DNA of 64,000 nt from Oscillatoriales cyanobacterium SM2_2_1. GTDB lineage: Bacteria; Cyanobacteriota; Cyanobacteriia; Pseudanabaenales; Pseudanabaenaceae. The notes under the pieces were generated by a model. It was not told where the DNA came from, searched no databases, and saw nothing but the letters and a program-made list of their open reading frames with translations. The position numbers were made by a program, and so were the translations under genes. Of this stretch, positions 1 through 64,000 are shown one piece after another. The stretch's first letter is position 1; each line of letters opens with the position of its first letter. The stretch is from positions 25,461 through 89,460 of the forward strand of contig JAAUUH010000001.1 in assembly GCA_012031145.1 (NCBI GenBank), in the 5' to 3' direction.

Positions 1-131
1 TAGCCCTAGACAAAAGAGGATTTGCGGTTCGGTGGCTCTAGAGTCTTAACAAAATGGGAAGACGGCATACTTTGGAGGGGGGATCGGGGATGATCGAGCC
101 AAATTCGCAAGCTTTTAGGTAGGGGAGAACG

Positions 132-935
132 ATGGACTTACTCAATAATTTGTTAGTTCTTGGGGTGAATGCAGGGACTAAGGTACTGTTGGCGATCGCC
201 CTTTGGTTTGTGGGACGGCGGCTGATCACCCTCGCCACAACACTCACTTCAAGCACCCTCAAGGGGCAGCGGATTGACCAAACATTAATTAGTTATCTGA
301 TTACGGGTCTCTCAGTGCTACTGAATATTGTGCTGGTAGTGGCTATTTTGGGGTATTTCGGGATCGAGACCACCTCCTTTGCCGCCCTGTTGGCAGCGGC
401 TGGGGTGGCAATTGGGGCAGCATGGAGTGGGTTGTTGGCCAACTTTGCGGCTGGGGCGTTTCTGATCGTGTTGCGTCCCTTCCAAGTGGGTGACTTCGTC
501 TCGGCCGGTGGGATCACCGGTACGGTTGTGGAGATTGGTTTGTTCGTCACGGCAATTGATACCCCTGATCATGTCCGCACCTATGTAGCTAACAACAGGC
601 TTTTTGGAGATAATATCCAGAATTTTTCAACTAACTCCTTTCGACGGGTTGATTTAGAAGCTCAAGTAGATCACACAGTGAATCCTAACGAAGCAGCGCG
701 AATTTTGCGGGAACGCATCGTCAATATTCCTAATGTATTGAGCAACCCGGAGCCAAGTATTGAAGTTCTCGGGTTTAACCCAATGGGTGTGGTTTTGGCA
801 GTGCGCCCATTTTGCAATAATAGTAACTACTGGCAAGTTTACTTTGATACAAATCGTGTGATTAAGGAATCCTTTAGCGAGTCGGGCTTCCCTACGCCTA
901 AGCAACATTTTGAGGTGCGCCAAGGATCGGTTTAG
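132..935 (+). CDS. Small-conductance mechanosensitive channel (MscS family)
   Basis: 267 aa; TM helices then AAAGVAIGAAWSGLLANFAAGAFLIVLRPFQVGDFV, the typical MscS pore/beta-domain signature. Confidence 0.9.
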   Translation: MDLLNNLLVLGVNAGTKVLLAIALWFVGRRLITLATTLTSSTLKGQRIDQTLISYLITGLSVLLNIVLVVAILGYFGIETTSFAALLAAAGVAIGAAWSGLLANFAAGAFLIVLRPFQVGDFVSAGGITGTVVEIGLFVTAIDTPDHVRTYVANNRLFGDNIQNFSTNSFRRVDLEAQVDHTVNPNEAARILRERIVNIPNVLSNPEPSIEVLGFNPMGVVLAVRPFCNNSNYWQVYFDTNRVIKESFSESGFPTPKQHFEVRQGSV

Positions 936-1182
936 GGTGTGCGCGATTTCAGGCGTAGATAGAGATGTTCTAAATTGCTCCGATTGGTTGATTTAAACCA
1001 TGGCTAACTAACATTAGGGGTCGATGTCAGGGACTAGGGCTGACTTTTGTGTAGAACTTTAGAACGAGATGTTTTCGACTCTGACTGCAACGGCTGATTC
1101 CCTGGACGTTCTTCTAGGGTTAATTCTTGCCCTAAATGTAGCGATATTCGGGTAGGCTTGGACATCGAAGGAAAGGGGGTTT

Positions 1183-1216
1183 GGGGGCTGCGCCCTCAGC
1201 TAGGGGTTTCACCCCT
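1183..1216. repeat. Two adjacent short hairpins (GGGGGC-TGC-GCCCTC and AGGGGT-TTC-ACCCCT) in an intergenic region
   Basis: Self-complementarity read directly from sequence. Confidence 0.5.
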
Positions 1217-1503
1217 GCACCCCGTCCTAACCAAGTTATTGACAACTACATATGGAGAGAAAAAGGTTTAGAGTCCCCATTCCTCCCATAGAAGCTGTCA
1301 TTACTTTTGCAGTGAATCCGCAGTGAATCCATAGATGATGGATCGGAGGAATTCACAAAGGGTTCTGATCAGTTTGGGACATCTGTGCGACACCTGTGCG
1401 ACACCTAGGACGGCACTACTCGCACCGCATCGGCTATTTCATTAGCTATTTGTAGGCGTGCAACAGGGTTCCGTCTGCGGCAAACATCTTCCAATTGTAT
1501 TTC

Positions 1504-3788
1504 CTAGGAGCTGGGAGGACGGTTGGCGATCCATTTCAGCCACTGCCCCAGGGAGCGCCATGGGGTCAAGGGATGCAGATGGGGGGTGTGGTGACGGGCC
1601 AGACTTTCCACCGATTGGAGGGCGGCATATTGCAACCCTAAAAAGCTATCTACCGCTGCGTAGGGCCCACCCAAGGTGGCGGCTCCAGCCGCATAGAAGC
1701 GTCCTGTTCCGTTGCGGAGCTGGGGAATTTCAAAGTCGTTGGCAACTTGGAGGCGTCCATTGGAATTCAGGGGCAGGTGATAACAATCCACTAAATCTTT
1801 GAGGAGGGGATTAGCCTCGGCCCGGGCATCTAGTCCTGTGGCATCGATGATGAAATCAGCGTGCAGCTCCCGGGTGGCGGGCATGGGCTGTTCAAGAATG
1901 CGGGTGACAAGGGTGTCATTGGGGCCCCTCTCGACACTTTGCACCGTGCCGAAGGCGATTTGATACCATCCTGCCCGCAATCCGGCGGCAACAATGCGCT
2001 GCCAATCTTGGCGGTCGGCGGTGGTGGTGCCTCCCCAGTCGGTCAGGAGCTGTTGGCGAAGCTCTGGGGAGGACTGCTCTAGGAGGTGTCGTAGGGTGCC
2101 GCCCCAACAGGCTTTGGGCCAATTAAAGGGTTGGAGCTCGTAATGGTTTTTGACGGGCCGCTGGGCACTACCATAGCGATTACCGTGCAGTTTGGGGCTG
2201 CGCATGAGGTGTAAAAGGGCGATCGCCGGTCGGGATGGGCTTGGCGCAGTTCATGGATCCGCTGGACAATGCGAGAGGCCACAATTCCCCGCCCCCGAAT
2301 CAGGATTGTCCCCCCCCGTTGGCTCAGATGTTCATAAATATGGTCGTGATCTTCGTAGGCATTGACGACGGTTTTTAGGTCATGGGTACGGAGACGATAT
2401 TCTTGAAGATCGGGGAGGAACTGCACTGCGGCATAGCCTAAGGCTAAATGGAGAACCGGCGCAACTAGGAATCCATAGGTGCCACCGCCAGCGGAGTAGG
2501 CGATCGCATAGCGGTCATCGGTGGTTTGACGGATCGACAGCACCCGCCCAAAGCGGTAAATCTGCGGCCAGTTAATCCGGGCAGCCTCTCGATCAATGGA
2601 TGCAAACACATTGCCAGAGCGGGGGGTGTAGGTTTCTGCCCCAGCCCACGCGCAGGGTTCGGCAAACACACGCCACAGATAGGACAGGGCGGCGACGATG
2701 TGCCCCTGGGTCAAATCGTGCCAACTTTCGCGCCAGGCGTAGCTGGGAAATCCCCAAATGTTGTCGGGGCAAGAGTCGGAATTGGAGCGCAGGCGTTCGT
2801 GGGCAGGAATTTGGGAGTGGCGACACAGCCGTTGATAGCGGGCATAGGGTCGGTCTTCAATGCCGAGGGCCGTGATCTGGTGTTGGGGTACGCCACCAAT
2901 GCGCAGGTAGTCGATCCAAATAAAACTACCCAGTCCGCCGCCGATCGCCCCGTAGATGGTTTCCTGAATCGGTACGCCAGTGGCCCGGAGGTCGGAAAGG
3001 CTGACTTGGGGGCGGTCAAAGCAGGGCGGGGGAAAGGAAGGGGCGATCGCGTCGGGAATCCCATCGGGAATCAAAATCGTGGAATGGGGGCTAGGAATTC
3101 GGGTTATGGCAAGCTCCTGGGAAGGAGCGGCGGCAATGGCAATAGCGTAGGGGCCCATCTGGAGGCTGTCACCACTCTGGAGGCGACCTTGGGTTGTGGG
3201 AATCTGATTAATTTTCAGTCCAGTTTTGCCGTGATTAGTAACAGTCAGCGGAAAGTCGCTGCCCTCTATAAGGGCGTGGTAGCGAGAAACTTGTAAGCTG
3301 TTGAATGTTGTGAGTTTGGTAACGGGTAGACCACTGACCGTGCTGGGCATCAGTTGAGGATCGCGGCCGAGGGCGAGGGGAAGGGTGCTGCGTTGCGCCA
3401 TGGGTTCACCGGTGGCGGGGTCTTCCCACAACAGTTCCACGGTTAGGGGATCAGCGGGCGCAGGCCCTAACGGATGCCAAACCACGTGCAGGGTGAATTG
3501 GCCCAGAGTCAGGTGATCGCCCGGTTGTAAGGGTGCCTCCCCAGGGATCTGCTTGCCATTCACCCCAGTCCCATTGGTGCTACGGCAATCTACCACCCAC
3601 ACTGCCCCTTGGCGTTCTTCCAGTTGACTGTGCAGTCCGGAAACGGAGCAACTGGGATCATCCAGCCAGCAGGGAGTTCCTAGGGTCAGCCGCTGGCGAT
3701 CACGCCCGATGGACACCGGGAGTGCCCCTGCACACGTCCGCTCTGCACCAGTATGGGGATCTCGCCATTGCAGGGTGACATGAATCAT
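1504..3788 (-). CDS. Double-FHA-domain protein fused to an FAD/NAD-binding oxidoreductase domain; split by an apparent frameshift near 2220-2235
   Basis: ORF 2079..3788 has two FHA-like segments (SIGRD...STNGTGVNG; ALGRD...SRYHALIEG) and GAIGGGLGSFIWIDYLRIGG; it continues in another frame in ORF 1504..2205 (DFIIDATGLDARAEANPLL, GRFYAAGAATLGGPYAAVDSFLGLQYAAL). Confidence 0.75.
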
Positions 3789-3831
3789 GGTCTAAGCTGA
3801 ACGTGAAGATGATGATTAGGAGTATATCGCC

Positions 3832-5202
3832 ATGAACGGTGACGACACGATCGCCGCCATTGCCACTGCGATCGCCCCCCAGCAGGGTAGCATTGGCATC
3901 GTCCGCCTTTCGGGGCCCAAGTCCTTGGCGATCGCCCAGCAAATCTTCCACCCCGCCCACAATGGCCCCTGGGAAAGCCATCGTCTGTCCTACGGCCATG
4001 CCTACGACCCCGGCACGGGTACCCTCCTAGATGAATGCCTAGCCGTTTGGATGCAGGCTCCCCGCTCCTACACCCGCCAAGATGTGGTGGAATTTCAGGG
4101 GCATGGCGGCATGATGGTGGTGCAAACCCTGCTGCACGCCTGCCTGTCCTTGGGGGCGCGACTGGCCGAACCCGGTGAATTCACCCTTCGGGCGTTTCTC
4201 AATGGTCGGATTGACCTGACTCAAGCCGAAGGCATCCAAGACCTTGTGGGAGCCCATTCTCCCCAAGCCGCCCAGATGGCCCTGTCCGCTGTGCGGGGCA
4301 AGTTAGCCCAACCCCTGCGCCACCTGCGCCACACCTGTGTGAATCTCCTCGCCGAAATTGAGGCCCGCCTCGATTTTGAAGAAGACCTGCCGCCCCTAGA
4401 TCTTGCCGATCTCCAAGCGCAGCTCACTGCCGCCCTGCAGCAAACCCACCACTGGCTGTCCACCGCCGATCGGGGGGCGCTGCTGCGCTCTGGGCTGAAT
4501 GTGGCCATTGTCGGTCGTCCCAACGTGGGTAAATCCAGCCTCCTCAATGCCTGGAGTCGCTGTGATCGCGCGATCGTCACCGACTTACCCGGCACCACCC
4601 GCGATGTCATAGATTCCCATCTTGTGGTTCACGGCATCCCGATCCACGTTCTCGATACCGCTGGCATTCGCGACACTGAGGATCGGGTGGAGCAAATCGG
4701 CGTCCAGCGATCGCGCCAAACCGCCAGCCAAGCCGACCTCGTTCTGCTCGTCATCGATGCCCAGGCCGGATGGACTCCGGGCGATCGCCAGATCTACGAC
4801 CAAATTCGGGCCCGGCCCCTATTGATTGTGGTCAATAAGACTGACCTCAGCCCCCACATTCCTGCCAACCTCCCCACCGACATTTTAGGCACCATCGGCA
4901 CCGCCGCCGCCCAAAACCAAGGCATTGAGGAGCTTGAATCCGCCATTCTCCACCATGCCCAGCGGGGTATCCTGCATACCAGCGACCTGGATATCGCCAT
5001 CAACCAACGGCAAAAGGCTTGTCTCATTGAGGTCGAGCAATCCCTAGAGCGCGTCCTAGGGGCGATCGCCCTAGCCCTACCCCTTGATTTTTGGACCATT
5101 GACCTCCGCGCTGCTATCAGCGCCCTCGGCACAATTACGGGCGAAGAACTCACCGAATCCATCCTCGACCAAATCTTCAGCCGCTTTTGCATTGGCAAGT
5201 GA
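3832..5202 (+). CDS. mnmE: tRNA uridine-5-carboxymethylaminomethyl modification GTPase MnmE
   Basis: 456 aa; [31 protein letters not shown]-terminal CIGK. Confidence 0.98.
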
Positions 5203-5234
5203 TCATCCCACCCCCAGCAACTTCCCTAAAAGCT

Positions 5235-5741
5235 ATGATTTCTCTTCGCGCTGCCACCATTGGCGACTTGAGGCTCCTGCGCCACTGGGATCAGCAACCC
5301 CATGTGATCGCCTCCGATCCTAACGACGATTGGAACTGGGCGATGGAACTCACCCGCACCCCTGATTGGCGAGAGCAATTGATTGCCGAACTTGAGGGCC
5401 GTCCCATTGGGTTTGTGGAGATCATTGACCCAGCGCGGGAGGAGAATCACTATTGGGGTGCGGTCTCGGCCGATCTTCGTGCTATTGACATTTGGATTGG
5501 TGAAGCAACCGATTTGGGTAAGGGCTACGGAACCCAGATCATGGGGCTGGCCATAGCCCGATGTTTTGCCGACCCCTCTGTAACGGCAATCCTGATTGAT
5601 CCGCTGGTCAGCAATATACGCGCCCATCGCTTCTATGAACGTTTTGGGTTCCAGTTTGTGGAGCACCGCCAGTTTGGTGATGATGATTGCTGTGTCTATC
5701 GCTTGAGCCGGACAGATTGGCATCAAACCCAGTCCCCCTAA
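5235..5741 (+). CDS. GNAT-family N-acetyltransferase
   Basis: MISLRAATIGDLRLLRHWDQQPHV...LGKGYGTQIMGLAIARCF...NIRAHRFYERFGFQFVEHRQF; likely start at 5235 inside ORF 5187..5741. Confidence 0.85.
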   Translation: MISLRAATIGDLRLLRHWDQQPHVIASDPNDDWNWAMELTRTPDWREQLIAELEGRPIGFVEIIDPAREENHYWGAVSADLRAIDIWIGEATDLGKGYGTQIMGLAIARCFADPSVTAILIDPLVSNIRAHRFYERFGFQFVEHRQFGDDDCCVYRLSRTDWHQTQSP

Positions 5742-5781
5742 CCCTTTCCACACCGCTCGCCAAAGCCCCGTGGTTAAAAAT

Positions 5782-6878
5782 TCATCGATTAGGCCCCGGG
5801 CAACGGTAGAAGGGTCGCTTCACCACCACCGCCCCATGGCGCTGCTGGCGGATTTCGATCATCAGTTTGGTGCCGATCGCCCCATACCCGGGGGACACAT
5901 AGGCCAGGGCAATGGGATGCTGCAGGGTGGGCGAGAGCGTACCACTGGTGACAATGCCTATGGGTTCGGTGGCTGTTTCCTCGGCAAAAACGGCATAGTC
6001 ATGGCGGGCGATGTTACGTCCGGCAAGGCTTAGACCCACCAACCGTCGGGAAACCCCCTGTTCCCGTTGCCGCTCTAGGGCAGTTCGGCCGATAAACTCT
6101 TCCTTTTCCTGCCAGTGGATCACCCAACCCAAGCTGGCTTCTAGGGGAGAAATCGTGTCATGCAAATCCTGTCCGTATAGGTGCATCGCCGCTTCCAAAC
6201 GCAGAGTATCGCGGCAGCCCAGACCACAGGGGATGGCCCCGCCCCCCAAACATTCTTGCCATAGTGCCCGGCCCGTCGCTGGATCAGTCATCACCTCCAC
6301 ACCGTCTTCGCCCGTATATCCCGTGCGGGCCACAAAGCAGGGTTGCTGCCGAAATGTAAAGACCCCATGGCCAAAGCGGGGTAAGTGATCCACGGACATC
6401 CCCGTAACGGAGTGCAATAGGGCGATCGCCCCGGCCCCTGAATTGCCATCAGAATGCGATCAGCCGAATGATCGGCAAAAGTTACGCCCTTGGGGAGGTG
6501 GGCGCTAATCCAATCCCGATCCCGATCCGTCGTCGCCGCATTGACAATCCACGACCAATGATCCGCGCTGTGGCGATAGAGGATCACATCATCAATCACG
6601 CCGCCCTGGTCATTGAGCAGCAGCGTATATTGGGCTTGCCCATCCTGCAAGCGCTCCAGATTAGAGGGCACCAGTCGCTGCAGTGCCGCGGTTACCCCGC
6701 TGCCGGTCACGGTAAATTTCCCCATGTGGGATACATCAAACAGCCCGACCCCCGAGCGCACGGCATGGTGCTCGGCGACGATGCCCTGGTACTGCACGGG
6801 CATCTCCCAGCCACCAAAGGGCACGAAACGGGCACTCAAACCCTGGTGCAAATCAAACAGAGGGGTACGGCGATTCAT
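5782..6878 (-). CDS. gcvT: Glycine cleavage system T protein (aminomethyltransferase), split by an apparent 1-nt deletion near 6420-6435
   Basis: N-terminal ORF 6291..6878 (MNRRTPLFDLHQGLSARFVPFGGWEMPVQY) and C-terminal ORF 5782..6417 (TGYTGEDGVEV...GIVTSGTLSPTL) join at MAIQGPG/AIALLHSVTG. Confidence 0.92.
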
Positions 6879-6882
6879 GGGG

Positions 6883-7764
6883 CTAGGGTAAATATGGGCG
6901 CAGAATGGGAGCTAATTTCGTCTTGGTATCCGCTGGCACCCGATCTAATTGGGTTAAAATCGCGTCTTTCAAGGCTGTGTGGGCGATCGAGGTGGGGCGA
7001 TCCTGGGCAATTAGGGCGATCGCCCCTAGGATCACCTTCTGGGCATTTTGGGCATTTTGGCGCAGGTTTTGAATCACCAAATCTACGGTCACGGAGTCAT
7101 GGTGGTCATGCCAGCAATCAAAGTCGGTGACAAGGGCGAGGGTAGCATAGGCGATCTCGGCTTCCCGAGCCAGTTTCGCCTCCGGCAGGTTGGTCATGCC
7201 AATCACCTTAGCGCCCCAACTCCGATAGAGAAAGGATTCGGCCCGAGTTGAAAATGCTGGCCCTTCCATGCACAGGTAGGTGCCACCGCGGTGAATGTGG
7301 CTAGCACCGAGATCCACGCCCACAGCGGCCCGGTGCAACAGTTGGGACAGGGCAGGGCAGAAGGGCTCGGCAAAGGCTACGTGGGCGACAATTCCCGACC
7401 CAAAGAAGGTGCTGGGGCGATCTTTAGTGCGATCAATAAACTGATCGGGAATCACCAAGTCGAGGGGTTTGGCATATTCCTGGAGGGAGCCCACGGCAGA
7501 AACGGAGATCACATACTCTACGCCGAGAAGTTTCATGGCATAGATATTGGCGCGGTAAGGCACTTCACTGGGCAGGAGATGGTGCGATCGCCCGTGCCGA
7601 GCGAGGAATACCACCGGAGTTCCCCCCACCGTGCCATGGATGAACGCATCGGAGGGCGGGCCAAAGGGAGTATCACACGTAACCTCTTGACGATCCTCGA
7701 GGGCGTCCATTTGGTATAGTCCACTGCCACCAATAATGCCAATCGTTGCTTGGGGGAGGGTCAT
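6883..7764 (-). CDS. mtnP: S-methyl-5'-thioadenosine phosphorylase
   Basis: 293 aa; [80 protein letters not shown]. Confidence 0.95.
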
Positions 7765-7765
7765 T

Positions 7766-8506
7766 TTAGGCAGCCGGTTTCAAGTTTTCTTTACCCTTGG
7801 TGAGGGTCATGGACACAATTGCGTCACCAACGGTGATTTGATCCACCAACTCCATACCCTGAACCACCTTGCCAAACACCGCATAGGAGCCATCCAAAAA
7901 GCCAGTTTCCGCCAAGGTGATATAAAACTGGGAAGAAGCTGAATCAGGATTTTGCGATCGCGCCATGGCTAGGGCCCCACGGTTGTGGCGCAAGGCAATC
8001 TTGCTGGTATTGGGCAACACTTTGCTGTAGGTGGGAGCAGCCTCACCTTCTACCTTAATTTCTAGGGGAATGTTACGCGGCTGCTTGGTTTGGGGATCGG
8101 TAAACCCGCCTGTACCATTGCCGAGGGGATCGCCGCCCTGGGCCACGAAGGGAGACGGATCCTTAACCACCCGGTGGAAGGTTAGGTTGTCGTAAAACCC
8201 CCGGGACACGAGGTCGGCAAAATTTCCAGCGGTCACCGGGGCATTGGTTCCATCCAGTTCCAGCACCACAGTGCCATTTTTGAGGGTCATCTCTACCGTC
8301 GCACTGCCCTCCAGTTTGGGCAATTTAGCAAACAATTGGGTCATGGTCGGCTCCAAAGTCGGGGTGGGGGAAGCAGAGGGCTGGGCGATCGCCACTGGGG
8401 AGGACGTTGTCTCTGGGGCGGAGGCACCCGTCGGCGCACAACTGGCTAAAAGAACCATCGCCACTAAAACCACGAACATCCTTGCTATCGAAAACCAGCG
8501 AGTCAT
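7766..8506 (-). CDS. Cyclophilin-type peptidyl-prolyl isomerase, lipoprotein signal
   Basis: LLASCAPT lipobox; [21 protein letters not shown]...[15 protein letters not shown]...[23 protein letters not shown]. Confidence 0.93.
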
Positions 8507-8609
8507 AGCACTTTCTCAATAAATCAGTAAGTTGGACAGAGTTACTCGTAACTCATCATACAAGCCCCGGGGGCGTCCCCATCATGGCAGAGTAACTCCG
8601 CCTAAAGAT

Positions 8610-9578
8610 TCAGATTGAGAAAAGGGAACCTAAAAAGGTCATCTGCCCTGCTAAGAGAAACAAATAGATCACCGCTCGCCGCTGAAAAATGGTCAGAATC
8701 AGCCCGATCGCCTTAAGGTCAATCATGGGCCCAAACACCAAAAAACTCAGCAGCGAGCCGGTGGTAAAAATTCCGGCAAAGGAAAGCGCAAAGAACGCAT
8801 CCACCGTCGAGCAAATTGACACCACCGCCGCCAAGGTCATCATCGCCAAAATAGACGTGATCGGCCCCTGTCCCAAGCCTACGATCACATCCCGGGGCAC
8901 CCACACTTGGACGATCGCCGCAATGGCACTGCCAAATATTAAAATCGCGCCCAACTCTCGCAGCTCCACTAGGGTATTAGTCAAAAACATCCTCCAGCGC
9001 TCCTCTTGGGGCGCGCAAACCGGACTGAGGGTCTGCTCTAAGGTCTTTTTTTCCTCGCCAACAAAGAAGGTTCCCGTGAGGCGGTCCAATGACTTAGGAA
9101 CCTCAGCAGCACTGGCGATCGCCATGGCCAAGCGAGGTTGCAGCAGGGGACGGATGTCCTTTTGGACACTGAAAATTGTCCCCGTGGTCACCGCCACCAC
9201 CAAAGACAGCACCACGCGCCACAGCACCAACTCTGGCTGGTCCCGAAACGCCGTCCATGTCGCCCAAATCACAATGGGGTTAATGGTTGGTGCGGCCAGC
9301 AGAAAAGCCACCGCCACCGAGGCGGGTGCCCCCTGGGTCAACAATCGTCGCGCCACCGGCACGTTGCCACACTCACAGACCGGAAACAAAAAACCAATGA
9401 GGCTACCGGTCAGTGCCCCCAAGAACGGATGACGAGGAATGGCACGGATCAGCCGACCTTCATCTACAAACACCATGAGTGCCCCCGAAAGCATGACCCC
9501 CAGCAGCAAAAATGGAATTGCCTCCACCAAAAGGCTTAAAAATAGCGTAAACGCACTCTGAAACTGGCCCATGGGCAC
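8610..9578 (-). CDS. Permease (UPF0718/YraQ-like, former DUF318)
   Basis: 322 aa; PVCECGNVPVARRLLTQGAPASVAVAFLLAAPTINPIVIWAT. Confidence 0.85.
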   Translation of the reverse strand: MPMGQFQSAFTLFLSLLVEAIPFLLLGVMLSGALMVFVDEGRLIRAIPRHPFLGALTGSLIGFLFPVCECGNVPVARRLLTQGAPASVAVAFLLAAPTINPIVIWATWTAFRDQPELVLWRVVLSLVVAVTTGTIFSVQKDIRPLLQPRLAMAIASAAEVPKSLDRLTGTFFVGEEKKTLEQTLSPVCAPQEERWRMFLTNTLVELRELGAILIFGSAIAAIVQVWVPRDVIVGLGQGPITSILAMMTLAAVVSICSTVDAFFALSFAGIFTTGSLLSFLVFGPMIDLKAIGLILTIFQRRAVIYLFLLAGQMTFLGSLFSI

Positions 9579-11329
9579 CTACGCCGCCATCATTTCTAAC
9601 GCATAGAGACTAGCATAGAGCCCATTGGTTGCCACCAAGTCTTCGTGGGAGCCTATCTCCACCAGTTCCCCTTTTTTTAGCACCAAAATCACATCGCTAT
9701 GGCGAATGGTGGAAAGGCGATGGGCGATGGTAATGGCTGTGCGATCGCGCAGTAGCACCTCTAAGGCCTGCTGAACCGTATATTCCGTAGACACATCTAG
9801 GCTGGCCGTAGCCTCATCGAGGATTAAAATCCGTGGCTGTCGAATCGCCGCCCGAGCCAGGGCCAGCAACTGCTTTTGTCCACCCGAAAGGTTGGTGCCC
9901 CGTTGCCGTACCGAGGTCTGGTACCCATCGGCCAAGCCAGCAATAAAATCGTGGACATTGACACTCTTGGCTGCCGCCATCACCTGCTCTAGGTCGTACT
10001 CTTCCCCTAGGGTAACGTTGTCCACCACCGTCCCGGAAAACAAAAATGCATCCTGCAAAATCACCCCCACACAGCGACGCAGTTCCATTTGCGTGAGGTC
10101 ACGAATGTCCACGCCATCAATCAAAATTCGTCCACGGCTAGGCTCATACAAGCGAGTCAGCAGACGGATGATCGAACTTTTGCCCGCCCCCGTCGGACCG
10201 ACGATCGCCACCTTTTGCCCCGGCTGAATCACGAAATTGAGATCCCTCAGCACATATTCATCGGGCTTGTAACCAAACCAAACTCCCTCAAAGCGCACCT
10301 CGCCCCGCCCATGACCGGGTAAGGTCTGGGGATGTTCGGGATCACGAATTTCAATCGGTTCATTGAGGATCGCCGTGATCCGCTCGATGGCCGTAAACCC
10401 CGACTGCAGCACCGTAAACTTTTCCGCCAACTGGCGCAGGGGGTCGAAAATCTGCCGGGCAAACAAGACAAACGCCGATAATTCCCCAAAGGTGATCTGC
10501 CGGTTGGCCACCTGACCGCCACCCAGCCACAGCACCCCGGCGATCGCCACCAATGAAATCCACTCTAGGGTTGCCGACACAGCGGAGTCGTGGAAATGGT
10601 ACGGTTGACCTCCTCCATGTAGTCGGCATTGACCCGCCGATGCATCTGGGCATTGAGTCGCCCCCGCCCAAAAAGCTGCACAACATTGACGCCAATAATA
10701 TTTTCCTGAACGATGGAATTGAGTTCGGAGAGGCGATCGCGGGCCTTAAAGTTGGCTTTGCGGTACTCGCGCTGAAAATAAATAATCAGTCCCGTCACCG
10801 GTACCACCAGCAGCAGCAACAGCAGCGCCAGATCCCAGCGCAGGGAAAACATGAAAATCGTCGTTACCACCAAGGAGGCAATATCACTGAGAATGCCTAC
10901 CGCCCCAGTAGCAAACACATCCCCCAACGCCTCCACATCGCTGGTGAGGCGGGTGATCAACTTCCCTACGGGCGTGCGATCAAAATAACTAGTCGAAAGC
11001 AACGTCACATGGCGAAACAAGTCATCACGAATATCCGCCGTGATCTTTTGCCCCACCTCTTGAACAATGTAGGACTGCCATCCCTGAAAGGCAAACCGCA
11101 CAACTAGGGTCAGAAGCACCCAAACACACACCCAACGGAATCCCGCCAAGTCTCCCTGTTGAATCGGCCCGTCAATGCCCTGCTGCACCAACATAGGCTG
11201 GATGCCAAAGCTGATGGCCACGGGCACCAAAAGACCAAAGGACAGCAGAAACTGAGGCCACTGCCGCTTGAGGTAGGGCACCAAAAGCAACAACAGCCCA
11301 AAATCATTCGTTTTAGCCAATGGGGTCAC
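9579..11329 (-). CDS. ABC transporter, fused permease/ATP-binding (exporter type), split by an apparent 1-nt deletion near 10575-10605
   Basis: GPTGAGKSSIIRLL Walker A, LSGGQKQLLALARAAI signature and LILDEATASLD in ORF 9579..10580; TM half in ORF 10565..11398; join MEEVNRTIF/HDSAVSATLEWISLV; probable GTG start at 11329. Confidence 0.9.
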
Positions 11330-11336
11330 CGGAGGA

Positions 11337-11453
11337 TTACTCCAAGTCCTTGCTGCCGGGGTTCCGGGAGGGGTCGCTGTTAAGGAAGCCAAACACAAAG
11401 AGGCTTACAAAAAAGATCACGACGATATAAACGACAATTTTAAGCGTCAGCAT
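11337..11453 (-). CDS. psbI: Photosystem II reaction centre protein I (38 aa), absent from supplied ORF track
   Basis: Manual translation [38 protein letters not shown], matching the PsbI pattern MxTLKIxVYIVVxFFVxLFxFGFLxxDPxRNPxxKDLE. Confidence 0.96.
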
Positions 11454-11564
11454 GGAAAAAGATTCTCCTCAAGGGCTTTTTATCGGGAATGGCACCATTC
11501 TATCGAATAACATCGGACAGCAAACCGTTACATTTGCTTTACATTTGAGGGGAAGTCTCTGAGC

Positions 11565-12614
11565 GTGATGATGTCACCCGATTCCTACCAGCCTCCCTTG
11601 CTCCTCAAAAACGGCTTGGCCATGACCCTCTATGCCGCTCTTAAGGCCAGTCAGCGATGGCAAACAACGATCGCCCTTCCGGAGCCCCCCTACTATTCCT
11701 GCGTCTTTGCGGGGGCGGGTGGGGTGCCGATTTTTGGCAAAATGGCCCTGCCAGAGCGGGCCCGGGCGACGATCGTGGCCACCTATGGGATCACGGGCAC
11801 CCTAGAGAACCAGTGGTATCTATCGCTGTTGGGACGTAAGGCCTATGCCCAAGGCTATGGGGTGGTGCTGTTCGATTGGCGGGCCCACGGACACACGGCG
11901 GTGCTCTCCCCGACCCTCACCTCCGATGGGCTGCACGAGGGGGAAGATTTTGTCCGCATTGCTGCTCAAGCTCAGAAGCTGGGCTTTCCGGCTCCTTTTT
12001 GGTTCTCGGGCTACTCCCTCGGAGGGCAGTTGGCCCTGTGGGCTGTGGCCTACGGGCAGAATCGTGAACTGGGGTTGCCCCTCGATCCGGCGGACGTGGG
12101 GGGCGGTTTTGTGATTTGTCCTAACTTGGATTCGGAGCGATCGCTGTCCTATATCGTGGGGCATCCCCTGGGGCGACGGCTGGAGCAATCCGTAGCTAAG
12201 GAGTTAGGACGGCTGGCGGCCGAGCTGTCGACCTACCACCCCGAGTCCTTCGATCCGGCGGCGATCGCCCGGGCTAAGACCATTTGGGGCTTCGATCATG
12301 AGCTTACGATTGGCCAGTTGGGCTTTGCAACTGTGTCGGACTACTATACGGCCACCAATGGGCTGCGGCTTTTGCCTACTTTGACAAAACCAGTCTTTTT
12401 GCTCTATGCCGCCGACGACCCCATGTTCGATCCGGCGATTGTCTCGGATTTGCGTCGCCTTGCTCCCCAAAGCCCCCATCTCTCCCTGCATGTCACAGAC
12501 CATGGCGGTCATGTGGGATATATCAGCAGTGAAGCCTGTCAACGAACTTGGGGCGATCCCGACCAGTGGTGGGCCTGGAACCGCGCCCTAGACTGGCTGG
12601 AGCCCCAGGGGTAA
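11565..12614 (+). CDS. Alpha/beta hydrolase (YheT-like)
   Basis: 349 aa; GYGVVLFDWRAHGHT, FWFSGYSLGGQLALWAV nucleophile elbow, VFLLYAADDPMFDP, late His HGGHVGY. Confidence 0.85.
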   Translation: MMMSPDSYQPPLLLKNGLAMTLYAALKASQRWQTTIALPEPPYYSCVFAGAGGVPIFGKMALPERARATIVATYGITGTLENQWYLSLLGRKAYAQGYGVVLFDWRAHGHTAVLSPTLTSDGLHEGEDFVRIAAQAQKLGFPAPFWFSGYSLGGQLALWAVAYGQNRELGLPLDPADVGGGFVICPNLDSERSLSYIVGHPLGRRLEQSVAKELGRLAAELSTYHPESFDPAAIARAKTIWGFDHELTIGQLGFATVSDYYTATNGLRLLPTLTKPVFLLYAADDPMFDPAIVSDLRRLAPQSPHLSLHVTDHGGHVGYISSEACQRTWGDPDQWWAWNRALDWLEPQG

Positions 12615-12673
12615 AAAACTAGATTTAGCGTTTATCTATGGTAAAGTGACCGAGAAGAACACTACGTCTGATT

Positions 12674-13259
12674 ATGGTTGCACAAATCAAAGCCGACCGC
12701 TCGCCCGCAACACTCCTCCCTGTTCAACGAGGCAAAGCGCCCATGCACATCATTACTGCGCCCCATCGCTCCCTCTATGCAGAAGTCAAGGCCCAGGCCT
12801 TGCGGTTGGCCGGCCAAGGCACTCCAGTTCTAATTGTGGAATTTTTTCAGGGCGGGGCTCAGCAGGGGCTGGCATTACCGCGCGTCCTTGGGCAGAACCT
12901 AACTTGGATGCGCTGCAACACCCAGCGTCGCCTGGATCGGCTCCCTCCCGATACCCCCCCTCACCGATGCCGAAACCAGCTCCTTTCAAGCCCTGTGGCA
13001 AGTGACCCGCCAAGCGCTCAGCGATGGCACCTTTGAGCTGTTCATTCTCGACGAACTGGATCGGGCGATCGCTCGCCACCTGATCACCGAAGCCGAGCTA
13101 TTGTCCAGTCTTGACGCCCGTTCTGAACGGGTAGAAGTGATTCTCACCGGCACCGCTATGCCCCAAAACCTTCTAGAGCAGGCCGATCAGGTTACCCATT
13201 ACCGCAATTTCAAAGGATGTGCAGGGGAATCCAAGCTAGGGGCAACGCCGCCAGCATAG
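12674..13259 (+). CDS. P-loop protein resembling CobO/BtuR cob(I)alamin adenosyltransferase family; frameshifted at a C7 run near 12953-12960
   Basis: HIITAPHRSLYAEVKAQALRLAGQGTPVLIVEFFQGG ... PLTDAETSSFQALWQVTRQALSDGTFELFILDELDRAIA...RVEVILTGTAMPQNLLEQADQVTHY; halves in different frames. Confidence 0.65.
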
Positions 13260-14088
13260 ATTCCAGAGGCTCTAGATATGGCCAACGGCAAGCGTCCTGA
13301 ATTTCGTCTGGCGACCGTAACATAGCCTTGATGCGCTCTTCGAGGCGATCGCCCACCGCCGCGCAGACACCGCTTTTTTGATCAGCAATTCGACGGGTCA
13401 AAACTGGGGATGCCATAGCATGAAGGTGCTGCTGCACCAACACCAAAGCTTCGGCTAGCAATAACCCACTAGTTTGGGCTTGGGCAAAGCGATCCGCCCG
13501 CACCTCCTGCTGAAATAGCATCTCTTGCCAGAGGGACTCACCGTGGGGAAAACCCGGCGCACATCGCATCAACCATTCCCACACTTGGAACCACATTGGG
13601 TCACGGAACTGGCCGTGGCCCGCTTCGTGGGCCAACACCGCCTTCAAATGTTCTGGCGACAGCAAATCCACCATGCCGCGACTGATTACAATGCGCGATC
13701 GCCACAGCCCGACTTGGGCCGCCCATGGCATTGACTCCTCCCACAGCCAGACGGAATAGCCCTGCACCACCGCCGGAGTCGTCATCCGCTGCCAAAGCTC
13801 GCGGGCTTGCCCCGCCCGCAACAATATCCGTAGTCCCTGCAGACCAGCCCACAGCAGCCAACCCCAGGCCCACCAGCCGCTGAATGACCCCAACCACCCC
13901 GCCGCACAGTGGATGCCCATGAGGTGACCGTGGGGGCCCATACCCACGATGGCGATCGCCGTACAGGTGAGCCACACTGCGGGAAATATCAGCAGTCCCA
14001 ACACCCGCTTCCTTCCAAAGGAGGGAGCGCCCCAATGGCGTACCATCCAGGGAACCCAGAGCCCCAAAATCACCAGCATCCCATGCAT
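13210..14088 (-). CDS. M48/M56 (BlaR1-like) membrane metallopeptidase
   Basis: HLKAVLAHEAGHGQFRDPMWFQVWEWL zinc-binding HExxH-like motif (HEAGH) plus TM segments; paired with upstream BlaI-like gene. Confidence 0.8.
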   Translation of the reverse strand: MHGMLVILGLWVPWMVRHWGAPSFGRKRVLGLLIFPAVWLTCTAIAIVGMGPHGHLMGIHCAAGWLGSFSGWWAWGWLLWAGLQGLRILLRAGQARELWQRMTTPAVVQGYSVWLWEESMPWAAQVGLWRSRIVISRGMVDLLSPEHLKAVLAHEAGHGQFRDPMWFQVWEWLMRCAPGFPHGESLWQEMLFQQEVRADRFAQAQTSGLLLAEALVLVQQHLHAMASPVLTRRIADQKSGVCAAVGDRLEERIKAMLRSPDEIQDACRWPYLEPLESMLAALPLAWIPLHIL

Positions 14089-14516
14089 CAGGACTTTTCC
14101 TCCCGCGCTTGTGCTGCCCGTAGGGCTTGCAACTGCTGGGCGATCGCCGCTAATTTATCGACACTAGCCGCATCCATCTCCGAGGCAAAGGTCGCAACCG
14201 CCGCCTCATTGCCCACGGCCAAAAAGCGATGTAACTGCTGATAGGCTTCTAGGGCTTGGGTTTCTTGGGCCGAAATTAACGCCCGCCACACCAGCGATCG
14301 CCCCTGCTTTTCCACTGCCAGCCAGCCTTTCTTCTCCAGCCGCCGCAGGACAGTCGTCAAGGAACTGTAGGCCAATTCTCGCTCCGGATCCGCCAATAGC
14401 TGCTCATAGATCTCTTTAACCGACGGAGCCCCCAATCGCCACACCCATTCCAAAACCTCACGCTCTAGGTGACCAAGGGATAACTTGTGGGGACGGTGAA
14501 AGGGGAATGCTGCCAT
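14088..14516 (-). CDS. BlaI/MecI/CopY-family transcriptional regulator
   Basis: LGHLEREVLEWVWRLGAPSVKEIYEQLLADPERELAYSSLTTVLRRLEKKGWLAVEKQGRSLVWRAL, classic BlaI winged helix. Confidence 0.9.
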   Translation of the reverse strand: MAAFPFHRPHKLSLGHLEREVLEWVWRLGAPSVKEIYEQLLADPERELAYSSLTTVLRRLEKKGWLAVEKQGRSLVWRALISAQETQALEAYQQLHRFLAVGNEAAVATFASEMDAASVDKLAAIAQQLQALRAAQAREEKS

Positions 14517-14664
14517 AGAACCATCAGGATCAAATAAGTGACATGTCTACCATCTTGGCAAATATTTGGGTCAATTGTTTGGGTCAGGGGCGATCGGAAC
14601 CGCGATTTTTTTCCAGTCCGCCTATGTCTTAGGATCTTTTCGGGTTTTCCATTGCCTAAGCCTC

Positions 14665-15249
14665 CTAGCGGCGGAGTTTCACGCCACGGGGAACCGTAAC
14701 CCCATGGCTGCGATGGAAATCATCCTGCACCTTGGCAGTCAAGCTTTTAGAAACCCGCTTGACCACAAAGGCTAGGACGCCATCACCGGTATTTTGAATC
14801 GATTCCTGGGGCAATTTAAGAATAAAGGATGGAAACTGGAGCGTTACCGTCAGATCCAAGTCCCACTCTATGGCGGTCATGGGCCCCTTTTCGGCACCAT
14901 CTATCACCAAGGGTTGCTCGAGAAGCCGCATCTCCGCCTGAAAGTCCACCTCATAGCCCTGGGGCTCTTGGTCGGGAATGGGAATGGTGCGAATGCGATA
15001 GATGCCGTTTTCTTGGGGCAGCAGGTCAAGCCCAACCCGAGGATCCACATAAAACCCGAAGGCTCCCACCCGTCCCACCCCCATGGCATAGCCCGTAGCT
15101 CCGATGGGATCGGCCCGGAAGGGCTTAGCACAACGACGGAACCAGCCCTCGTGGCGATCAAGGTATTCCATAACGGTCGCTTGGGGAGACAGCAAATCCA
15201 TATGTCCCACATAGTGGTTACGAAATACGGTTGGCTGCGGCTCGGTCAT
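14665..15249 (-). CDS. DUF1997-like conserved cyanobacterial/plastid protein
   Basis: 194 aa; CAKPFRADPIGATGYAMGVGRVGAFGFYVDPRVGLDLLP. Confidence 0.7.
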   Translation of the reverse strand: MTEPQPTVFRNHYVGHMDLLSPQATVMEYLDRHEGWFRRCAKPFRADPIGATGYAMGVGRVGAFGFYVDPRVGLDLLPQENGIYRIRTIPIPDQEPQGYEVDFQAEMRLLEQPLVIDGAEKGPMTAIEWDLDLTVTLQFPSFILKLPQESIQNTGDGVLAFVVKRVSKSLTAKVQDDFHRSHGVTVPRGVKLRR

Positions 15250-15270
15250 GGTAAGAGAGCAAAGAGATCG

Positions 15271-16341
15271 TCAGCATTGTGACACACTTCTCCCAGCATC
15301 TCCCAGTATGTAGACGCGGTTACGCCCCAGCTCCTTGGCACGATAAAGGGCGTAGTCGGCGGAGGTAATCAATATCGCTGGTTCTGAGTTGGGCACCGGT
15401 TGCAAGGTGGCCACGCCGATACTAATCGTCACATGGTGGGCGATCGCCGAATCCTCATGGAGAATCTGGAGTTGTGCCACCTGTTGACGCATCTGCTCGG
15501 CGATCACCGCTGCCCCCGACGTATCGGTGTTGGGCATGAGGATGGCAAATTCCTCACCGCCATAGCGGGCCACCAAGTCGGCCGGACGACGCACCGCCTC
15601 CCGCAGTGCCCCAGCTACCCGCTGCAAGCAGTGATCGCCCTCTAGGTGTCCATAGGTGTCGTTATAGTTCTTAAAAAAATCAATGTCGCACATCAACAGG
15701 GATAGGGGAGACTGCTCCCGGGTCAGACGGAGCCACTCTTGATGGAGTTGCTGATCGAACCGTCGGCGATTGGCCACCTCGGTCAGCCCATCCTGATGGG
15801 CCAGTCGCTGGAATTCATCATTGGCCCCTTGCAAGGCCTGCTCCACTTCCCGCCGCTGCTGAATCTCTTGGCGGAGGAGTTCATTTTGGGATTCCAATTG
15901 TTTTTGCAGCCGTCGCAGGGAGAGCTGGTTTTCGATTCGCGCCATCACCTCCGCCATCTGAAAGGGACGGGAGAGGTAATCAACCCCCCCGGACTCAAAG
16001 GCTCTCACCTGGGTAAGCACATCATCACGTCCGCCCATAAAAATAATAGGGATAGACTGGGTGACCGGTTCAGACTTGAGGTGATCACACAGCACAAACC
16101 CATCGATGGTCGGCATCCGGGTATCTACGACGATCAGATCGGGCAACACGTCTAAGGCTTCCTGCCATGCCTCCATCCCATCCCGGACGCAGATGACCCG
16201 GTAACCGCGTCGCAGTAGCAGGTTGGACAGCAACCGCAGGCTATGGGGATTTGGGTCAGCCACCAGAATTTGCTCTCTGGCGGGAGCTTCGTCCGGAGGG
16301 CAAATCATAGGGATCCTGAGAGGTGCGGTGGCAGTGGTCAT
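15271..16341 (-). CDS. Response regulator with C-terminal GGDEF diguanylate cyclase domain
   Basis: REC: ILVADPNPHSLRLLSNLLLRRGYRVICVRDGMEAW...VVDTRMPTIDGFVLCD; RYGGEEFAIL; likely start at 16341 inside ORF 15271..16419. Confidence 0.93.
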   Translation of the reverse strand: MTTATAPLRIPMICPPDEAPAREQILVADPNPHSLRLLSNLLLRRGYRVICVRDGMEAWQEALDVLPDLIVVDTRMPTIDGFVLCDHLKSEPVTQSIPIIFMGGRDDVLTQVRAFESGGVDYLSRPFQMAEVMARIENQLSLRRLQKQLESQNELLRQEIQQRREVEQALQGANDEFQRLAHQDGLTEVANRRRFDQQLHQEWLRLTREQSPLSLLMCDIDFFKNYNDTYGHLEGDHCLQRVAGALREAVRRPADLVARYGGEEFAILMPNTDTSGAAVIAEQMRQQVAQLQILHEDSAIAHHVTISIGVATLQPVPNSEPAILITSADYALYRAKELGRNRVYILGDAGRSVSQC

Positions 16342-16623
16342 GGGCGACTCCGATGGCAGGGCACAGGAAAAGTTTGGAATTGTAACACGTTGAGTAATGT
16401 TAAGAACCGCTCGAGGCAAATGCCAAGGGTTTTATAAGTTCTTAAGGTGTCCAGAGTTACATGCAGCCAAATTCTTGATGAATTATGACCCAAGAGTCAA
16501 GAAAAGGTTCGTAATCCAAGTCTTAGTGCCCTATTGATTTATTTTGCCCGTTTTTCTCTGTTAGTAGCCAAGAATACGAAAATCAACAGAAAAATAGCAG
16601 TTTTTATGGGGTCGGTGGTGCCC

Positions 16624-17199
16624 CTAGGGCTGGCTAGCGGGTTTTCGCGGTGGGGGAGTTGGTTGGGCGGCACGGGGGCGGCGTGGGGTGGGAGCGGTGG
16701 GCACGGCTTGGGTTTGGAGCCCGCCGAAAAAGTCTTGGGCCTTGAGGAAACTGAAGTAGCCGATAGTGGCCATGATGGCGATCGCCCCGGCAATGGTCAT
16801 GAGGGTTTCCAGCTCCTCGGGCAGCCCGTAGTAGCTTCGGTAGGGGTCGATGGCGCAGAGGTGATCCTGCTCCCGGGCAGCAAGGGGACGTCGGAAGCGC
16901 AACCGATGGTTGTCAAGTTTTTCAAGCAAAATCCAGCCTGCCTGGGCTTCTTCTTGGCAGACCCGTCTCAGGGTTTTAATCCCTCGAAAACCGTTGCCAC
17001 TGGTGCGGAGTATTTTGAACTCCCACCCCTTGGCCTGTTCCGCCGGGGGCATGGTGTCGTAGCGGGTAAGCTGTTCCTCTTCGTGGAGTTCTTGTTGCAT
17101 TTTGTGTTTGCGCGATCGCCAAATTCGGTTCAATATCACCAACTGTATGCCGACATCAACGGTGAGAACGCTGAGCATCAGGGCGCTTAGGGGAACCAT
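16624..17199 (-). CDS. Hypothetical membrane-associated protein with Pro-rich C-terminus
   Basis: 191 aa with N- and C-terminal hydrophobic segments; PPAEQAKGWEFKILRTSGNGFRGIKTLRRVCQEEAQAGWILLEKLDNHRLRFRR. Confidence 0.65.
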   Translation of the reverse strand: MVPLSALMLSVLTVDVGIQLVILNRIWRSRKHKMQQELHEEEQLTRYDTMPPAEQAKGWEFKILRTSGNGFRGIKTLRRVCQEEAQAGWILLEKLDNHRLRFRRPLAAREQDHLCAIDPYRSYYGLPEELETLMTIAGAIAIMATIGYFSFLKAQDFFGGLQTQAVPTAPTPRRPRAAQPTPPPRKPASQP

Positions 17200-17211
17200 A
17201 CCAGCGAGCCG

Positions 17212-17268
17212 CCTAGAATTTGCTCATGAAACTAGAATTTTCTGATCAAACTAGAATTTTCTGATGAA
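17212..17268. repeat. Three tandem 19-bp units (consensus ACTAGAATTTTCTGATCAA)
   Basis: CCTAGAATTTGCTCATGAA / ACTAGAATTTTCTGATCAA / ACTAGAATTTTCTGATGAA read directly. Confidence 0.85.
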
Positions 17269-17350
17269 AACTTTAGCACCTGAAGTTGTTTCTAGCTTTA
17301 AGAAAATCAGAATGTTATTGTAGGCGGCAACAGGACTGTAGGAGAACCCG

Positions 17351-17793
17351 ATGAATTCTTGCATTCTCATGGCTGAGGTGGTGTCGGAACCGGAACTACG
17401 CCGCACTCCCGACAGTGGCAACGCGATCGCTCATTCATCGTCCATCTGCCATCTAACAAGGCGGAAGAAGCACCCCAAAAGCTGCGGGTGGTGGGTTGGA
17501 ATAATTTGGCGGAGGAGATCATCAGCACCTACCACATGGGCGATCACGTGGTGATTGAAGGACGCCTACGGATTGACTCGGTGGATCGGGGCACCCACAA
17601 AGAGAAGCGGACAGAACTTGTGGCCCAGCGGATCCATGCGGTGTCAGGGCGATCGCCCATGGCCATGGGTTCCCCTACTAGCGGTGTTCATGTATTCTCC
17701 ATGGGCGCCCCTTTGCCCGTGGCCCAACCCGCCTATACGCCCCCACCGGCACCGCAGCCAATGCCAGAATTTGATGACAACATTCCTTTTTAG
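17351..17793 (+). CDS. ssb: Single-stranded DNA-binding protein, apparent frameshift near 17420-17435
   Basis: MNSCILMAEVVSEPELRRTPDSGNA then, in another frame, FIVHLPSNKAEEAPQKLRVVGWNNLAEEIISTYHMGDHVVIEGRLRIDSVDRGTHKEKRTELVAQRI; C-terminal EFDDNIPF acidic tip. Confidence 0.85.
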
Positions 17794-17826
17794 GTCAACT
17801 TCTTTGCATCCTGTTACAACCAAGCG

Positions 17827-20421
17827 ATGACCATGGTGCAGACACGGCGTGAAAGCCTCGTCCGGCGAGTATTGGTGGGTCTGGCCCTCAGTGTGGTGCT
17901 GTTGACCACGGCAACGATGCTGCTGCTATCGCTAGAATATTTTGACTTGGGCGATCGCGCGGCCATGGTTGTGCGTATTGCCGTAACGATTCTGTTCCTT
18001 GGTCTGGGAGCCGGCACCTACGTGGCGTTTGCCATTACCCGTAGCATCCAACCTTCCCTGGCTGAGTTATCGCGAGTTGCCGAAGCGATTTCAGGTGGCG
18101 ACTTGCGGGTGCGGGCAATCCTAGACCGCTATGACGAACTAGGGCAGTTCACGGCCGTGTTTAACCGCATGGCGGAGCAGTTGGAATCTAAAACTGCCAA
18201 GCTGGAGGCACGGGATATTCAGTTTGCCCTCCAGTCCCTCGATCAGGTATTGGTCAACACCACCGATCAGGCCAAACTGATGCAGAGCAGCTTGGAAAAA
18301 GTTTGTCAGCTCACCAATGCCCAGTTGGGCAGCATTTACCTTTGGCACGCGGAAAACAACAAGCTCGGGCTGGCGGCGGAATGGGGTGGGCGCACCCAGC
18401 CCCAAGCCCAAGACATCACCCTTGGAGAAGGGATGATCGGCCAGGCCGCCCAATTAGGGGAGCCCATTGTTTGGGAGGGACAGCCCAGCCAGCCCCTGGT
18501 CTATCGCACTCCGGCGGGAGACCTAGTGCCCCAAAGCTTGGCGGCGGTGCCCCTGATGCTCAAGCGCAGTCTGATTGGGGTTTTATTTTTGGGCAGCTTG
18601 ACCTCATTTTCGGCCCAGAGCCGCAACCTCCTTAAATCCATTGACCGCCGTCTGGCCACGGCGATCGCCAATGCCCAAAGTGTGGAAACCATTGCCCGGC
18701 AGCGGGAAGAACTGACTACCGTATTTGAACAACTGGCCGATGGTGTCCTCCTGAGTGATCCCGCCGGTCGCATTCTCAAGATCAACTCCGCCGGTCGGGC
18801 CATGCTGGGGTTTCCTGAGGGGAATGATGCCCTGGGGCGCGCCTCACCGGTGGTGGCCAAATCCCTCGCGGAGGTGATCAAGCAATTTGATATTCGCAAT
18901 CCCGATGGTGTGCCCTTGGCGCTGAGCGATCTGGTGATTTTTCAAGCCATGGCCCATAACACCGTGGTGGAGTCCCAAATGTTGCTGTGTCGCCCCGACG
19001 GTCGAGAAGTGATTCTCAGCACTAAGGCCGCTCCCTTGGTGGGTACAGAATCGGAGTTAATGGGCAGCGTTATGATTGTGCGGGATGTGACGGAGGAGCG
19101 CAACCGGGACACGGTGATGCAGGAAACCAACCGGATCATGATCGAGCAGCAGAAACGGATGAGCATCCTCCAACGGCTGACCAACCTGATTAACCAGCAA
19201 CTGCAAGACCTGAATGTATTGCTGGAGTCCATTGTCGAAGCCACCAGCGATGCGATCGCCTGGGTGGAAATTTGCATCTTGGCCCTGTTTGATGCCCCCA
19301 AGCAACATCTGGTATTTTCGGCGACCCGTGGGCTGCCTGCCAACTTTCTTCCCCTCGACGGCTATACCCTCGACCAGGAGAACCTACTGGCCCGGGTCTT
19401 TCGGGAGGGCATTCCCATTGAAATCAAAAATGGGGAGGCGATTTTAGTAGACGATCTACCTGTGCAAAGCGCCCTTTGCGTCCCGATTGAATCCAATCGT
19501 TCCGGGCGGCTTGGGGTACTGGCCATTGCCCATACCACCCTTTCCCGCGCCAGTTCCCGCGAGGATTCCAATCTCCTGGCATCCTTTGGCGTTCAGGCGG
19601 CGATCGCCATTGGCAATGCCCAACTGATCAACCAAATCGAGGCCCAAAACGCCCAGCTCATGGAGGCCACCCAGCTTAAAAGTCAGTTTCTGGCTAACAT
19701 GAGCCACGAACTCCGCACCCCGATGAATGCCATTATCGGCTTCTCTCAAGTTTTGCTGCGGCAGCGCCGCGACCCCCTCACACCGGCCCAGTTGGATATG
19801 GTGGAGCGGATTTTACGCAACGGCAAAAGTCTTTTAGAGCTGATCAACGACATCCTTGACCTATCTAAAATTGAAGCCGGTCATATGGAGCCACAACCGG
19901 AATATTTCCATGTCAATGAGCTCATCACCTATGCTTGCGAAAGTCTCCAACCCCTCGCCGCCACCAAATCCCTCGACTTCTCGTTCGAGAATGACCTCGG
20001 CAACTGCACCATCTACCAAGACCCCCTACGTCTTAAGCAGGTGCTGAACAACCTTATTTCCAACGCCATTAAGTTTACCGATCACGGCAGCGTTTCAGTG
20101 CATCTCAAATCTTGGGAGCATGATCGGATTGCCATTGCCGTGCAAGACACCGGTATCGGAATTGACTCAGAATATCAGCGGGCCATTTTTGAGCAGTTTC
20201 GCCAAGTCGATCAATCCTCCACCCGCCGCTACGGCGGCACTGGTTTGGGGCTGTCCATTACGGAGCAACTGGTGCACCTTATGGGTGGCGAAATTATTGT
20301 TGCCAGTGAAGTTGGTGTTGGCTCCACCTTTACGGCTGTTCTGCCGGTTCGCTTTCCGTCCGGTTCAGATTTGGATCAAGCTCCGGTTTCTGAGCCCGAA
20401 AGGATGATTCCGTTCCCCTAA
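17827..20421 (+). CDS. Sensor histidine kinase (HAMP-GAF-PAS-GAF-HisKA-HATPase)
   Basis: 864 aa; N-terminal TM segments; MSHELRTPMNAIIGFSQVLL H-box; NLISNAIKFTDHG N-box; DTGIGID; GGTGLGLSI. Confidence 0.95.
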   Translation: MTMVQTRRESLVRRVLVGLALSVVLLTTATMLLLSLEYFDLGDRAAMVVRIAVTILFLGLGAGTYVAFAITRSIQPSLAELSRVAEAISGGDLRVRAILDRYDELGQFTAVFNRMAEQLESKTAKLEARDIQFALQSLDQVLVNTTDQAKLMQSSLEKVCQLTNAQLGSIYLWHAENNKLGLAAEWGGRTQPQAQDITLGEGMIGQAAQLGEPIVWEGQPSQPLVYRTPAGDLVPQSLAAVPLMLKRSLIGVLFLGSLTSFSAQSRNLLKSIDRRLATAIANAQSVETIARQREELTTVFEQLADGVLLSDPAGRILKINSAGRAMLGFPEGNDALGRASPVVAKSLAEVIKQFDIRNPDGVPLALSDLVIFQAMAHNTVVESQMLLCRPDGREVILSTKAAPLVGTESELMGSVMIVRDVTEERNRDTVMQETNRIMIEQQKRMSILQRLTNLINQQLQDLNVLLESIVEATSDAIAWVEICILALFDAPKQHLVFSATRGLPANFLPLDGYTLDQENLLARVFREGIPIEIKNGEAILVDDLPVQSALCVPIESNRSGRLGVLAIAHTTLSRASSREDSNLLASFGVQAAIAIGNAQLINQIEAQNAQLMEATQLKSQFLANMSHELRTPMNAIIGFSQVLLRQRRDPLTPAQLDMVERILRNGKSLLELINDILDLSKIEAGHMEPQPEYFHVNELITYACESLQPLAATKSLDFSFENDLGNCTIYQDPLRLKQVLNNLISNAIKFTDHGSVSVHLKSWEHDRIAIAVQDTGIGIDSEYQRAIFEQFRQVDQSSTRRYGGTGLGLSITEQLVHLMGGEIIVASEVGVGSTFTAVLPVRFPSGSDLDQAPVSEPERMIPFP

Positions 20422-20986
20422 GCAAGCGATCAATATTGCTGCGATGGGTCCAAAAAATATAGCTGCCGCCCACCACGGCAAACACCTTGAACACTGGGGA
20501 ATCGCTCACAACAATCATTAGCGCCATCGTGGCGATCGCCGCCACCAAGGAACTCAGGGACACAATCCGACTCAGGGTCATCGTCACTAACCAACACCCT
20601 AAAGCCCCAAGTGCCACCTGCCACTGCAGCACCAACAGCACGCCCAGACCCGTAGCCACCGATTTACCGCCCCTAAAGCCCAGCCACACTGGACAGCTAT
20701 GACCCAGCAGGGCCGCCATAGCGGCCCCCACAACCCAGAAATCAAAGGGTAAATCTGCTCCGGTCACCCCAAGCCGCTGCATTAAACCCACTGCCAGCGC
20801 TCCCTTGAGCAAGTCCACCGTAAACACCCCCGCTCCCGCTGCCTTTCCCACCGTGCGCCAGATATTGGTCGCCCCCGTCGAGCCGGAGCCATGTTCGCGA
20901 ATGTCAATGCCGGCCCATTTGCCCACCAGATAACCAGTGGGAATTGAACCTAGCCCGTAGGCGATCGCCAGCCAGAGGAAGTTCAT
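20330..20986 (-). CDS. plsY: Glycerol-3-phosphate acyltransferase PlsY
   Basis: GLGSIPTGYLVGK, GSGSTGATNIWRTVGKAAG, GHSCPVWLGFRGGKSVATGLGVLL. Confidence 0.95.
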   Translation of the reverse strand: MNFLWLAIAYGLGSIPTGYLVGKWAGIDIREHGSGSTGATNIWRTVGKAAGAGVFTVDLLKGALAVGLMQRLGVTGADLPFDFWVVGAAMAALLGHSCPVWLGFRGGKSVATGLGVLLVLQWQVALGALGCWLVTMTLSRIVSLSSLVAAIATMALMIVVSDSPVFKVFAVVGGSYIFWTHRSNIDRLLRGTESSFRAQKPELDPNLNRTESEPAEQP

Positions 20987-21003
20987 AAATTTCTATTGGT
21001 GCC

Positions 21004-21207
21004 CTAGTCAATGGAAATGGACTGGGGCCCCGCAGCCGATGGTGGTGCACCGGGTGGGTCGATTTTGGCCCCTTGCTGCTCCAGCCAAGACTTGAGCGGA
21101 TCTTGGGCCAAATCTAGGCGCAGGAGCCCGGCTACAAAGCCACCACAAAACGCTACCGGTTGGCGTAGCAATTCCTCAAAAATGGGTTTGAGTTCATCCA
21201 TAGTCAA
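21004..21207 (-). CDS. Small conserved-looking cyanobacterial hypothetical
   Basis: 67 aa MTMDELKPIFEELLRQPVAFCGGFVAGLLRLDLAQDPLKSWLEQQG; no overlapping better candidate. Confidence 0.6.
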   Translation of the reverse strand: MTMDELKPIFEELLRQPVAFCGGFVAGLLRLDLAQDPLKSWLEQQGAKIDPPGAPPSAAGPQSISID

Positions 21208-21391
21208 TGTTCCTCAATAGTTCTGTAGCTTTACAGTCGCCCCTAAAATTGTACATCCCCCACGCGAGGTGACGCACAGCCCCCATGGGGCCTGGCTGAC
21301 AGACAACAAGTTTTTTTGCAACCCCCAAATCCGTCCTTTGACCCAGGTATGCCAGCCGCGGATCGGGTTAGGATGAAATTAAAAATATCTT

Positions 21392-21520
21392 ATGGCTATG
21401 CCGTCTACGCCCACCCCCCCACCCCGGCCCCCGGAACCTATTCTGTGCCCCCACTGCCAGCGCACTGCCACGAATGGCATCAAGTGCCAAGGCATCTGCG
21501 TTGCTGACAGCAGTTATTAG
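21392..21520 (+). CDS. 42-aa CxxC...CxxxC microprotein, putative zinc-binding, absent from ORF track
   Basis: Manual translation MAMPSTPTPPPRPPEPILCPHCQRTATNGIKCQGICVADSSY*; four Cys in CPHC(N)CQGIC arrangement; just upstream of gatC. Confidence 0.7.
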   Translation: MAMPSTPTPPPRPPEPILCPHCQRTATNGIKCQGICVADSSY

Positions 21521-21562
21521 GAGTTATTAGTTAGGATGGATAGAATTTGAGGCCTACCTAAT

Positions 21563-21850
21563 ATGGATCGTGACCAAGTTCAGCACATTGCCCACCTGGC
21601 CCGTTTACACCTCACGGAGACTGAGGCTGAGGCTTTTACGGAGCAATTGGGGCGAATTGTGACCTATTTTGAGCAACTGAGGGAGCTTGACCCACTTTTA
21701 GAAAACGTCGAGCCAACCACCCGCGCCATTGAAATGGTAAATGTGTCACGCCCGGATGTTTTGCAGCCCGAGGGCGATCGTGAAGCCTTACTCGACTGTG
21801 CCCCAGACCGCGAGGGAGAATTTTTCCGGGTGCCACGGTTGATTGGCTAG
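21563..21850 (+). CDS. gatC: Asp-tRNA(Asn)/Glu-tRNA(Gln) amidotransferase subunit C
   Basis: MDRDQVQHIAHLARLHLTETEAEAFTEQLGRIVTYFEQLRELD...REGEFFRVPRLIG. Confidence 0.96.
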   Translation: MDRDQVQHIAHLARLHLTETEAEAFTEQLGRIVTYFEQLRELDPLLENVEPTTRAIEMVNVSRPDVLQPEGDREALLDCAPDREGEFFRVPRLIG

Positions 21851-21978
21851 TGATGGGCTAGGAATAGGAATGTTTCCCATGCCTTTCAATGTGTTGCCAA
21901 GTGATGCCAAGATATTATTCCTAAGGGCAATTTCAGTTCCGTAGTCCGCAGGAGCATGAGCTGAGCAAGGTCTTAGCT

Positions 21979-22753
21979 ATTGCGTTAATTCAGCTTATTG
22001 TGTCTTCCACATTTTTCGCCCAACCTTTTACTGGCGCAAATCCTCCCCTATCTTCCTGCCAAATTCATTTCCAAGAACTAGGCATCAAAGGCTCTATGAT
22101 TCCTCTCGGACTGAATTCGGGTGCAACTTGCGAGCACAACCAGCGATTCCTATCTGCTTCCACCTTCAAGATTCTCAAGGCTTTGATTGGATTAGAAACA
22201 AAAGTCATTCCCAGTTCAAAGACGATTCCCCCCTGGATGGGGTGACCCAATCCATTCCAGAATGAAACCAGGATCGGGACATCGCAGTGGTTTTTAGTTT
22301 TCTGCAATCTGTGCGATTAAATCCTCGCCCAAAGCATTGGCCATTCCAGGATACAAGCCTGCGTTGGAACAGTCGGCTACGGCAAAAAAATATTGGTACA
22401 GAGAAAGACCTTGATCGGTTTTGGCTGGAAAAACCATCAACCATTGGCCCTTGCAACAGATCGTTTTTTCAAAAGACGTCTAGAGAAAAATTACCCTTTT
22501 CTTGGGATGCTATTTCAACTGTTAAAAATATGATGGCGATTGAGAGAAGCAATTTCCATGCAATGGAGTGAAAATCGGCTGGGTTGGCGGTGGTACCGAC
22601 AAATCCCAAATTGGTTGGCATGTTGGCTATTTAGAAAAAGAAATCCATGCCCACCTTTTTGCTACTAACATAGACATAAACAAAAATGCCAATCACGCAA
22701 GTTGTAAAAAGGTGACATACGGATGCCTCAAAACCCTCGGATATCTGTAAGTT
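21979..22753 (+). pseudogene. Decayed class D (OXA-like) beta-lactamase
   Basis: Three frames needed: GSMIPLGLNSGATCEHNQRFLSASTFKILKALIGLET (Ser-x-x-Lys motif STFK), DLDRFWLEKPSTI, LPFSWDAISTVKNMM, KIGWVGGGTDKSQIGWHVGYLEKEIHAHLFATNIDI (KTG box changed to KIG). Confidence 0.85.
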
Positions 22754-22831
22754 CTAGGGAGCGCACAGGCAATCACTGACTGGTCTTTGGACTGGGAACG
22801 GATGATCTAGTATGGCAGCAAATTAAGGTGG

Positions 22832-23950
22832 GTGAGTTTAACCGGTATGGAATTTATACTCGATGGGCGTTGCCCGGAGACTGGAGCCCGAGCAGGCCGG
22901 TGGGTGACGCCCCACGGAGTGGTGGAAACGCCGCGCTTTATGCCGGTCGGCACGCTGGCCAATGTCAAAACCCTGACGCCGGATCAGGTGGCGGACTGTG
23001 GTGCTCAGATGGTCTTAGCTAACACCTACCACCTCCATTTACAACCTGGGGAAGACCTAGTGGCAGCCGCAGGGGGACTGCACCGATTTATGCAGTGGTC
23101 GGGGCCGATTTTGACCGATTCTGGCGGTTTTCAGGTGTTTAGCCTGAGTGATATTCGCGAAATTTCTGACCATGGGGTGGAGTTTCGCTCCCCCCGCGAT
23201 GGGCAACTGCTGACCTTGACACCGGAGAAGTCGATCACGATTCAAAATGACCTCGGGGCCGATGTGATCATGGCCTTTGATGAATGTGCTCCCTATCCCG
23301 CAACCTACGCCCAGATTGCATCGGCGAGCGATCGCACAACCCGATGGCTGGAGCGGTGCCTCCGGGCCCATCAGCGCCCTCGGGATCAATCCCTGTTTGG
23401 CATCGTTCAGGGGGGGATATTTTTGGATTTGCGGCAACAATCGGCGCGGGAGTTGGTAGCCTTTGATCTGCCGGGCTATGCCATTGGCGGCGTAAGTGTC
23501 GGGGAACCGCCGGAGTTGATTGCCAAAATTGTGCAGGCGACCACACCTTTGTTGCCGGAGCATAAGCCCCGTTATCTCATGGGGGTGGGTACCCACCGGG
23601 AGATGGTGCAGGCCGTGGCGGCGGGTATGGATTTATTTGACTGTGTGATTCCAACTCGGTTGGCCCGTCATGGCATGGCAGTGGTGGGGGGCGATCGCTG
23701 GAATATGAAAAACAATCGCTTTCGACGGGAGCTGGGGCCGCTGGATTCCTCCTGCCCGTGCTACACCTGCCAGCATTTTTCCATCGCCTACCTTAGCCAT
23801 TTGGTGCGATCGCAGGAAGCGCTGGGGGCAACGTTGCTGGCGATCCATAACCTGACAGAGTTGATCCGGCTAACGGAGCGAATGCGGCGGGCAATTTTGG
23901 CGGGCACCTTTGCGGTTGAATTTGGGGCATGGCTCAATGACGGGGCTTAG
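22832..23950 (+). CDS. tgt: tRNA-guanine transglycosylase (queuine tRNA-ribosyltransferase)
   Basis: 372 aa; [42 protein letters not shown]...[25 protein letters not shown] zinc site. Confidence 0.97.
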
Positions 23951-24260
23951 GCTAGGGCTGCTGGTATGCCTGTGGGTCTTGCTGATGGGGGTGGCAATTT
24001 TTGCAACCCAAAATCAGGAGTTGGTGACCGTGCACTTCCTCTATGCCGAGTCAATTCGGGTTCCCTTGGGGTTGGTGCTGATCGGTTTTGGCGGCGGCGG
24101 TGGGGTGTTGTGGGCCCTTGGTGCACTGGGGCGATCGCCTCAAATTGCCGTTCCCGCTCAAAAAATTACCCCGCCTGGGGAACCCGTGCGCGATCGCCCA
24201 AAACCCAGTCCTAGGATAGTCAACGACTGGGACGAGGGACTAGATGACGACTGGGGATGA
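23937..24260 (+). CDS. LapA-domain (DUF1049-like) small membrane protein
   Basis: [61 protein letters not shown]; likely start 23937. Confidence 0.75.
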
Positions 24261-24281
24261 GCCACAAATTAGGATTACAGC

Positions 24282-25559
24282 TTAGGTTTGCAGCCAGGTA
24301 TGCACCCATTGGCACGCCGCCGCGCGATCGCCCATGGGTAGGGTTCCATCTAGGACAGCGGCGCGAAGCTGCCAAAGGACGGTGCCCATGGCCTTACCCC
24401 TAGGGCAACCCAAGGCAATCAGGTCGTGGCCGGTGAGGGGCGCAGCTACATGGCGATAGGTGCTCAGGTAGCGCCAAACCGCCGGTCGCCATTGGAGCGA
24501 TTGCCCCGTCAGCAAAAGGGTCGGGATGGAGCAGTTTTGCAACCACAGCACCACCTGACTGGGGCTGTGGGGTGGAGTGGCGTCCATGAGGCGCTGACAG
24601 TCCCGGAGGTCGCTGAGCCATGGGGGTGGAAAGTTCCGCTCCAAATCCGTGGGGGATGCGGTTAAAGCCGCTGCTGGCAAACCCGCCAGCACCCAGCGGC
24701 CGATTAGATCCGCCAGCTCTTCCTGGGGAGTAAAGTACCGCTGCCAGCGCCGGAGCCGACTTACACCCCGGGTAAAGTTTTGGGGTAAGGCTAGGTGGGG
24801 ATGGAAGCAGCGCAGCGCTCCGAGGGATGCCAAACCGGTAAAGATCTTTGCGGCGCGGGGCTCCCGGGCACAGTAGGTCAGTTCCGCCCGCAGACGACTG
24901 CCCCCCAAACCCACAAAATCATCGCTGGCAAGGGTGGTATGGATTTCGGTAAGGGCTTCCGGGGCGATCGCCAGTCCCAAACGTACCGCAAACCGCACCG
25001 CCCGAAAAATCCGCCGGGGATCTTCCCTAAAACTGCCGGCCCGCAGCGGTCGCAGTATTTTGAACCTTAAATCGGCCAATCCCCCAAAACGATCCACTAC
25101 CTCGGGCTCCGCCCCCGCCAACACTGCCGGGGTCAGGGCGATCGCGAGGGCATTGATCGTAAAGTCCCGCCGTGCCAGATCCTGCCACAGGGATGCGGCA
25201 CAAACCTGGGGATTGGCCCCCGGATAGGCATAGGTTTCTTGGCGGGCCGTGGCCAGGTCGAGGGTGAATTCGGGGAACAGTAACTCGGCGGTTTGAAATT
25301 TTTCGTGGCGCACCAGCCGACAGCCCATCTCCTCGCCCAAAGCCCAATCCAGCGCCACAGCCAGATGGATGCCCGCCTGTTCGCCCCCAGCAACTACCAG
25401 ATCCAGATCCGTTGGGGGCCCAGGGGTATGGCCCAAGACCCAATCCCGGACGATGCCGCCGATCGCATAAAGTTCGGTCTTTTGATCTTGGGCGATCGCC
25501 ACCGCTTGGGTCAGCACCTGCCGCTGCGTCGCCGAAAACCACAGCCCAAAGTGCGTCAT
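24282..25559 (-). CDS. CCA tRNA nucleotidyltransferase / poly(A) polymerase family
   Basis: LYAIGGIVRDWVLGHTPGPPTDLDLVV, RRDFTINALAIAL, RAGSFREDPRRIFRAVRFAVRLGL. Confidence 0.93.
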   Translation of the reverse strand: MTHFGLWFSATQRQVLTQAVAIAQDQKTELYAIGGIVRDWVLGHTPGPPTDLDLVVAGGEQAGIHLAVALDWALGEEMGCRLVRHEKFQTAELLFPEFTLDLATARQETYAYPGANPQVCAASLWQDLARRDFTINALAIALTPAVLAGAEPEVVDRFGGLADLRFKILRPLRAGSFREDPRRIFRAVRFAVRLGLAIAPEALTEIHTTLASDDFVGLGGSRLRAELTYCAREPRAAKIFTGLASLGALRCFHPHLALPQNFTRGVSRLRRWQRYFTPQEELADLIGRWVLAGLPAAALTASPTDLERNFPPPWLSDLRDCQRLMDATPPHSPSQVVLWLQNCSIPTLLLTGQSLQWRPAVWRYLSTYRHVAAPLTGHDLIALGCPRGKAMGTVLWQLRAAVLDGTLPMGDRAAACQWVHTWLQT

Positions 25560-25562
25560 CCC

Positions 25563-26386
25563 CTAAAACCGCACCCCATCATTCAGCTTGCCACTGCGAA
25601 ACCCCTCCAGATCTAGGGTGATGCTCTGGAAGCCGAACTGGCGAAACGCCGCCGTCAATTCCGGCAGATCAAAAAATTGCACAAATTCCCCTAGGCGATC
25701 GCCCGACACCTCAATTTTGGCTGTTTCCCCCAGCGATCGCACCCGCAAATCCCCACGCCAGCCCCGTTGTCGCAGATAGGACTCCGCTGCGCCCACCCGT
25801 TGCAATTTAGCTACCGTGATGGTCTCCCCGTAGGGAAAGCGAGAACTCAGGCAGGGCTGGGCCGGCTTATCCCACCACGGCAATCCCAAAAGCCGTGAAA
25901 TCATCCGCACCTCCAGCTTGGTGATGCCCACCTCCGCTAGGGGCGATCGCACCCCCCGCTCCTGGGCCGCCTGAATCCCGGGACGGTAATCGTGGAGGTC
26001 ATCGGCATTCAAGCCATCCACCAAATAGGCATAGCCCCAGGCCTGGGCCAGGGGTCGCAATGTATCGTGCAGCTCGCTTTGCAAAAGTAACATCGGTTCA
26101 CTGGGTTCGCCGCATAATTGGGGTTTTCCAGCTCATGGGTGGTCACCACCTCGTGGCGCATCCCAATAACCTGCGCTTGGGACTTGGCCGCAGCTAAATC
26201 CTCCGGCAGCAACGAGGGCGACTGGGCGGTCACCGCCACCATGCGATCGCCAAGGACGGCAAAGGCAACTTGGGCCACGAGGGTACTGTCAATTCCGCCG
26301 GAATAGGCCACCAGCACCCGCCCGGATTCCCTCAGCAAAGCTCGTAGCTGCTCATATTTTGCTTGGGTGGATGGATCCAGAGTCAT
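25563..26386 (-). CDS. larE: ATP-dependent sacrificial sulfur transferase LarE, apparent 1-nt deletion near 26075-26090
   Basis: VLVAYSGGIDSTLVAQVA PP-loop; NPVNRCYFCK joins SELHDTLRPLAQAWGYAYLVDGLNADDLHDYRPG in another frame. Confidence 0.9.
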
Positions 26387-26560
26387 AGGTATGGTTAGGA
26401 ATTCACAATTTCTATCATATAGATTAGATTCCGACAGCAGAGTTTTTAGGAACGTCGGTCTGGGGCTAACCGTAGCCAGCTAGATGATTTTACAATTTTC
26501 ATTGGCTCGTTTTAAGGATGCCCTTTATACTTAACTCTTGCGTTATTAGGAATTCCCCCC

Positions 26561-27856
26561 TTGATTGAGCGTTACACCCACCCCGCCATGGGAGCCCTCT
26601 GGACTGAGGAGGCCAAATACCAAACTTGGCTGCAAGTCGAGATCGCCGTTTGCGAAGCCCAAGCAGAGTTAGGTTACATTCCCGCGGCGGCAGTGGAAGA
26701 AATTAAAGCCAAAGCCCAATTTTCCGCCCAGCGAATTCAGGAACTTGAGTCCGAGGTGCGCCACGATGTAATTGCTTTTTTAACCAATGTCAATGAGCAT
26801 GTCGGTGCCGCAGGGCGCTTCATTCACTTGGGGTTAACCAGTTCCGATATTCTCGACACCGCCCTCGCCCTCCAACTGGTGCAGAGTCTGCAACTGATTC
26901 AGTTCCAGGTCGAGATCCTCAGCCAAACCCTGCGCTACCAAGCCCAACAGCATCGCCACACCTTGATGGCCGGACGAACCCACGGCATCCATGCCGAACC
27001 GATCACCTTTGGCTTCAAGCTCGCCGGATGGCTGGCAGAACTTCTGCGCCACCGCGATCGCCTGACTGTTCTATCAAAGCGCATCGCCGTCGGTAAAATT
27101 TCCGGGGCCGTTGGCACCTATGCCCACCTTGACCCCCAAGTGGAGGCAATCGCCTGCCGCAACCTGGGATTGATGCCCGACTGTGCCTCGACCCAAGTGA
27201 TTTCCCGCGATCGCCATGCCGAATTCACCCAAACCCTAGCGCTGATTGGAGCTAGCATTGAGCGATTTGCCGTTGAGATCCGCAACCTACAACGCACCGA
27301 TGTTCTGGAGGTGGAGGAGTTCTTTGCCCAGGGACAAAAGGGATCTTCAGCCATGCCCCACAAGCGCAACCCCATTCGCTCCGAGCGGTTAACCGGCATG
27401 GCCCGGATGCTGCGCGGTTATGCCAGCACGATGATCGAAAATGTTGCCCTTTGGCATGAGCGGGACATTTCCCATAGTGCCGCCGAGCGGGTTATGCTGC
27501 CCGATGCCTGCATTGTGCTGCACTTCATGCTTACAGAAATTAACGACTTGATGCAGCATTTGCTCATCCATCCTGAGAACATGGCACAAAACCTGTTTTG
27601 TTACGGCGGCGTGGTGTTTAGCCAGCAGGTATTGCTGGCCTTGGTGGATAAAGGTCTGAGCCGAGAAGAAAGCTATGCCATTGTTCAGGGAGCCGCTATG
27701 GCGGCATGGAATCGTGCCGATGGGAACTTCCGCGCCCAAATCAGCCAAGATCCCCAGGCGCGATCGCTCTTGACAGCGGCGGAATTAGACCAATGCTTTG
27801 ACCCCCAGCGCCACCTTAAGAACCTCGACACCATCTACCAGCGCCTCGGCATTTAG
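26561..27856 (+). CDS. purB: Adenylosuccinate lyase (TTG start)
   Basis: 431 aa; MIERYTHPAMGALWTEEAKYQTWLQVE...GSSAMPHKRNPIRSERL signature. Confidence 0.97.
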   Translation: MIERYTHPAMGALWTEEAKYQTWLQVEIAVCEAQAELGYIPAAAVEEIKAKAQFSAQRIQELESEVRHDVIAFLTNVNEHVGAAGRFIHLGLTSSDILDTALALQLVQSLQLIQFQVEILSQTLRYQAQQHRHTLMAGRTHGIHAEPITFGFKLAGWLAELLRHRDRLTVLSKRIAVGKISGAVGTYAHLDPQVEAIACRNLGLMPDCASTQVISRDRHAEFTQTLALIGASIERFAVEIRNLQRTDVLEVEEFFAQGQKGSSAMPHKRNPIRSERLTGMARMLRGYASTMIENVALWHERDISHSAAERVMLPDACIVLHFMLTEINDLMQHLLIHPENMAQNLFCYGGVVFSQQVLLALVDKGLSREESYAIVQGAAMAAWNRADGNFRAQISQDPQARSLLTAAELDQCFDPQRHLKNLDTIYQRLGI

Positions 27857-28017
27857 GGAAGCACGATCAGGGGATTGCCATCAGGAAACCCCGCATCCTA
27901 ATTAGATGCTAGGGGCTGACATCACCTTAATAATTAGCTCGAGCAGTCGGTTGAACTAACCCGCTATCAAAAATGTTGAATTGTGCATGTATAGTCAATT
28001 TAATTAAGAGCGACACA

Positions 28018-28117
28018 ATTATAGTTGTTTTGAGTACTATTACTCCCCTCGCCCCTTATGGGAGAGGGGCTGGGGGTGAGGGCGAGATTGTCTCAAATAA
28101 ATCTGAAATAGCTATAA
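28018..28117. repeat. MITE-like/dispersed-repeat candidate with imperfect terminal inverted repeats and a C/G-rich core hairpin
   Basis: Left TATAGTTGTTTTGAG, right (revcomp) TATAGCTATTTCAGATTTATTTGAG; core CCCCTCGCCCCTTATGGGAGAGGGGCTGGGGGTGAGGG. Confidence 0.5.
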
Positions 28118-28180
28118 GCTTAGTATACGGTCGAGTGCAGTGATTTATCAGCTATTTCTTCGATACTCACAAAGTAATTT

Positions 28181-28618
28181 TCAGTCTGATATAGCAAATA
28201 AGATCCTAAGTTTAAGAGATTCACTGAAATCATCTTCGTAAATCAATGATTCAATAATGTATGCTAGCAGTTGTTTGCTAATTTTCCCCTCTGCTACCCA
28301 AACTGCAATATTCTCCATTTCTAGTAAAATTTTTTTTACTGAATAATCATATCCATTCAATTCCAAAAAATAGCTGCCTAATGCAATACTAGAACGCTTA
28401 TTACCATCTACAAAAGCATGGAATTTAATTATAGAAAGTACCAAGTGAGTTAATTTATCTTCTATTTTCGGATAGTAGTTATCATTTTGAATATGTTCAA
28501 GGGGACTTTCTAATAATCCTAGGTTATTGATTCCAGCTAGACCACCTGAATTCTCGATAATCCAATCATGAAACTCAACTGCATGGGCAATATCAAAATA
28601 TAAAATTATTTCATCCAT
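28181..28618 (-). CDS. Doc/Fic (death-on-curing) family toxin
   Basis: 145 aa; LSIIKFHAFVDGNKRSSIALGSYFLELNGYDY, Fic/Doc motif HxFxDGNKR. Confidence 0.88.
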   Translation of the reverse strand: MDEIILYFDIAHAVEFHDWIIENSGGLAGINNLGLLESPLEHIQNDNYYPKIEDKLTHLVLSIIKFHAFVDGNKRSSIALGSYFLELNGYDYSVKKILLEMENIAVWVAEGKISKQLLAYIIESLIYEDDFSESLKLRILFAISD

Positions 28619-28620
28619 TC

Positions 28621-29634
28621 CTATCTATCTTTGAGTCTCTGAGAAACTGCCAGTGCTTCGGGATCGGATAGCTGCTCTTGTAGCGATCTACTAGCTTCAC
28701 CTAAAAATTTCTCAAAATCAGATTCTGGAATAGTTTGGATATAGGATATTAGTTTTTGATGCAGGGCATCTCTAAAGCTTAGATCTCGACTTGCCATTTT
28801 AGTACGAGCATCTTCGATAATAGGCTTGAGATAAGAATTATTTTCTGCAAGTTCGACCAAGCGATCTAATTCCGAAGGCTGAAGTTTACGCCCTGCTTGC
28901 TCTGACTTAACTTTCATTTCTTCAGCAAGACCATTTTCTATACTAGCGATTGCCTTGAGAACTTCAGCGTACAAAGTATCGCGAACTTTGTCTTTTTTCT
29001 CCAATTTTAGGATTTGTCTGTATTCTTGAGCATTTTCTCGAAATACCAGTTGGTAAATTTTATTTGTGTAAAAGCCATACTTAGCTTTTCCCATCTCCAA
29101 ATAATCATCTAAGGCTTTAGTAAAAACTTGTCTATAGCTAAACTCTCGATAAGCAGAAGGCAAATAATTGCAGTCCCGCTGATTAATATATCTAGTGTGC
29201 CCCCCCGATCGCTCCGCGACTACTTCAATCACGATATCAAGGATGCGAGAACGGATCAAACGGGCACGATCGCTTTCTGTGAGCAGCATTGCAATATTGA
29301 GGGCTGCTCGAAAAGTAAATACACCTAAGACAGTTATTTTGGTACCCTCATTGATGAGGATACCACCTGTAGTGTTTAGAAAATCCTTGAGGGCTTGCCC
29401 TTTCAGAACTCTATAACCATTATTTTTCAGTTCTTCGCCATGATTTGCTACATATCTTTCTATGGTGACATTATTAATATTAAAAAGCTCTGCTAACTGT
29501 TGCTTGGTAAAAACAACGGTGTCTTGATAGGGAATCCCCCCTAAGCCTAAATGCTCTTCAATTTTTTCTATGGCATAGCGATTATTGAGAATGTTTTAGC
29601 GATCAAGTTTAGAGTTGGGAAGGTCATTGGTCAC
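28621..29634 (-). CDS. Helix-turn-helix RhuM-like protein, partner of the Doc gene; in-frame TAA at 29596-29598 interrupts the N-terminus
   Basis: Manual translation V-TNDLPNSKLDR*NILNNRYAIEKIEEHLGLGGIPYQDTVVFTKQQLAELFNINNVTIERYVANHGEELKNNGYRVLKGQALKDFLNTTGGILINEGTKITVLGVFTFRAALNIA-MLLTESDRARLIRSRILD..., continuous with ORF 28621..29289. Confidence 0.75.
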
Positions 29635-29886
29635 GTTAGTTATTTCCAAATAATTATTTCATTCTAAACACTATCATTCATCAGTAAAAGTAGACAGATA
29701 ACTAATGCCTTTACCGCAAGAGGTTCATCCATTAGCCAGTAAAGTTAATGGGCGTGACAACGCTTATCCTCAAAGCGTCCAGCTTGAATTACTGGCACAT
29801 CCAAATTAGTGTTCCCAGCACGGAGAGGAGTGGATAATCAAATCCACTATTGAGCCTATCTGTATGGTCGATAGATCCAGAACTTA

Positions 29887-29970
29887 TAGGGATAGCGAGA
29901 CTCGAACTCGCACGACCTTATCGGTCAACGGATTTTAAGTCCGTAGCGTCTACCATTCCGCCACATCCCC
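29887..29970 (-). tRNA. tRNA-Leu (anticodon UAA), intronless, CCA not encoded
   Basis: GGGGATGTGGCGGAATGGTAGACGCTACGGACTTAAAATCCGTTGACCGATAAGGTCGTGCGAGTTCGAGTCTCGCTATCCCT: anticodon stem ACGGA/TCCGT, loop CTTAAAA, long variable arm, T-loop TTCGAGT. Confidence 0.95.
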
Positions 29971-30001
29971 AAAAAAGCGATTCTCATCTTAACGTGGATC
30001 G

Positions 30002-31180
30002 CTATGGTTTGGCTAATGGGTTCAGGAGCCGCCCGTAGACTTCCAAGAGGGTAGCAGTGGCGTGCTGCCATGTGAAGTGTTCAGCAATGTGTTGCCGGGC
30101 CCGCTGGGCGATCGCCTTGGCGTGGTCGGAGTGTTGGGACAGGCCGAGGATTTTGGCGGCCAGATCGGAACTGGAGCCGGGTTCGGTGAGGACAAAATGC
30201 ACTTGGTCTTGGCCGAGGTCGGTGACGGCGGGAATGCGGGAACTGACGACGGGGATGCCCGTGGCCATGCCTTCTAGCACCTTAAGCGGACAGCAGCCCT
30301 GGACGAGGTTGCGATCGCACGGGGCCAGGGGAGCCACAATCACATCGGCTTGGTGGAGGTGATGCACCAGTTGGGGTTGGGGCATGGGCGGTAAAATGTG
30401 TAGGCGATCGCCATGGCAGAGTTTTTCGGCCAGACGGGTGTAGGCCCGCAGTTGGGGTTTGGGGCCATAACCAATCAGGGTAAGGTGGGTGGGCATAGCC
30501 GCGTTGAGAAGGGCAAAGGCGCGGATCATCGTGTCAATGCCCTGCCACGGAGAAAGGGTGCCGAAATAGACGAGGTGGAGGCTGGCAGCACCAAAAAGTG
30601 GGCGATCGCAGTAGGGGAAGCAGTCGAGGTCAACACCGTTGGGAATGGTGGTGATCTGCTCCGGGGGCAGTCCGCGCTGCACCAGATAGCGCTGGGTAAC
30701 CCGGCTGGGGGTCAGGAGATGATCGCTGGCCCGCAGACAGAGATCCTCTTGGGTGCGCAGTTTGGAATTGAGTACTTCGTCATCGGCAACGGCAGGATAA
30801 CGATACTTCAATTCGATGGAGGGCAATCCATTGACTTCAAACAGAAGGAGCCTGGTCCAGCGATCGCGCTCCATGGCAATAGGCAGTCCCTCAAAAATCG
30901 AGCGGATATGGAACAGGTCATAGGGGGCATAGGGCCATTGGGCCAGGGCTTGGCGAAAGGACAGGACGCGCTGAATCAGGGTTTTACCCGTGGCCGGTAG
31001 GGTGTGGTGCTGGTATCCGTCGGGATGACGTTCTACTTGGGGCTGACCCGTCGCCGAAACAGTCATTAGGTCGAGGGTGCCGAGGGTGGCGATCGCCCGG
31101 GCAAAGGCTTGAATGTGAATTGCGGCCCCCTTAGGAGCGGGAACAGTGTCGTAGGAGCAGTAGCCAAGGCGATAATTCAT
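30002..31180 (-). CDS. Glycosyltransferase family 4
   Basis: GYCSYDTVPAPKGAAIHIQAFARAIA...TTIPNGVDLDCFPY...GWGP-type GYGPKPQ...PLKVLEGMATGIPVVSSRIPAVTDL. Confidence 0.9.
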   Translation of the reverse strand: MNYRLGYCSYDTVPAPKGAAIHIQAFARAIATLGTLDLMTVSATGQPQVERHPDGYQHHTLPATGKTLIQRVLSFRQALAQWPYAPYDLFHIRSIFEGLPIAMERDRWTRLLLFEVNGLPSIELKYRYPAVADDEVLNSKLRTQEDLCLRASDHLLTPSRVTQRYLVQRGLPPEQITTIPNGVDLDCFPYCDRPLFGAASLHLVYFGTLSPWQGIDTMIRAFALLNAAMPTHLTLIGYGPKPQLRAYTRLAEKLCHGDRLHILPPMPQPQLVHHLHQADVIVAPLAPCDRNLVQGCCPLKVLEGMATGIPVVSSRIPAVTDLGQDQVHFVLTEPGSSSDLAAKILGLSQHSDHAKAIAQRARQHIAEHFTWQHATATLLEVYGRLLNPLAKP

Positions 31181-31228
31181 GCGACTGTCAGGTATGATGC
31201 ATAGATTATTTAGCGTGCAAAAATCCCT

Positions 31229-32179
31229 ATGCGTGTGCTAGTTATGGGCGGAACGCGATTTATTGGTGTCGCCCTCACCAAATTACTCGTAGCTCGCGGC
31301 CTTGAGGTGGTGCTGTTCAATCGTGGCAATCGACCGGCTCCCCTCGAAGGGGTAACAACCATTGTGGGCGATCGCACCGATCCCCAGCAACTGAAGGAGA
31401 AACTAGCACGGGAATCCTTTGATGTCATCTTTGATAACAATGGACGGGAATTGAGCGATACCCAGCCACTGGCAGAAATTTTTCGCGGACGGATTCGGCA
31501 TTTCGTCTATATGAGTTCGGCAGGAGTTTATAAAGAGTCGGAAATTCTGCCCTACTTTGAAACCGATGCCACCGATCCCCAAAGTCGCCATCGGGGTAAG
31601 CGGGACACCGAAGAGTACCTGTCCGCCGCCTATGCCGAACACGGCTTTCCCTTCACAGCCCTGCGGCCGGTTTATATCTATGGCCCCCAAAACTATAACG
31701 ATGTGGAAGCTTGGTTTTTTGATCGCATTGTGCGCGATCGCCCCTTGCCCATTCCCGGCCATGGTCAGTGGATTACCCAACTCGGCCATGTGGAGGATCT
31801 GGCCGCCGCCATGGCCGCTGTAATGCAAGAAAAACGGGCAATTGGGGAAATCTACAATATCTCTGACCTGCGCTATGTCACCTACCAAGGCCTAGCTCGG
31901 GCCTGTGCGATCGCCGCTGGCAAATCTCCCGATCACCTGCAATTTTGTTTCTACAACCCCAAGGATTTTGACTTCGGCAAACAAAAAGCCTTCCCCTTCC
32001 GGCGGCAACACTTCTTTGCCTCCATTGATAAAGCCATGAGCGACCTCGACTGGGAGCCCGAATACGACTTAGTCAGCGGACTGGAAACCTCCTTCCGCCA
32101 AGACTATCTTCTCTCCGGTCGGCACCAAGCAGCCCTCGATTTCAGCCTCGACGACCTGATTCTCCAGCGAAAAGGCTAG
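31229..32179 (+). CDS. NAD-dependent epimerase/dehydratase (CSP41-like)
   Basis: MRVLVMGGTRFIGVALTKLLVARGLEVVLFNRGNRP...YMSSAGVYKES...RPVYIYGPQNYND. Confidence 0.9.
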   Translation: MRVLVMGGTRFIGVALTKLLVARGLEVVLFNRGNRPAPLEGVTTIVGDRTDPQQLKEKLARESFDVIFDNNGRELSDTQPLAEIFRGRIRHFVYMSSAGVYKESEILPYFETDATDPQSRHRGKRDTEEYLSAAYAEHGFPFTALRPVYIYGPQNYNDVEAWFFDRIVRDRPLPIPGHGQWITQLGHVEDLAAAMAAVMQEKRAIGEIYNISDLRYVTYQGLARACAIAAGKSPDHLQFCFYNPKDFDFGKQKAFPFRRQHFFASIDKAMSDLDWEPEYDLVSGLETSFRQDYLLSGRHQAALDFSLDDLILQRKG

Positions 32180-32187
32180 GGAGAACC

Positions 32188-32801
32188 ATGGATGAAGGCG
32201 TTATCACCTTTGCGATCGCCCAGTGGCAACAGCAGTCCCTTGGGGAATTTGTGGGGTACCCCATCCTCGAGCATTGGCGACAAACCCTACGACGGCACCA
32301 TCTGATCGGTCTTGATGCCCAGGGCATCAGCTATGGCAACGTCAGTCTCCGTCATCCCGCGGGGGCTTTGTGATTACCAGCAGCCAACAATCCCACCACC
32401 CGATGCTCACTCCCGCCCAATACACCTGGGTTACCGGCTACCACCTAGAAGCCCATACCCTTACTTGCATCGGCGAACAGCCTCCCAGCAGCGAATCGGG
32501 CACCCACCACGCCCTCTACCAAATGCATCCCGCCATCGGTGCCGTCTTCCACATCCACAACATCGCACTCTGGCATGACCTGATCGATCGCCACCGTTGG
32601 CACACTAGCCCAACCATTCCCTACGGCACTGCTGCCATGGCTGTCGAAGTGGCCCAAATCTATGGGGCGATCGCCGACCCCTTCTCCCGATCCGTGTTAG
32701 CCATGGGTGGGCATCAAGATGGCGTGCTTTCCTTTGGTCGCACCTGTGATGATGCGGGAAGTTCCCTTTTGGCCCTGTGGAACCAAGCCTATTCCTCGTA
32801 G
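32188..32801 (+). CDS. Class II aldolase/adducin-family protein, apparent frameshift in G-run near 32360
   Basis: LIGLDAQGISYGNVSLRHPAG joins GFVITSSQQSHHPMLTPAQYTWVTGYHLE...HHALYQMHPAIGAVFHIHN...PYGTAAMAVEVAQ. Confidence 0.82.
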
Positions 32802-34989
32802 TCCTCTTCGTCCTCCTCATCATCATCAATGTCTAACACCGTTGCCGCCCGCTGGGAGAAACGGACTTTTTGCGCTCCATTGGCGATCGCCCCAATCAGG
32901 TTAAGGCTTTGGAGCACGGCCATGGCCTGCTGGAACTCACTGCGGGTGACATGGCTGATTCGCCCCACCAGAATCACTCCACGACAAACTGAAGCAGCTT
33001 CTAGGGCATCGACGGTTTCTAAAACCGGTGGCGTGTCAAGGATAATTAGATCGTAGGCATGCTCCAAATGGGCAATCAGCTTCCGTAGTGCCGGCGAACT
33101 CAGTAATCGTGCTGGATCCTCAGGCACGGGCCCCGCCGTCAGCACATCAATGCCACCCTCGGTCTTGCGGATCACATCATCAACATGGCTTCCTAGGGGA
33201 TCCATGAGCAGCGTCGATAGACCCTGCTTATTAGGCAGTCGCAACAGGCGGTGTAAGCTCGGGGTGGTCAAATCGCCATCCACCAGCAGCACCCGTTGGT
33301 GCATCCGCACGGCGCTACTGGCCAATCCCAAAGAAATAGTGGACTTGCCTTCCCCCCGCAGGGCAGAGGTGATCGTGACGGAGCGGAGCAACTCCCGTGG
33401 CTCCAAAAGTCGAATATTTTTGTAAATTAAATCCATGGCCGCCCGGAACGGTGTCCATTGCAAAACCTCACTGGTTCCCCGACGCGCCAGGGCACTGCTG
33501 CTTTGCCCCTTCAGGAACGGCGGCAAGAACTTACCAGAGCTGGAAGCAGACAGAGCAGCCGACTGGGGGGTAATCCCTAGCAGGGTAAGAGTAGATTGCT
33601 GCTCTAGCTCGGCAGTGGTGCGTACGGTGTCGTCCTGGAGATCTCGCAAAAAGGCCAGACCACAGCCAATAAAGGCACCGGCAATCACACCCAGCAACAG
33701 ATTGCGTCGGTGGCTAGGCTCCTCTGGGGTGCCTTCCCGTGGTTGCTCAATTACTTGCCAGTCAAAGCCGCCCCTGGCCTGCTCGACGCTGAGTTGCTGC
33801 CGCAGTTTCAGTAGTTCTTCGAGGGCAGATTGCTCCACTTGCAGGCGGGGTTTGAGGGATTCAAATTCGCTCAACAACTTGGGCAGGCGCTTGATTTCAG
33901 TTCTGAGTTCCTGCTCTTGGCGGTTTAGGACTTGCTGGCGGACTTGGAGTTGGCGCAGGGTGGCCGCAGCCTCAATTAACTGACTGGCTAGCCCTTGATC
34001 AAGGCCAGAGGTGGCAGCTTCCGCGCCTTGGGTGAGGCGTTGACGCTCGCGGCCTTGGGCGGTTTCTAGCTGTCTGAGGCGTTCACGCAGGGCACGAACG
34101 GTGGGTGAAGCAGTAGTAAAGCGGGTTTCCTCCTGGATCAGTTGAACTTTAGCCTTTTGAATTTCAGCTTCAAGGGCTTGGAAGGTACTGGACTGGGCCA
34201 GACGCGTGGCTTGGGCCGCTTGCACGGGCGATCGCCCAAACTTTGCTGCAAGGTGTCGTAGCGGGACTGTACCTGCTGGAGTTCCAAGGATGTGGCCCGC
34301 CGCTGTTGTTCAATACTGGATAGGGCCGCTGTCACCTCAGTCATCCGCTGACTGGCATCAAAGAGGTTGTGCTTGCGGCGAAAGGCTTCGAGGTCGTTGG
34401 TCGCTTCGGCAATTTTTTTCCGGGCTTTAGGGATTTGCTGGTCAATAAACTCCAGTCCACTGGTCAGGCGCTTTTCCTGCTGCTCCCGGTTATATTCCAA
34501 ATACACCTGCTCAAAGGCCTGAAGCACGTCCCGCGTTTTGGTGGGGCTATCGCTGGTATATTCCACGGCAATAATCTTGGTTGCCGTCTGCCCGCGGGAA
34601 ATCTGCTCCACCCTCAGGGATTGCCCCAATTCCCTGCCAATGCCGGGGTAGCGGGGGGCCAGGATCTGTCGCGCCCGCTCGAACATTTGGGAAGAGCGCA
34701 TCAGGGTCAGTTGGGTGGCATAGTCGATCTGAACGTTGGTCTCGGCCGTGATTGGGCTTTCGTCCTTACTGCGGGAACGATAGTTGGGTTCCACCAACAA
34801 TTGCATTTGACTGCGATAGGAAGATTTAGAAAGTAGATTCACCACCAAGGCCCCGGCGATGCCCAGGCCTACACAGCCAATCACCCACCATTTGCGCCGC
34901 CCAAGCACCGCAAACAGCTTGCCGTAGCCCATATCGGTTTCGGTGGGAGTCGAGGTTGTGCCGGAGAGTAGGGGTTGGCTAGAAGTCAT
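32789..34989 (-). CDS. Polysaccharide-biosynthesis Wzz/tyrosine autokinase (Wzc/CpsD type), apparent 1-nt deletion near 34225-34235
   Basis: RSVTITSALRGEGKSTISLGLASS Walker A, VLLVDGDLTTPSLHRLL, YDLIILDTPPVLETVDA; N-terminal Wzz half in ORF 34138..35082; C-terminal acidic/Tyr tail DDDEEDEEDYEE. Confidence 0.92.
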
Positions 34990-35036
34990 AGCTAGGGGTT
35001 CCTCATCAGGGGTAACAAGTGGATAACACGTCAAAA

Positions 35037-36173
35037 TTAGGTAATGAATTCTGATGTCAACGGGGCAGTCCGAGTGGTACACACCTCCGCAATCAGCCGA
35101 TCAAGCTTTTGGAAGAACACCGGACGGGAAAAGTTCTCGAGGGCGTGCTGGCGAATCGCTGCGGGGTGCCACGATCGCCCCTCAAAGGCACGCACTGCCT
35201 CAATAATTGCCGCAGGTGTTTGCTGCCTAAAAAACAACCCCGTCTCCCCCTCCCGCTGGGTATCCAGGACACCGCCACAGCCATAGCTGAGCACCGGGGT
35301 GCCGCTGACATTGGCCTCGATGGGCACCAAGCCATAGTCTTCCACGGCAGCGACGATCACCGCCTTGGCGTTGGCCATCCACTGGGTGCGGGCCGTGTCG
35401 CTCACCTCGCCTAGAAACTCGATCTGGGGCGATCGCACGAGGGACTCCAACCGCCGCCGTTCTGGGCCATCCCCCATAATCTTGAGGGGCAAGCCTAAGG
35501 CATTAAAAGCCTCAATGACACAGTCCACCCGCTTGTAGCCCAGCAAACGGGCTGCCACCAAATAAAACTCCTGCTTTTGCTCACCATAGGTAAATTTAGT
35601 TTCGTCAATGGGGTAATGGAGCACGACCGCTGGCTTGTGGTAGACCGACTCAATGCGTTGTTTCACCGTTGTCGAGTTAGCCACATAGAGGTCAGGCCCC
35701 TGGGCAATGGCATAGTCCTGCTGACGCATCAGGGCAAAGATTGGCTCCAGCAGGGGGCGAATCCGCCGGTAGCGGGGAAATTCCCGCAGATAGGTGGTGG
35801 TGTCCCACAAAAAGCGGGTGATATTGTGACAAAAACAGATATGTTTGGCATCAGGTCGCCGCCGGACTGCCTTGGCAAAACTGGTTGTGCTGGTGAGCAG
35901 CAAGTCATAGGCCGTCAAATCGAGGGACTGGAACGCCCCGTAGTAGAGCGGGGCCAACAGGCGAAAGTAACGGGTAGCTCCCGGTAGATGCTGGAGGTAG
36001 GTAGTCTGCACCGGGCGATCGCCGAGGTCAATCGTTCGTGCCGGGTCGTAGAGGGAGGTCAGAACATCCGCCTCGGGGAGATGATGACAAAAAAGCTCAA
36101 AAACCCGCTCGGCACCACCCCGTTGGGTGAGGTAGTCGTGGATGAGGGCAATATTTATCGGCTTTTGGGTCAT
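35037..36173 (-). CDS. Glycosyltransferase family 4
   Basis: IALIHDYLTQRGGAERVFELFCHHLPEADVLTSLYD...EVSDTARTQWMANAKAVIVAAVEDYGLVPIEANVSGTPVLSYG. Confidence 0.93.
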   Translation of the reverse strand: MTQKPINIALIHDYLTQRGGAERVFELFCHHLPEADVLTSLYDPARTIDLGDRPVQTTYLQHLPGATRYFRLLAPLYYGAFQSLDLTAYDLLLTSTTSFAKAVRRRPDAKHICFCHNITRFLWDTTTYLREFPRYRRIRPLLEPIFALMRQQDYAIAQGPDLYVANSTTVKQRIESVYHKPAVVLHYPIDETKFTYGEQKQEFYLVAARLLGYKRVDCVIEAFNALGLPLKIMGDGPERRRLESLVRSPQIEFLGEVSDTARTQWMANAKAVIVAAVEDYGLVPIEANVSGTPVLSYGCGGVLDTQREGETGLFFRQQTPAAIIEAVRAFEGRSWHPAAIRQHALENFSRPVFFQKLDRLIAEVCTTRTAPLTSEFIT

Positions 36174-36476
36174 ATCGTGATCATTACGGCAATTGAAGGG
36201 GAGTGGTAGGGGCTTAATTTTTTTTCTACATTTCCTAAATGTTGCCCTTTGTAGCTATTGGTCAATTTTTATGGCGCTGGAGCTAACCCTAGCAAACGCT
36301 GACTTTTTAGCTATTTTTGGCGTCATTGGCGGATGATCACGCTTTTTATCCCTAGTGTACGCGCCCCCTTCCGCGACTTTTGAAATTGGGGGGAATCGAA
36401 AAGTTATATTTATTGGAGGATTTTGGATAACTAGGTTATTTTTGGCCCATACTTTGGTTACACCCTTCTCAGCAAA

Positions 36477-39400
36477 ATGACCGCCGAAGAGCAACTCGAA
36501 GCCCTAGAGAGCCACTTTAGTAACCATACCTTGACCACCGTGGAGCGCTCAGTATTTCTTGGGGTTTGGCGAGGCTTGTCCTATGCCGAAATCGCTAAGG
36601 AAACCGGGTATAACGCTGGCTACATCAAGCTGGTGAGTCATAAACTCTGGCATAAAATTTCGGAGCTGGTGGGGGAAAAGGTCACAAAATCCAATCTTCC
36701 GGCGGCGGTGCGTCACTTTTTGCTGCAGCAGGGGGCAACATCACCGCCTGTAGTAGAGTCGATGCCCCAATTAACTCCCCAGAATCAAGATTGGGGGGAG
36801 GTGGCGGATGTATCGGTTTTTTATGGTCGAGAAAGGGAACTAGAGACCCTCGTCCAGTGGATTGAGGGCGATCGCTGCAGGCTGGTGGCGCTCCATGGCA
36901 TGGGGGGGCTGGGCAAAACGTCCCTTTCCGTCAAAATGACCCAGAGTCTCCAGTCCCATTTCGAGTTTCTGTCCTGGCGCTCGTTCAATAATGTCAAGCC
37001 GCCGGCCGAAATTTTAGCCCAGTGGATTCACTTTGTCTCGAAGCAGCAGGAGACAGAGTTTGATGACGATGTGGAGACCTTGCTCTCGCGGCTGTTGGAA
37101 TATTTGCGCCGACACCGGTGTCTGCTAGTGGCGGATAATTTTGAGTCCGTGCTTCAGGGTGGAGAACATGTCGGCACCTACAACAAGGATTACGAGCAGT
37201 ATGGGCTGATTCTTAAACGTTTGGGGGAAGTGTCCCACCGTAGTTGTCTGGTGGTCACCACTCGAGAACTGCCGGCCGAAATTGCCAACCTAGAGGGCGA
37301 TCGCCTACCAGTGAGGGTGCTACGGCTGGCAGGGTTAGAGGAGGCGGCTGCGGAGCAAATGCTGGCAGCCAAGGGGTTGGTGGGTGACCAACGGGATATT
37401 CACCGACTGGTGGAATGGTATCGGGGTAATCCCTTGGCACTCAAAATTGCGGCGACGTCGATTAAGGAAATTTTTGCTGATAGCATCAATCGCTTTTTAG
37501 AGCACCGCACCATTAGTTTTAGTGGCGTCAGCAAACTATTGGAGCAGCAGTTTAAGCGCCTCTCGGCGATTGAAAAGCAGGTGATGTACTGGTTGGCGAT
37601 CAACCGCGAACCCTGCTCAGAGCAAGAATTACAGTCGGATATTGTGCCCCAAGTGGAGCTTGCTGATCTCATGCACGCCCTCAGCTCCCTGAAACGGCGA
37701 TCGCTCCTAGAACAGAGTGGGCGCGGCTTCACCCAACAGCCCGTGGTGATGGAGTACGTCTCGACGCTGTTGGTGGAGCAGTTTTACTATGAAATCTCCC
37801 AGGATCAGCCCATTGGCGTGCTTTCAGCGATCCAGGCACGGTTGCAAAAGCAATTATTTTATTTGCGCCACTACGCCCTAGTAAAGGCCTCGGCCAAGGA
37901 TTACATTCGCCAGACTCAGGAGCGGATACTGCTGGAACCTTTGATCTCGAAGCTGCTGACCAAGCTGGAGAGCAAAACGGTGATCGCCGAGCAAATCAAT
38001 GACCTTTTATTGGAACTGCGGCGGCGTGATCGCCGTGGCGGGCAGGAGGGGGGCAGCGACTATGCCGCGGGGAATATGCTTAACCTGCTGGGGTGGCTGA
38101 GGGCCGATCTGCGGGGAGCAGACTTTTCCACCATGCCGATCCGCCAGGCCTATTTGGCTGAGGTGCCCCTGCACAATGTTTCGTTCCGAAATTCCAAATT
38201 CCAAAAAACCGTCTTTGCCGAAGTGATTGGCGGCGTGCTTTGCACAGCCTTTAGCCCCGATGGGAACCACTTGGCCGTGGGAGACTCCAAGGGGGAAATT
38301 CATTTGTGGCGAGTGCGGGACGGACGCCCTTTGCTGACCCTGAAGGGCCATGGCGGCTGGGTGTCAACCCTGGCTTTTAGTCCCGACAGTCAGCTTTTGG
38401 TCAGTGGCAGCTATGACCAGACTCTGAAGCTTTGGGATGTATCTACTGGTTCCTGCCAGCGGACACTGCGGGGCTTTATTGGTCAGGTGACAGCAGTAGT
38501 CTATAGCCCCGACGGACAATTTTTGGCCAGCGGCCATGCCGATCGCAGTGTGCGTCTGTGGCATGCCCAATCCCAAGCCCCCATGGCTGTGCTCCAAGGG
38601 CACACGGATATTGTCAGCAGTGTCGCCATCAATTCCCGGGGCACCCTTTTGGCCAGTGGCAGTGATGATCAAACCATCCGGATCTGGGATTTGAGCACCC
38701 TGACCTGTGTGCGGGTGCTAACGGGCCACGATGATCTGGTGTGGTCGGTAGACTTTAATCACAACGGCCATGTTTTGGCCAGCGGCAGCGAGGATCAGAC
38801 CATCCGGCTATGGAATGTGGAAACGGGGGTATGTCTTAGGGTGTTGGCGGGCCATCGCCATACGGTGTTTGCGGTGCGCTTTAGTGGACAGCTTTTGGCC
38901 AGTGCCAGCGGCGATCGCACCATTCGCCTGTGGCATCCTGTGTCCACAGAATGTCTCAAAACCCTCTATGGGCACCAGCATTGGGTTCGCTCCATTGCTT
39001 TCCATCCCAAGGGCGAGTTGCTAGCCAGTTGCAGTGGCGATGCCCTTGTCAAAATGTGGGAAGTGCAATCGGGTCAGTGTGTGCGCACGTTTCAGGGGCA
39101 TTTTGGGCTTTCCAACGTTTGGGCCGAATCGGCTTTTAGCGATCCCCAATCCAGCAATGACCATCTCCTGAGCCTATGGGAAGTCAAAAATGGGCAGCAA
39201 TTTCGGATTTTGCAGGGCTACAGCAATGCGGTGTGGAGTGTGTCCATCCATCCCCGGGGCGACCTGATTGCCAGCGGGGGCGATGATTCAATTTTGCGGC
39301 TCTGGCATCTCCATAGCGGGAAGTGCACACAGCGGTTGATGGGTCACGGTGGGCGAATTTGGCAGGTGGCTTTTTCGCCCGATGGGCAGCGGATCGCCAG

Positions 39401-40196
39401 TTGCAGTGAGGATGGAACTGTGCGGCTCTGGCAGTCTCGCACGGGGGAGTCCCTAGCGGTTATTTCGATTCACCCCGACCTGCCTCGCTCCCTGAGCTTT
39501 AGCCGAGATGGTACTCTACTGGCCGTCGGCGATACGGATCGGGCCATTCGGCTGTGGAACGTAAGTACCCAAACCATCCAATGCGTCCTTGAGGGGCATC
39601 ACGCCGGGATTCAATCGCTTACATTCACGGAGGGCGATCGCCATTTAATCAGTGGCAGTCGGGACAAAACCGTTACCATCTGGGACTTATCCACAGGAAC
39701 CGTGCTCCATCGCGTTACGGAAGGTCTTGATACCATCCACGGGGTGGCCTATTGCCCAGTGCATCACCTCTTGGCGATCGCCAGTAGTGCCCTGCACCTG
39801 TGGCACCTACCGACCCAAACCCTAATCGCCACACTCACGGGCCACGATGGCACTGTGCTTTCAGTAGCCATGACCGACAATGGCACCCTCATGGTCAGTG
39901 GTGGCAGCGATCGCACCCTCAGAATTTGGGAACTGCCCTCGGGAACCCTTTTGCGCACTATTCCGGCCCACAAGGAAGCCATCTACGCGATCGCCATGGC
40001 TGCAGGCAACCAACTATTTGCTAGCGGCAGCCGTGATGAAACGATTAAACTCTGGAGTTTTCCCGACGACGGGCAACAGCGCATCCTCCGGGAGCCGCGC
40101 CTCTACGAAGGACTTGACCTCAGCCACGCCACAGGGCTGACCCTGGCCCAAAAAAACAAGCTAGAAATGCTGGGGGCACGGATTACTCCAGACTAG
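36477..40196 (+). CDS. HTH - NB-ARC (STAND NTPase) - WD40-repeat protein
   Basis: 1239 aa; N-terminal LTTVERSVFLGVWRGLSYAEIAKETGYNAGYIKLVSHKLWHKISE; FYGRERELETLVQW...LHGMGGLGKTSLSVKM; at least 14 WD repeats (GSDDQTIRIWD, GSEDQTIRLWN etc.). Confidence 0.95.
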   Translation: MTAEEQLEALESHFSNHTLTTVERSVFLGVWRGLSYAEIAKETGYNAGYIKLVSHKLWHKISELVGEKVTKSNLPAAVRHFLLQQGATSPPVVESMPQLTPQNQDWGEVADVSVFYGRERELETLVQWIEGDRCRLVALHGMGGLGKTSLSVKMTQSLQSHFEFLSWRSFNNVKPPAEILAQWIHFVSKQQETEFDDDVETLLSRLLEYLRRHRCLLVADNFESVLQGGEHVGTYNKDYEQYGLILKRLGEVSHRSCLVVTTRELPAEIANLEGDRLPVRVLRLAGLEEAAAEQMLAAKGLVGDQRDIHRLVEWYRGNPLALKIAATSIKEIFADSINRFLEHRTISFSGVSKLLEQQFKRLSAIEKQVMYWLAINREPCSEQELQSDIVPQVELADLMHALSSLKRRSLLEQSGRGFTQQPVVMEYVSTLLVEQFYYEISQDQPIGVLSAIQARLQKQLFYLRHYALVKASAKDYIRQTQERILLEPLISKLLTKLESKTVIAEQINDLLLELRRRDRRGGQEGGSDYAAGNMLNLLGWLRADLRGADFSTMPIRQAYLAEVPLHNVSFRNSKFQKTVFAEVIGGVLCTAFSPDGNHLAVGDSKGEIHLWRVRDGRPLLTLKGHGGWVSTLAFSPDSQLLVSGSYDQTLKLWDVSTGSCQRTLRGFIGQVTAVVYSPDGQFLASGHADRSVRLWHAQSQAPMAVLQGHTDIVSSVAINSRGTLLASGSDDQTIRIWDLSTLTCVRVLTGHDDLVWSVDFNHNGHVLASGSEDQTIRLWNVETGVCLRVLAGHRHTVFAVRFSGQLLASASGDRTIRLWHPVSTECLKTLYGHQHWVRSIAFHPKGELLASCSGDALVKMWEVQSGQCVRTFQGHFGLSNVWAESAFSDPQSSNDHLLSLWEVKNGQQFRILQGYSNAVWSVSIHPRGDLIASGGDDSILRLWHLHSGKCTQRLMGHGGRIWQVAFSPDGQRIASCSEDGTVRLWQSRTGESLAVISIHPDLPRSLSFSRDGTLLAVGDTDRAIRLWNVSTQTIQCVLEGHHAGIQSLTFTEGDRHLISGSRDKTVTIWDLSTGTVLHRVTEGLDTIHGVAYCPVHHLLAIASSALHLWHLPTQTLIATLTGHDGTVLSVAMTDNGTLMVSGGSDRTLRIWELPSGTLLRTIPAHKEAIYAIAMAAGNQLFASGSRDETIKLWSFPDDGQQRILREPRLYEGLDLSHATGLTLAQKNKLEMLGARITPD

Positions 40197-40253
40197 GGCC
40201 CCTATGCCGTCCCAAAAAGTGGGTGCAACTGTAAAGGTGGAAGCAGGCATCAA

Positions 40254-41264
40254 TCACATGGGGCTTGACCCGCAACAGCCCAACGTTGGCTCCGCCGGTA
40301 ATAGATCGGGGAAGCCCTTGGCCATATCCACAAAATCCGGCAGTTCGTCATAGATGGGTGTATCGGGGATCTTAGCCGCCAGCCAGTCCATCAGTGATCG
40401 CCACCGCTCCTGAATCGTCACCGCCGCCGGCAAATCCAAGCCGACCCCAGCGGCAAACTGCAATGAATTGTCATGAAAGCGCAGAATCAGCTTTTGCCTA
40501 GGCACATGGAGGTCGCAAATCCGCACCCGATCCAATAGACCCTCCCGCCGAATCAGTTGCCGTTTGGCATCCACATCCACCACCTCGCCATAGGTTGGCA
40601 GCACCCCGTATACCCGAGCCGTCACATCTGCCCAGGTGACCTCTGTCCCTTCTCCCCGCCGATCTACTGCCCGCACCTGCCCTAGCCCCACAGGATGCAA
40701 CTCTAGGGCCACCACTACCTTCACTTGGGCGATCGCCCCCAAGTCCACGGCCAAGGCAGCAATTCCCTCCTGGGCAAATTCCTCCGCGAAAGCCAGCATC
40801 AGCGCCGCCGACCCCGTGCGAATAATCTTGAGCGATCGGGCGGGCACCCCAAACTTAGCCGTATACATATCTGTCCGAAATAACCGTGCCAACTTAGCCG
40901 CCGCCCTAGCCCGCAACTCTGCCGCTACAGGCATCAACACCAAAAAACCATTGCCGGGATCGCAGCCCGCCGCCAGCAAATCCTGCACCCGCCGCTGGCG
41001 CGCCGCTTGCTCTTGGTCTTCAATCGCCTGCAAACCCCGCCGAGCCTCGGCCAACACCTTGGGTTGGGTAAACTCCCGCATCACTTGGCGATAAAGTTCC
41101 TCTGCCCGCTCCACCTGTCCGATGGCACTGTAAACCCGGGCGATCGCCAGCCTGACCTGGGACTCCTGGGGAAACTGGTGCGCTAGCGCATCGGCTGTGG
41201 CAAGGGCCGCCCCGTAGTTCTGGGCCGCCAACTGCTGCTCAAACTGGGCCAAAAGCACTTCCAT
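40254..41264 (-). CDS. TPR-containing conserved hypothetical
   Basis: 336 aa; YGAALATADALAHQFPQESQVRLAIARVYSAIGQVERAEELYRQVMREFTQPKVLAEARRGL. Confidence 0.75.
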   Translation of the reverse strand: MEVLLAQFEQQLAAQNYGAALATADALAHQFPQESQVRLAIARVYSAIGQVERAEELYRQVMREFTQPKVLAEARRGLQAIEDQEQAARQRRVQDLLAAGCDPGNGFLVLMPVAAELRARAAAKLARLFRTDMYTAKFGVPARSLKIIRTGSAALMLAFAEEFAQEGIAALAVDLGAIAQVKVVVALELHPVGLGQVRAVDRRGEGTEVTWADVTARVYGVLPTYGEVVDVDAKRQLIRREGLLDRVRICDLHVPRQKLILRFHDNSLQFAAGVGLDLPAAVTIQERWRSLMDWLAAKIPDTPIYDELPDFVDMAKGFPDLLPAEPTLGCCGSSPM

Positions 41265-41273
41265 GGTCTACTC

Positions 41274-41690
41274 CTAACACACAGCACGCAAAATGCCTTC
41301 ACGGAACCCGACTAGGGATTCCGTCGTCCGCGTTGCTGTCTCGGGCCCAAACAGCCGCTCCGACACCACCTGACCCCGCCGATCATAGCGGACAATTTCC
41401 ACAACCCGCACTAGCGCCGCCACACAGTCCACGGACATGGAAGTATCAATCGCCCCCACCGTCCCCGCACTGGGGGGAAACACCGTATAAACTCGAAACT
41501 GGGCAAAAGGATAGGTTCGCCGCAGCGACTCGGGATGAATGTATGAACGAATCCCCCGCCACTCACCGACAGGAATCATCCGCTTCTGTACAGTACTGGG
41601 AAGGGCGGAATGCACCCCGCTACTCCACACAGCTAGGGCGCAAAAGCCCATCCACAGGCTAGTGCTCACTCTATTCATGGCAAAGTTCAT
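41274..41690 (-). CDS. Hypothetical secreted protein
   Basis: 138 aa with N-terminal hydrophobic segment; ATGA overlap with upstream small ORF. Confidence 0.65.
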   Translation of the reverse strand: MNFAMNRVSTSLWMGFCALAVWSSGVHSALPSTVQKRMIPVGEWRGIRSYIHPESLRRTYPFAQFRVYTVFPPSAGTVGAIDTSMSVDCVAALVRVVEIVRYDRRGQVVSERLFGPETATRTTESLVGFREGILRAVC

Positions 41691-41866
41691 GACACAGCCC
41701 GAATGTTAAAGAACAACACCAAACCTATTGCCCCAAGTGCCATGGTGATCGCCGTCGCAATCAAAAAAGTGCGATCTTGACTCTGATAAAACCGATTGGG
41801 TAGTGAACTACCTACCACCAGTAGCGTTAACACCACCAAAGTCGCCAAGAACACCGTGCGATTCAT
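41687..41866 (-). CDS. 59-aa two-TM membrane protein, below ORF-track cutoff
   Basis: Manual translation MNRTVFLATLVVLTLLVVGSSLPNRFYQSQDRTFLIATAITMALGAIGLVLFFNIRAVS*; TGA overlaps next ATG. Confidence 0.6.
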   Translation of the reverse strand: MNRTVFLATLVVLTLLVVGSSLPNRFYQSQDRTFLIATAITMALGAIGLVLFFNIRAVS

Positions 41867-42275
41867 GCCCCAGCCCCTCTATCCCTTGCTCCATCATACC
41901 GTTGTTCCCCAATTCTGAAAAATCCCCATCCCAAGGGAGGACTTGCAAGGGCTCCCCCATCTCCTCCCCCCGCTGGAGTGCCGCCAGTAGCGCCGCCGCT
42001 GATCGCACGAGTCTCGCCGTATCCACCCCCCCATACTCCGGCTGATAGAGTCGGAGCCGACTGATCCCCTCCCCCAGCAAAATCATCGCCCCACGGACGT
42101 TGTGGCGATCGCGATGGTGCAGCGCCACTGCCACCTGCAACAGCCCCTGATAAAAGTTTCGATCCGTCATCAGCGCCTCATTCCAGAGCGCCTCTAGGCT
42201 ATCGTGACAGGCATAGTAGTCACCCCGATTAAATTGGGCGATCGCCGCAGCCAAGGCCAGTTCAGGGTCATCCAT
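41808..42275 (-). CDS. DUF309 family protein
   Basis: LALAAAIAQFNRGDYYACHDSLEALWNEALMTDRNFYQGLLQVAVALHHRDRHNVRGAMILLGEGISRL. Confidence 0.85.
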   Translation of the reverse strand: MDDPELALAAAIAQFNRGDYYACHDSLEALWNEALMTDRNFYQGLLQVAVALHHRDRHNVRGAMILLGEGISRLRLYQPEYGGVDTARLVRSAAALLAALQRGEEMGEPLQVLPWDGDFSELGNNGMMEQGIEGLGHESHGVLGDFGGVNATGGR

Positions 42276-42387
42276 TGTTACTGAATATTAAATGTAACTG
42301 AATATTAAAAATCACCCATTTAACCCCAAGCCCTCCTAGGGCAAATGTTAACATCCAGTAAACTTTCAGCCTAGTGGAGCAGTTCTT

Positions 42388-43608
42388 TTGACCTTACGAG
42401 TTGCTGTTGTCGGTGGCGGGCCCGCTGGTTCCTGTGCGGCGGAAACCCTTGCCAAAGCTGGGATCGAAACCTATCTTTTTGAACGCAAGTTAGATAATGC
42501 CAAACCATGTGGTGGGGCCATCCCTCTGTGCATGGTGTCTGAGTTTGAGCTGCCCCCAGATATTATTGACCGACGGGTGCGGCAGATGAAAATGATTTCC
42601 CCTAGCAATGTGGAAGTTGATATTCATCTCGATAATACCGAGGAGTACATTGGTATGTGCCGTCGGGAGATCCTCGACGGCTTCTTACGTCAGCGAGCCG
42701 CTTGCTTAGGAACCAATCTCATCAACGGTCGGGTGCTGGATATCAAAATCACCAACAACGGTGACCAGCCCTACCAAATCACCTACTCTGACTTTGCTGG
42801 AGGCACCTCCGAAGGCACCCTCAAAACCCTCGAAGTTGACCTCATTGTTGGAGCCGATGGTGCTAACTCAGTGGTGGCCAAAGCCATGGACGCCGGTGAT
42901 TACAACTATGCGATCGCCTTCCAAGAGCGGATTCGCATCCCCGCTGACAAGATGAAGTACTACGAAGACCGGGCAGAGATGTATGTGGGCAAGGATGTTT
43001 CCCCCGACTTCTACGCCTGGGTGTTTCCTAAGTATGACCATGTGGCAGTGGGAACTGGCACCATGCACCGCAACCAAAAGCAGATTAAGCAGCTGCAAGC
43101 TGGAATCCGGGAGCGGGCTCGGGAGCGTATTGCTGGGGGCGAAGTGATCAAAGTTGAAGCCCATCCCATCCCCGAGCATCCTCGCCCCCGTCGTGTGGTG
43201 GGTCGGATCGCTTTGGTGGGAGACGCCGCAGGCTACGTCACTAAATCGAGCGGTGAAGGGATTTACTTTGCCGCTAAGTCCGGCAGAATGTGCGCCGAAA
43301 CCATTGTGGCCACCTCCGATAACGGTCACCGAATTCCTACCAGCGCCGATCTTAAAACCTACATTCGCCAGTGGGATCGCACCTACGGGCTCACCTATAC
43401 GGTGCTGGATATTCTGCAACGGGTGTTCTACAGCTCCGATGCTGCTCGGGAAGCCTTTGTGGAAATGTGTGGTGATCGCGATGTTCAAAAATTAACCTTT
43501 GACAGCTACCTCTACAAAACTGTGGTGCCTGCCAACCCCTTGGTTCAGCTCAAGATCACTGCCAAAACCATTGGCAGTCTGCTGCGGGGCAGCGCCCTCG
43601 CTCCCTAG
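42388..43608 (+). CDS. chlP: Geranylgeranyl reductase (TTG start)
   Basis: 406 aa; LRVAVVGGGPAGSCAAETLAKAGIETYLFERKLDNAKPCGGAIPLCM...VGRIALVGDAAGYVTKSSGEGIYFAAKSG. Confidence 0.96.
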   Translation: MTLRVAVVGGGPAGSCAAETLAKAGIETYLFERKLDNAKPCGGAIPLCMVSEFELPPDIIDRRVRQMKMISPSNVEVDIHLDNTEEYIGMCRREILDGFLRQRAACLGTNLINGRVLDIKITNNGDQPYQITYSDFAGGTSEGTLKTLEVDLIVGADGANSVVAKAMDAGDYNYAIAFQERIRIPADKMKYYEDRAEMYVGKDVSPDFYAWVFPKYDHVAVGTGTMHRNQKQIKQLQAGIRERARERIAGGEVIKVEAHPIPEHPRPRRVVGRIALVGDAAGYVTKSSGEGIYFAAKSGRMCAETIVATSDNGHRIPTSADLKTYIRQWDRTYGLTYTVLDILQRVFYSSDAAREAFVEMCGDRDVQKLTFDSYLYKTVVPANPLVQLKITAKTIGSLLRGSALAP

Positions 43609-43693
43609 CAGTCAAATTCTTTCCACTCCTAGGGGATTCCCCAATTAGGGCAGATGAAAAGTAGCTAAAATCAAAAAAAACTAAAATTATAAA

Positions 43694-43718
43694 AGCGGGG
43701 GTGAATATCGCCCCCGCT
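43694..43718. terminator. Bidirectional terminator-like hairpin between convergent chlP and HLIP genes
   Basis: AGCGGGGG-TGAATATCG-CCCCCGCT with flanking A/T runs. Confidence 0.75.
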
Positions 43719-43782
43719 TAATTGCTAGATAACTACTTTGGTTTCAGCAAGTTATGACTTCAGTAAAAAATCTAACTGAAGA

Positions 43783-43932
43783 TTAGAACAAGCCGATTTG
43801 GGAAAGGATGCCTTGTCCAGTGATGAACTCAGTGGCAAGTCCGATCACAAAACCAAGCATTGCCAAGCGACCATTCCAAGTTTCAGCAAAGGTGTTGAAG
43901 CCAAACTTTGGCTCTTGATTGGTAGATTCCAT
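43783..43932 (-). CDS. High-light-inducible / small CAB-like protein (49 aa), absent from ORF track
   Basis: Manual translation MESTNQEPKFGFNTFAETWNGRLAMLGFVIGLATEFITGQGILSQIGLF*; chlorophyll-binding motif E-x-x-NGRLAM. Confidence 0.95.
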   Translation of the reverse strand: MESTNQEPKFGFNTFAETWNGRLAMLGFVIGLATEFITGQGILSQIGLF

Positions 43933-44026
43933 GATTGCACTCCGTAGGTGTTAAGAACTTTAACGTAAGTGCATAATAATTTAATAAATCTGCACCTACT
44001 ATCCGGCTACGGGTAGATTAACGCCT

Positions 44027-44977
44027 CTATTCAACTATGGCTAGGGGGCGATCGCTCCGGTAATAGCGCTGCCAACGCCACGACTTGCCTTCCTCAATCA
44101 CCGGGGCGACCACATGGGCATCAACGGTATTCAGACCAATTTCACGAATGATCAGTTCTAGGGCGCGATCGCCATTTAAATCCTCCGCCCCCGCCAAAAC
44201 ATAACTCACAATACTGTCATTCAGGTAGGCCAGCGCCCGGGTGTGGGTCAGGATCGGCTCTGCTATCCAACCCGTCTCTATCCGCCGCAGCAGAAGCAAA
44301 ATACTGTATTCTTGCCGCTCAAGAACGGAGCGGCTAAGAAATTTTTGCCACTCGGCTTCATTGGTGCCAATAGGTCGGAGGGGGTTATCCAACCGTAAGC
44401 CAGCCACCATTTCCGACTGACCATCGAGATCAATATCCACACAAACCAAGGAGGCGATCGCTGCTTGGTTGAGCCACTGTGGTCTCGCCCCAAGGGCAGC
44501 AAAGTAACGTCTCCCCTGCTGGAGAATCAGGGGCTGAATCATCGGTGGGCAGGTGTATTGATAGGTGACGCTATGGCTGGGGGCAGTTCCCTTAGGAACA
44601 ATCACCAAGTTCTCCATTCGTCGTAGCGCCTGGGGTAACAGTTCGGGCTGGGACTGCTCCACCCGGAAAATCGTGATTGCCCCCAAAATGTCGGAGTTGC
44701 CCAGATCGGTGGTTTGGAAAGAAGCCAATACCTTACCAAACTGAATAATCTCAAATTCTCCTTGTTTGGGCAGGGACTGCACCACTCGCCCCAATGTGCC
44801 CTCCTGGGTGACCAGATCCCGGGGCGTGATCGCTTCTAGGGTTTTACCATTGGGGGCAACCTGTACCATCAGAAAGGTGGGCTTCGGCTGTACCACCTCC
44901 GGTTTACCCACAGGGGCACAGGCCGCCAGCAGAGTTAAAGCCCACCAGTGCCTCCTCAACGCTTGTCCATATCCCAT
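44027..44977 (-). CDS. Hypothetical lipoprotein
   Basis: MGYGQALRRHWWALTLLAACAPVG lipobox; likely start 44977 inside ORF 44027..45028. Confidence 0.7.
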   Translation of the reverse strand: MGYGQALRRHWWALTLLAACAPVGKPEVVQPKPTFLMVQVAPNGKTLEAITPRDLVTQEGTLGRVVQSLPKQGEFEIIQFGKVLASFQTTDLGNSDILGAITIFRVEQSQPELLPQALRRMENLVIVPKGTAPSHSVTYQYTCPPMIQPLILQQGRRYFAALGARPQWLNQAAIASLVCVDIDLDGQSEMVAGLRLDNPLRPIGTNEAEWQKFLSRSVLERQEYSILLLLRRIETGWIAEPILTHTRALAYLNDSIVSYVLAGAEDLNGDRALELIIREIGLNTVDAHVVAPVIEEGKSWRWQRYYRSDRPLAIVE

Positions 44978-45276
44978 GGCAACTCCACTGGACGACCACG
45001 GAACACCTTGGCCATAAGCCAAACACACACTACCACGTACATCATGCCAAAGGTGCCCTTAGCCAAGCCATCGGTGAACTCCGTAAGGGGCAACCCATCC
45101 ACTGCTGCCACACTGGTCAGCCAAGCCAACATCAAGGCGATCGCCACTTTGTTAGTGTTCTTTGTTTGGCGATCACACCGCTGCCGCAAAAGCCCCAGCA
45201 CGGCTGGCACCAGTCCAAATACAGGCACTAGGGACAGGTACTGCTGCAACCGCCCCTCCGAGCGTCGCCCCATCAC
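44956..45276 (-). CDS. Hypothetical small membrane protein
   Basis: 106 aa; LSLVPVFGLVPAVLGLLRQR...FGMMYVVVCVWLMAKVF. Confidence 0.65.
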   Translation of the reverse strand: MMGRRSEGRLQQYLSLVPVFGLVPAVLGLLRQRCDRQTKNTNKVAIALMLAWLTSVAAVDGLPLTEFTDGLAKGTFGMMYVVVCVWLMAKVFRGRPVELPWDMDKR

Positions 45277-45969
45277 CTAGGCCGTAACCAATTCGGACTT
45301 GCGGCTATGACGAATGTCGGCGATCGCCTGGGCATAGTCCACCGCCTTAAAGACCGCTGAACCCGCCACAATAGCATTGGCACCAGCCTCCAGCACCTGC
45401 CACGTGTTGTTCGCCTTCAACCCCCCATCTACTTCAATCCAGGGATCTAGGCCGCGATCGTGACACATTTGCCGTAACTGGCGAATTTTGGGCAGCACTT
45501 GGGGAATGAAGCTCTGTCCACCAAAACCAGGGTTGACGCTCATAATTAGCACCAAGTCGCATAGTTCCAAAACATGTTCAATTAATGACAATGGCGATGA
45601 GGGGTTCAAGGATACCCCCGCCATTTTGCCTAGTTCCTTAATCTGTCCCAAATTACGGTGGAGATGGGGACAGGCATTGTGTTCGGCGTGCACCGTGATC
45701 ACATCGGCTCCAGCACGAGCAAAATCCGGCACATATCTCTCTGGCTCCACAATCATCAAATGCACGTCAAGGGGCTTGGTCGTGACGGGACGAATCGCCT
45801 CAACCACCAGTGGCCCAATTGTAATATTGGGCACAAATCGACCATCCATGACATCCACATGGATCCAGTCTGCCCCAGCCACATCCACAGCGCGGATCTC
45901 ATCACCAAGACGACTGAAATCAGCGGATAGGATTGAAGGAGCAATGACGGTTGATTTTGGGGCAGACAT
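45277..45969 (-). CDS. rpe: Ribulose-phosphate 3-epimerase
   Basis: [67 protein letters not shown]; likely start 45969. Confidence 0.97.
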
Positions 45970-46200
45970 GGAATTTTTTGGGGGCAGCTTTACTTGTTTT
46001 ATTCTACGAAAAAGTGCTCCCACTTCACCCCCCAAACCGTACCAACCGGATCGCTACGATCTGTAAATTTTTATTAATTTCTTAGCAGTTCCTGCGACTC
46101 CCAGTTCAAGAATCATCGTCCTATTTCCGTTAACGTCAGCCATCGCCAGCCCAGTAAATCATTAATTTTCATTAAAATCCATCCACAATCCGCCTAAGCC

Positions 46201-46440
<240 letters not shown>

Positions 46441-46529
46441 CTAGAATAGAAATCCTAGACGGTAAGGCAATTTGACTTTGACGATGGCGGTGCTATAGTG
46501 GCAGTCCAAACCTACCGACTTGGTTTTTT

Positions 46530-47669
46530 ATGCGGTTCACCTGCTCCCAGAGCCTATTGATCGCCCAGCTAGCTTTTGTTAGTCGAGCTGTGTCGTCCCG
46601 CCCGACGCACCCGATTTTGGCAAATATTCGCCTAGAAGCCGATGGCGATCGCCAGGAGATAGAGCTCGTTGCCTATGATTTGAGTCTGGGGATCCGGGTG
46701 CGGGTGGCGGCGGAGGTGAATGAGGCGGGTGTTTTGACCCTGCCGGCAAAGTTGTTGAACGATATTGTGGCTAAGCTGCCGGCAGCGGATGTGACGGTCT
46801 CGGTGGAGCGAAACTCTCAGACAGCAATTCTCACCTGTGGTGCCGGGCGTTACCAGGTCTATGGCTTAACGGCTGAGGAGTTTCCCGCTTTACCCCAGGT
46901 GGATGGAACCAGTCAGAGGGTGTATTTGCCGGTTGAGGCAGTGCTAGAGGGTCTGAATGCGTCACTGTTTGCCTCGGCTACCGATGAAACAAAACGAATT
47001 TTGACAGGTGTCCATGTGACAGGTTCGGCAACGGCCATGGAATTTGCTGCTACCGATGGACATCGTTTGTCCGTGGCGGAAGTGGTGTTATTGGATGAGG
47101 CTGTGGGAGCAGCTCCCTTTGCTTTGACGGTCACGATTCCGGCTCGAGCGCTGCGGGAATTGGAGCGAATGCTAGCCCAGCAAACGGAGCAGGTGATTGC
47201 TGTGATGTTTGATCAGGTGCACATCATTTTTCAGAGCGCCCAGCAGACCTTGATTTCTCGACTCTTGGATGGAGCTTATCCCAACTATCGACAGTTGTTG
47301 CCAACCAAATTTGAGCGGCAGTTATCCCTTGATCGTAAGAGTCTGATTGCATCCCTGGAACGGATTGCGGTTTTAGCAGATCAGCGAAATCAAATTGTGA
47401 AGCTATCCATCAGCCAAGCGCAGCAGGAAGTGGCTTTGACGGTAGAGGCTCCAGAGGTGGCGACGGGTCGCGAGTTGTTAACAGCGCAGGTGTCTGGTGA
47501 GGATTTGCAGATTGCCTTCAATATTCGCTACTTGTTGGACGGATTGAAATCCATGGCAGCGAGTGAGGTGCGACTTTGTGCCAATCAGGCCAATCAGCCG
47601 GTGGTGCTGCAGCCGATTAGTGAGCAGAAAGCAACCTATTTGATTATGCCGGTGCAAATCCGGGATTAG
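46530..47669 (+). CDS. dnaN: DNA polymerase III subunit beta (sliding clamp)
   Basis: MRFTCSQSLLIAQLAFVSRAVSSRPTHPILANIRLEADG...ATDGHRLSVAEV...LLDGAYPNYRQLLPTKFE...YLIMPVQIRD. Confidence 0.97.
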   Translation: MRFTCSQSLLIAQLAFVSRAVSSRPTHPILANIRLEADGDRQEIELVAYDLSLGIRVRVAAEVNEAGVLTLPAKLLNDIVAKLPAADVTVSVERNSQTAILTCGAGRYQVYGLTAEEFPALPQVDGTSQRVYLPVEAVLEGLNASLFASATDETKRILTGVHVTGSATAMEFAATDGHRLSVAEVVLLDEAVGAAPFALTVTIPARALRELERMLAQQTEQVIAVMFDQVHIIFQSAQQTLISRLLDGAYPNYRQLLPTKFERQLSLDRKSLIASLERIAVLADQRNQIVKLSISQAQQEVALTVEAPEVATGRELLTAQVSGEDLQIAFNIRYLLDGLKSMAASEVRLCANQANQPVVLQPISEQKATYLIMPVQIRD

Positions 47670-48023
47670 GCAGCAGTTGATTGAGCTTGGAGTGGAATCC
47701 ATGCTATGCCTCCAGCCCCACTGGGGACTGCGATCATTCAGTTGTCACAGGTGTTCACGGTGAGAGGTTTAGCCCCTAGGCCGTAAAATTTGCCGGCCCG
47801 GTTCCGCAAGGCTTGTGGCTTGAATTGATGACATGCTCTAGGGCTTGGGGATCTCTAGCTGAATGGCTTGATCAAGCCAATGCCGATTCTTTTGATCCTT
47901 ACAAGAACATCGCTGCCTTGGGGGGTGGAAAGATCGGAGTTTATTGGTCTTCAGCTTTTCGGGTTACCCAGAATTTGGGGGGTAGATAGAAATCTTAGGT
48001 GTCATCTGAGCACCGATTGATCC

Positions 48024-49412
48024 TCAGTGGAAATTGATTTCGCAGGATGGAATGGTAGTTGGCCCACCCAGTTGTAGTTCAATCGTGCGGCTGAGATAGG
48101 ACGTCCAATGGGTAGCCGCGCTGAGGTCTTGGGCTTCGACCATTACCCGGATCACTGGCTCGGTACCGGAGGCACGAACGAGGATGCGACCCTGATCTCC
48201 TAGGGCGGCGATCGCCCGATCAATGGCGCTTCGGACAAGGTCGTTATCCTGCCAGTGGCGGCGGTGCTCACGGTCAGGAACGGGGACGTTGTGTAGCAGT
48301 TGGGGGAAGGCTTGGAAGCTTTGGGCTACCAGCTCATGGAGGGGCGATCGGCGACGCACAAGGGCAGCTAGGTGAAGAGCGGTGAGCAGTCCGTCACCAC
48401 TGATGCCATAGTGGCGGCAGAGAATGTGTCCCGACTGTTCGCCACCGAGCATGGCTCCCCGCTTCAGCATTTCACCATGAACATATTGGTCGCCCACGGC
48501 GGTGCGAATAAAGGTGCCGTTCAGCTTTTGCCAGGCTTTTTCAAATCCCAGATTGGCCATAACCGTGGTGATGAGAGCGCTTTCAGGGAGTTGCTGGTGA
48601 TTTAATAGGTCTTGCCCCCATAGGTACAGGAGATGGTCGCCGTTGACCGCTTGACCGGTATGGTCAACGGCGAGGACGCGATCAGCATCACCATCGAAGG
48701 CAAAACCAAGGTCGGCACCGGTGGCCAGCACCGCAGCTTGCAGGGGTTCCAGATGGGTGGAGCCACACTGGACATTAATGCGATCGCCCCGGGGTTGGTC
48801 ATGGAGCAGGGTGAGGTGGGCTCCGAGGGCTTGAAACACTGAGGGGGCACAACGGGTAGCTGAACCCCATGCCAAATCAAGAACGAGATGCAGTCCGCCG
48901 AGACCATCGGTGAGGGGTTGGATGAGGGACTGTTCGTAGGTGGCAACCAAGTCCGGTTTGGGAAGAATGTTACCCCAGGGGGTGGTGTGTCCGGGGAAGG
49001 GGTGGCTGAGGTGTGCCTCAATCGCCTGTTGCCAAGGGTCAGGCAGTTTGTGTCCTCGGGCGTCGAAGATTTTAATGCCGTTATCGGCAGGGGGGTTATG
49101 GCTGGCAGAAATCATTAAACCACCGGCCAACTCTGGCTGATGGGCGCACAGGTAGGAGATTGCTGGGGTGGGACACAATCCCAGTTGCCAGACATCCCAG
49201 CCAGCAGCGGTGAGACCAGCGGCGATCGCCGCTGTCAGCATAGCACCCGAGGTGCGTGTGTCTTGACCCATAAGAATGGCACTACCCGCTGCCCCCTGTT
49301 GACGTAGGATTTCACCGGTGCTGTACCCCACTTGGAGCGCTAATTCAGGGGTTAAAAAACTGCCCACCTGTCCGCGAATGCCATCGGTGCCAAATAATTT
49401 GTTACTGCCCAT
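48024..49412 (-). CDS. glmM: Phosphoglucosamine mutase
   Basis: KLFGTDGIRGQVGSFLTPELALQVG, GLMISASHNPPADNGIKIF active-site Ser, FAFDGDADRVLAVD, VRASGTEPVIRVMVEA; likely start 49412. Confidence 0.95.
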   Translation of the reverse strand: MGSNKLFGTDGIRGQVGSFLTPELALQVGYSTGEILRQQGAAGSAILMGQDTRTSGAMLTAAIAAGLTAAGWDVWQLGLCPTPAISYLCAHQPELAGGLMISASHNPPADNGIKIFDARGHKLPDPWQQAIEAHLSHPFPGHTTPWGNILPKPDLVATYEQSLIQPLTDGLGGLHLVLDLAWGSATRCAPSVFQALGAHLTLLHDQPRGDRINVQCGSTHLEPLQAAVLATGADLGFAFDGDADRVLAVDHTGQAVNGDHLLYLWGQDLLNHQQLPESALITTVMANLGFEKAWQKLNGTFIRTAVGDQYVHGEMLKRGAMLGGEQSGHILCRHYGISGDGLLTALHLAALVRRRSPLHELVAQSFQAFPQLLHNVPVPDREHRRHWQDNDLVRSAIDRAIAALGDQGRILVRASGTEPVIRVMVEAQDLSAATHWTSYLSRTIELQLGGPTTIPSCEINFH

Positions 49413-49445
49413 GGGCGCGCTACACTCCAAACCACGCCTTTCATT

Positions 49446-51148
49446 TCACGGGAGTAGGGGTGTTCTGTCAAGGGCGATCGGCATTCGCCAACCCGAGCCA
49501 AAGGCCCGCTCCGTAATTTTGAGGCCGGGGGGAGCTTGGCGACGCTTAAACTCGGCAATTTTAACGAGGCGCAGCACCCGATCAATCGTGCTGGGGGCAA
49601 AACCCAGGGCAATCAGGTCGCTTCGGGAGGCATGGCGATGGATGTGATGCTCCAGAATTTGATCGAGGGTGTCATAGTCAGGGAGAGAGTCTTGGTCGAG
49701 CTGGTCGGGGCGAAGTTCGGCGCTGGGTGGCTTGGTGAGGATGGATGTCGGGATCTGCGGGCGATCGCGATTGAGCCAGTGGCAGAGGCGGTAGACCATA
49801 GTTTTGGGGACATCGGCAATGACAGACAGCCCCCCATTCATATCGCCGTAGAGGGTGCAATAACCAACGGACAGTTCTGATTTGTTGCCGGTAGAGAGCA
49901 ACAGATAGCCAAACTTATTGGACAGGGCCATGAGGAGGCTGCCGCGGATGCGCGATTGGAGATTTTCTTCGGTGGTGTCGGGGGGGCGATCGCCAAAAAT
50001 TGACTCCAAACCATGCTCAAAAGCTGCCATATCGGCGCGATGGGAATGATTTGGGTGGCAATGGCTAGGTTTTCCGCAAGGGCCAGGGCATCGGTGATGG
50101 AGTGTTCCGAGCTGTAGGGAGACGGCATCAAAACGGCTAGGACATGTTCCGAACCCAGGGCAGCCGTGGCGATCGCCGCTACTAAAGCCGAATCAATCCC
50201 CCCACTCAGTCCCAGGACAGCTTGTCGAAAGCCGCATTTGTGGGCGTAGTCGCGCACTCCAAGGACAAGGGCAGCCCAGACTTCGGCCTCCGGGGTGTCA
50301 GGAAGGGAGGAGCTCTGGTTGTCCGTAAAAGAGATGAGGTCTTGCTGCTCGGTATTGTAGGTAACCAAACAGGTATCGGGGGCGGCCATGGCAGCAACTC
50401 CGAGCAGGGTTCCGGTGCGGGCCCAAGCCATGCTGCGGCCGTCAAAAATCAAATCATCATTCGCCCCCACCTGATTGACGTAAAGTAGGGGCAATCCATG
50501 GGTAAGAACATTGTGACGCAGTACATTCTGCCGAAGTTGATGTTTGCCCACCGCAAAGGGGGATGCCGATAGGTTAATCAAAAGGTCTACGGAAGCCGCC
50601 GCTAGGTTAGCCACCGGGTTATCGGCATAGCTGCGCTGTCCCCAAAAGTGTTCGTCATTCCAGATATCTTCGCAAATGGTAATACCCAGCCGCAGAGGCT
50701 GCCCCCCATCTAGGTGCAGCTCCAAAATGTTGGTGCCATGCCCCGGTGCAAAATAGCGATCTTCATCGAAAACGTCATAGGTGGGCAGGAGCTGCTTGTG
50801 GAATATCTGATGTATCCGTCCCCCGAAAAGGTACGCTGCACTGTTGTAAAGGGGTTTCTCGCCGTTTTGGGCCGCTTGGTGGTTGCGCTCAACGGTGCCC
50901 ACCAGCACGCCAATGCGGGGCGGTAGTTTTTTCGCTAGTACCTTGAGGGCGATCGCCTGTTCCTCAATAAATGTGGCTTCCATCAGCAGATCCCGAGGAG
51001 GATAGCCGCACAGGGACAACTCCGGCGTGATCATTAGCATGACCCCTTGGTGGGACATAGCCTCGGCGATCGCCAAAATCTTGCCTGCGTTCCCCGCCAG
51101 ATCACCAATGGTGGGATTAATTTGGGCGATGCCAAAGATAACGTTCAT
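49446..51148 (-). CDS. nadE: Glutamine-dependent NAD+ synthetase, apparent 1-nt deletion near 50025-50040
   Basis: MNVIFGIAQINPTIGDLAGNAGKI nitrilase domain; LGLSGGIDSALVAAIA PP-loop; IIPIAPI joins MAAFEHGLESIFG...RGSLLMALSNKFGYLLLSTGNKSE in another frame. Confidence 0.95.
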
Positions 51149-51588
51149 CGGCCTTCCGGGACAGAAATGGGAGTGCAGCGGCCCTGACACCGTTGGGCGG
51201 AGAGGATTTCTAGATTCGGCCGCCCCGTCCATCCCAGCCGTCGTGTTGCCCACAGTCCGTAGACCCAATCGGCCAGTTGGCGAACTCCCGGCCAGGCAGT
51301 CCAGCCATAGACCCATCCCAGTCCTATAGCTTTGTAGACTTGGCGAAACACCGCCATATCCCTGAGCACCGTGCCATCGGGTAACAGACCATGGATGCGG
51401 CTCATCGCCGTTATGTAGTCAATGCCGCCGTGCAGTGTGGGATCGTAGCTGGGGTCGGCGATATTCACAAACCAGATGGCCCCGCGATCGCGCCCCTGCA
51501 AAAACTGCACCTCCTTGAGGCACAAAGGACAGTCCCCATCGTAGAGCAGTTTAAATTTCCAATTATCCACGGCTACGCTTTTGGTCAA
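51145..51588 (-). CDS. DCC-family thiol-disulfide oxidoreductase-like (DUF393)
   Basis: FKLLYDGDCPLCLKEVQFLQGRDRGAIWFVNIADPSYDP. Confidence 0.88.
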   Translation of the reverse strand: MTKSVAVDNWKFKLLYDGDCPLCLKEVQFLQGRDRGAIWFVNIADPSYDPTLHGGIDYITAMSRIHGLLPDGTVLRDMAVFRQVYKAIGLGWVYGWTAWPGVRQLADWVYGLWATRRLGWTGRPNLEILSAQRCQGRCTPISVPEGR

Positions 51589-51910
51589 AGTTAGTATGTA
51601 GACTCCATCTTAACGGATGTCATGAAGGGCGCGCCTATTCCGGGTGATGCCATGGTTAGACGTCGGATGGGCCAGGGATTGACCGCGATACGTCTTGCCC
51701 ATCACCTCAGGAAGGTTGGGGAATTGATCGTTCAGGGCAGGTTGCTATTCCCAACGATGGGTCGGGGCAGTGCAGCAGACTTCATGATGATTGATGATGA
51801 TTGCGGGCAACTGAAATCCAAAGTAAGCCCCATCTCCGAACCGCCTTGCAGTTCCTGGGGGGAAGCACAGGACATAGCTTGGACACCATGATTGAAACGA
51901 TAGCGTTGCT

Positions 51911-52660
51911 TTAGCGTTGAGAATGGAACAGGTGGAAGCGCTCTAGGCATCGGGCGATCGCCTCGGGGAGTTGGCGGTGAAGTTCTTGGGGCGATCGGGA
52001 CCAAAGGCGCTGGCTAGGGGGGACATCGAAGGGAAAGCCTTCCCCGGCATCAGCAGTTGGGTCAATTAGTAAAACCTGTTCCGCCCGCTTGCAGTAAAGC
52101 GCATAGCCGACTTCGACACACACCTGGGGGCTGAGCAGATTCCCGACCGTACTGACATCTGCCACAAATAACAGACATTTTCGTAAGTGGGTCATGGCAC
52201 TACTCCGCAGCTTTAGGGGTTCGGTGGTGGATCGGGGTGCTAAAACCAAAGTTAGGGGTAGGCGGGATTGGCTATTGAGTTGGGACGTCGCCTCGATCAG
52301 GGCTTGGTGAATGGTCTGGCTTGTTTCTGGACGCTGCACCTGATGACTAAAATAAATGGTTGGCTCCAGGCTAGAAAGCATCTCAATTTTGGTGAAGTAA
52401 ATTTCGTGGCTAATTAGATCAATATTGGCGATCGCATAGCTGCCGCTGCCCTCAACATAAAACTCCACCACCTCCCCCGCCAAGTACCGCTGAAACCACT
52501 CCGAGTCCTGTACCGCCGCGCTTTCATCTAAAAAATCCGCCCGCAGTGCGGACTTGAGTAAGCTATTTTTAGCTAAGCGCAGGTCATGGGGGCGCTGTAC
52601 TAATGATCGCAATGGTTCATAGTGGGGCACATACCACGCCTTGAGGGGAATGATCGCCAT
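51911..52660 (-). CDS. Hypothetical protein with a possible C-terminal TIR/nucleoside-deoxyribosyltransferase-like segment
   Basis: 249 aa; LRKCLLFVADVSTVGNLLSPQVCVEVGYALYCKRAEQVLLI resembles the conserved-Glu helix plus beta-strand of TIR_2/NDT folds. Confidence 0.6.
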   Translation of the reverse strand: MAIIPLKAWYVPHYEPLRSLVQRPHDLRLAKNSLLKSALRADFLDESAAVQDSEWFQRYLAGEVVEFYVEGSGSYAIANIDLISHEIYFTKIEMLSSLEPTIYFSHQVQRPETSQTIHQALIEATSQLNSQSRLPLTLVLAPRSTTEPLKLRSSAMTHLRKCLLFVADVSTVGNLLSPQVCVEVGYALYCKRAEQVLLIDPTADAGEGFPFDVPPSQRLWSRSPQELHRQLPEAIARCLERFHLFHSQR

Positions 52661-52703
52661 GGATAGGGTTTAGCTCAGAGAATGCGCCATAGGCTAGCAC
52701 ACC

Positions 52704-53312
52704 TTACCACCCCATGGTTCCCGGTTCACCCTTAAACGGCCCCGTAATCCAGGATGTAATCCATCCCCCGTAAAATCCTCCCGGTTGGGGCGTCACCGTT
52801 TCGCCCGCCACTGTGCAGCGATCCATTTTTTGGGCATAAAACGCCACATAGTCTTGCAAGGGCGCAAAAGCCCCTGTTGGATTGGGATAGGCCCATGCTG
52901 CTCCAATTGAGAGGCGATCGCCGACCTGGATACTGTAATACTGAGCGATCCCCTTCCATTCACAAAAACTTGTCCGGGATTCGGGGATGAGATATTGCCT
53001 TTGAATATCGGCCGGATTCAAATAATAGGTGGGTGGATGACTGGTTTCTAACACCCGAAATGCTCGGATGGTGTCAACAATTAACACGCCATGGAACAGG
53101 ATTTGAATCGGATCTTGGCAGGACTCCAAACGCGGTGGACGAGGGTAGCTCCAGACCGATTCCTGCTCACGGGAAGAAGAACCTAGGGGCATAACGGCGC
53201 TCTCAGGATTACAGCAGGACCATATTACCCCTGGGTGATGGCAATCACACTGGGCATCTGGCGATCGCCAAAAATCGCCCTCGGTCGCAGTAAACTCCGC
53301 AACAGCACCCAT
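52704..53312 (-). CDS. DUF427 domain protein (start uncertain, probably downstream of ORF start)
   Basis: VWSYPRPPRLESCQDPIQILFHGVLIVDTIRAFRVLETSHPPTYYLNPADI...CEWKGIAQYYSIQVG. Confidence 0.85.
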   Translation of the reverse strand: MGAVAEFTATEGDFWRSPDAQCDCHHPGVIWSCCNPESAVMPLGSSSREQESVWSYPRPPRLESCQDPIQILFHGVLIVDTIRAFRVLETSHPPTYYLNPADIQRQYLIPESRTSFCEWKGIAQYYSIQVGDRLSIGAAWAYPNPTGAFAPLQDYVAFYAQKMDRCTVAGETVTPQPGGFYGGWITSWITGPFKGEPGTMGW

Positions 53313-55503
53313 ATTGTCCCCAGTTCCCCCGGTGCATCATGCCGCCGCCACTGCCCCGGGCGGCAAAACAACAACTCCACTAGGGCCCGCTGCCGCTCTA
53401 GAGTTAACCCCTCAAATCGCACCCTCACCATGGGAAATCCTCCGTCCCTTCCGGTTTGGATCACTACCGCTTCCAGCTCCAACGACTCCTCCATAATCTG
53501 GAGTCGCACTGGAAGGGTTTCGCCGGCCGTCAATGGCGAAATCCCCGCTTGGGTGAGGGCGATCGTTGCCCCCACTTCCGAAAGGTTTGTTGTCACCCCC
53601 CATAGGGTGGTATGCCATCCCTCCTGGGGACGAAGCTGGCACAGGGCCATGGGTGATATCTCCAGCCTCACCGTCCGGCGCAAGCCAAACCATTCATAGA
53701 CATCCGAGCGCGGCACATCCAATAACACCAACAGCGAGACCCCTAGCAGTAATAGATTATAGGCACTCCACAGCCATCCCAAATCCAAGCCCTTGAGGTG
53801 ATCGGTCGCCGATTCATAGGATGACAATGCCATCAAGCAATTGCCCAAGTTTCGCCACAGACTAATCGCCGTCAACACAAACAGCACCACCAGCGGCAGT
53901 GCTAATCGCCATTGAAAGCGGAGGCGATCGCTCTGGGTGCCCTTTGGCGTCACCTTAAAGCCCCGGTCAAAGGGACGAACCATTGTTCGCAGGACGGTCA
54001 TCGCTAGGGGGACGCACAACACAACATCATAAATATCTGCCAAGAGCGATGATCGTGTCCGGTAGCTTAGCCAGGAAAACGCCGTCAAATGCACCAGATA
54101 TTGGGGCAAAAAATAAAACACCACTTCCTCGGTACTGGCCCGTACCGGCACAATATTGGCGAAGGAATACACCAGCGGAGCCAGGAGAAAACCCACCCGG
54201 GAGACGGCCGTAAACCAGTGCAAAATGCCGGTGAGATGGGCGATCCGCTGCCCCAAACGCAGTCCAACGAGGGTCAACGGGTTTTCCTGAATAAAAAAAG
54301 CTTGTAATGTCCCCTGGGCCCACCGCAGCCGCTGGGTTGCTAGGGCTGCCATGTCATCGGGAGCCGCCCCTGCGCTGAGCTTTTCATCTAGATACACCAA
54401 GCGGTAGCCCTGTCCCGCCAAGCGTAGGGAGGTGAAATAGTCCTCACTCAAAGAACTGGTCACAAACTCTCCCCCTACCTTCTCCAGTGCCGATCGCCGC
54501 ATTACAAATGATGTGCCCGCGCAAATGACACTTTCCGCCGCATCCCGCACCGGCTGTACTTGGCGGTAAAACACCTCCTGCTCCGGCACCAAGATATTTT
54601 CTAAGCCCAAATTCCGCGCCAATGGGTCAGCACTGTAATAGCTTTGGGGTGTTTGAACCAACGCCACCATGGAATCTTGGAAAAAACCCACCGTCCGCAG
54701 TAAAAAATTGCGCGTTGGCACAAAATCGGCATCGAAACACACGATCAGATCTCCCTCGGTCCGGGCGATCGCATGGTTTAAATTTCCCGCCTTGGCGTGG
54801 CGATTATCCGGGCGCGTCAAATAATGGCAACCCAGCTCCTCTGCCAACTGCCTAATTTCCGGTCGGCGGGTATCATCCAGTAGATAAATCTTTTTGTGGG
54901 GATAGTCCATGGCCTGACAGCCAATGACCGTTCGACGCAGGATAAATTCCGGTTCGTTGTAGGTGGGGATGAATACATCCACCGACGGCACAAATTCTCC
55001 CGAGAGCAGGGCTGCAGCATAGTGATCCGCCTCCCTACGGCGATCGCGCACCCGCAGTAACAAAAACAATTGCAGTACCCCACTTACTGTCATCAGCAAC
55101 TCAAGGGCAAATAATCCCACGCTAAAAATAGCGACCCGCGGCTCATCCCATACCAGGGTGGCAGTTGCTCGCCAAACCACATACCGCAGGGTCAGGGACA
55201 ACATGATCACCACCACCACAAATCGGGACCACGGGAGCGGCTGGGGTGAAAGGCGCGTTATGGCATAGGTCAAAAATGTTAGGGCGATCGCCGGAATGAG
55301 TAGCAACCGAGTTGCCACCGTCGGCACCTGAACCCATAGGGGGGGGACTCCTGTAAATGCTCCATTTGGTGCCAAAGATGGGGCATTTGACCATCGTAGG
55401 CAAACCAAGCCGCCACTGCTAAACCGCACAAGGCCACGAAGCTGATCATCAGCAGCGGCAGAACTGCCGGTTGCCAGCGCCAATCATGGGATGGAGTTGT
55501 CAT
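53225..55503 (-). CDS. Cellulose-synthase-like glycosyltransferase with C-terminal PilZ domain; N-terminus probably frameshifted at G-run near 55339-55346
   Basis: VDVFIPTYNEPEFILRRTVIG, CFDADFVPTRNFL, TSSLSEDYFTSLRL, QRLRWAQGTLQAF; C-terminal PilZ-like segment; ORF 55279..55503 (MTTPSHDWRWQPAVLPLLMISFVALCGLAVAAWFAYDG) supplies the missing N-terminal TM. Confidence 0.9.
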
Positions 55504-55554
55504 CGAGTACCACCACTAAAAATTTATCTGCACAGCCATGCTATCCCTGGGTTG

Positions 55555-56345
55555 CTAACTGCCCTGTGATCCTGTCCACACTGCCGATTTTTGAATCAGG
55601 TTGTCACAGGTTTTGTTGGTGTAATCGCAGCCGAACACAAATTTCTCTTGCCATCCCAGGGGGATTTCCAGTAGATCCCTTGCCCCCGTAAACCCTTGGG
55701 ACAAAAACAAAATCAGGGCAAAAGAATTAATGATCGCGTGAATATTACGCCACAGTTGGGAGCGATCTTTATAAATATCTGGCACGATCGCCATCGAAAA
55801 AATCATCAGCAGCGTCACCAAAATGCCCAAATAAAAATGGGACACGAGCCACGCATCATCCCGCCGAAAAATGGCACCGAAGCCCTGCCGCTGAAATACC
55901 CAATCCTGCATTCCCAGTAAAATGACGCCCACGGCGGTTGTAGCAGCAAACACAATCAGCCACATTTTTTGGCGTGTAACAAATAGTAGGACGGCTGCTG
56001 CCATGGTGCCTGTAAGCAGCAGCACGATCATCGTTACCTGTAGTGGATCCTTCTCCAGTAACTGATTTTTCAGGATATACTTCACCGATGGATGGAGTAA
56101 TCCAATTAGGGAAGTCAAAACCACGCCTAAGGCCAAAAAACGCCCAATTTTCAGGTGCTCACTCCCCACATTAGCCGGAATTCCGCTTTTTTTGGACTCT
56201 TCTTTTAGCTGCAAGCGCGCTGACGCGTGGTCAAAGCAAAATAGCTCACAATACCAATTAACGGAAAAATTACTGCCACCGAAAATGTAGGATGCAAAAT
56301 CCGCAGCGCATCATAGAGTTCCACATGGGGGATCGAAAATGCCAT
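55555..56345 (-). CDS. DUF4079 family membrane protein, apparent frameshift near 56214-56222
   Basis: Manual N-term MAFSIPHVELYDALRILHPTFSVAVIFPLIGIVSYFALTTRQRA joins LQLKEESKKSGIPANVGSEHLKIGRFLALGVVLTSLIGLLHP in another frame. Confidence 0.8.
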
Positions 56346-56608
56346 GACTTTTTCCTGGAAAGTTGGGGTCTACCTAAGCATATACGAATCCTATCGGTGG
56401 ACGGATGCATTCCGTTCCGCACAACTGGGGCAGAGCGCGGCGGATTTGAGGAACCCTGGGCGGAATTCAAGAAAATAGGATTACTGACTTGCCTAGCTGC
56501 AGCCTTTTCAGATAATATAAAAAAGTTTTCACTACACACACTCAGCAATTTGGGTGCATTTGCATGCCCGCTGAGTGCTAGGCACAACCCAAAGGAGCTA
56601 CACCGTAT

Positions 56609-57394
56609 ATGTCTGTTATTTCCCTAGCCCAACTGTTAGAGTCTGGGGTACATTTTGGCCACCAAACCCGGCGGTGGAATCCCAAAATGGAGCCCTACAT
56701 CTTTACCGAGCGCAATGGGGTGCACATCATCGACCTTGTGCAAACTGCGCAAATGCTAGAAGAGGCCTACACTTTTATGCGCCAAGTGTCGGAGCAGGGC
56801 AAAAAGGTTCTGTTCGTGGGCACCAAGCGACAGGCCGCTGGCATTGTTGCCCAAGAGGCCCTTCGCTGTAGTAGTTACTTCGTCAATCAGCGCTGGTTGG
56901 GGGGAATGCTGACCAACTGGACGACCATTAAAACCCGCATTGACCGGCTCAAGGATTTGGAGCGCCGGGAAGAGTCGGGAGCCCTCGACCGCCTGCCCAA
57001 AAAGGAAGCGTCTGTATTGCGCCATGAGTTGGAAAAGCTGCAAAAGTACCTTGGCGGAATCAAGTCTATGCGTAAGCCACCCGATGTGGTGGTCATCGTC
57101 GATCAGCGGCGTGAATATAATGCCGTGCAGGAATGCCAAAAGCTGAATATCCCCATCGTGACCCTCTTGGACACTAACTGCGATCCGGATACGGCTGATT
57201 ACGGTATTCCGGCCAATGATGATGCCATTCGTTCGGTGAAACTGATTATTGGAAAGCTGGCTGATGCCATTCATGAGGGTCGCCACGGTGCCATGGCGGA
57301 AGGTGATTTTGAAGAGGATCTGTATGATTACCCAGCGGCGGCCGGTGATTATGATTCTGAGGTGACTGATCCAGAATTGATTGAATCTGTCTAG
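56609..57394 (+). CDS. rpsB: 30S ribosomal protein S2
   Basis: [46 protein letters not shown]...[13 protein letters not shown]. Confidence 0.98.
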
Positions 57395-57675
57395 GGCGCG
57401 TCATCAATTCAAGCTGGAACCCTCGCGGGATCAACGCTGCCGTGCCGGTCAAATTTTGCGGCTAGGGGCCTAAGCCCTTTGCATAAGGCATGAGTTGACA
57501 GCTCAATGTTGACAGCCCCTAGTTGAAGACATAACTGGTGATCGCCCTCTTTTGGACATTAACCAAGGGAATGCTTATTCTTTGGGCAGCGTTCAACATC
57601 ATCGACTAAAAAACCCTCTGAAAACTGTGGTTTTGGGGATCTCCAAGATTTCCGCTCTTTAAATTTACCCACAGT

Positions 57676-59058
57676 TTGGACGGTAAAATTATCCCGAACT
57701 CTACTCACATCCTGGGGGCATCGGTGACACCGGCAAGAACCATCTGTCTTGGCTTTGGCGTCGTGATCTTAGTCGGAGCAGTGCTGTTGATGCTCCCCTT
57801 TGCCACGGTAAGTGGGGAGTGGAGTGACCCAATTACAGCGTTATTCATCTCCACATCGGCCGTGTGTGTGACCGGATTGTCTGTAGTGAATGTGGGGGAG
57901 TACTACAGCTTTTGGGGACAATTGACGCTCCTGCTCTTGGTGCAGGTGGGCGGATTGGGGTACATGACCACCAGCAGTATGTTGCTTTTGCTAGTGGGGA
58001 AGCGCTTTAGCCTGCGCGAGAAAATTACACTTCAGCACGCCCTGGATACTCCCGGACTGCAGGGGGCATTGCCCTTGGTGCGCTCCATTATTGGGATTAC
58101 GCTTATTTTTGAGCTAAGCGGAGTTTTTTTGCTGCTGCTGGTTTTTGTGCCCCAGTTAGGCTGGACTGCTGGTCTGTGGCAGTCTATTTTCCATAGTGTG
58201 AGTGCTTTTAATAATGCCGGATTTAGTCTTTTTGCCAATAGTTTAGAAAACTACCGCCAGTCCTTGCTGCTCAATGGCACGATCGCAATCTTGATTGTGC
58301 TGGGTGGCATCGGCTATCAGGTTATCTTTGAAGTGTTTCTTTGGATCCAATCCCGTTGGCGTGGAGGGCGGGAGATGCTTTTATTCAGCCTCAGCACAAA
58401 GGTGGCAGTCAGCACGACGGCTGTCTTGTTGGCCGCAGGCATGATCGCTATTTTACTGACCGAATTCAATAATCCGGGCACACTCCAACCCCTCAATTGG
58501 GGCGACAAGGTGATGGCTGCCTGGTTTCAGTCAGTAACAGCGCGGACAGCGGGGTTTAACACCATCAACAATGGCAACATGACCCAGGCGGGTTTATTTT
58601 TTACAATCGCCCTGATGTTTGTTGGCGCCAGCCCCGGGGGAACGGGTGGAGGGATCAAAACCACAACCACTCGGATTTTGCTCAATTGCACCAAGGCAGG
58701 TGTGTTGGGCATCGAGCAGATCACCCTATTTGCACGACAAATTCCGCATCATCTGGTCGTTAAGGCCACGAGCGTCGCGGTGGGTTCGCTGTTGGTGGTG
58801 ATTGCCTCCACCAGTTTCCTAGTGCTGACAGAGCCGAAGGAATCATTCATCAATCTGTTTTTTGAGTCCATGTCTGCCTTTGGCACAGTGGGGCTTTCCA
58901 CGGGGATCACCGGTCGCATTTCGCCATGGGGACAGTTAACGATCATTGGCACCATGTATATTGGCCGAGTGGGAGTCTTGCTGTTAATCTCCGCACTCTA
59001 TGGTCGCCAACGCCCAACCTTGATCCGATATCCTGAAGACACCCTTTTAGTAGGCTGA
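57676..59058 (+). CDS. TrkH/KtrB-family K+ transporter membrane subunit (TTG start)
   Basis: 460 aa; multiple TM; ITALFISTSAVCVTGLSVVNVG selectivity-filter-like repeats, SVTARTAGFNTINNG, GASPGGTGGGIKTTT. Confidence 0.93.
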   Translation: MDGKIIPNSTHILGASVTPARTICLGFGVVILVGAVLLMLPFATVSGEWSDPITALFISTSAVCVTGLSVVNVGEYYSFWGQLTLLLLVQVGGLGYMTTSSMLLLLVGKRFSLREKITLQHALDTPGLQGALPLVRSIIGITLIFELSGVFLLLLVFVPQLGWTAGLWQSIFHSVSAFNNAGFSLFANSLENYRQSLLLNGTIAILIVLGGIGYQVIFEVFLWIQSRWRGGREMLLFSLSTKVAVSTTAVLLAAGMIAILLTEFNNPGTLQPLNWGDKVMAAWFQSVTARTAGFNTINNGNMTQAGLFFTIALMFVGASPGGTGGGIKTTTTRILLNCTKAGVLGIEQITLFARQIPHHLVVKATSVAVGSLLVVIASTSFLVLTEPKESFINLFFESMSAFGTVGLSTGITGRISPWGQLTIIGTMYIGRVGVLLLISALYGRQRPTLIRYPEDTLLVG

Positions 59059-59059
59059 C

Positions 59060-59806
59060 ATGAACTTTCCTTCCTTTGGTTTTGGTCGCAAACGGCGAGT
59101 CGAAGATCGGCATTTTATGGTGATTGGTCTGGGGCGCTTCGGGCAGGCAGTGGTGCGCACCCTCATCGATCTAGGGTTTGAGGTCATGGGTGTTGACTGC
59201 GATGAAAAAATTGTTGAGCACCTAGTAGCTGAGCAGTTGCCCATGCCGATTGTGTCGGTTGATTCCACCGATCCCTTAGCCCTAAGGCAATTGGGGATGC
59301 AGGACTTTGATACCGTGATCGTGGCCATTGGAGATGATTTTCTTGAGCAGAGTGTGATCACCACCCTGCACGTTAAGGATTTGGGGGTTCGCCATGTGGT
59401 CGCCAAGGCGTCCTCTGATATTCATGGCACGCTGTTGAAAAAAGTGGGGGCAGATCAAGTGGTTTATCCCGAAAAGGAAATGGGTATGGAGCTAGCGCGA
59501 TCGCTCACCCAGCCCAATATTCTTGATCGGTTAGAGCTGGACGCTGACAACAGCATTGTGGAGGTGCCGGTTCCCAATGAATATTTCGGTAAGACGATTT
59601 TAGAGCTGGAATTACGTCGTCAATATAATGTCAGCATTCTTGCCGTGGAAACCAATGGCAAATATGATGTGAATCCCAATCCCAGTATGCAGCTCCAAAA
59701 GGGCTCGTCAATTATTTTGATTGGCACTAACCGCGATATTTGTCGCCTTCCCATTGGCTGTGCTGTCTCCGATCTTCACGCCTTTTCGGGAAATCAACAC
59801 CGATAG
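59060..59806 (+). CDS. TrkA/KtrA-family K+ uptake regulatory subunit (RCK domains)
   Basis: HFMVIGLGRFGQAVVRTLIDLGFEVMGVDCDEKIVEHL. Confidence 0.93.
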   Translation: MNFPSFGFGRKRRVEDRHFMVIGLGRFGQAVVRTLIDLGFEVMGVDCDEKIVEHLVAEQLPMPIVSVDSTDPLALRQLGMQDFDTVIVAIGDDFLEQSVITTLHVKDLGVRHVVAKASSDIHGTLLKKVGADQVVYPEKEMGMELARSLTQPNILDRLELDADNSIVEVPVPNEYFGKTILELELRRQYNVSILAVETNGKYDVNPNPSMQLQKGSSIILIGTNRDICRLPIGCAVSDLHAFSGNQHR

Positions 59807-59945
59807 TTGCCGTCGGCGCGATGCCAGATCTAGAACGTTAATGTGATCATATTGATGTGATCATACTCCCGTGATTTGGGATTGATCAAATTGATCACTA
59901 GGTTCCTCATTGCTGAAGATCATCCCAATGGAATTAGCAGTGGTG

Positions 59946-59990
59946 ATATCGTTTGGCTACTCTGGAGCCAGATTTAGGAGTACGACACTA
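59946..59990 (+). repeat. Partial duplicate of an internal ndhF segment (60271-60313)
   Basis: TTGGCTACTCTGGAGCCAGATTTAGGAGTACGACACTAC vs TTGGCTACTCTGGAGCCAGATTCAGGGGCACGACGCCTAC. Confidence 0.85.
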
Positions 59991-60108
59991 CTTTAATTGG
60001 CGAAATTAGTCTGGGCAACTCTCCGTGGGGTCGTGGGTACGAGCGGCGATCGCGACTTGTAGTACACTGATTTACATTACTTCAAAGAATTGCTAACTGA
60101 GTGCCCCT

Positions 60109-62133
60109 ATGGAATCTGCATACCAATTGGCATGGCTAGTCCCTGTATTTCCTTTGCTTGCGGCATTGGTGACCGGGATTGGGCTGATCACGTTTACTAA
60201 GGCCACCAGTCGCAGCCGCAGCTTCGCATCGGTGCTAAGTGTTTCGTCGGTGGCAGCCTCAATGGTGATGTCGTTTTGGCTACTCTGGAGCCAGATTCAG
60301 GGGCACGACGCCTACACCCAGAGCTTTGAATGGGCCCAGGCAGGCAGCTTTCACTTGAATATGGGTTTTGTGGTCGACCACCTGACAACCATGATGTTAG
60401 CGGTGGTGACCACAGTGGCGTTTTTAGTGATGATTTATACCGATGGCTACATGGCCCACGATGAGGGGTATGTGCGGTTCTATGCCTACCTCAGCCTGTT
60501 TAGCTCTTCGATGATGGGCTTAGTGATTAGCCCAAATTTGGTGCAGGTGTACATTTTTTGGGAATTGGTGGGGATGTGTTCCTACCTCTTGATTGGGTTT
60601 TGGTATGACCGAAAGGGGGCGGCGGATGCCTGCCAGAAGGCGTTTGTGACCAATCGTGTGGGTGACTTTGGGCTGCTGCTGGGGCTGCTGGGGCTTTACT
60701 GGGCAACCGGCTCCTTTGAATTTACGGAAATGGGCGATCGCCTTAAGGAACTGGTGGAGAGCGGTGCCCTGAGTAGTGGCTTGGCCGCACTGTTTGCCAT
60801 ATTGGTGTTTATGGGCCCAGCGGCCAAGTCGGCCCAATTTCCGCTCCATGTGTGGCTGCCCGATGCCATGGAGGGCCCAACACCCATTTCGGCACTGATC
60901 CACGCCGCAACGATGGTGGCAGCCGGGGTCTTTTTGATTGCTCGGATGTTCCCCGTGTTTGAGGAATTGCCGGTGGTCATGGGCACGATCGCCTACACGG
61001 GAGCATTTACAGCATTTTTGGGGGCTAGCATTGCCCTAACCCAAAATGACATTAAGAAGGGCTTGGCCTATTCCACGATTTCCCAATTAGGCTACATGGT
61101 CATGGGTATGGGCGTGGGGGCTTACGGTGCTGGTTTATTTCACCTGATGACCCATGCCTACTTTAAGGCTATGTTGTTCTTGGGGTCGGGCTCGGTGATC
61201 CATGGCATGGAGGGCGTGGTGGGCCACGACCCAATTCTTGCCCAGGACATGCGCGTTATGGGCGGCTTGCGCAAATATATGCCGATTACCTCGGCGACCT
61301 TTTTGATTGGCACCTTGGCCATCTGCGGCATCCCTCCCTTTGCGGGTTTTTGGTCCAAGGATGAGATTCTAGCGAGCACCTTCGCGGTGAATCCCGTTCT
61401 TTGGGCAGTGGGATTTACCACTGCGGGGCTGACAGCGTTCTACATGTTCCGCATGTATTTTATGACCTTTGAAGGCTCGTTCCGGGGAACTGACGGGGCG
61501 CTGCTCGCAATGGTGAAGGCGGAGGTTCTTGCTGCTGCCGATGCCCATGGCGATCATGATGACCACAGCCATGGGTCAGATCACCATGCCCATGAACCCC
61601 ACGAGTCACCCTTTACAATGACGTTTCCTTTGATGGCATTGGCAGTGCCTTCGGTTTTGATTGGACTCCTGGGAACGCCAGTGGGAAATTATTTTGAAGC
61701 GTTTATCCACGCTCCCGGTGAGACGATCGCCGAGGTGCCTGTGGAAGGCTTTACGTCAGAGTTTCTGTTGATGGCGGGTAGTTCCGTTGGAGTTGGGCTC
61801 CTGGGTATTTCCCTAGCCATCTTGATCTTCCTGCAGGGTAAAATCTCTTCGGATAAGATTGCCCAGTCTATGGAGCCGTTATATCTGTTCTCAAAGAATA
61901 AGTGGTATTTGGATGACCTTTATGAGCGTGTCTTCGTCACCGGTTCTCGAAGATTGGCTCGCCAAGTCTTGGAAGTAGATTCCAAGATTGTAGATGGGGT
62001 CGTCAACTTGGCTGGTTTCTCGGCAGTGGTTTCTGGGGAAGCCCTCAAATATTTTGAGAACGGTAAAGCTCAGTTCTATGCGCTGGTAATTTTTATGGGC
62101 GTGCTGGGGCTAGTGATTTTCACCTCCGTATAG
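60109..62133 (+). CDS. ndhF: NAD(P)H-quinone oxidoreductase subunit 5 (NdhF1-type)
   Basis: 674 aa; YVRFYAYLSLFSSSMMGLVISPNLVQVYIFWELVGMCSYLLIGFWYDRKGAADACQKAFVTNRVGDFGLLLG. Confidence 0.97.
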   Translation: MESAYQLAWLVPVFPLLAALVTGIGLITFTKATSRSRSFASVLSVSSVAASMVMSFWLLWSQIQGHDAYTQSFEWAQAGSFHLNMGFVVDHLTTMMLAVVTTVAFLVMIYTDGYMAHDEGYVRFYAYLSLFSSSMMGLVISPNLVQVYIFWELVGMCSYLLIGFWYDRKGAADACQKAFVTNRVGDFGLLLGLLGLYWATGSFEFTEMGDRLKELVESGALSSGLAALFAILVFMGPAAKSAQFPLHVWLPDAMEGPTPISALIHAATMVAAGVFLIARMFPVFEELPVVMGTIAYTGAFTAFLGASIALTQNDIKKGLAYSTISQLGYMVMGMGVGAYGAGLFHLMTHAYFKAMLFLGSGSVIHGMEGVVGHDPILAQDMRVMGGLRKYMPITSATFLIGTLAICGIPPFAGFWSKDEILASTFAVNPVLWAVGFTTAGLTAFYMFRMYFMTFEGSFRGTDGALLAMVKAEVLAAADAHGDHDDHSHGSDHHAHEPHESPFTMTFPLMALAVPSVLIGLLGTPVGNYFEAFIHAPGETIAEVPVEGFTSEFLLMAGSSVGVGLLGISLAILIFLQGKISSDKIAQSMEPLYLFSKNKWYLDDLYERVFVTGSRRLARQVLEVDSKIVDGVVNLAGFSAVVSGEALKYFENGKAQFYALVIFMGVLGLVIFTSV

Positions 62134-62143
62134 TGTCGCCTCC

Positions 62144-63303
62144 ATGCGAATCTTGGTTCTCAATGCCGGTTCCAGCAGTCTCAAAACAGCGTTGTTTACA
62201 GATAATGCGCAGCAGACTGGTTTAATCGATTGGACATACCAGGCGGGGCACGCCCATGTTTCTCTTCAGTCCGATGCCGAGGAGAATGTGGCGGTGGTGG
62301 CAGTGACCTCCCGTGGAGATGTGATTCGATCGCACCTGCAAGCCCTATGCCAACAGGCACCGGATGGCGTCGGCCACCGGATTGTCCATGGGGGTATGGA
62401 CTACTGCGACAGTGTGCGGATCACGGCGGCAGTTAAGGCTGCTATTGTCCGAAATGCGGCATTTGCGCCCGTCCATCACCCGGCCCATTTGGAGGCGATC
62501 GCCGCTGTGGAGGACGTATTTGGTCAAGAACTGCCGCAAGTTGCGGTGTTCGACACGGCATTCCATGCCCGGATGCCTGCTGCCGCCGCCGCCTATCCCA
62601 TTCCCTATCACCTCTATGGCGAGGGGGTGCGGCGCTATGGGTTCCATGGCACCAGTCATCGCTACGTTGCGGAGCAGGCGGCAGCTTTTTTAGGGCAATC
62701 CTTGGCGGCGCTGCGGTTGGTGACTTGTCACCTGGGTAATGGCTGCTCCTTGGCGGCGATCGCCCAAGGTTATAGCATCGACACCACCATGGGGTTTACG
62801 CCCCTAGCGGGATTAATGATGGGAACGCGATCGGGAGATGTCGATCCCGGTCTGTTGCTGTTTCTTTTGCGGGAGCGGGGGCATACGGGCGAAAGTCTGG
62901 ATCGGCTCCTCAACCGGGAGTCGGGGCTGCTCGGCATATCGGGGATCAGCAACGACCTACGGCAGATTTTGGCAGCGGCAGCAGCGGGAAATCAACGGGC
63001 CCAGTTAGCCTATGACATGTTTATCCATCGGCTGCGATCGCACATTGGCGCTATGGTTGCTAGTCTTGGGGGACTGGATGCCCTGATTTTTACCGCCGGG
63101 ATCGGTGAAAATTCATCCAAAGTCAGGGCCGACACCTGTGCTGCCCTTGGTTTTTAGGGATCCACATCGATGCCGAAGTGAATCGGAAGCCCCAGCGCCC
63201 CTGTGCTGATATCGCTACCCCTACCGCGCCTGTGCGGGCCCTAGTGATTGCCACCCAAGAAGAGCGAGCGATCGCCCAGGAATGCCTGCGAGTTCTCGGA
63301 TAG
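62144..63303 (+). CDS. ackA: Acetate kinase, apparent frameshift in T-run near 63151-63157
   Basis: MRILVLNAGSSSLKTALF, VAVFDTAFHARMP, YGFHGTSHRYVAEQ, TMGFTPLAGLMMGTRSGDVDPG; tail GIHIDAEVNRKPQ...APVRALVIATQEERAIAQE is in another frame. Confidence 0.96.
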
Positions 63304-63306
63304 CAC

Positions 63307-64000
63307 TCAGCCAATTCCCTGAAAGTTGTACAGATCCGTCACCACCTGCCGCCAGCCGCGCACCAAATCATCCAAGATGCGCTCCCCCTTCGCCGCCGTT
63401 GCTGCCGTTGGGTCGCCGATGGTACCACTTCGAGAAACGTCATCAGTCAGCCACGAGAAGGGATGGGCCCCCTCCAAACTGAGGCAAGAACTGGGAATTT
63501 GGGGATATTCTGCCACCGCCCGCTCCAGTCGCACCAACTCAGGATCAAGCGCCAGCATCAGACTGGTTTCCGCATCGCCGCCGTGAATACCCAGTTCGTA
63601 TTCCTTGGCAGTCAATAGACTTTTGGCCAGATCCGATGCTCGCCAAACAAACAGCGGAAACACCCAAAAGTCCCGGTACCTGCTGTGCAAATCCCGTGCC
63701 ACCAATTCCAAAACCTGGGGTTGACCGCCATGGGCATTGACCAACGCCAACTTGCGAAACCCCGCCCGATATACCGACTCGCCCACGTCCGTCAGCAGGG
63801 CCAGAAGGGTTTCTGTCCGTAAACTAATGGTGCCCGCAAACCCCAGATGCTCCGTTGATTTGCCATAAAACAGGGTCGGCAACACATAGGCCGCAATTTC
63901 GGGAGCCAACTCCGCCACGGCACGACATACCACCCCTGGCGATCGCCCCATCCACCGCCAAGGGCAAATGATAACCATGCTGCTCAATCGCCCCCCATGG
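63307..64000 (-). CDS. Creatininase family amidohydrolase, 5' end beyond window, apparent frameshift near 63935-63940
   Basis: FGFAGTISL-type FAGTISLRTETLLALL, ALVNAHGGQ, GIHGGDAETSLML; N-terminal GAIEQHGYHLPLAVDGAIA is in another frame. Confidence 0.88.
   Translation of the reverse strand, partial: HGGRLSSMVIICPWRWMGRSPGVVCRAVAELAPEIAAYVLPTLFYGKSTEHLGFAGTISLRTETLLALLTDVGESVYRAGFRKLALVNAHGGQPQVLELVARDLHSRYRDFWVFPLFVWRASDLAKSLLTAKEYELGIHGGDAETSLMLALDPELVRLERAVAEYPQIPSSCLSLEGAHPFSWLTDDVSRSGTIGDPTAATAAKGERILDDLVRGWRQVVTDLYNFQGIG

Follow-up and report, generated by a model that had tools for sequence, protein, structure and literature searches.

A cyanobacterial STAND protein with two WD40 propellers and a putative role in the control of exopolysaccharide and surface-protein genes

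Many cyanobacterial proteins combine an HTH, an NB-ARC NTPase and WD40 repeats, and they are usually read, by analogy with Apaf-1, as factors of defence or cell death. One such protein is encoded beside exopolysaccharide genes in the window, i.e. the whole 64,000-nucleotide stretch of contig JAAUUH010000001.1 of Oscillatoriales cyanobacterium SM2_2_1 that was analysed, and the locus raises the question of whether the protein serves conflict or the control of its neighbours. The gene comprises the following features:

36477..40196, + strand: STAND gene ORF, ATG start, 1239 aa; HTH – NB-ARC – double WD40 propeller
36477..36737, + strand: N-terminal HTH, residues 1-87; five helices, AlphaFold2 pLDDT 75-90
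36804..37466, + strand: NB-ARC NTPase; GMGGLGKT P-loop, CLLVADNFE Walker B, GNPLAL
38094..38222, + strand: pentapeptide-like segment, residues 540-582, following the helical arm and preceding propeller 1
38235..39095, + strand: propeller 1, seven blades, residues 587-873; 28 strands in the AlphaFold2 model
39096..39224, + strand: conserved inter-propeller insert ("degenerate blade"), residues 874-916 (43 residues); pLDDT < 50
39231..40088, + strand: propeller 2, seven blades, residues 919-1204; 28 strands in the AlphaFold2 model
40089..40193, + strand: conserved C-terminal tail (EGLDLSHATGLTLAQKNKLEMLGA)

The product is a member of the STAND / NB-ARC (AP-ATPase) class, possessing the P-loop GMGGLGKT and matching the NB-ARC profile PF00931 at residues 119-328 (46 bits, cut-off 23.5). 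The NTPase named in the original prediction is thereby borne out, and the STAND architecture and the N-terminal HTH are both supported; the C-terminal superstructure repeats of the class are present as two WD40 propellers. The best Foldseek match of the NB-ARC region is 6mfv, a STAND protein (E 9e-6), and plant NLRs are also found (E < 1e-3), matches that are supportive only, the model being of low confidence. No NCBIfam model scores above its cut-off against the protein, no effector domain was found in it, no PADLOC defence model covers it (HEAT-ARM_XIII alone cross-matches, via the WD repeats), and a scan of viral contigs with the family alignment returned no relative. Full-length orthologs of equal length show 87% identity in UBA999 and 54-56% in the sister genus. 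The dN/dS of the whole gene between the window and UBA999 is 0.065, with synonymous change near saturation, and 0.02 in the pentapeptide-like segment, whose Pfam match (Pentapeptide_4, E 0.025) lies below the cut-off.

The WD40 profile matches the protein in 13 stretches (E 1.2e-131). Divided at the WD tryptophan, the repeat region yields 15 units (W611 to W1193, spacing 40-42), the eighth of which (residues 862-901) is degenerate, the usual first two strands being missing. The predicted layout of seven blades, a degenerate unit and seven further blades holds, because the AlphaFold2 model of residues 535-1239 (mean pLDDT 77; the AlphaFold runs drew on alignments of only 4 and 10 rows, built from the window and its related loci) contains 28 strands at 587-873 and 28 at 919-1204, joined by a low-confidence segment of 43 residues; that is, exactly two closed seven-bladed propellers, separated by a unit that is not a blade. 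In a Foldseek search the propellers matched 2ymu first, followed by double propellers, among them AIP1 and Apaf-1, the best query TM-score among the propeller matches listed being that of Apaf-1 (3sfz, 0.53). Two details of the original description have to be corrected. The last WD unit had been placed at the C-terminus, but propeller 2 stops short of it, since a conserved tail of ca. 35 residues (REPRLYEGLDLSHATGLTLAQKNKLEMLGA), common to the orthologs and most paralogs, comes after the last blade. The middle unit had been taken for a damaged or linker blade, and damage is not what its conservation indicates: it is kept in 20 of the 20 full-length orthologs aligned, following in the sister genus the pattern RTFQGHTGRSW, a variable stretch and then SNEHLLNLWEVTSGQQFRILQGYTNAV, while its hairpin half is identical in the window and UBA999 (dN/dS ca. 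0.01, synonymous sites near saturation). The unit is absent from paralogs, and related full-length proteins of ca. 40% identity have a plain 14 WD units where these are countable (L037, L038, L041, L044, L045). Conservation in orthologs, purifying selection and the 14 units of the relatives together indicate that what separates the two propellers is a lineage-specific insert under selection.

The N-terminal part is a DNA-binding-type domain fused to the NOD, with an HTH-like helical fold. Its nearest Pfam match is Sigma70_r4_2 (sigma-70 region 4; E 0.002, below the cut-off), which is weakly matched by 9 of 12 family members; each sigma match is weak, and DNA binding is a prediction. A comparison of the HTH profile with PDB sequences gave matches at chance level only. 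The recognition helix, at about residues 47-65 (GYIKLVSHKLWH), is kept in the window and in most of the sister-genus orthologs shown, and varies in paralogs. As to the VMAP-type HTH originally proposed, no MoxR, vWA or VMAP gene is present among the Pfam-scanned genes of the window and the STAND protein has no VMAP-C domain; kinship with the VMAP / vWA-MoxR ternary system, marked by adjacent MoxR AAA+ and vWA genes and by that domain, is thus not supported. The same HTH type is found on short proteins of the window genome (G000) without WD repeats (L014, L015). A protein of 546 aa from this genome (L002), with an NB-ARC domain but no WD repeats, matches residues 29-511, and HTH-NB-ARC homologs in frames of 525-532 aa, likewise devoid of WD repeats, occur in several related genomes of Calothrix and relatives (L048-L053).

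Upstream of the STAND gene, a divergent operon begins:

36174..36476, no strand: divergent intergenic region between the STAND gene and the glycosyltransferase operon, common to both
35037..36173, - strand: GT4 glycosyltransferase gene that opens the divergent exopolysaccharide operon (Pfam; synteny)
32789..35082, - strand: Wzz/Wzc-type chain-length tyrosine autokinase, two overlapping ORFs (478 + 314 aa)

The Wzc-type autokinase of UBA999 is encoded in a single 753-aa frame, and the split in the window reflects a frameshift mutation or else an error of assembly. In 12 of the 14 neighbourhoods of orthologs, the STAND gene is divergently paired with the GT4 and Wzc genes; the gene downstream of the STAND gene differs between the window and the sister genus. 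The sister-genus cluster extends on one side to a HepC-like sugar transferase (NF045514, 220 bits, above the cut-off of 140) and on the other to a second GT4, which is followed in G014 by an exported protein with a PVPVP-type tail. Of the genes that lie from the HepC-like one to the second GT4 in the neighbourhoods read, the STAND gene alone encodes a recognised DNA-binding domain. The GT4-Wzc-HepC-like order also exists in two other families in which the STAND gene is missing, so the operon is probably older than the pairing. The STAND gene itself is vertically inherited, usually single-copy, and conserved in position beside exopolysaccharide genes in two genera. At 28181-29289 of the window (- strand), some 7 kb away from the STAND gene, with polysaccharide genes in between, lie a Fic/Doc gene (TIGR01550, 52 bits, cut-off 38.65) and its partner of 222 aa; both match the PADLOC candidate pair PDC-M59A/B and are likely a toxin-antitoxin or candidate defence pair.

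Comparison of intergenic regions in the sister genus revealed a direct repeat with an 11-bp period, GTTATAYAAAAGTTAT; it lies 31-62 nt 5' of the start codon of the STAND gene in the 12 neighbourhoods read from that genus. In a genome scan of the sister genus it also turned up ahead of the HepC-like gene and of genes elsewhere that encode exported proteins. Most of these proteins begin like a signal peptide and end in a tail of the PVPVP-G-hydrophobic-basic type. By sequence, these tails resemble exosortase signals; scores against the curated PEP-CTERM models were below the cut-off. In one exported family with the PVPVP tail, whose orthologs share 39-45% identity with the query, the repeat lies ca. 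110-130 nt upstream in 4 out of 4 cases. All of the 35 distinct sites read are intergenic at a coding fraction of 0.77, many of them being orthologous and not all independent; relative to the target genes the repeat is mostly in reverse orientation, and it lies 108-457 nt ahead of their start. Both repeat sites persist in G018, where the STAND gene and the operon are on different contigs. In G031 (L124, 9153-12897) the STAND ortholog is frameshifted (ORFs of 498 and 823 aa) and the GT4 and Wzc genes are absent beside it, both repeats and the HepC-like gene being present. Tandem arrays of three or more 11-bp units, instead of the usual two, occur in L077 at 4343-4370 (GTTATATAAAA) and in G029:C31:19476-19513 (GTTATGCAAAA), suggesting stepwise oligomer binding. 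In the sister genus, repeats that may serve as operators stand ahead of the STAND gene itself and of its putative targets; none were found in the window's genus: the full repeat is not enriched in the window genome and UBA999, where only a half-site precedes the STAND gene:

36399..36410, + strand: AAAAGTTATATT half-site, also present in UBA999 and in the sister-genus repeats; alone not significant in the window

A search for 11-bp repeats in the regions ahead of paralogs that carry this HTH gave nothing clear, apart from weak lag-11 matches at L040 and L044. The J-Box of SigJ, GGGaAtacT (PMC6495340), an extended -10 element, was considered as the identity of the repeat and rejected, as GTTATAYAAAAGTTAT does not have the GGG trio.

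In the sister genus the repeat and the gene occur together. Allowing at most one mismatch, 138 sites are present in 20 genomes with the STAND gene versus 32 for the reversed-pattern control (about fourfold), and 3 versus 3 in the three sister-genus genomes without it; ca. 98 sites are left after subtraction of two per genome, those of the STAND and HepC-like genes. The exact repeat is found neither in these three genomes nor in the searched genomes outside the sister genus, and enrichment fades into background once the pattern is loosened to two mismatches. The gene-less genomes fall in two separate places of the protein tree, a placement forced by the starred branches, so the STAND gene was lost at least twice, and the repeats with it.

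This pattern in related genomes suggests that the STAND protein switches on genes for the extracellular coat, and not a role in defence or suicide. The reading we lean towards, as somewhat the likelier account, is that the STAND protein is a transcription regulator of the MalT/AfsR type with an Apaf-1-like double propeller as its sensor and an exopolysaccharide/surface-protein regulon bound through the repeat. Held more tentatively, and at a little below even confidence, is the full proposal: an Apaf-1-shaped DNA-binding transcription factor that reads the state of the extracellular matrix and controls exopolysaccharide genes and surface proteins with a sorting tail via the tandem 11-bp repeats, the insert being part of the sensor. 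In the preferred reading, the two propellers would keep the NB-ARC switch closed and sense a ligand, probably tied to the state of the envelope, the polysaccharide or the filament; its binding would trigger the ADP-to-ATP switch and the assembly of protomers, whose HTH domains would be aligned on the tandem repeats (GTTATAYAAAA, one helical turn apart). The predicted target DNA of the HTH, or of the full-length protein, is GTTATAYAAAAGTTATAT. The genes turned on would be those for the HepC-like initiating transferase and for exported proteins with the PVPVP-type sorting tail, and possibly also the GT4-Wzc operon, while the repeat at the STAND gene's own start would provide autoregulation. Binding of the repeat by the STAND protein, the sign of regulation, the ligand and the same working in the window's own genus are what we infer, the mechanism being carried over to that genus because of orthology, the common operon partner and the conserved recognition helix. 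Against this reading count the missing enrichment of the repeat in the window genome and UBA999, the fading of the enrichment at two mismatches, and the presence of the same HTH type, whose DNA binding is a prediction, on other proteins.

The original prediction had assigned the protein a sensor or conflict role. In its elaborated form, an Apaf-1/NLR-like STAND would detect a phage or damage signal with its propellers, and the HTH would act as an adaptor recruiting an effector encoded elsewhere. Antiviral sensing is known for bacterial STANDs that carry repeats at the C-terminus (PMC10907252), the propellers are nearest to Apaf-1 by TM-score among the matches listed, the NB domain is near plant NLRs, and the N-terminal domain recurs on other proteins of the genome (L014, L015), as adaptor domains do. 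We nevertheless consider this role unlikely, for the gene is no defence-island gene but a vertical, usually single-copy neighbour of an exopolysaccharide operon with a fixed place in two genera, the protein has neither an effector domain nor a PADLOC defence model of its own, and the operator evidence, which a conflict role leaves unexplained, favours transcription control.

The repeat might instead be owned by another regulator, e.g. of the OmpR/PhoB type, acting over the STAND, HepC-like and exported-protein genes, the STAND protein being a target and a scaffold or sensor in exopolysaccharide assembly. OmpR/PhoB-type regulators also bind 11-bp repeats, one repeat stands at the STAND gene's own start, and a regulator lost together with the cluster could fit, because the three genomes without the STAND gene lack the HepC-like gene too; the exported-protein families are absent from these genomes as well, so a comparison of target orthologs is uninformative there. 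A general regulator, however, should leave sites after the loss, and none above control are seen; moreover, in the neighbourhoods read, the STAND gene's part of the cluster (HepC-like gene to second GT4) encodes no further recognised DNA-binding domain, and this alternative is likewise regarded as improbable. Very improbable is that the STAND gene is a passenger of unrelated function, linked to the operon by chance: WD40/NB-ARC candidates number several to dozens in nearly every cyanobacterial genome searched, but synteny persists at ca. 55% protein identity even though the downstream side has changed, and the putative operator is shared.

The preferred reading, that of a transcription regulator, has its parallels in MalT and AfsR. 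In MalT of E. coli the DNA-binding domain is C-terminal and the sensor TPR-like, whereas here the HTH is N-terminal and the sensor a WD40 one. MalT, in which the STAND switch is likewise used for transcription, multimerises upon inducer binding and then binds cooperatively to repeated MalT boxes (PMC4381067). AfsR, a large SARP of Streptomyces and a STAND activator, has a similar order of an N-terminal DNA-binding domain, NOD and C-terminal repeats, and its operator, which resembles the putative one here, consists of two 11-bp direct repeats bound by a side-by-side dimer (PMC10936776). It differs in having an OmpR-type wHTH, BTA and TPRs, in contrast to the sigma-r4-like HTH (predicted to bind DNA) and the two WD40 propellers described here. 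Apaf-1 shares the NB-ARC, the helical arm and the two WD40 propellers, which in Apaf-1 have 7 + 8 blades; the present protein has an HTH in place of CARD, 7 + 7 blades with a conserved insert, and no caspase link. The highly repetitive WD-40 double propeller 2ymu and AIP1 (1nr0) also have tandem seven-bladed propellers, but neither an NTPase nor an HTH. Other cyanobacterial HTH-NB-ARC-WD40 proteins, such as that of a Scytonema NIES-4073 plasmid (L045), agree in domain order and C-terminal tail at ca. 40% identity, but possess 14 WD units and no insert between the propellers.

Several PEP-CTERM genes of Nostoc hormogonia are SigJ-responsive yet devoid of a J-Box, which implies a further factor in between (PMC12188702); a regulator of the present STAND kind is, speculatively, a candidate for it. 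For one group of the HTH-NB-ARC-WD40 proteins there is now a concrete putative operator and a list of targets among exopolysaccharide and surface-protein genes. If the reading is right, a job could be assigned to this cyanobacterial class, together with a candidate regulator of surface proteins with sorting tails, and an apoptosome-like architecture would be able to serve plain transcription control as a gene switch for the bacterial matrix.
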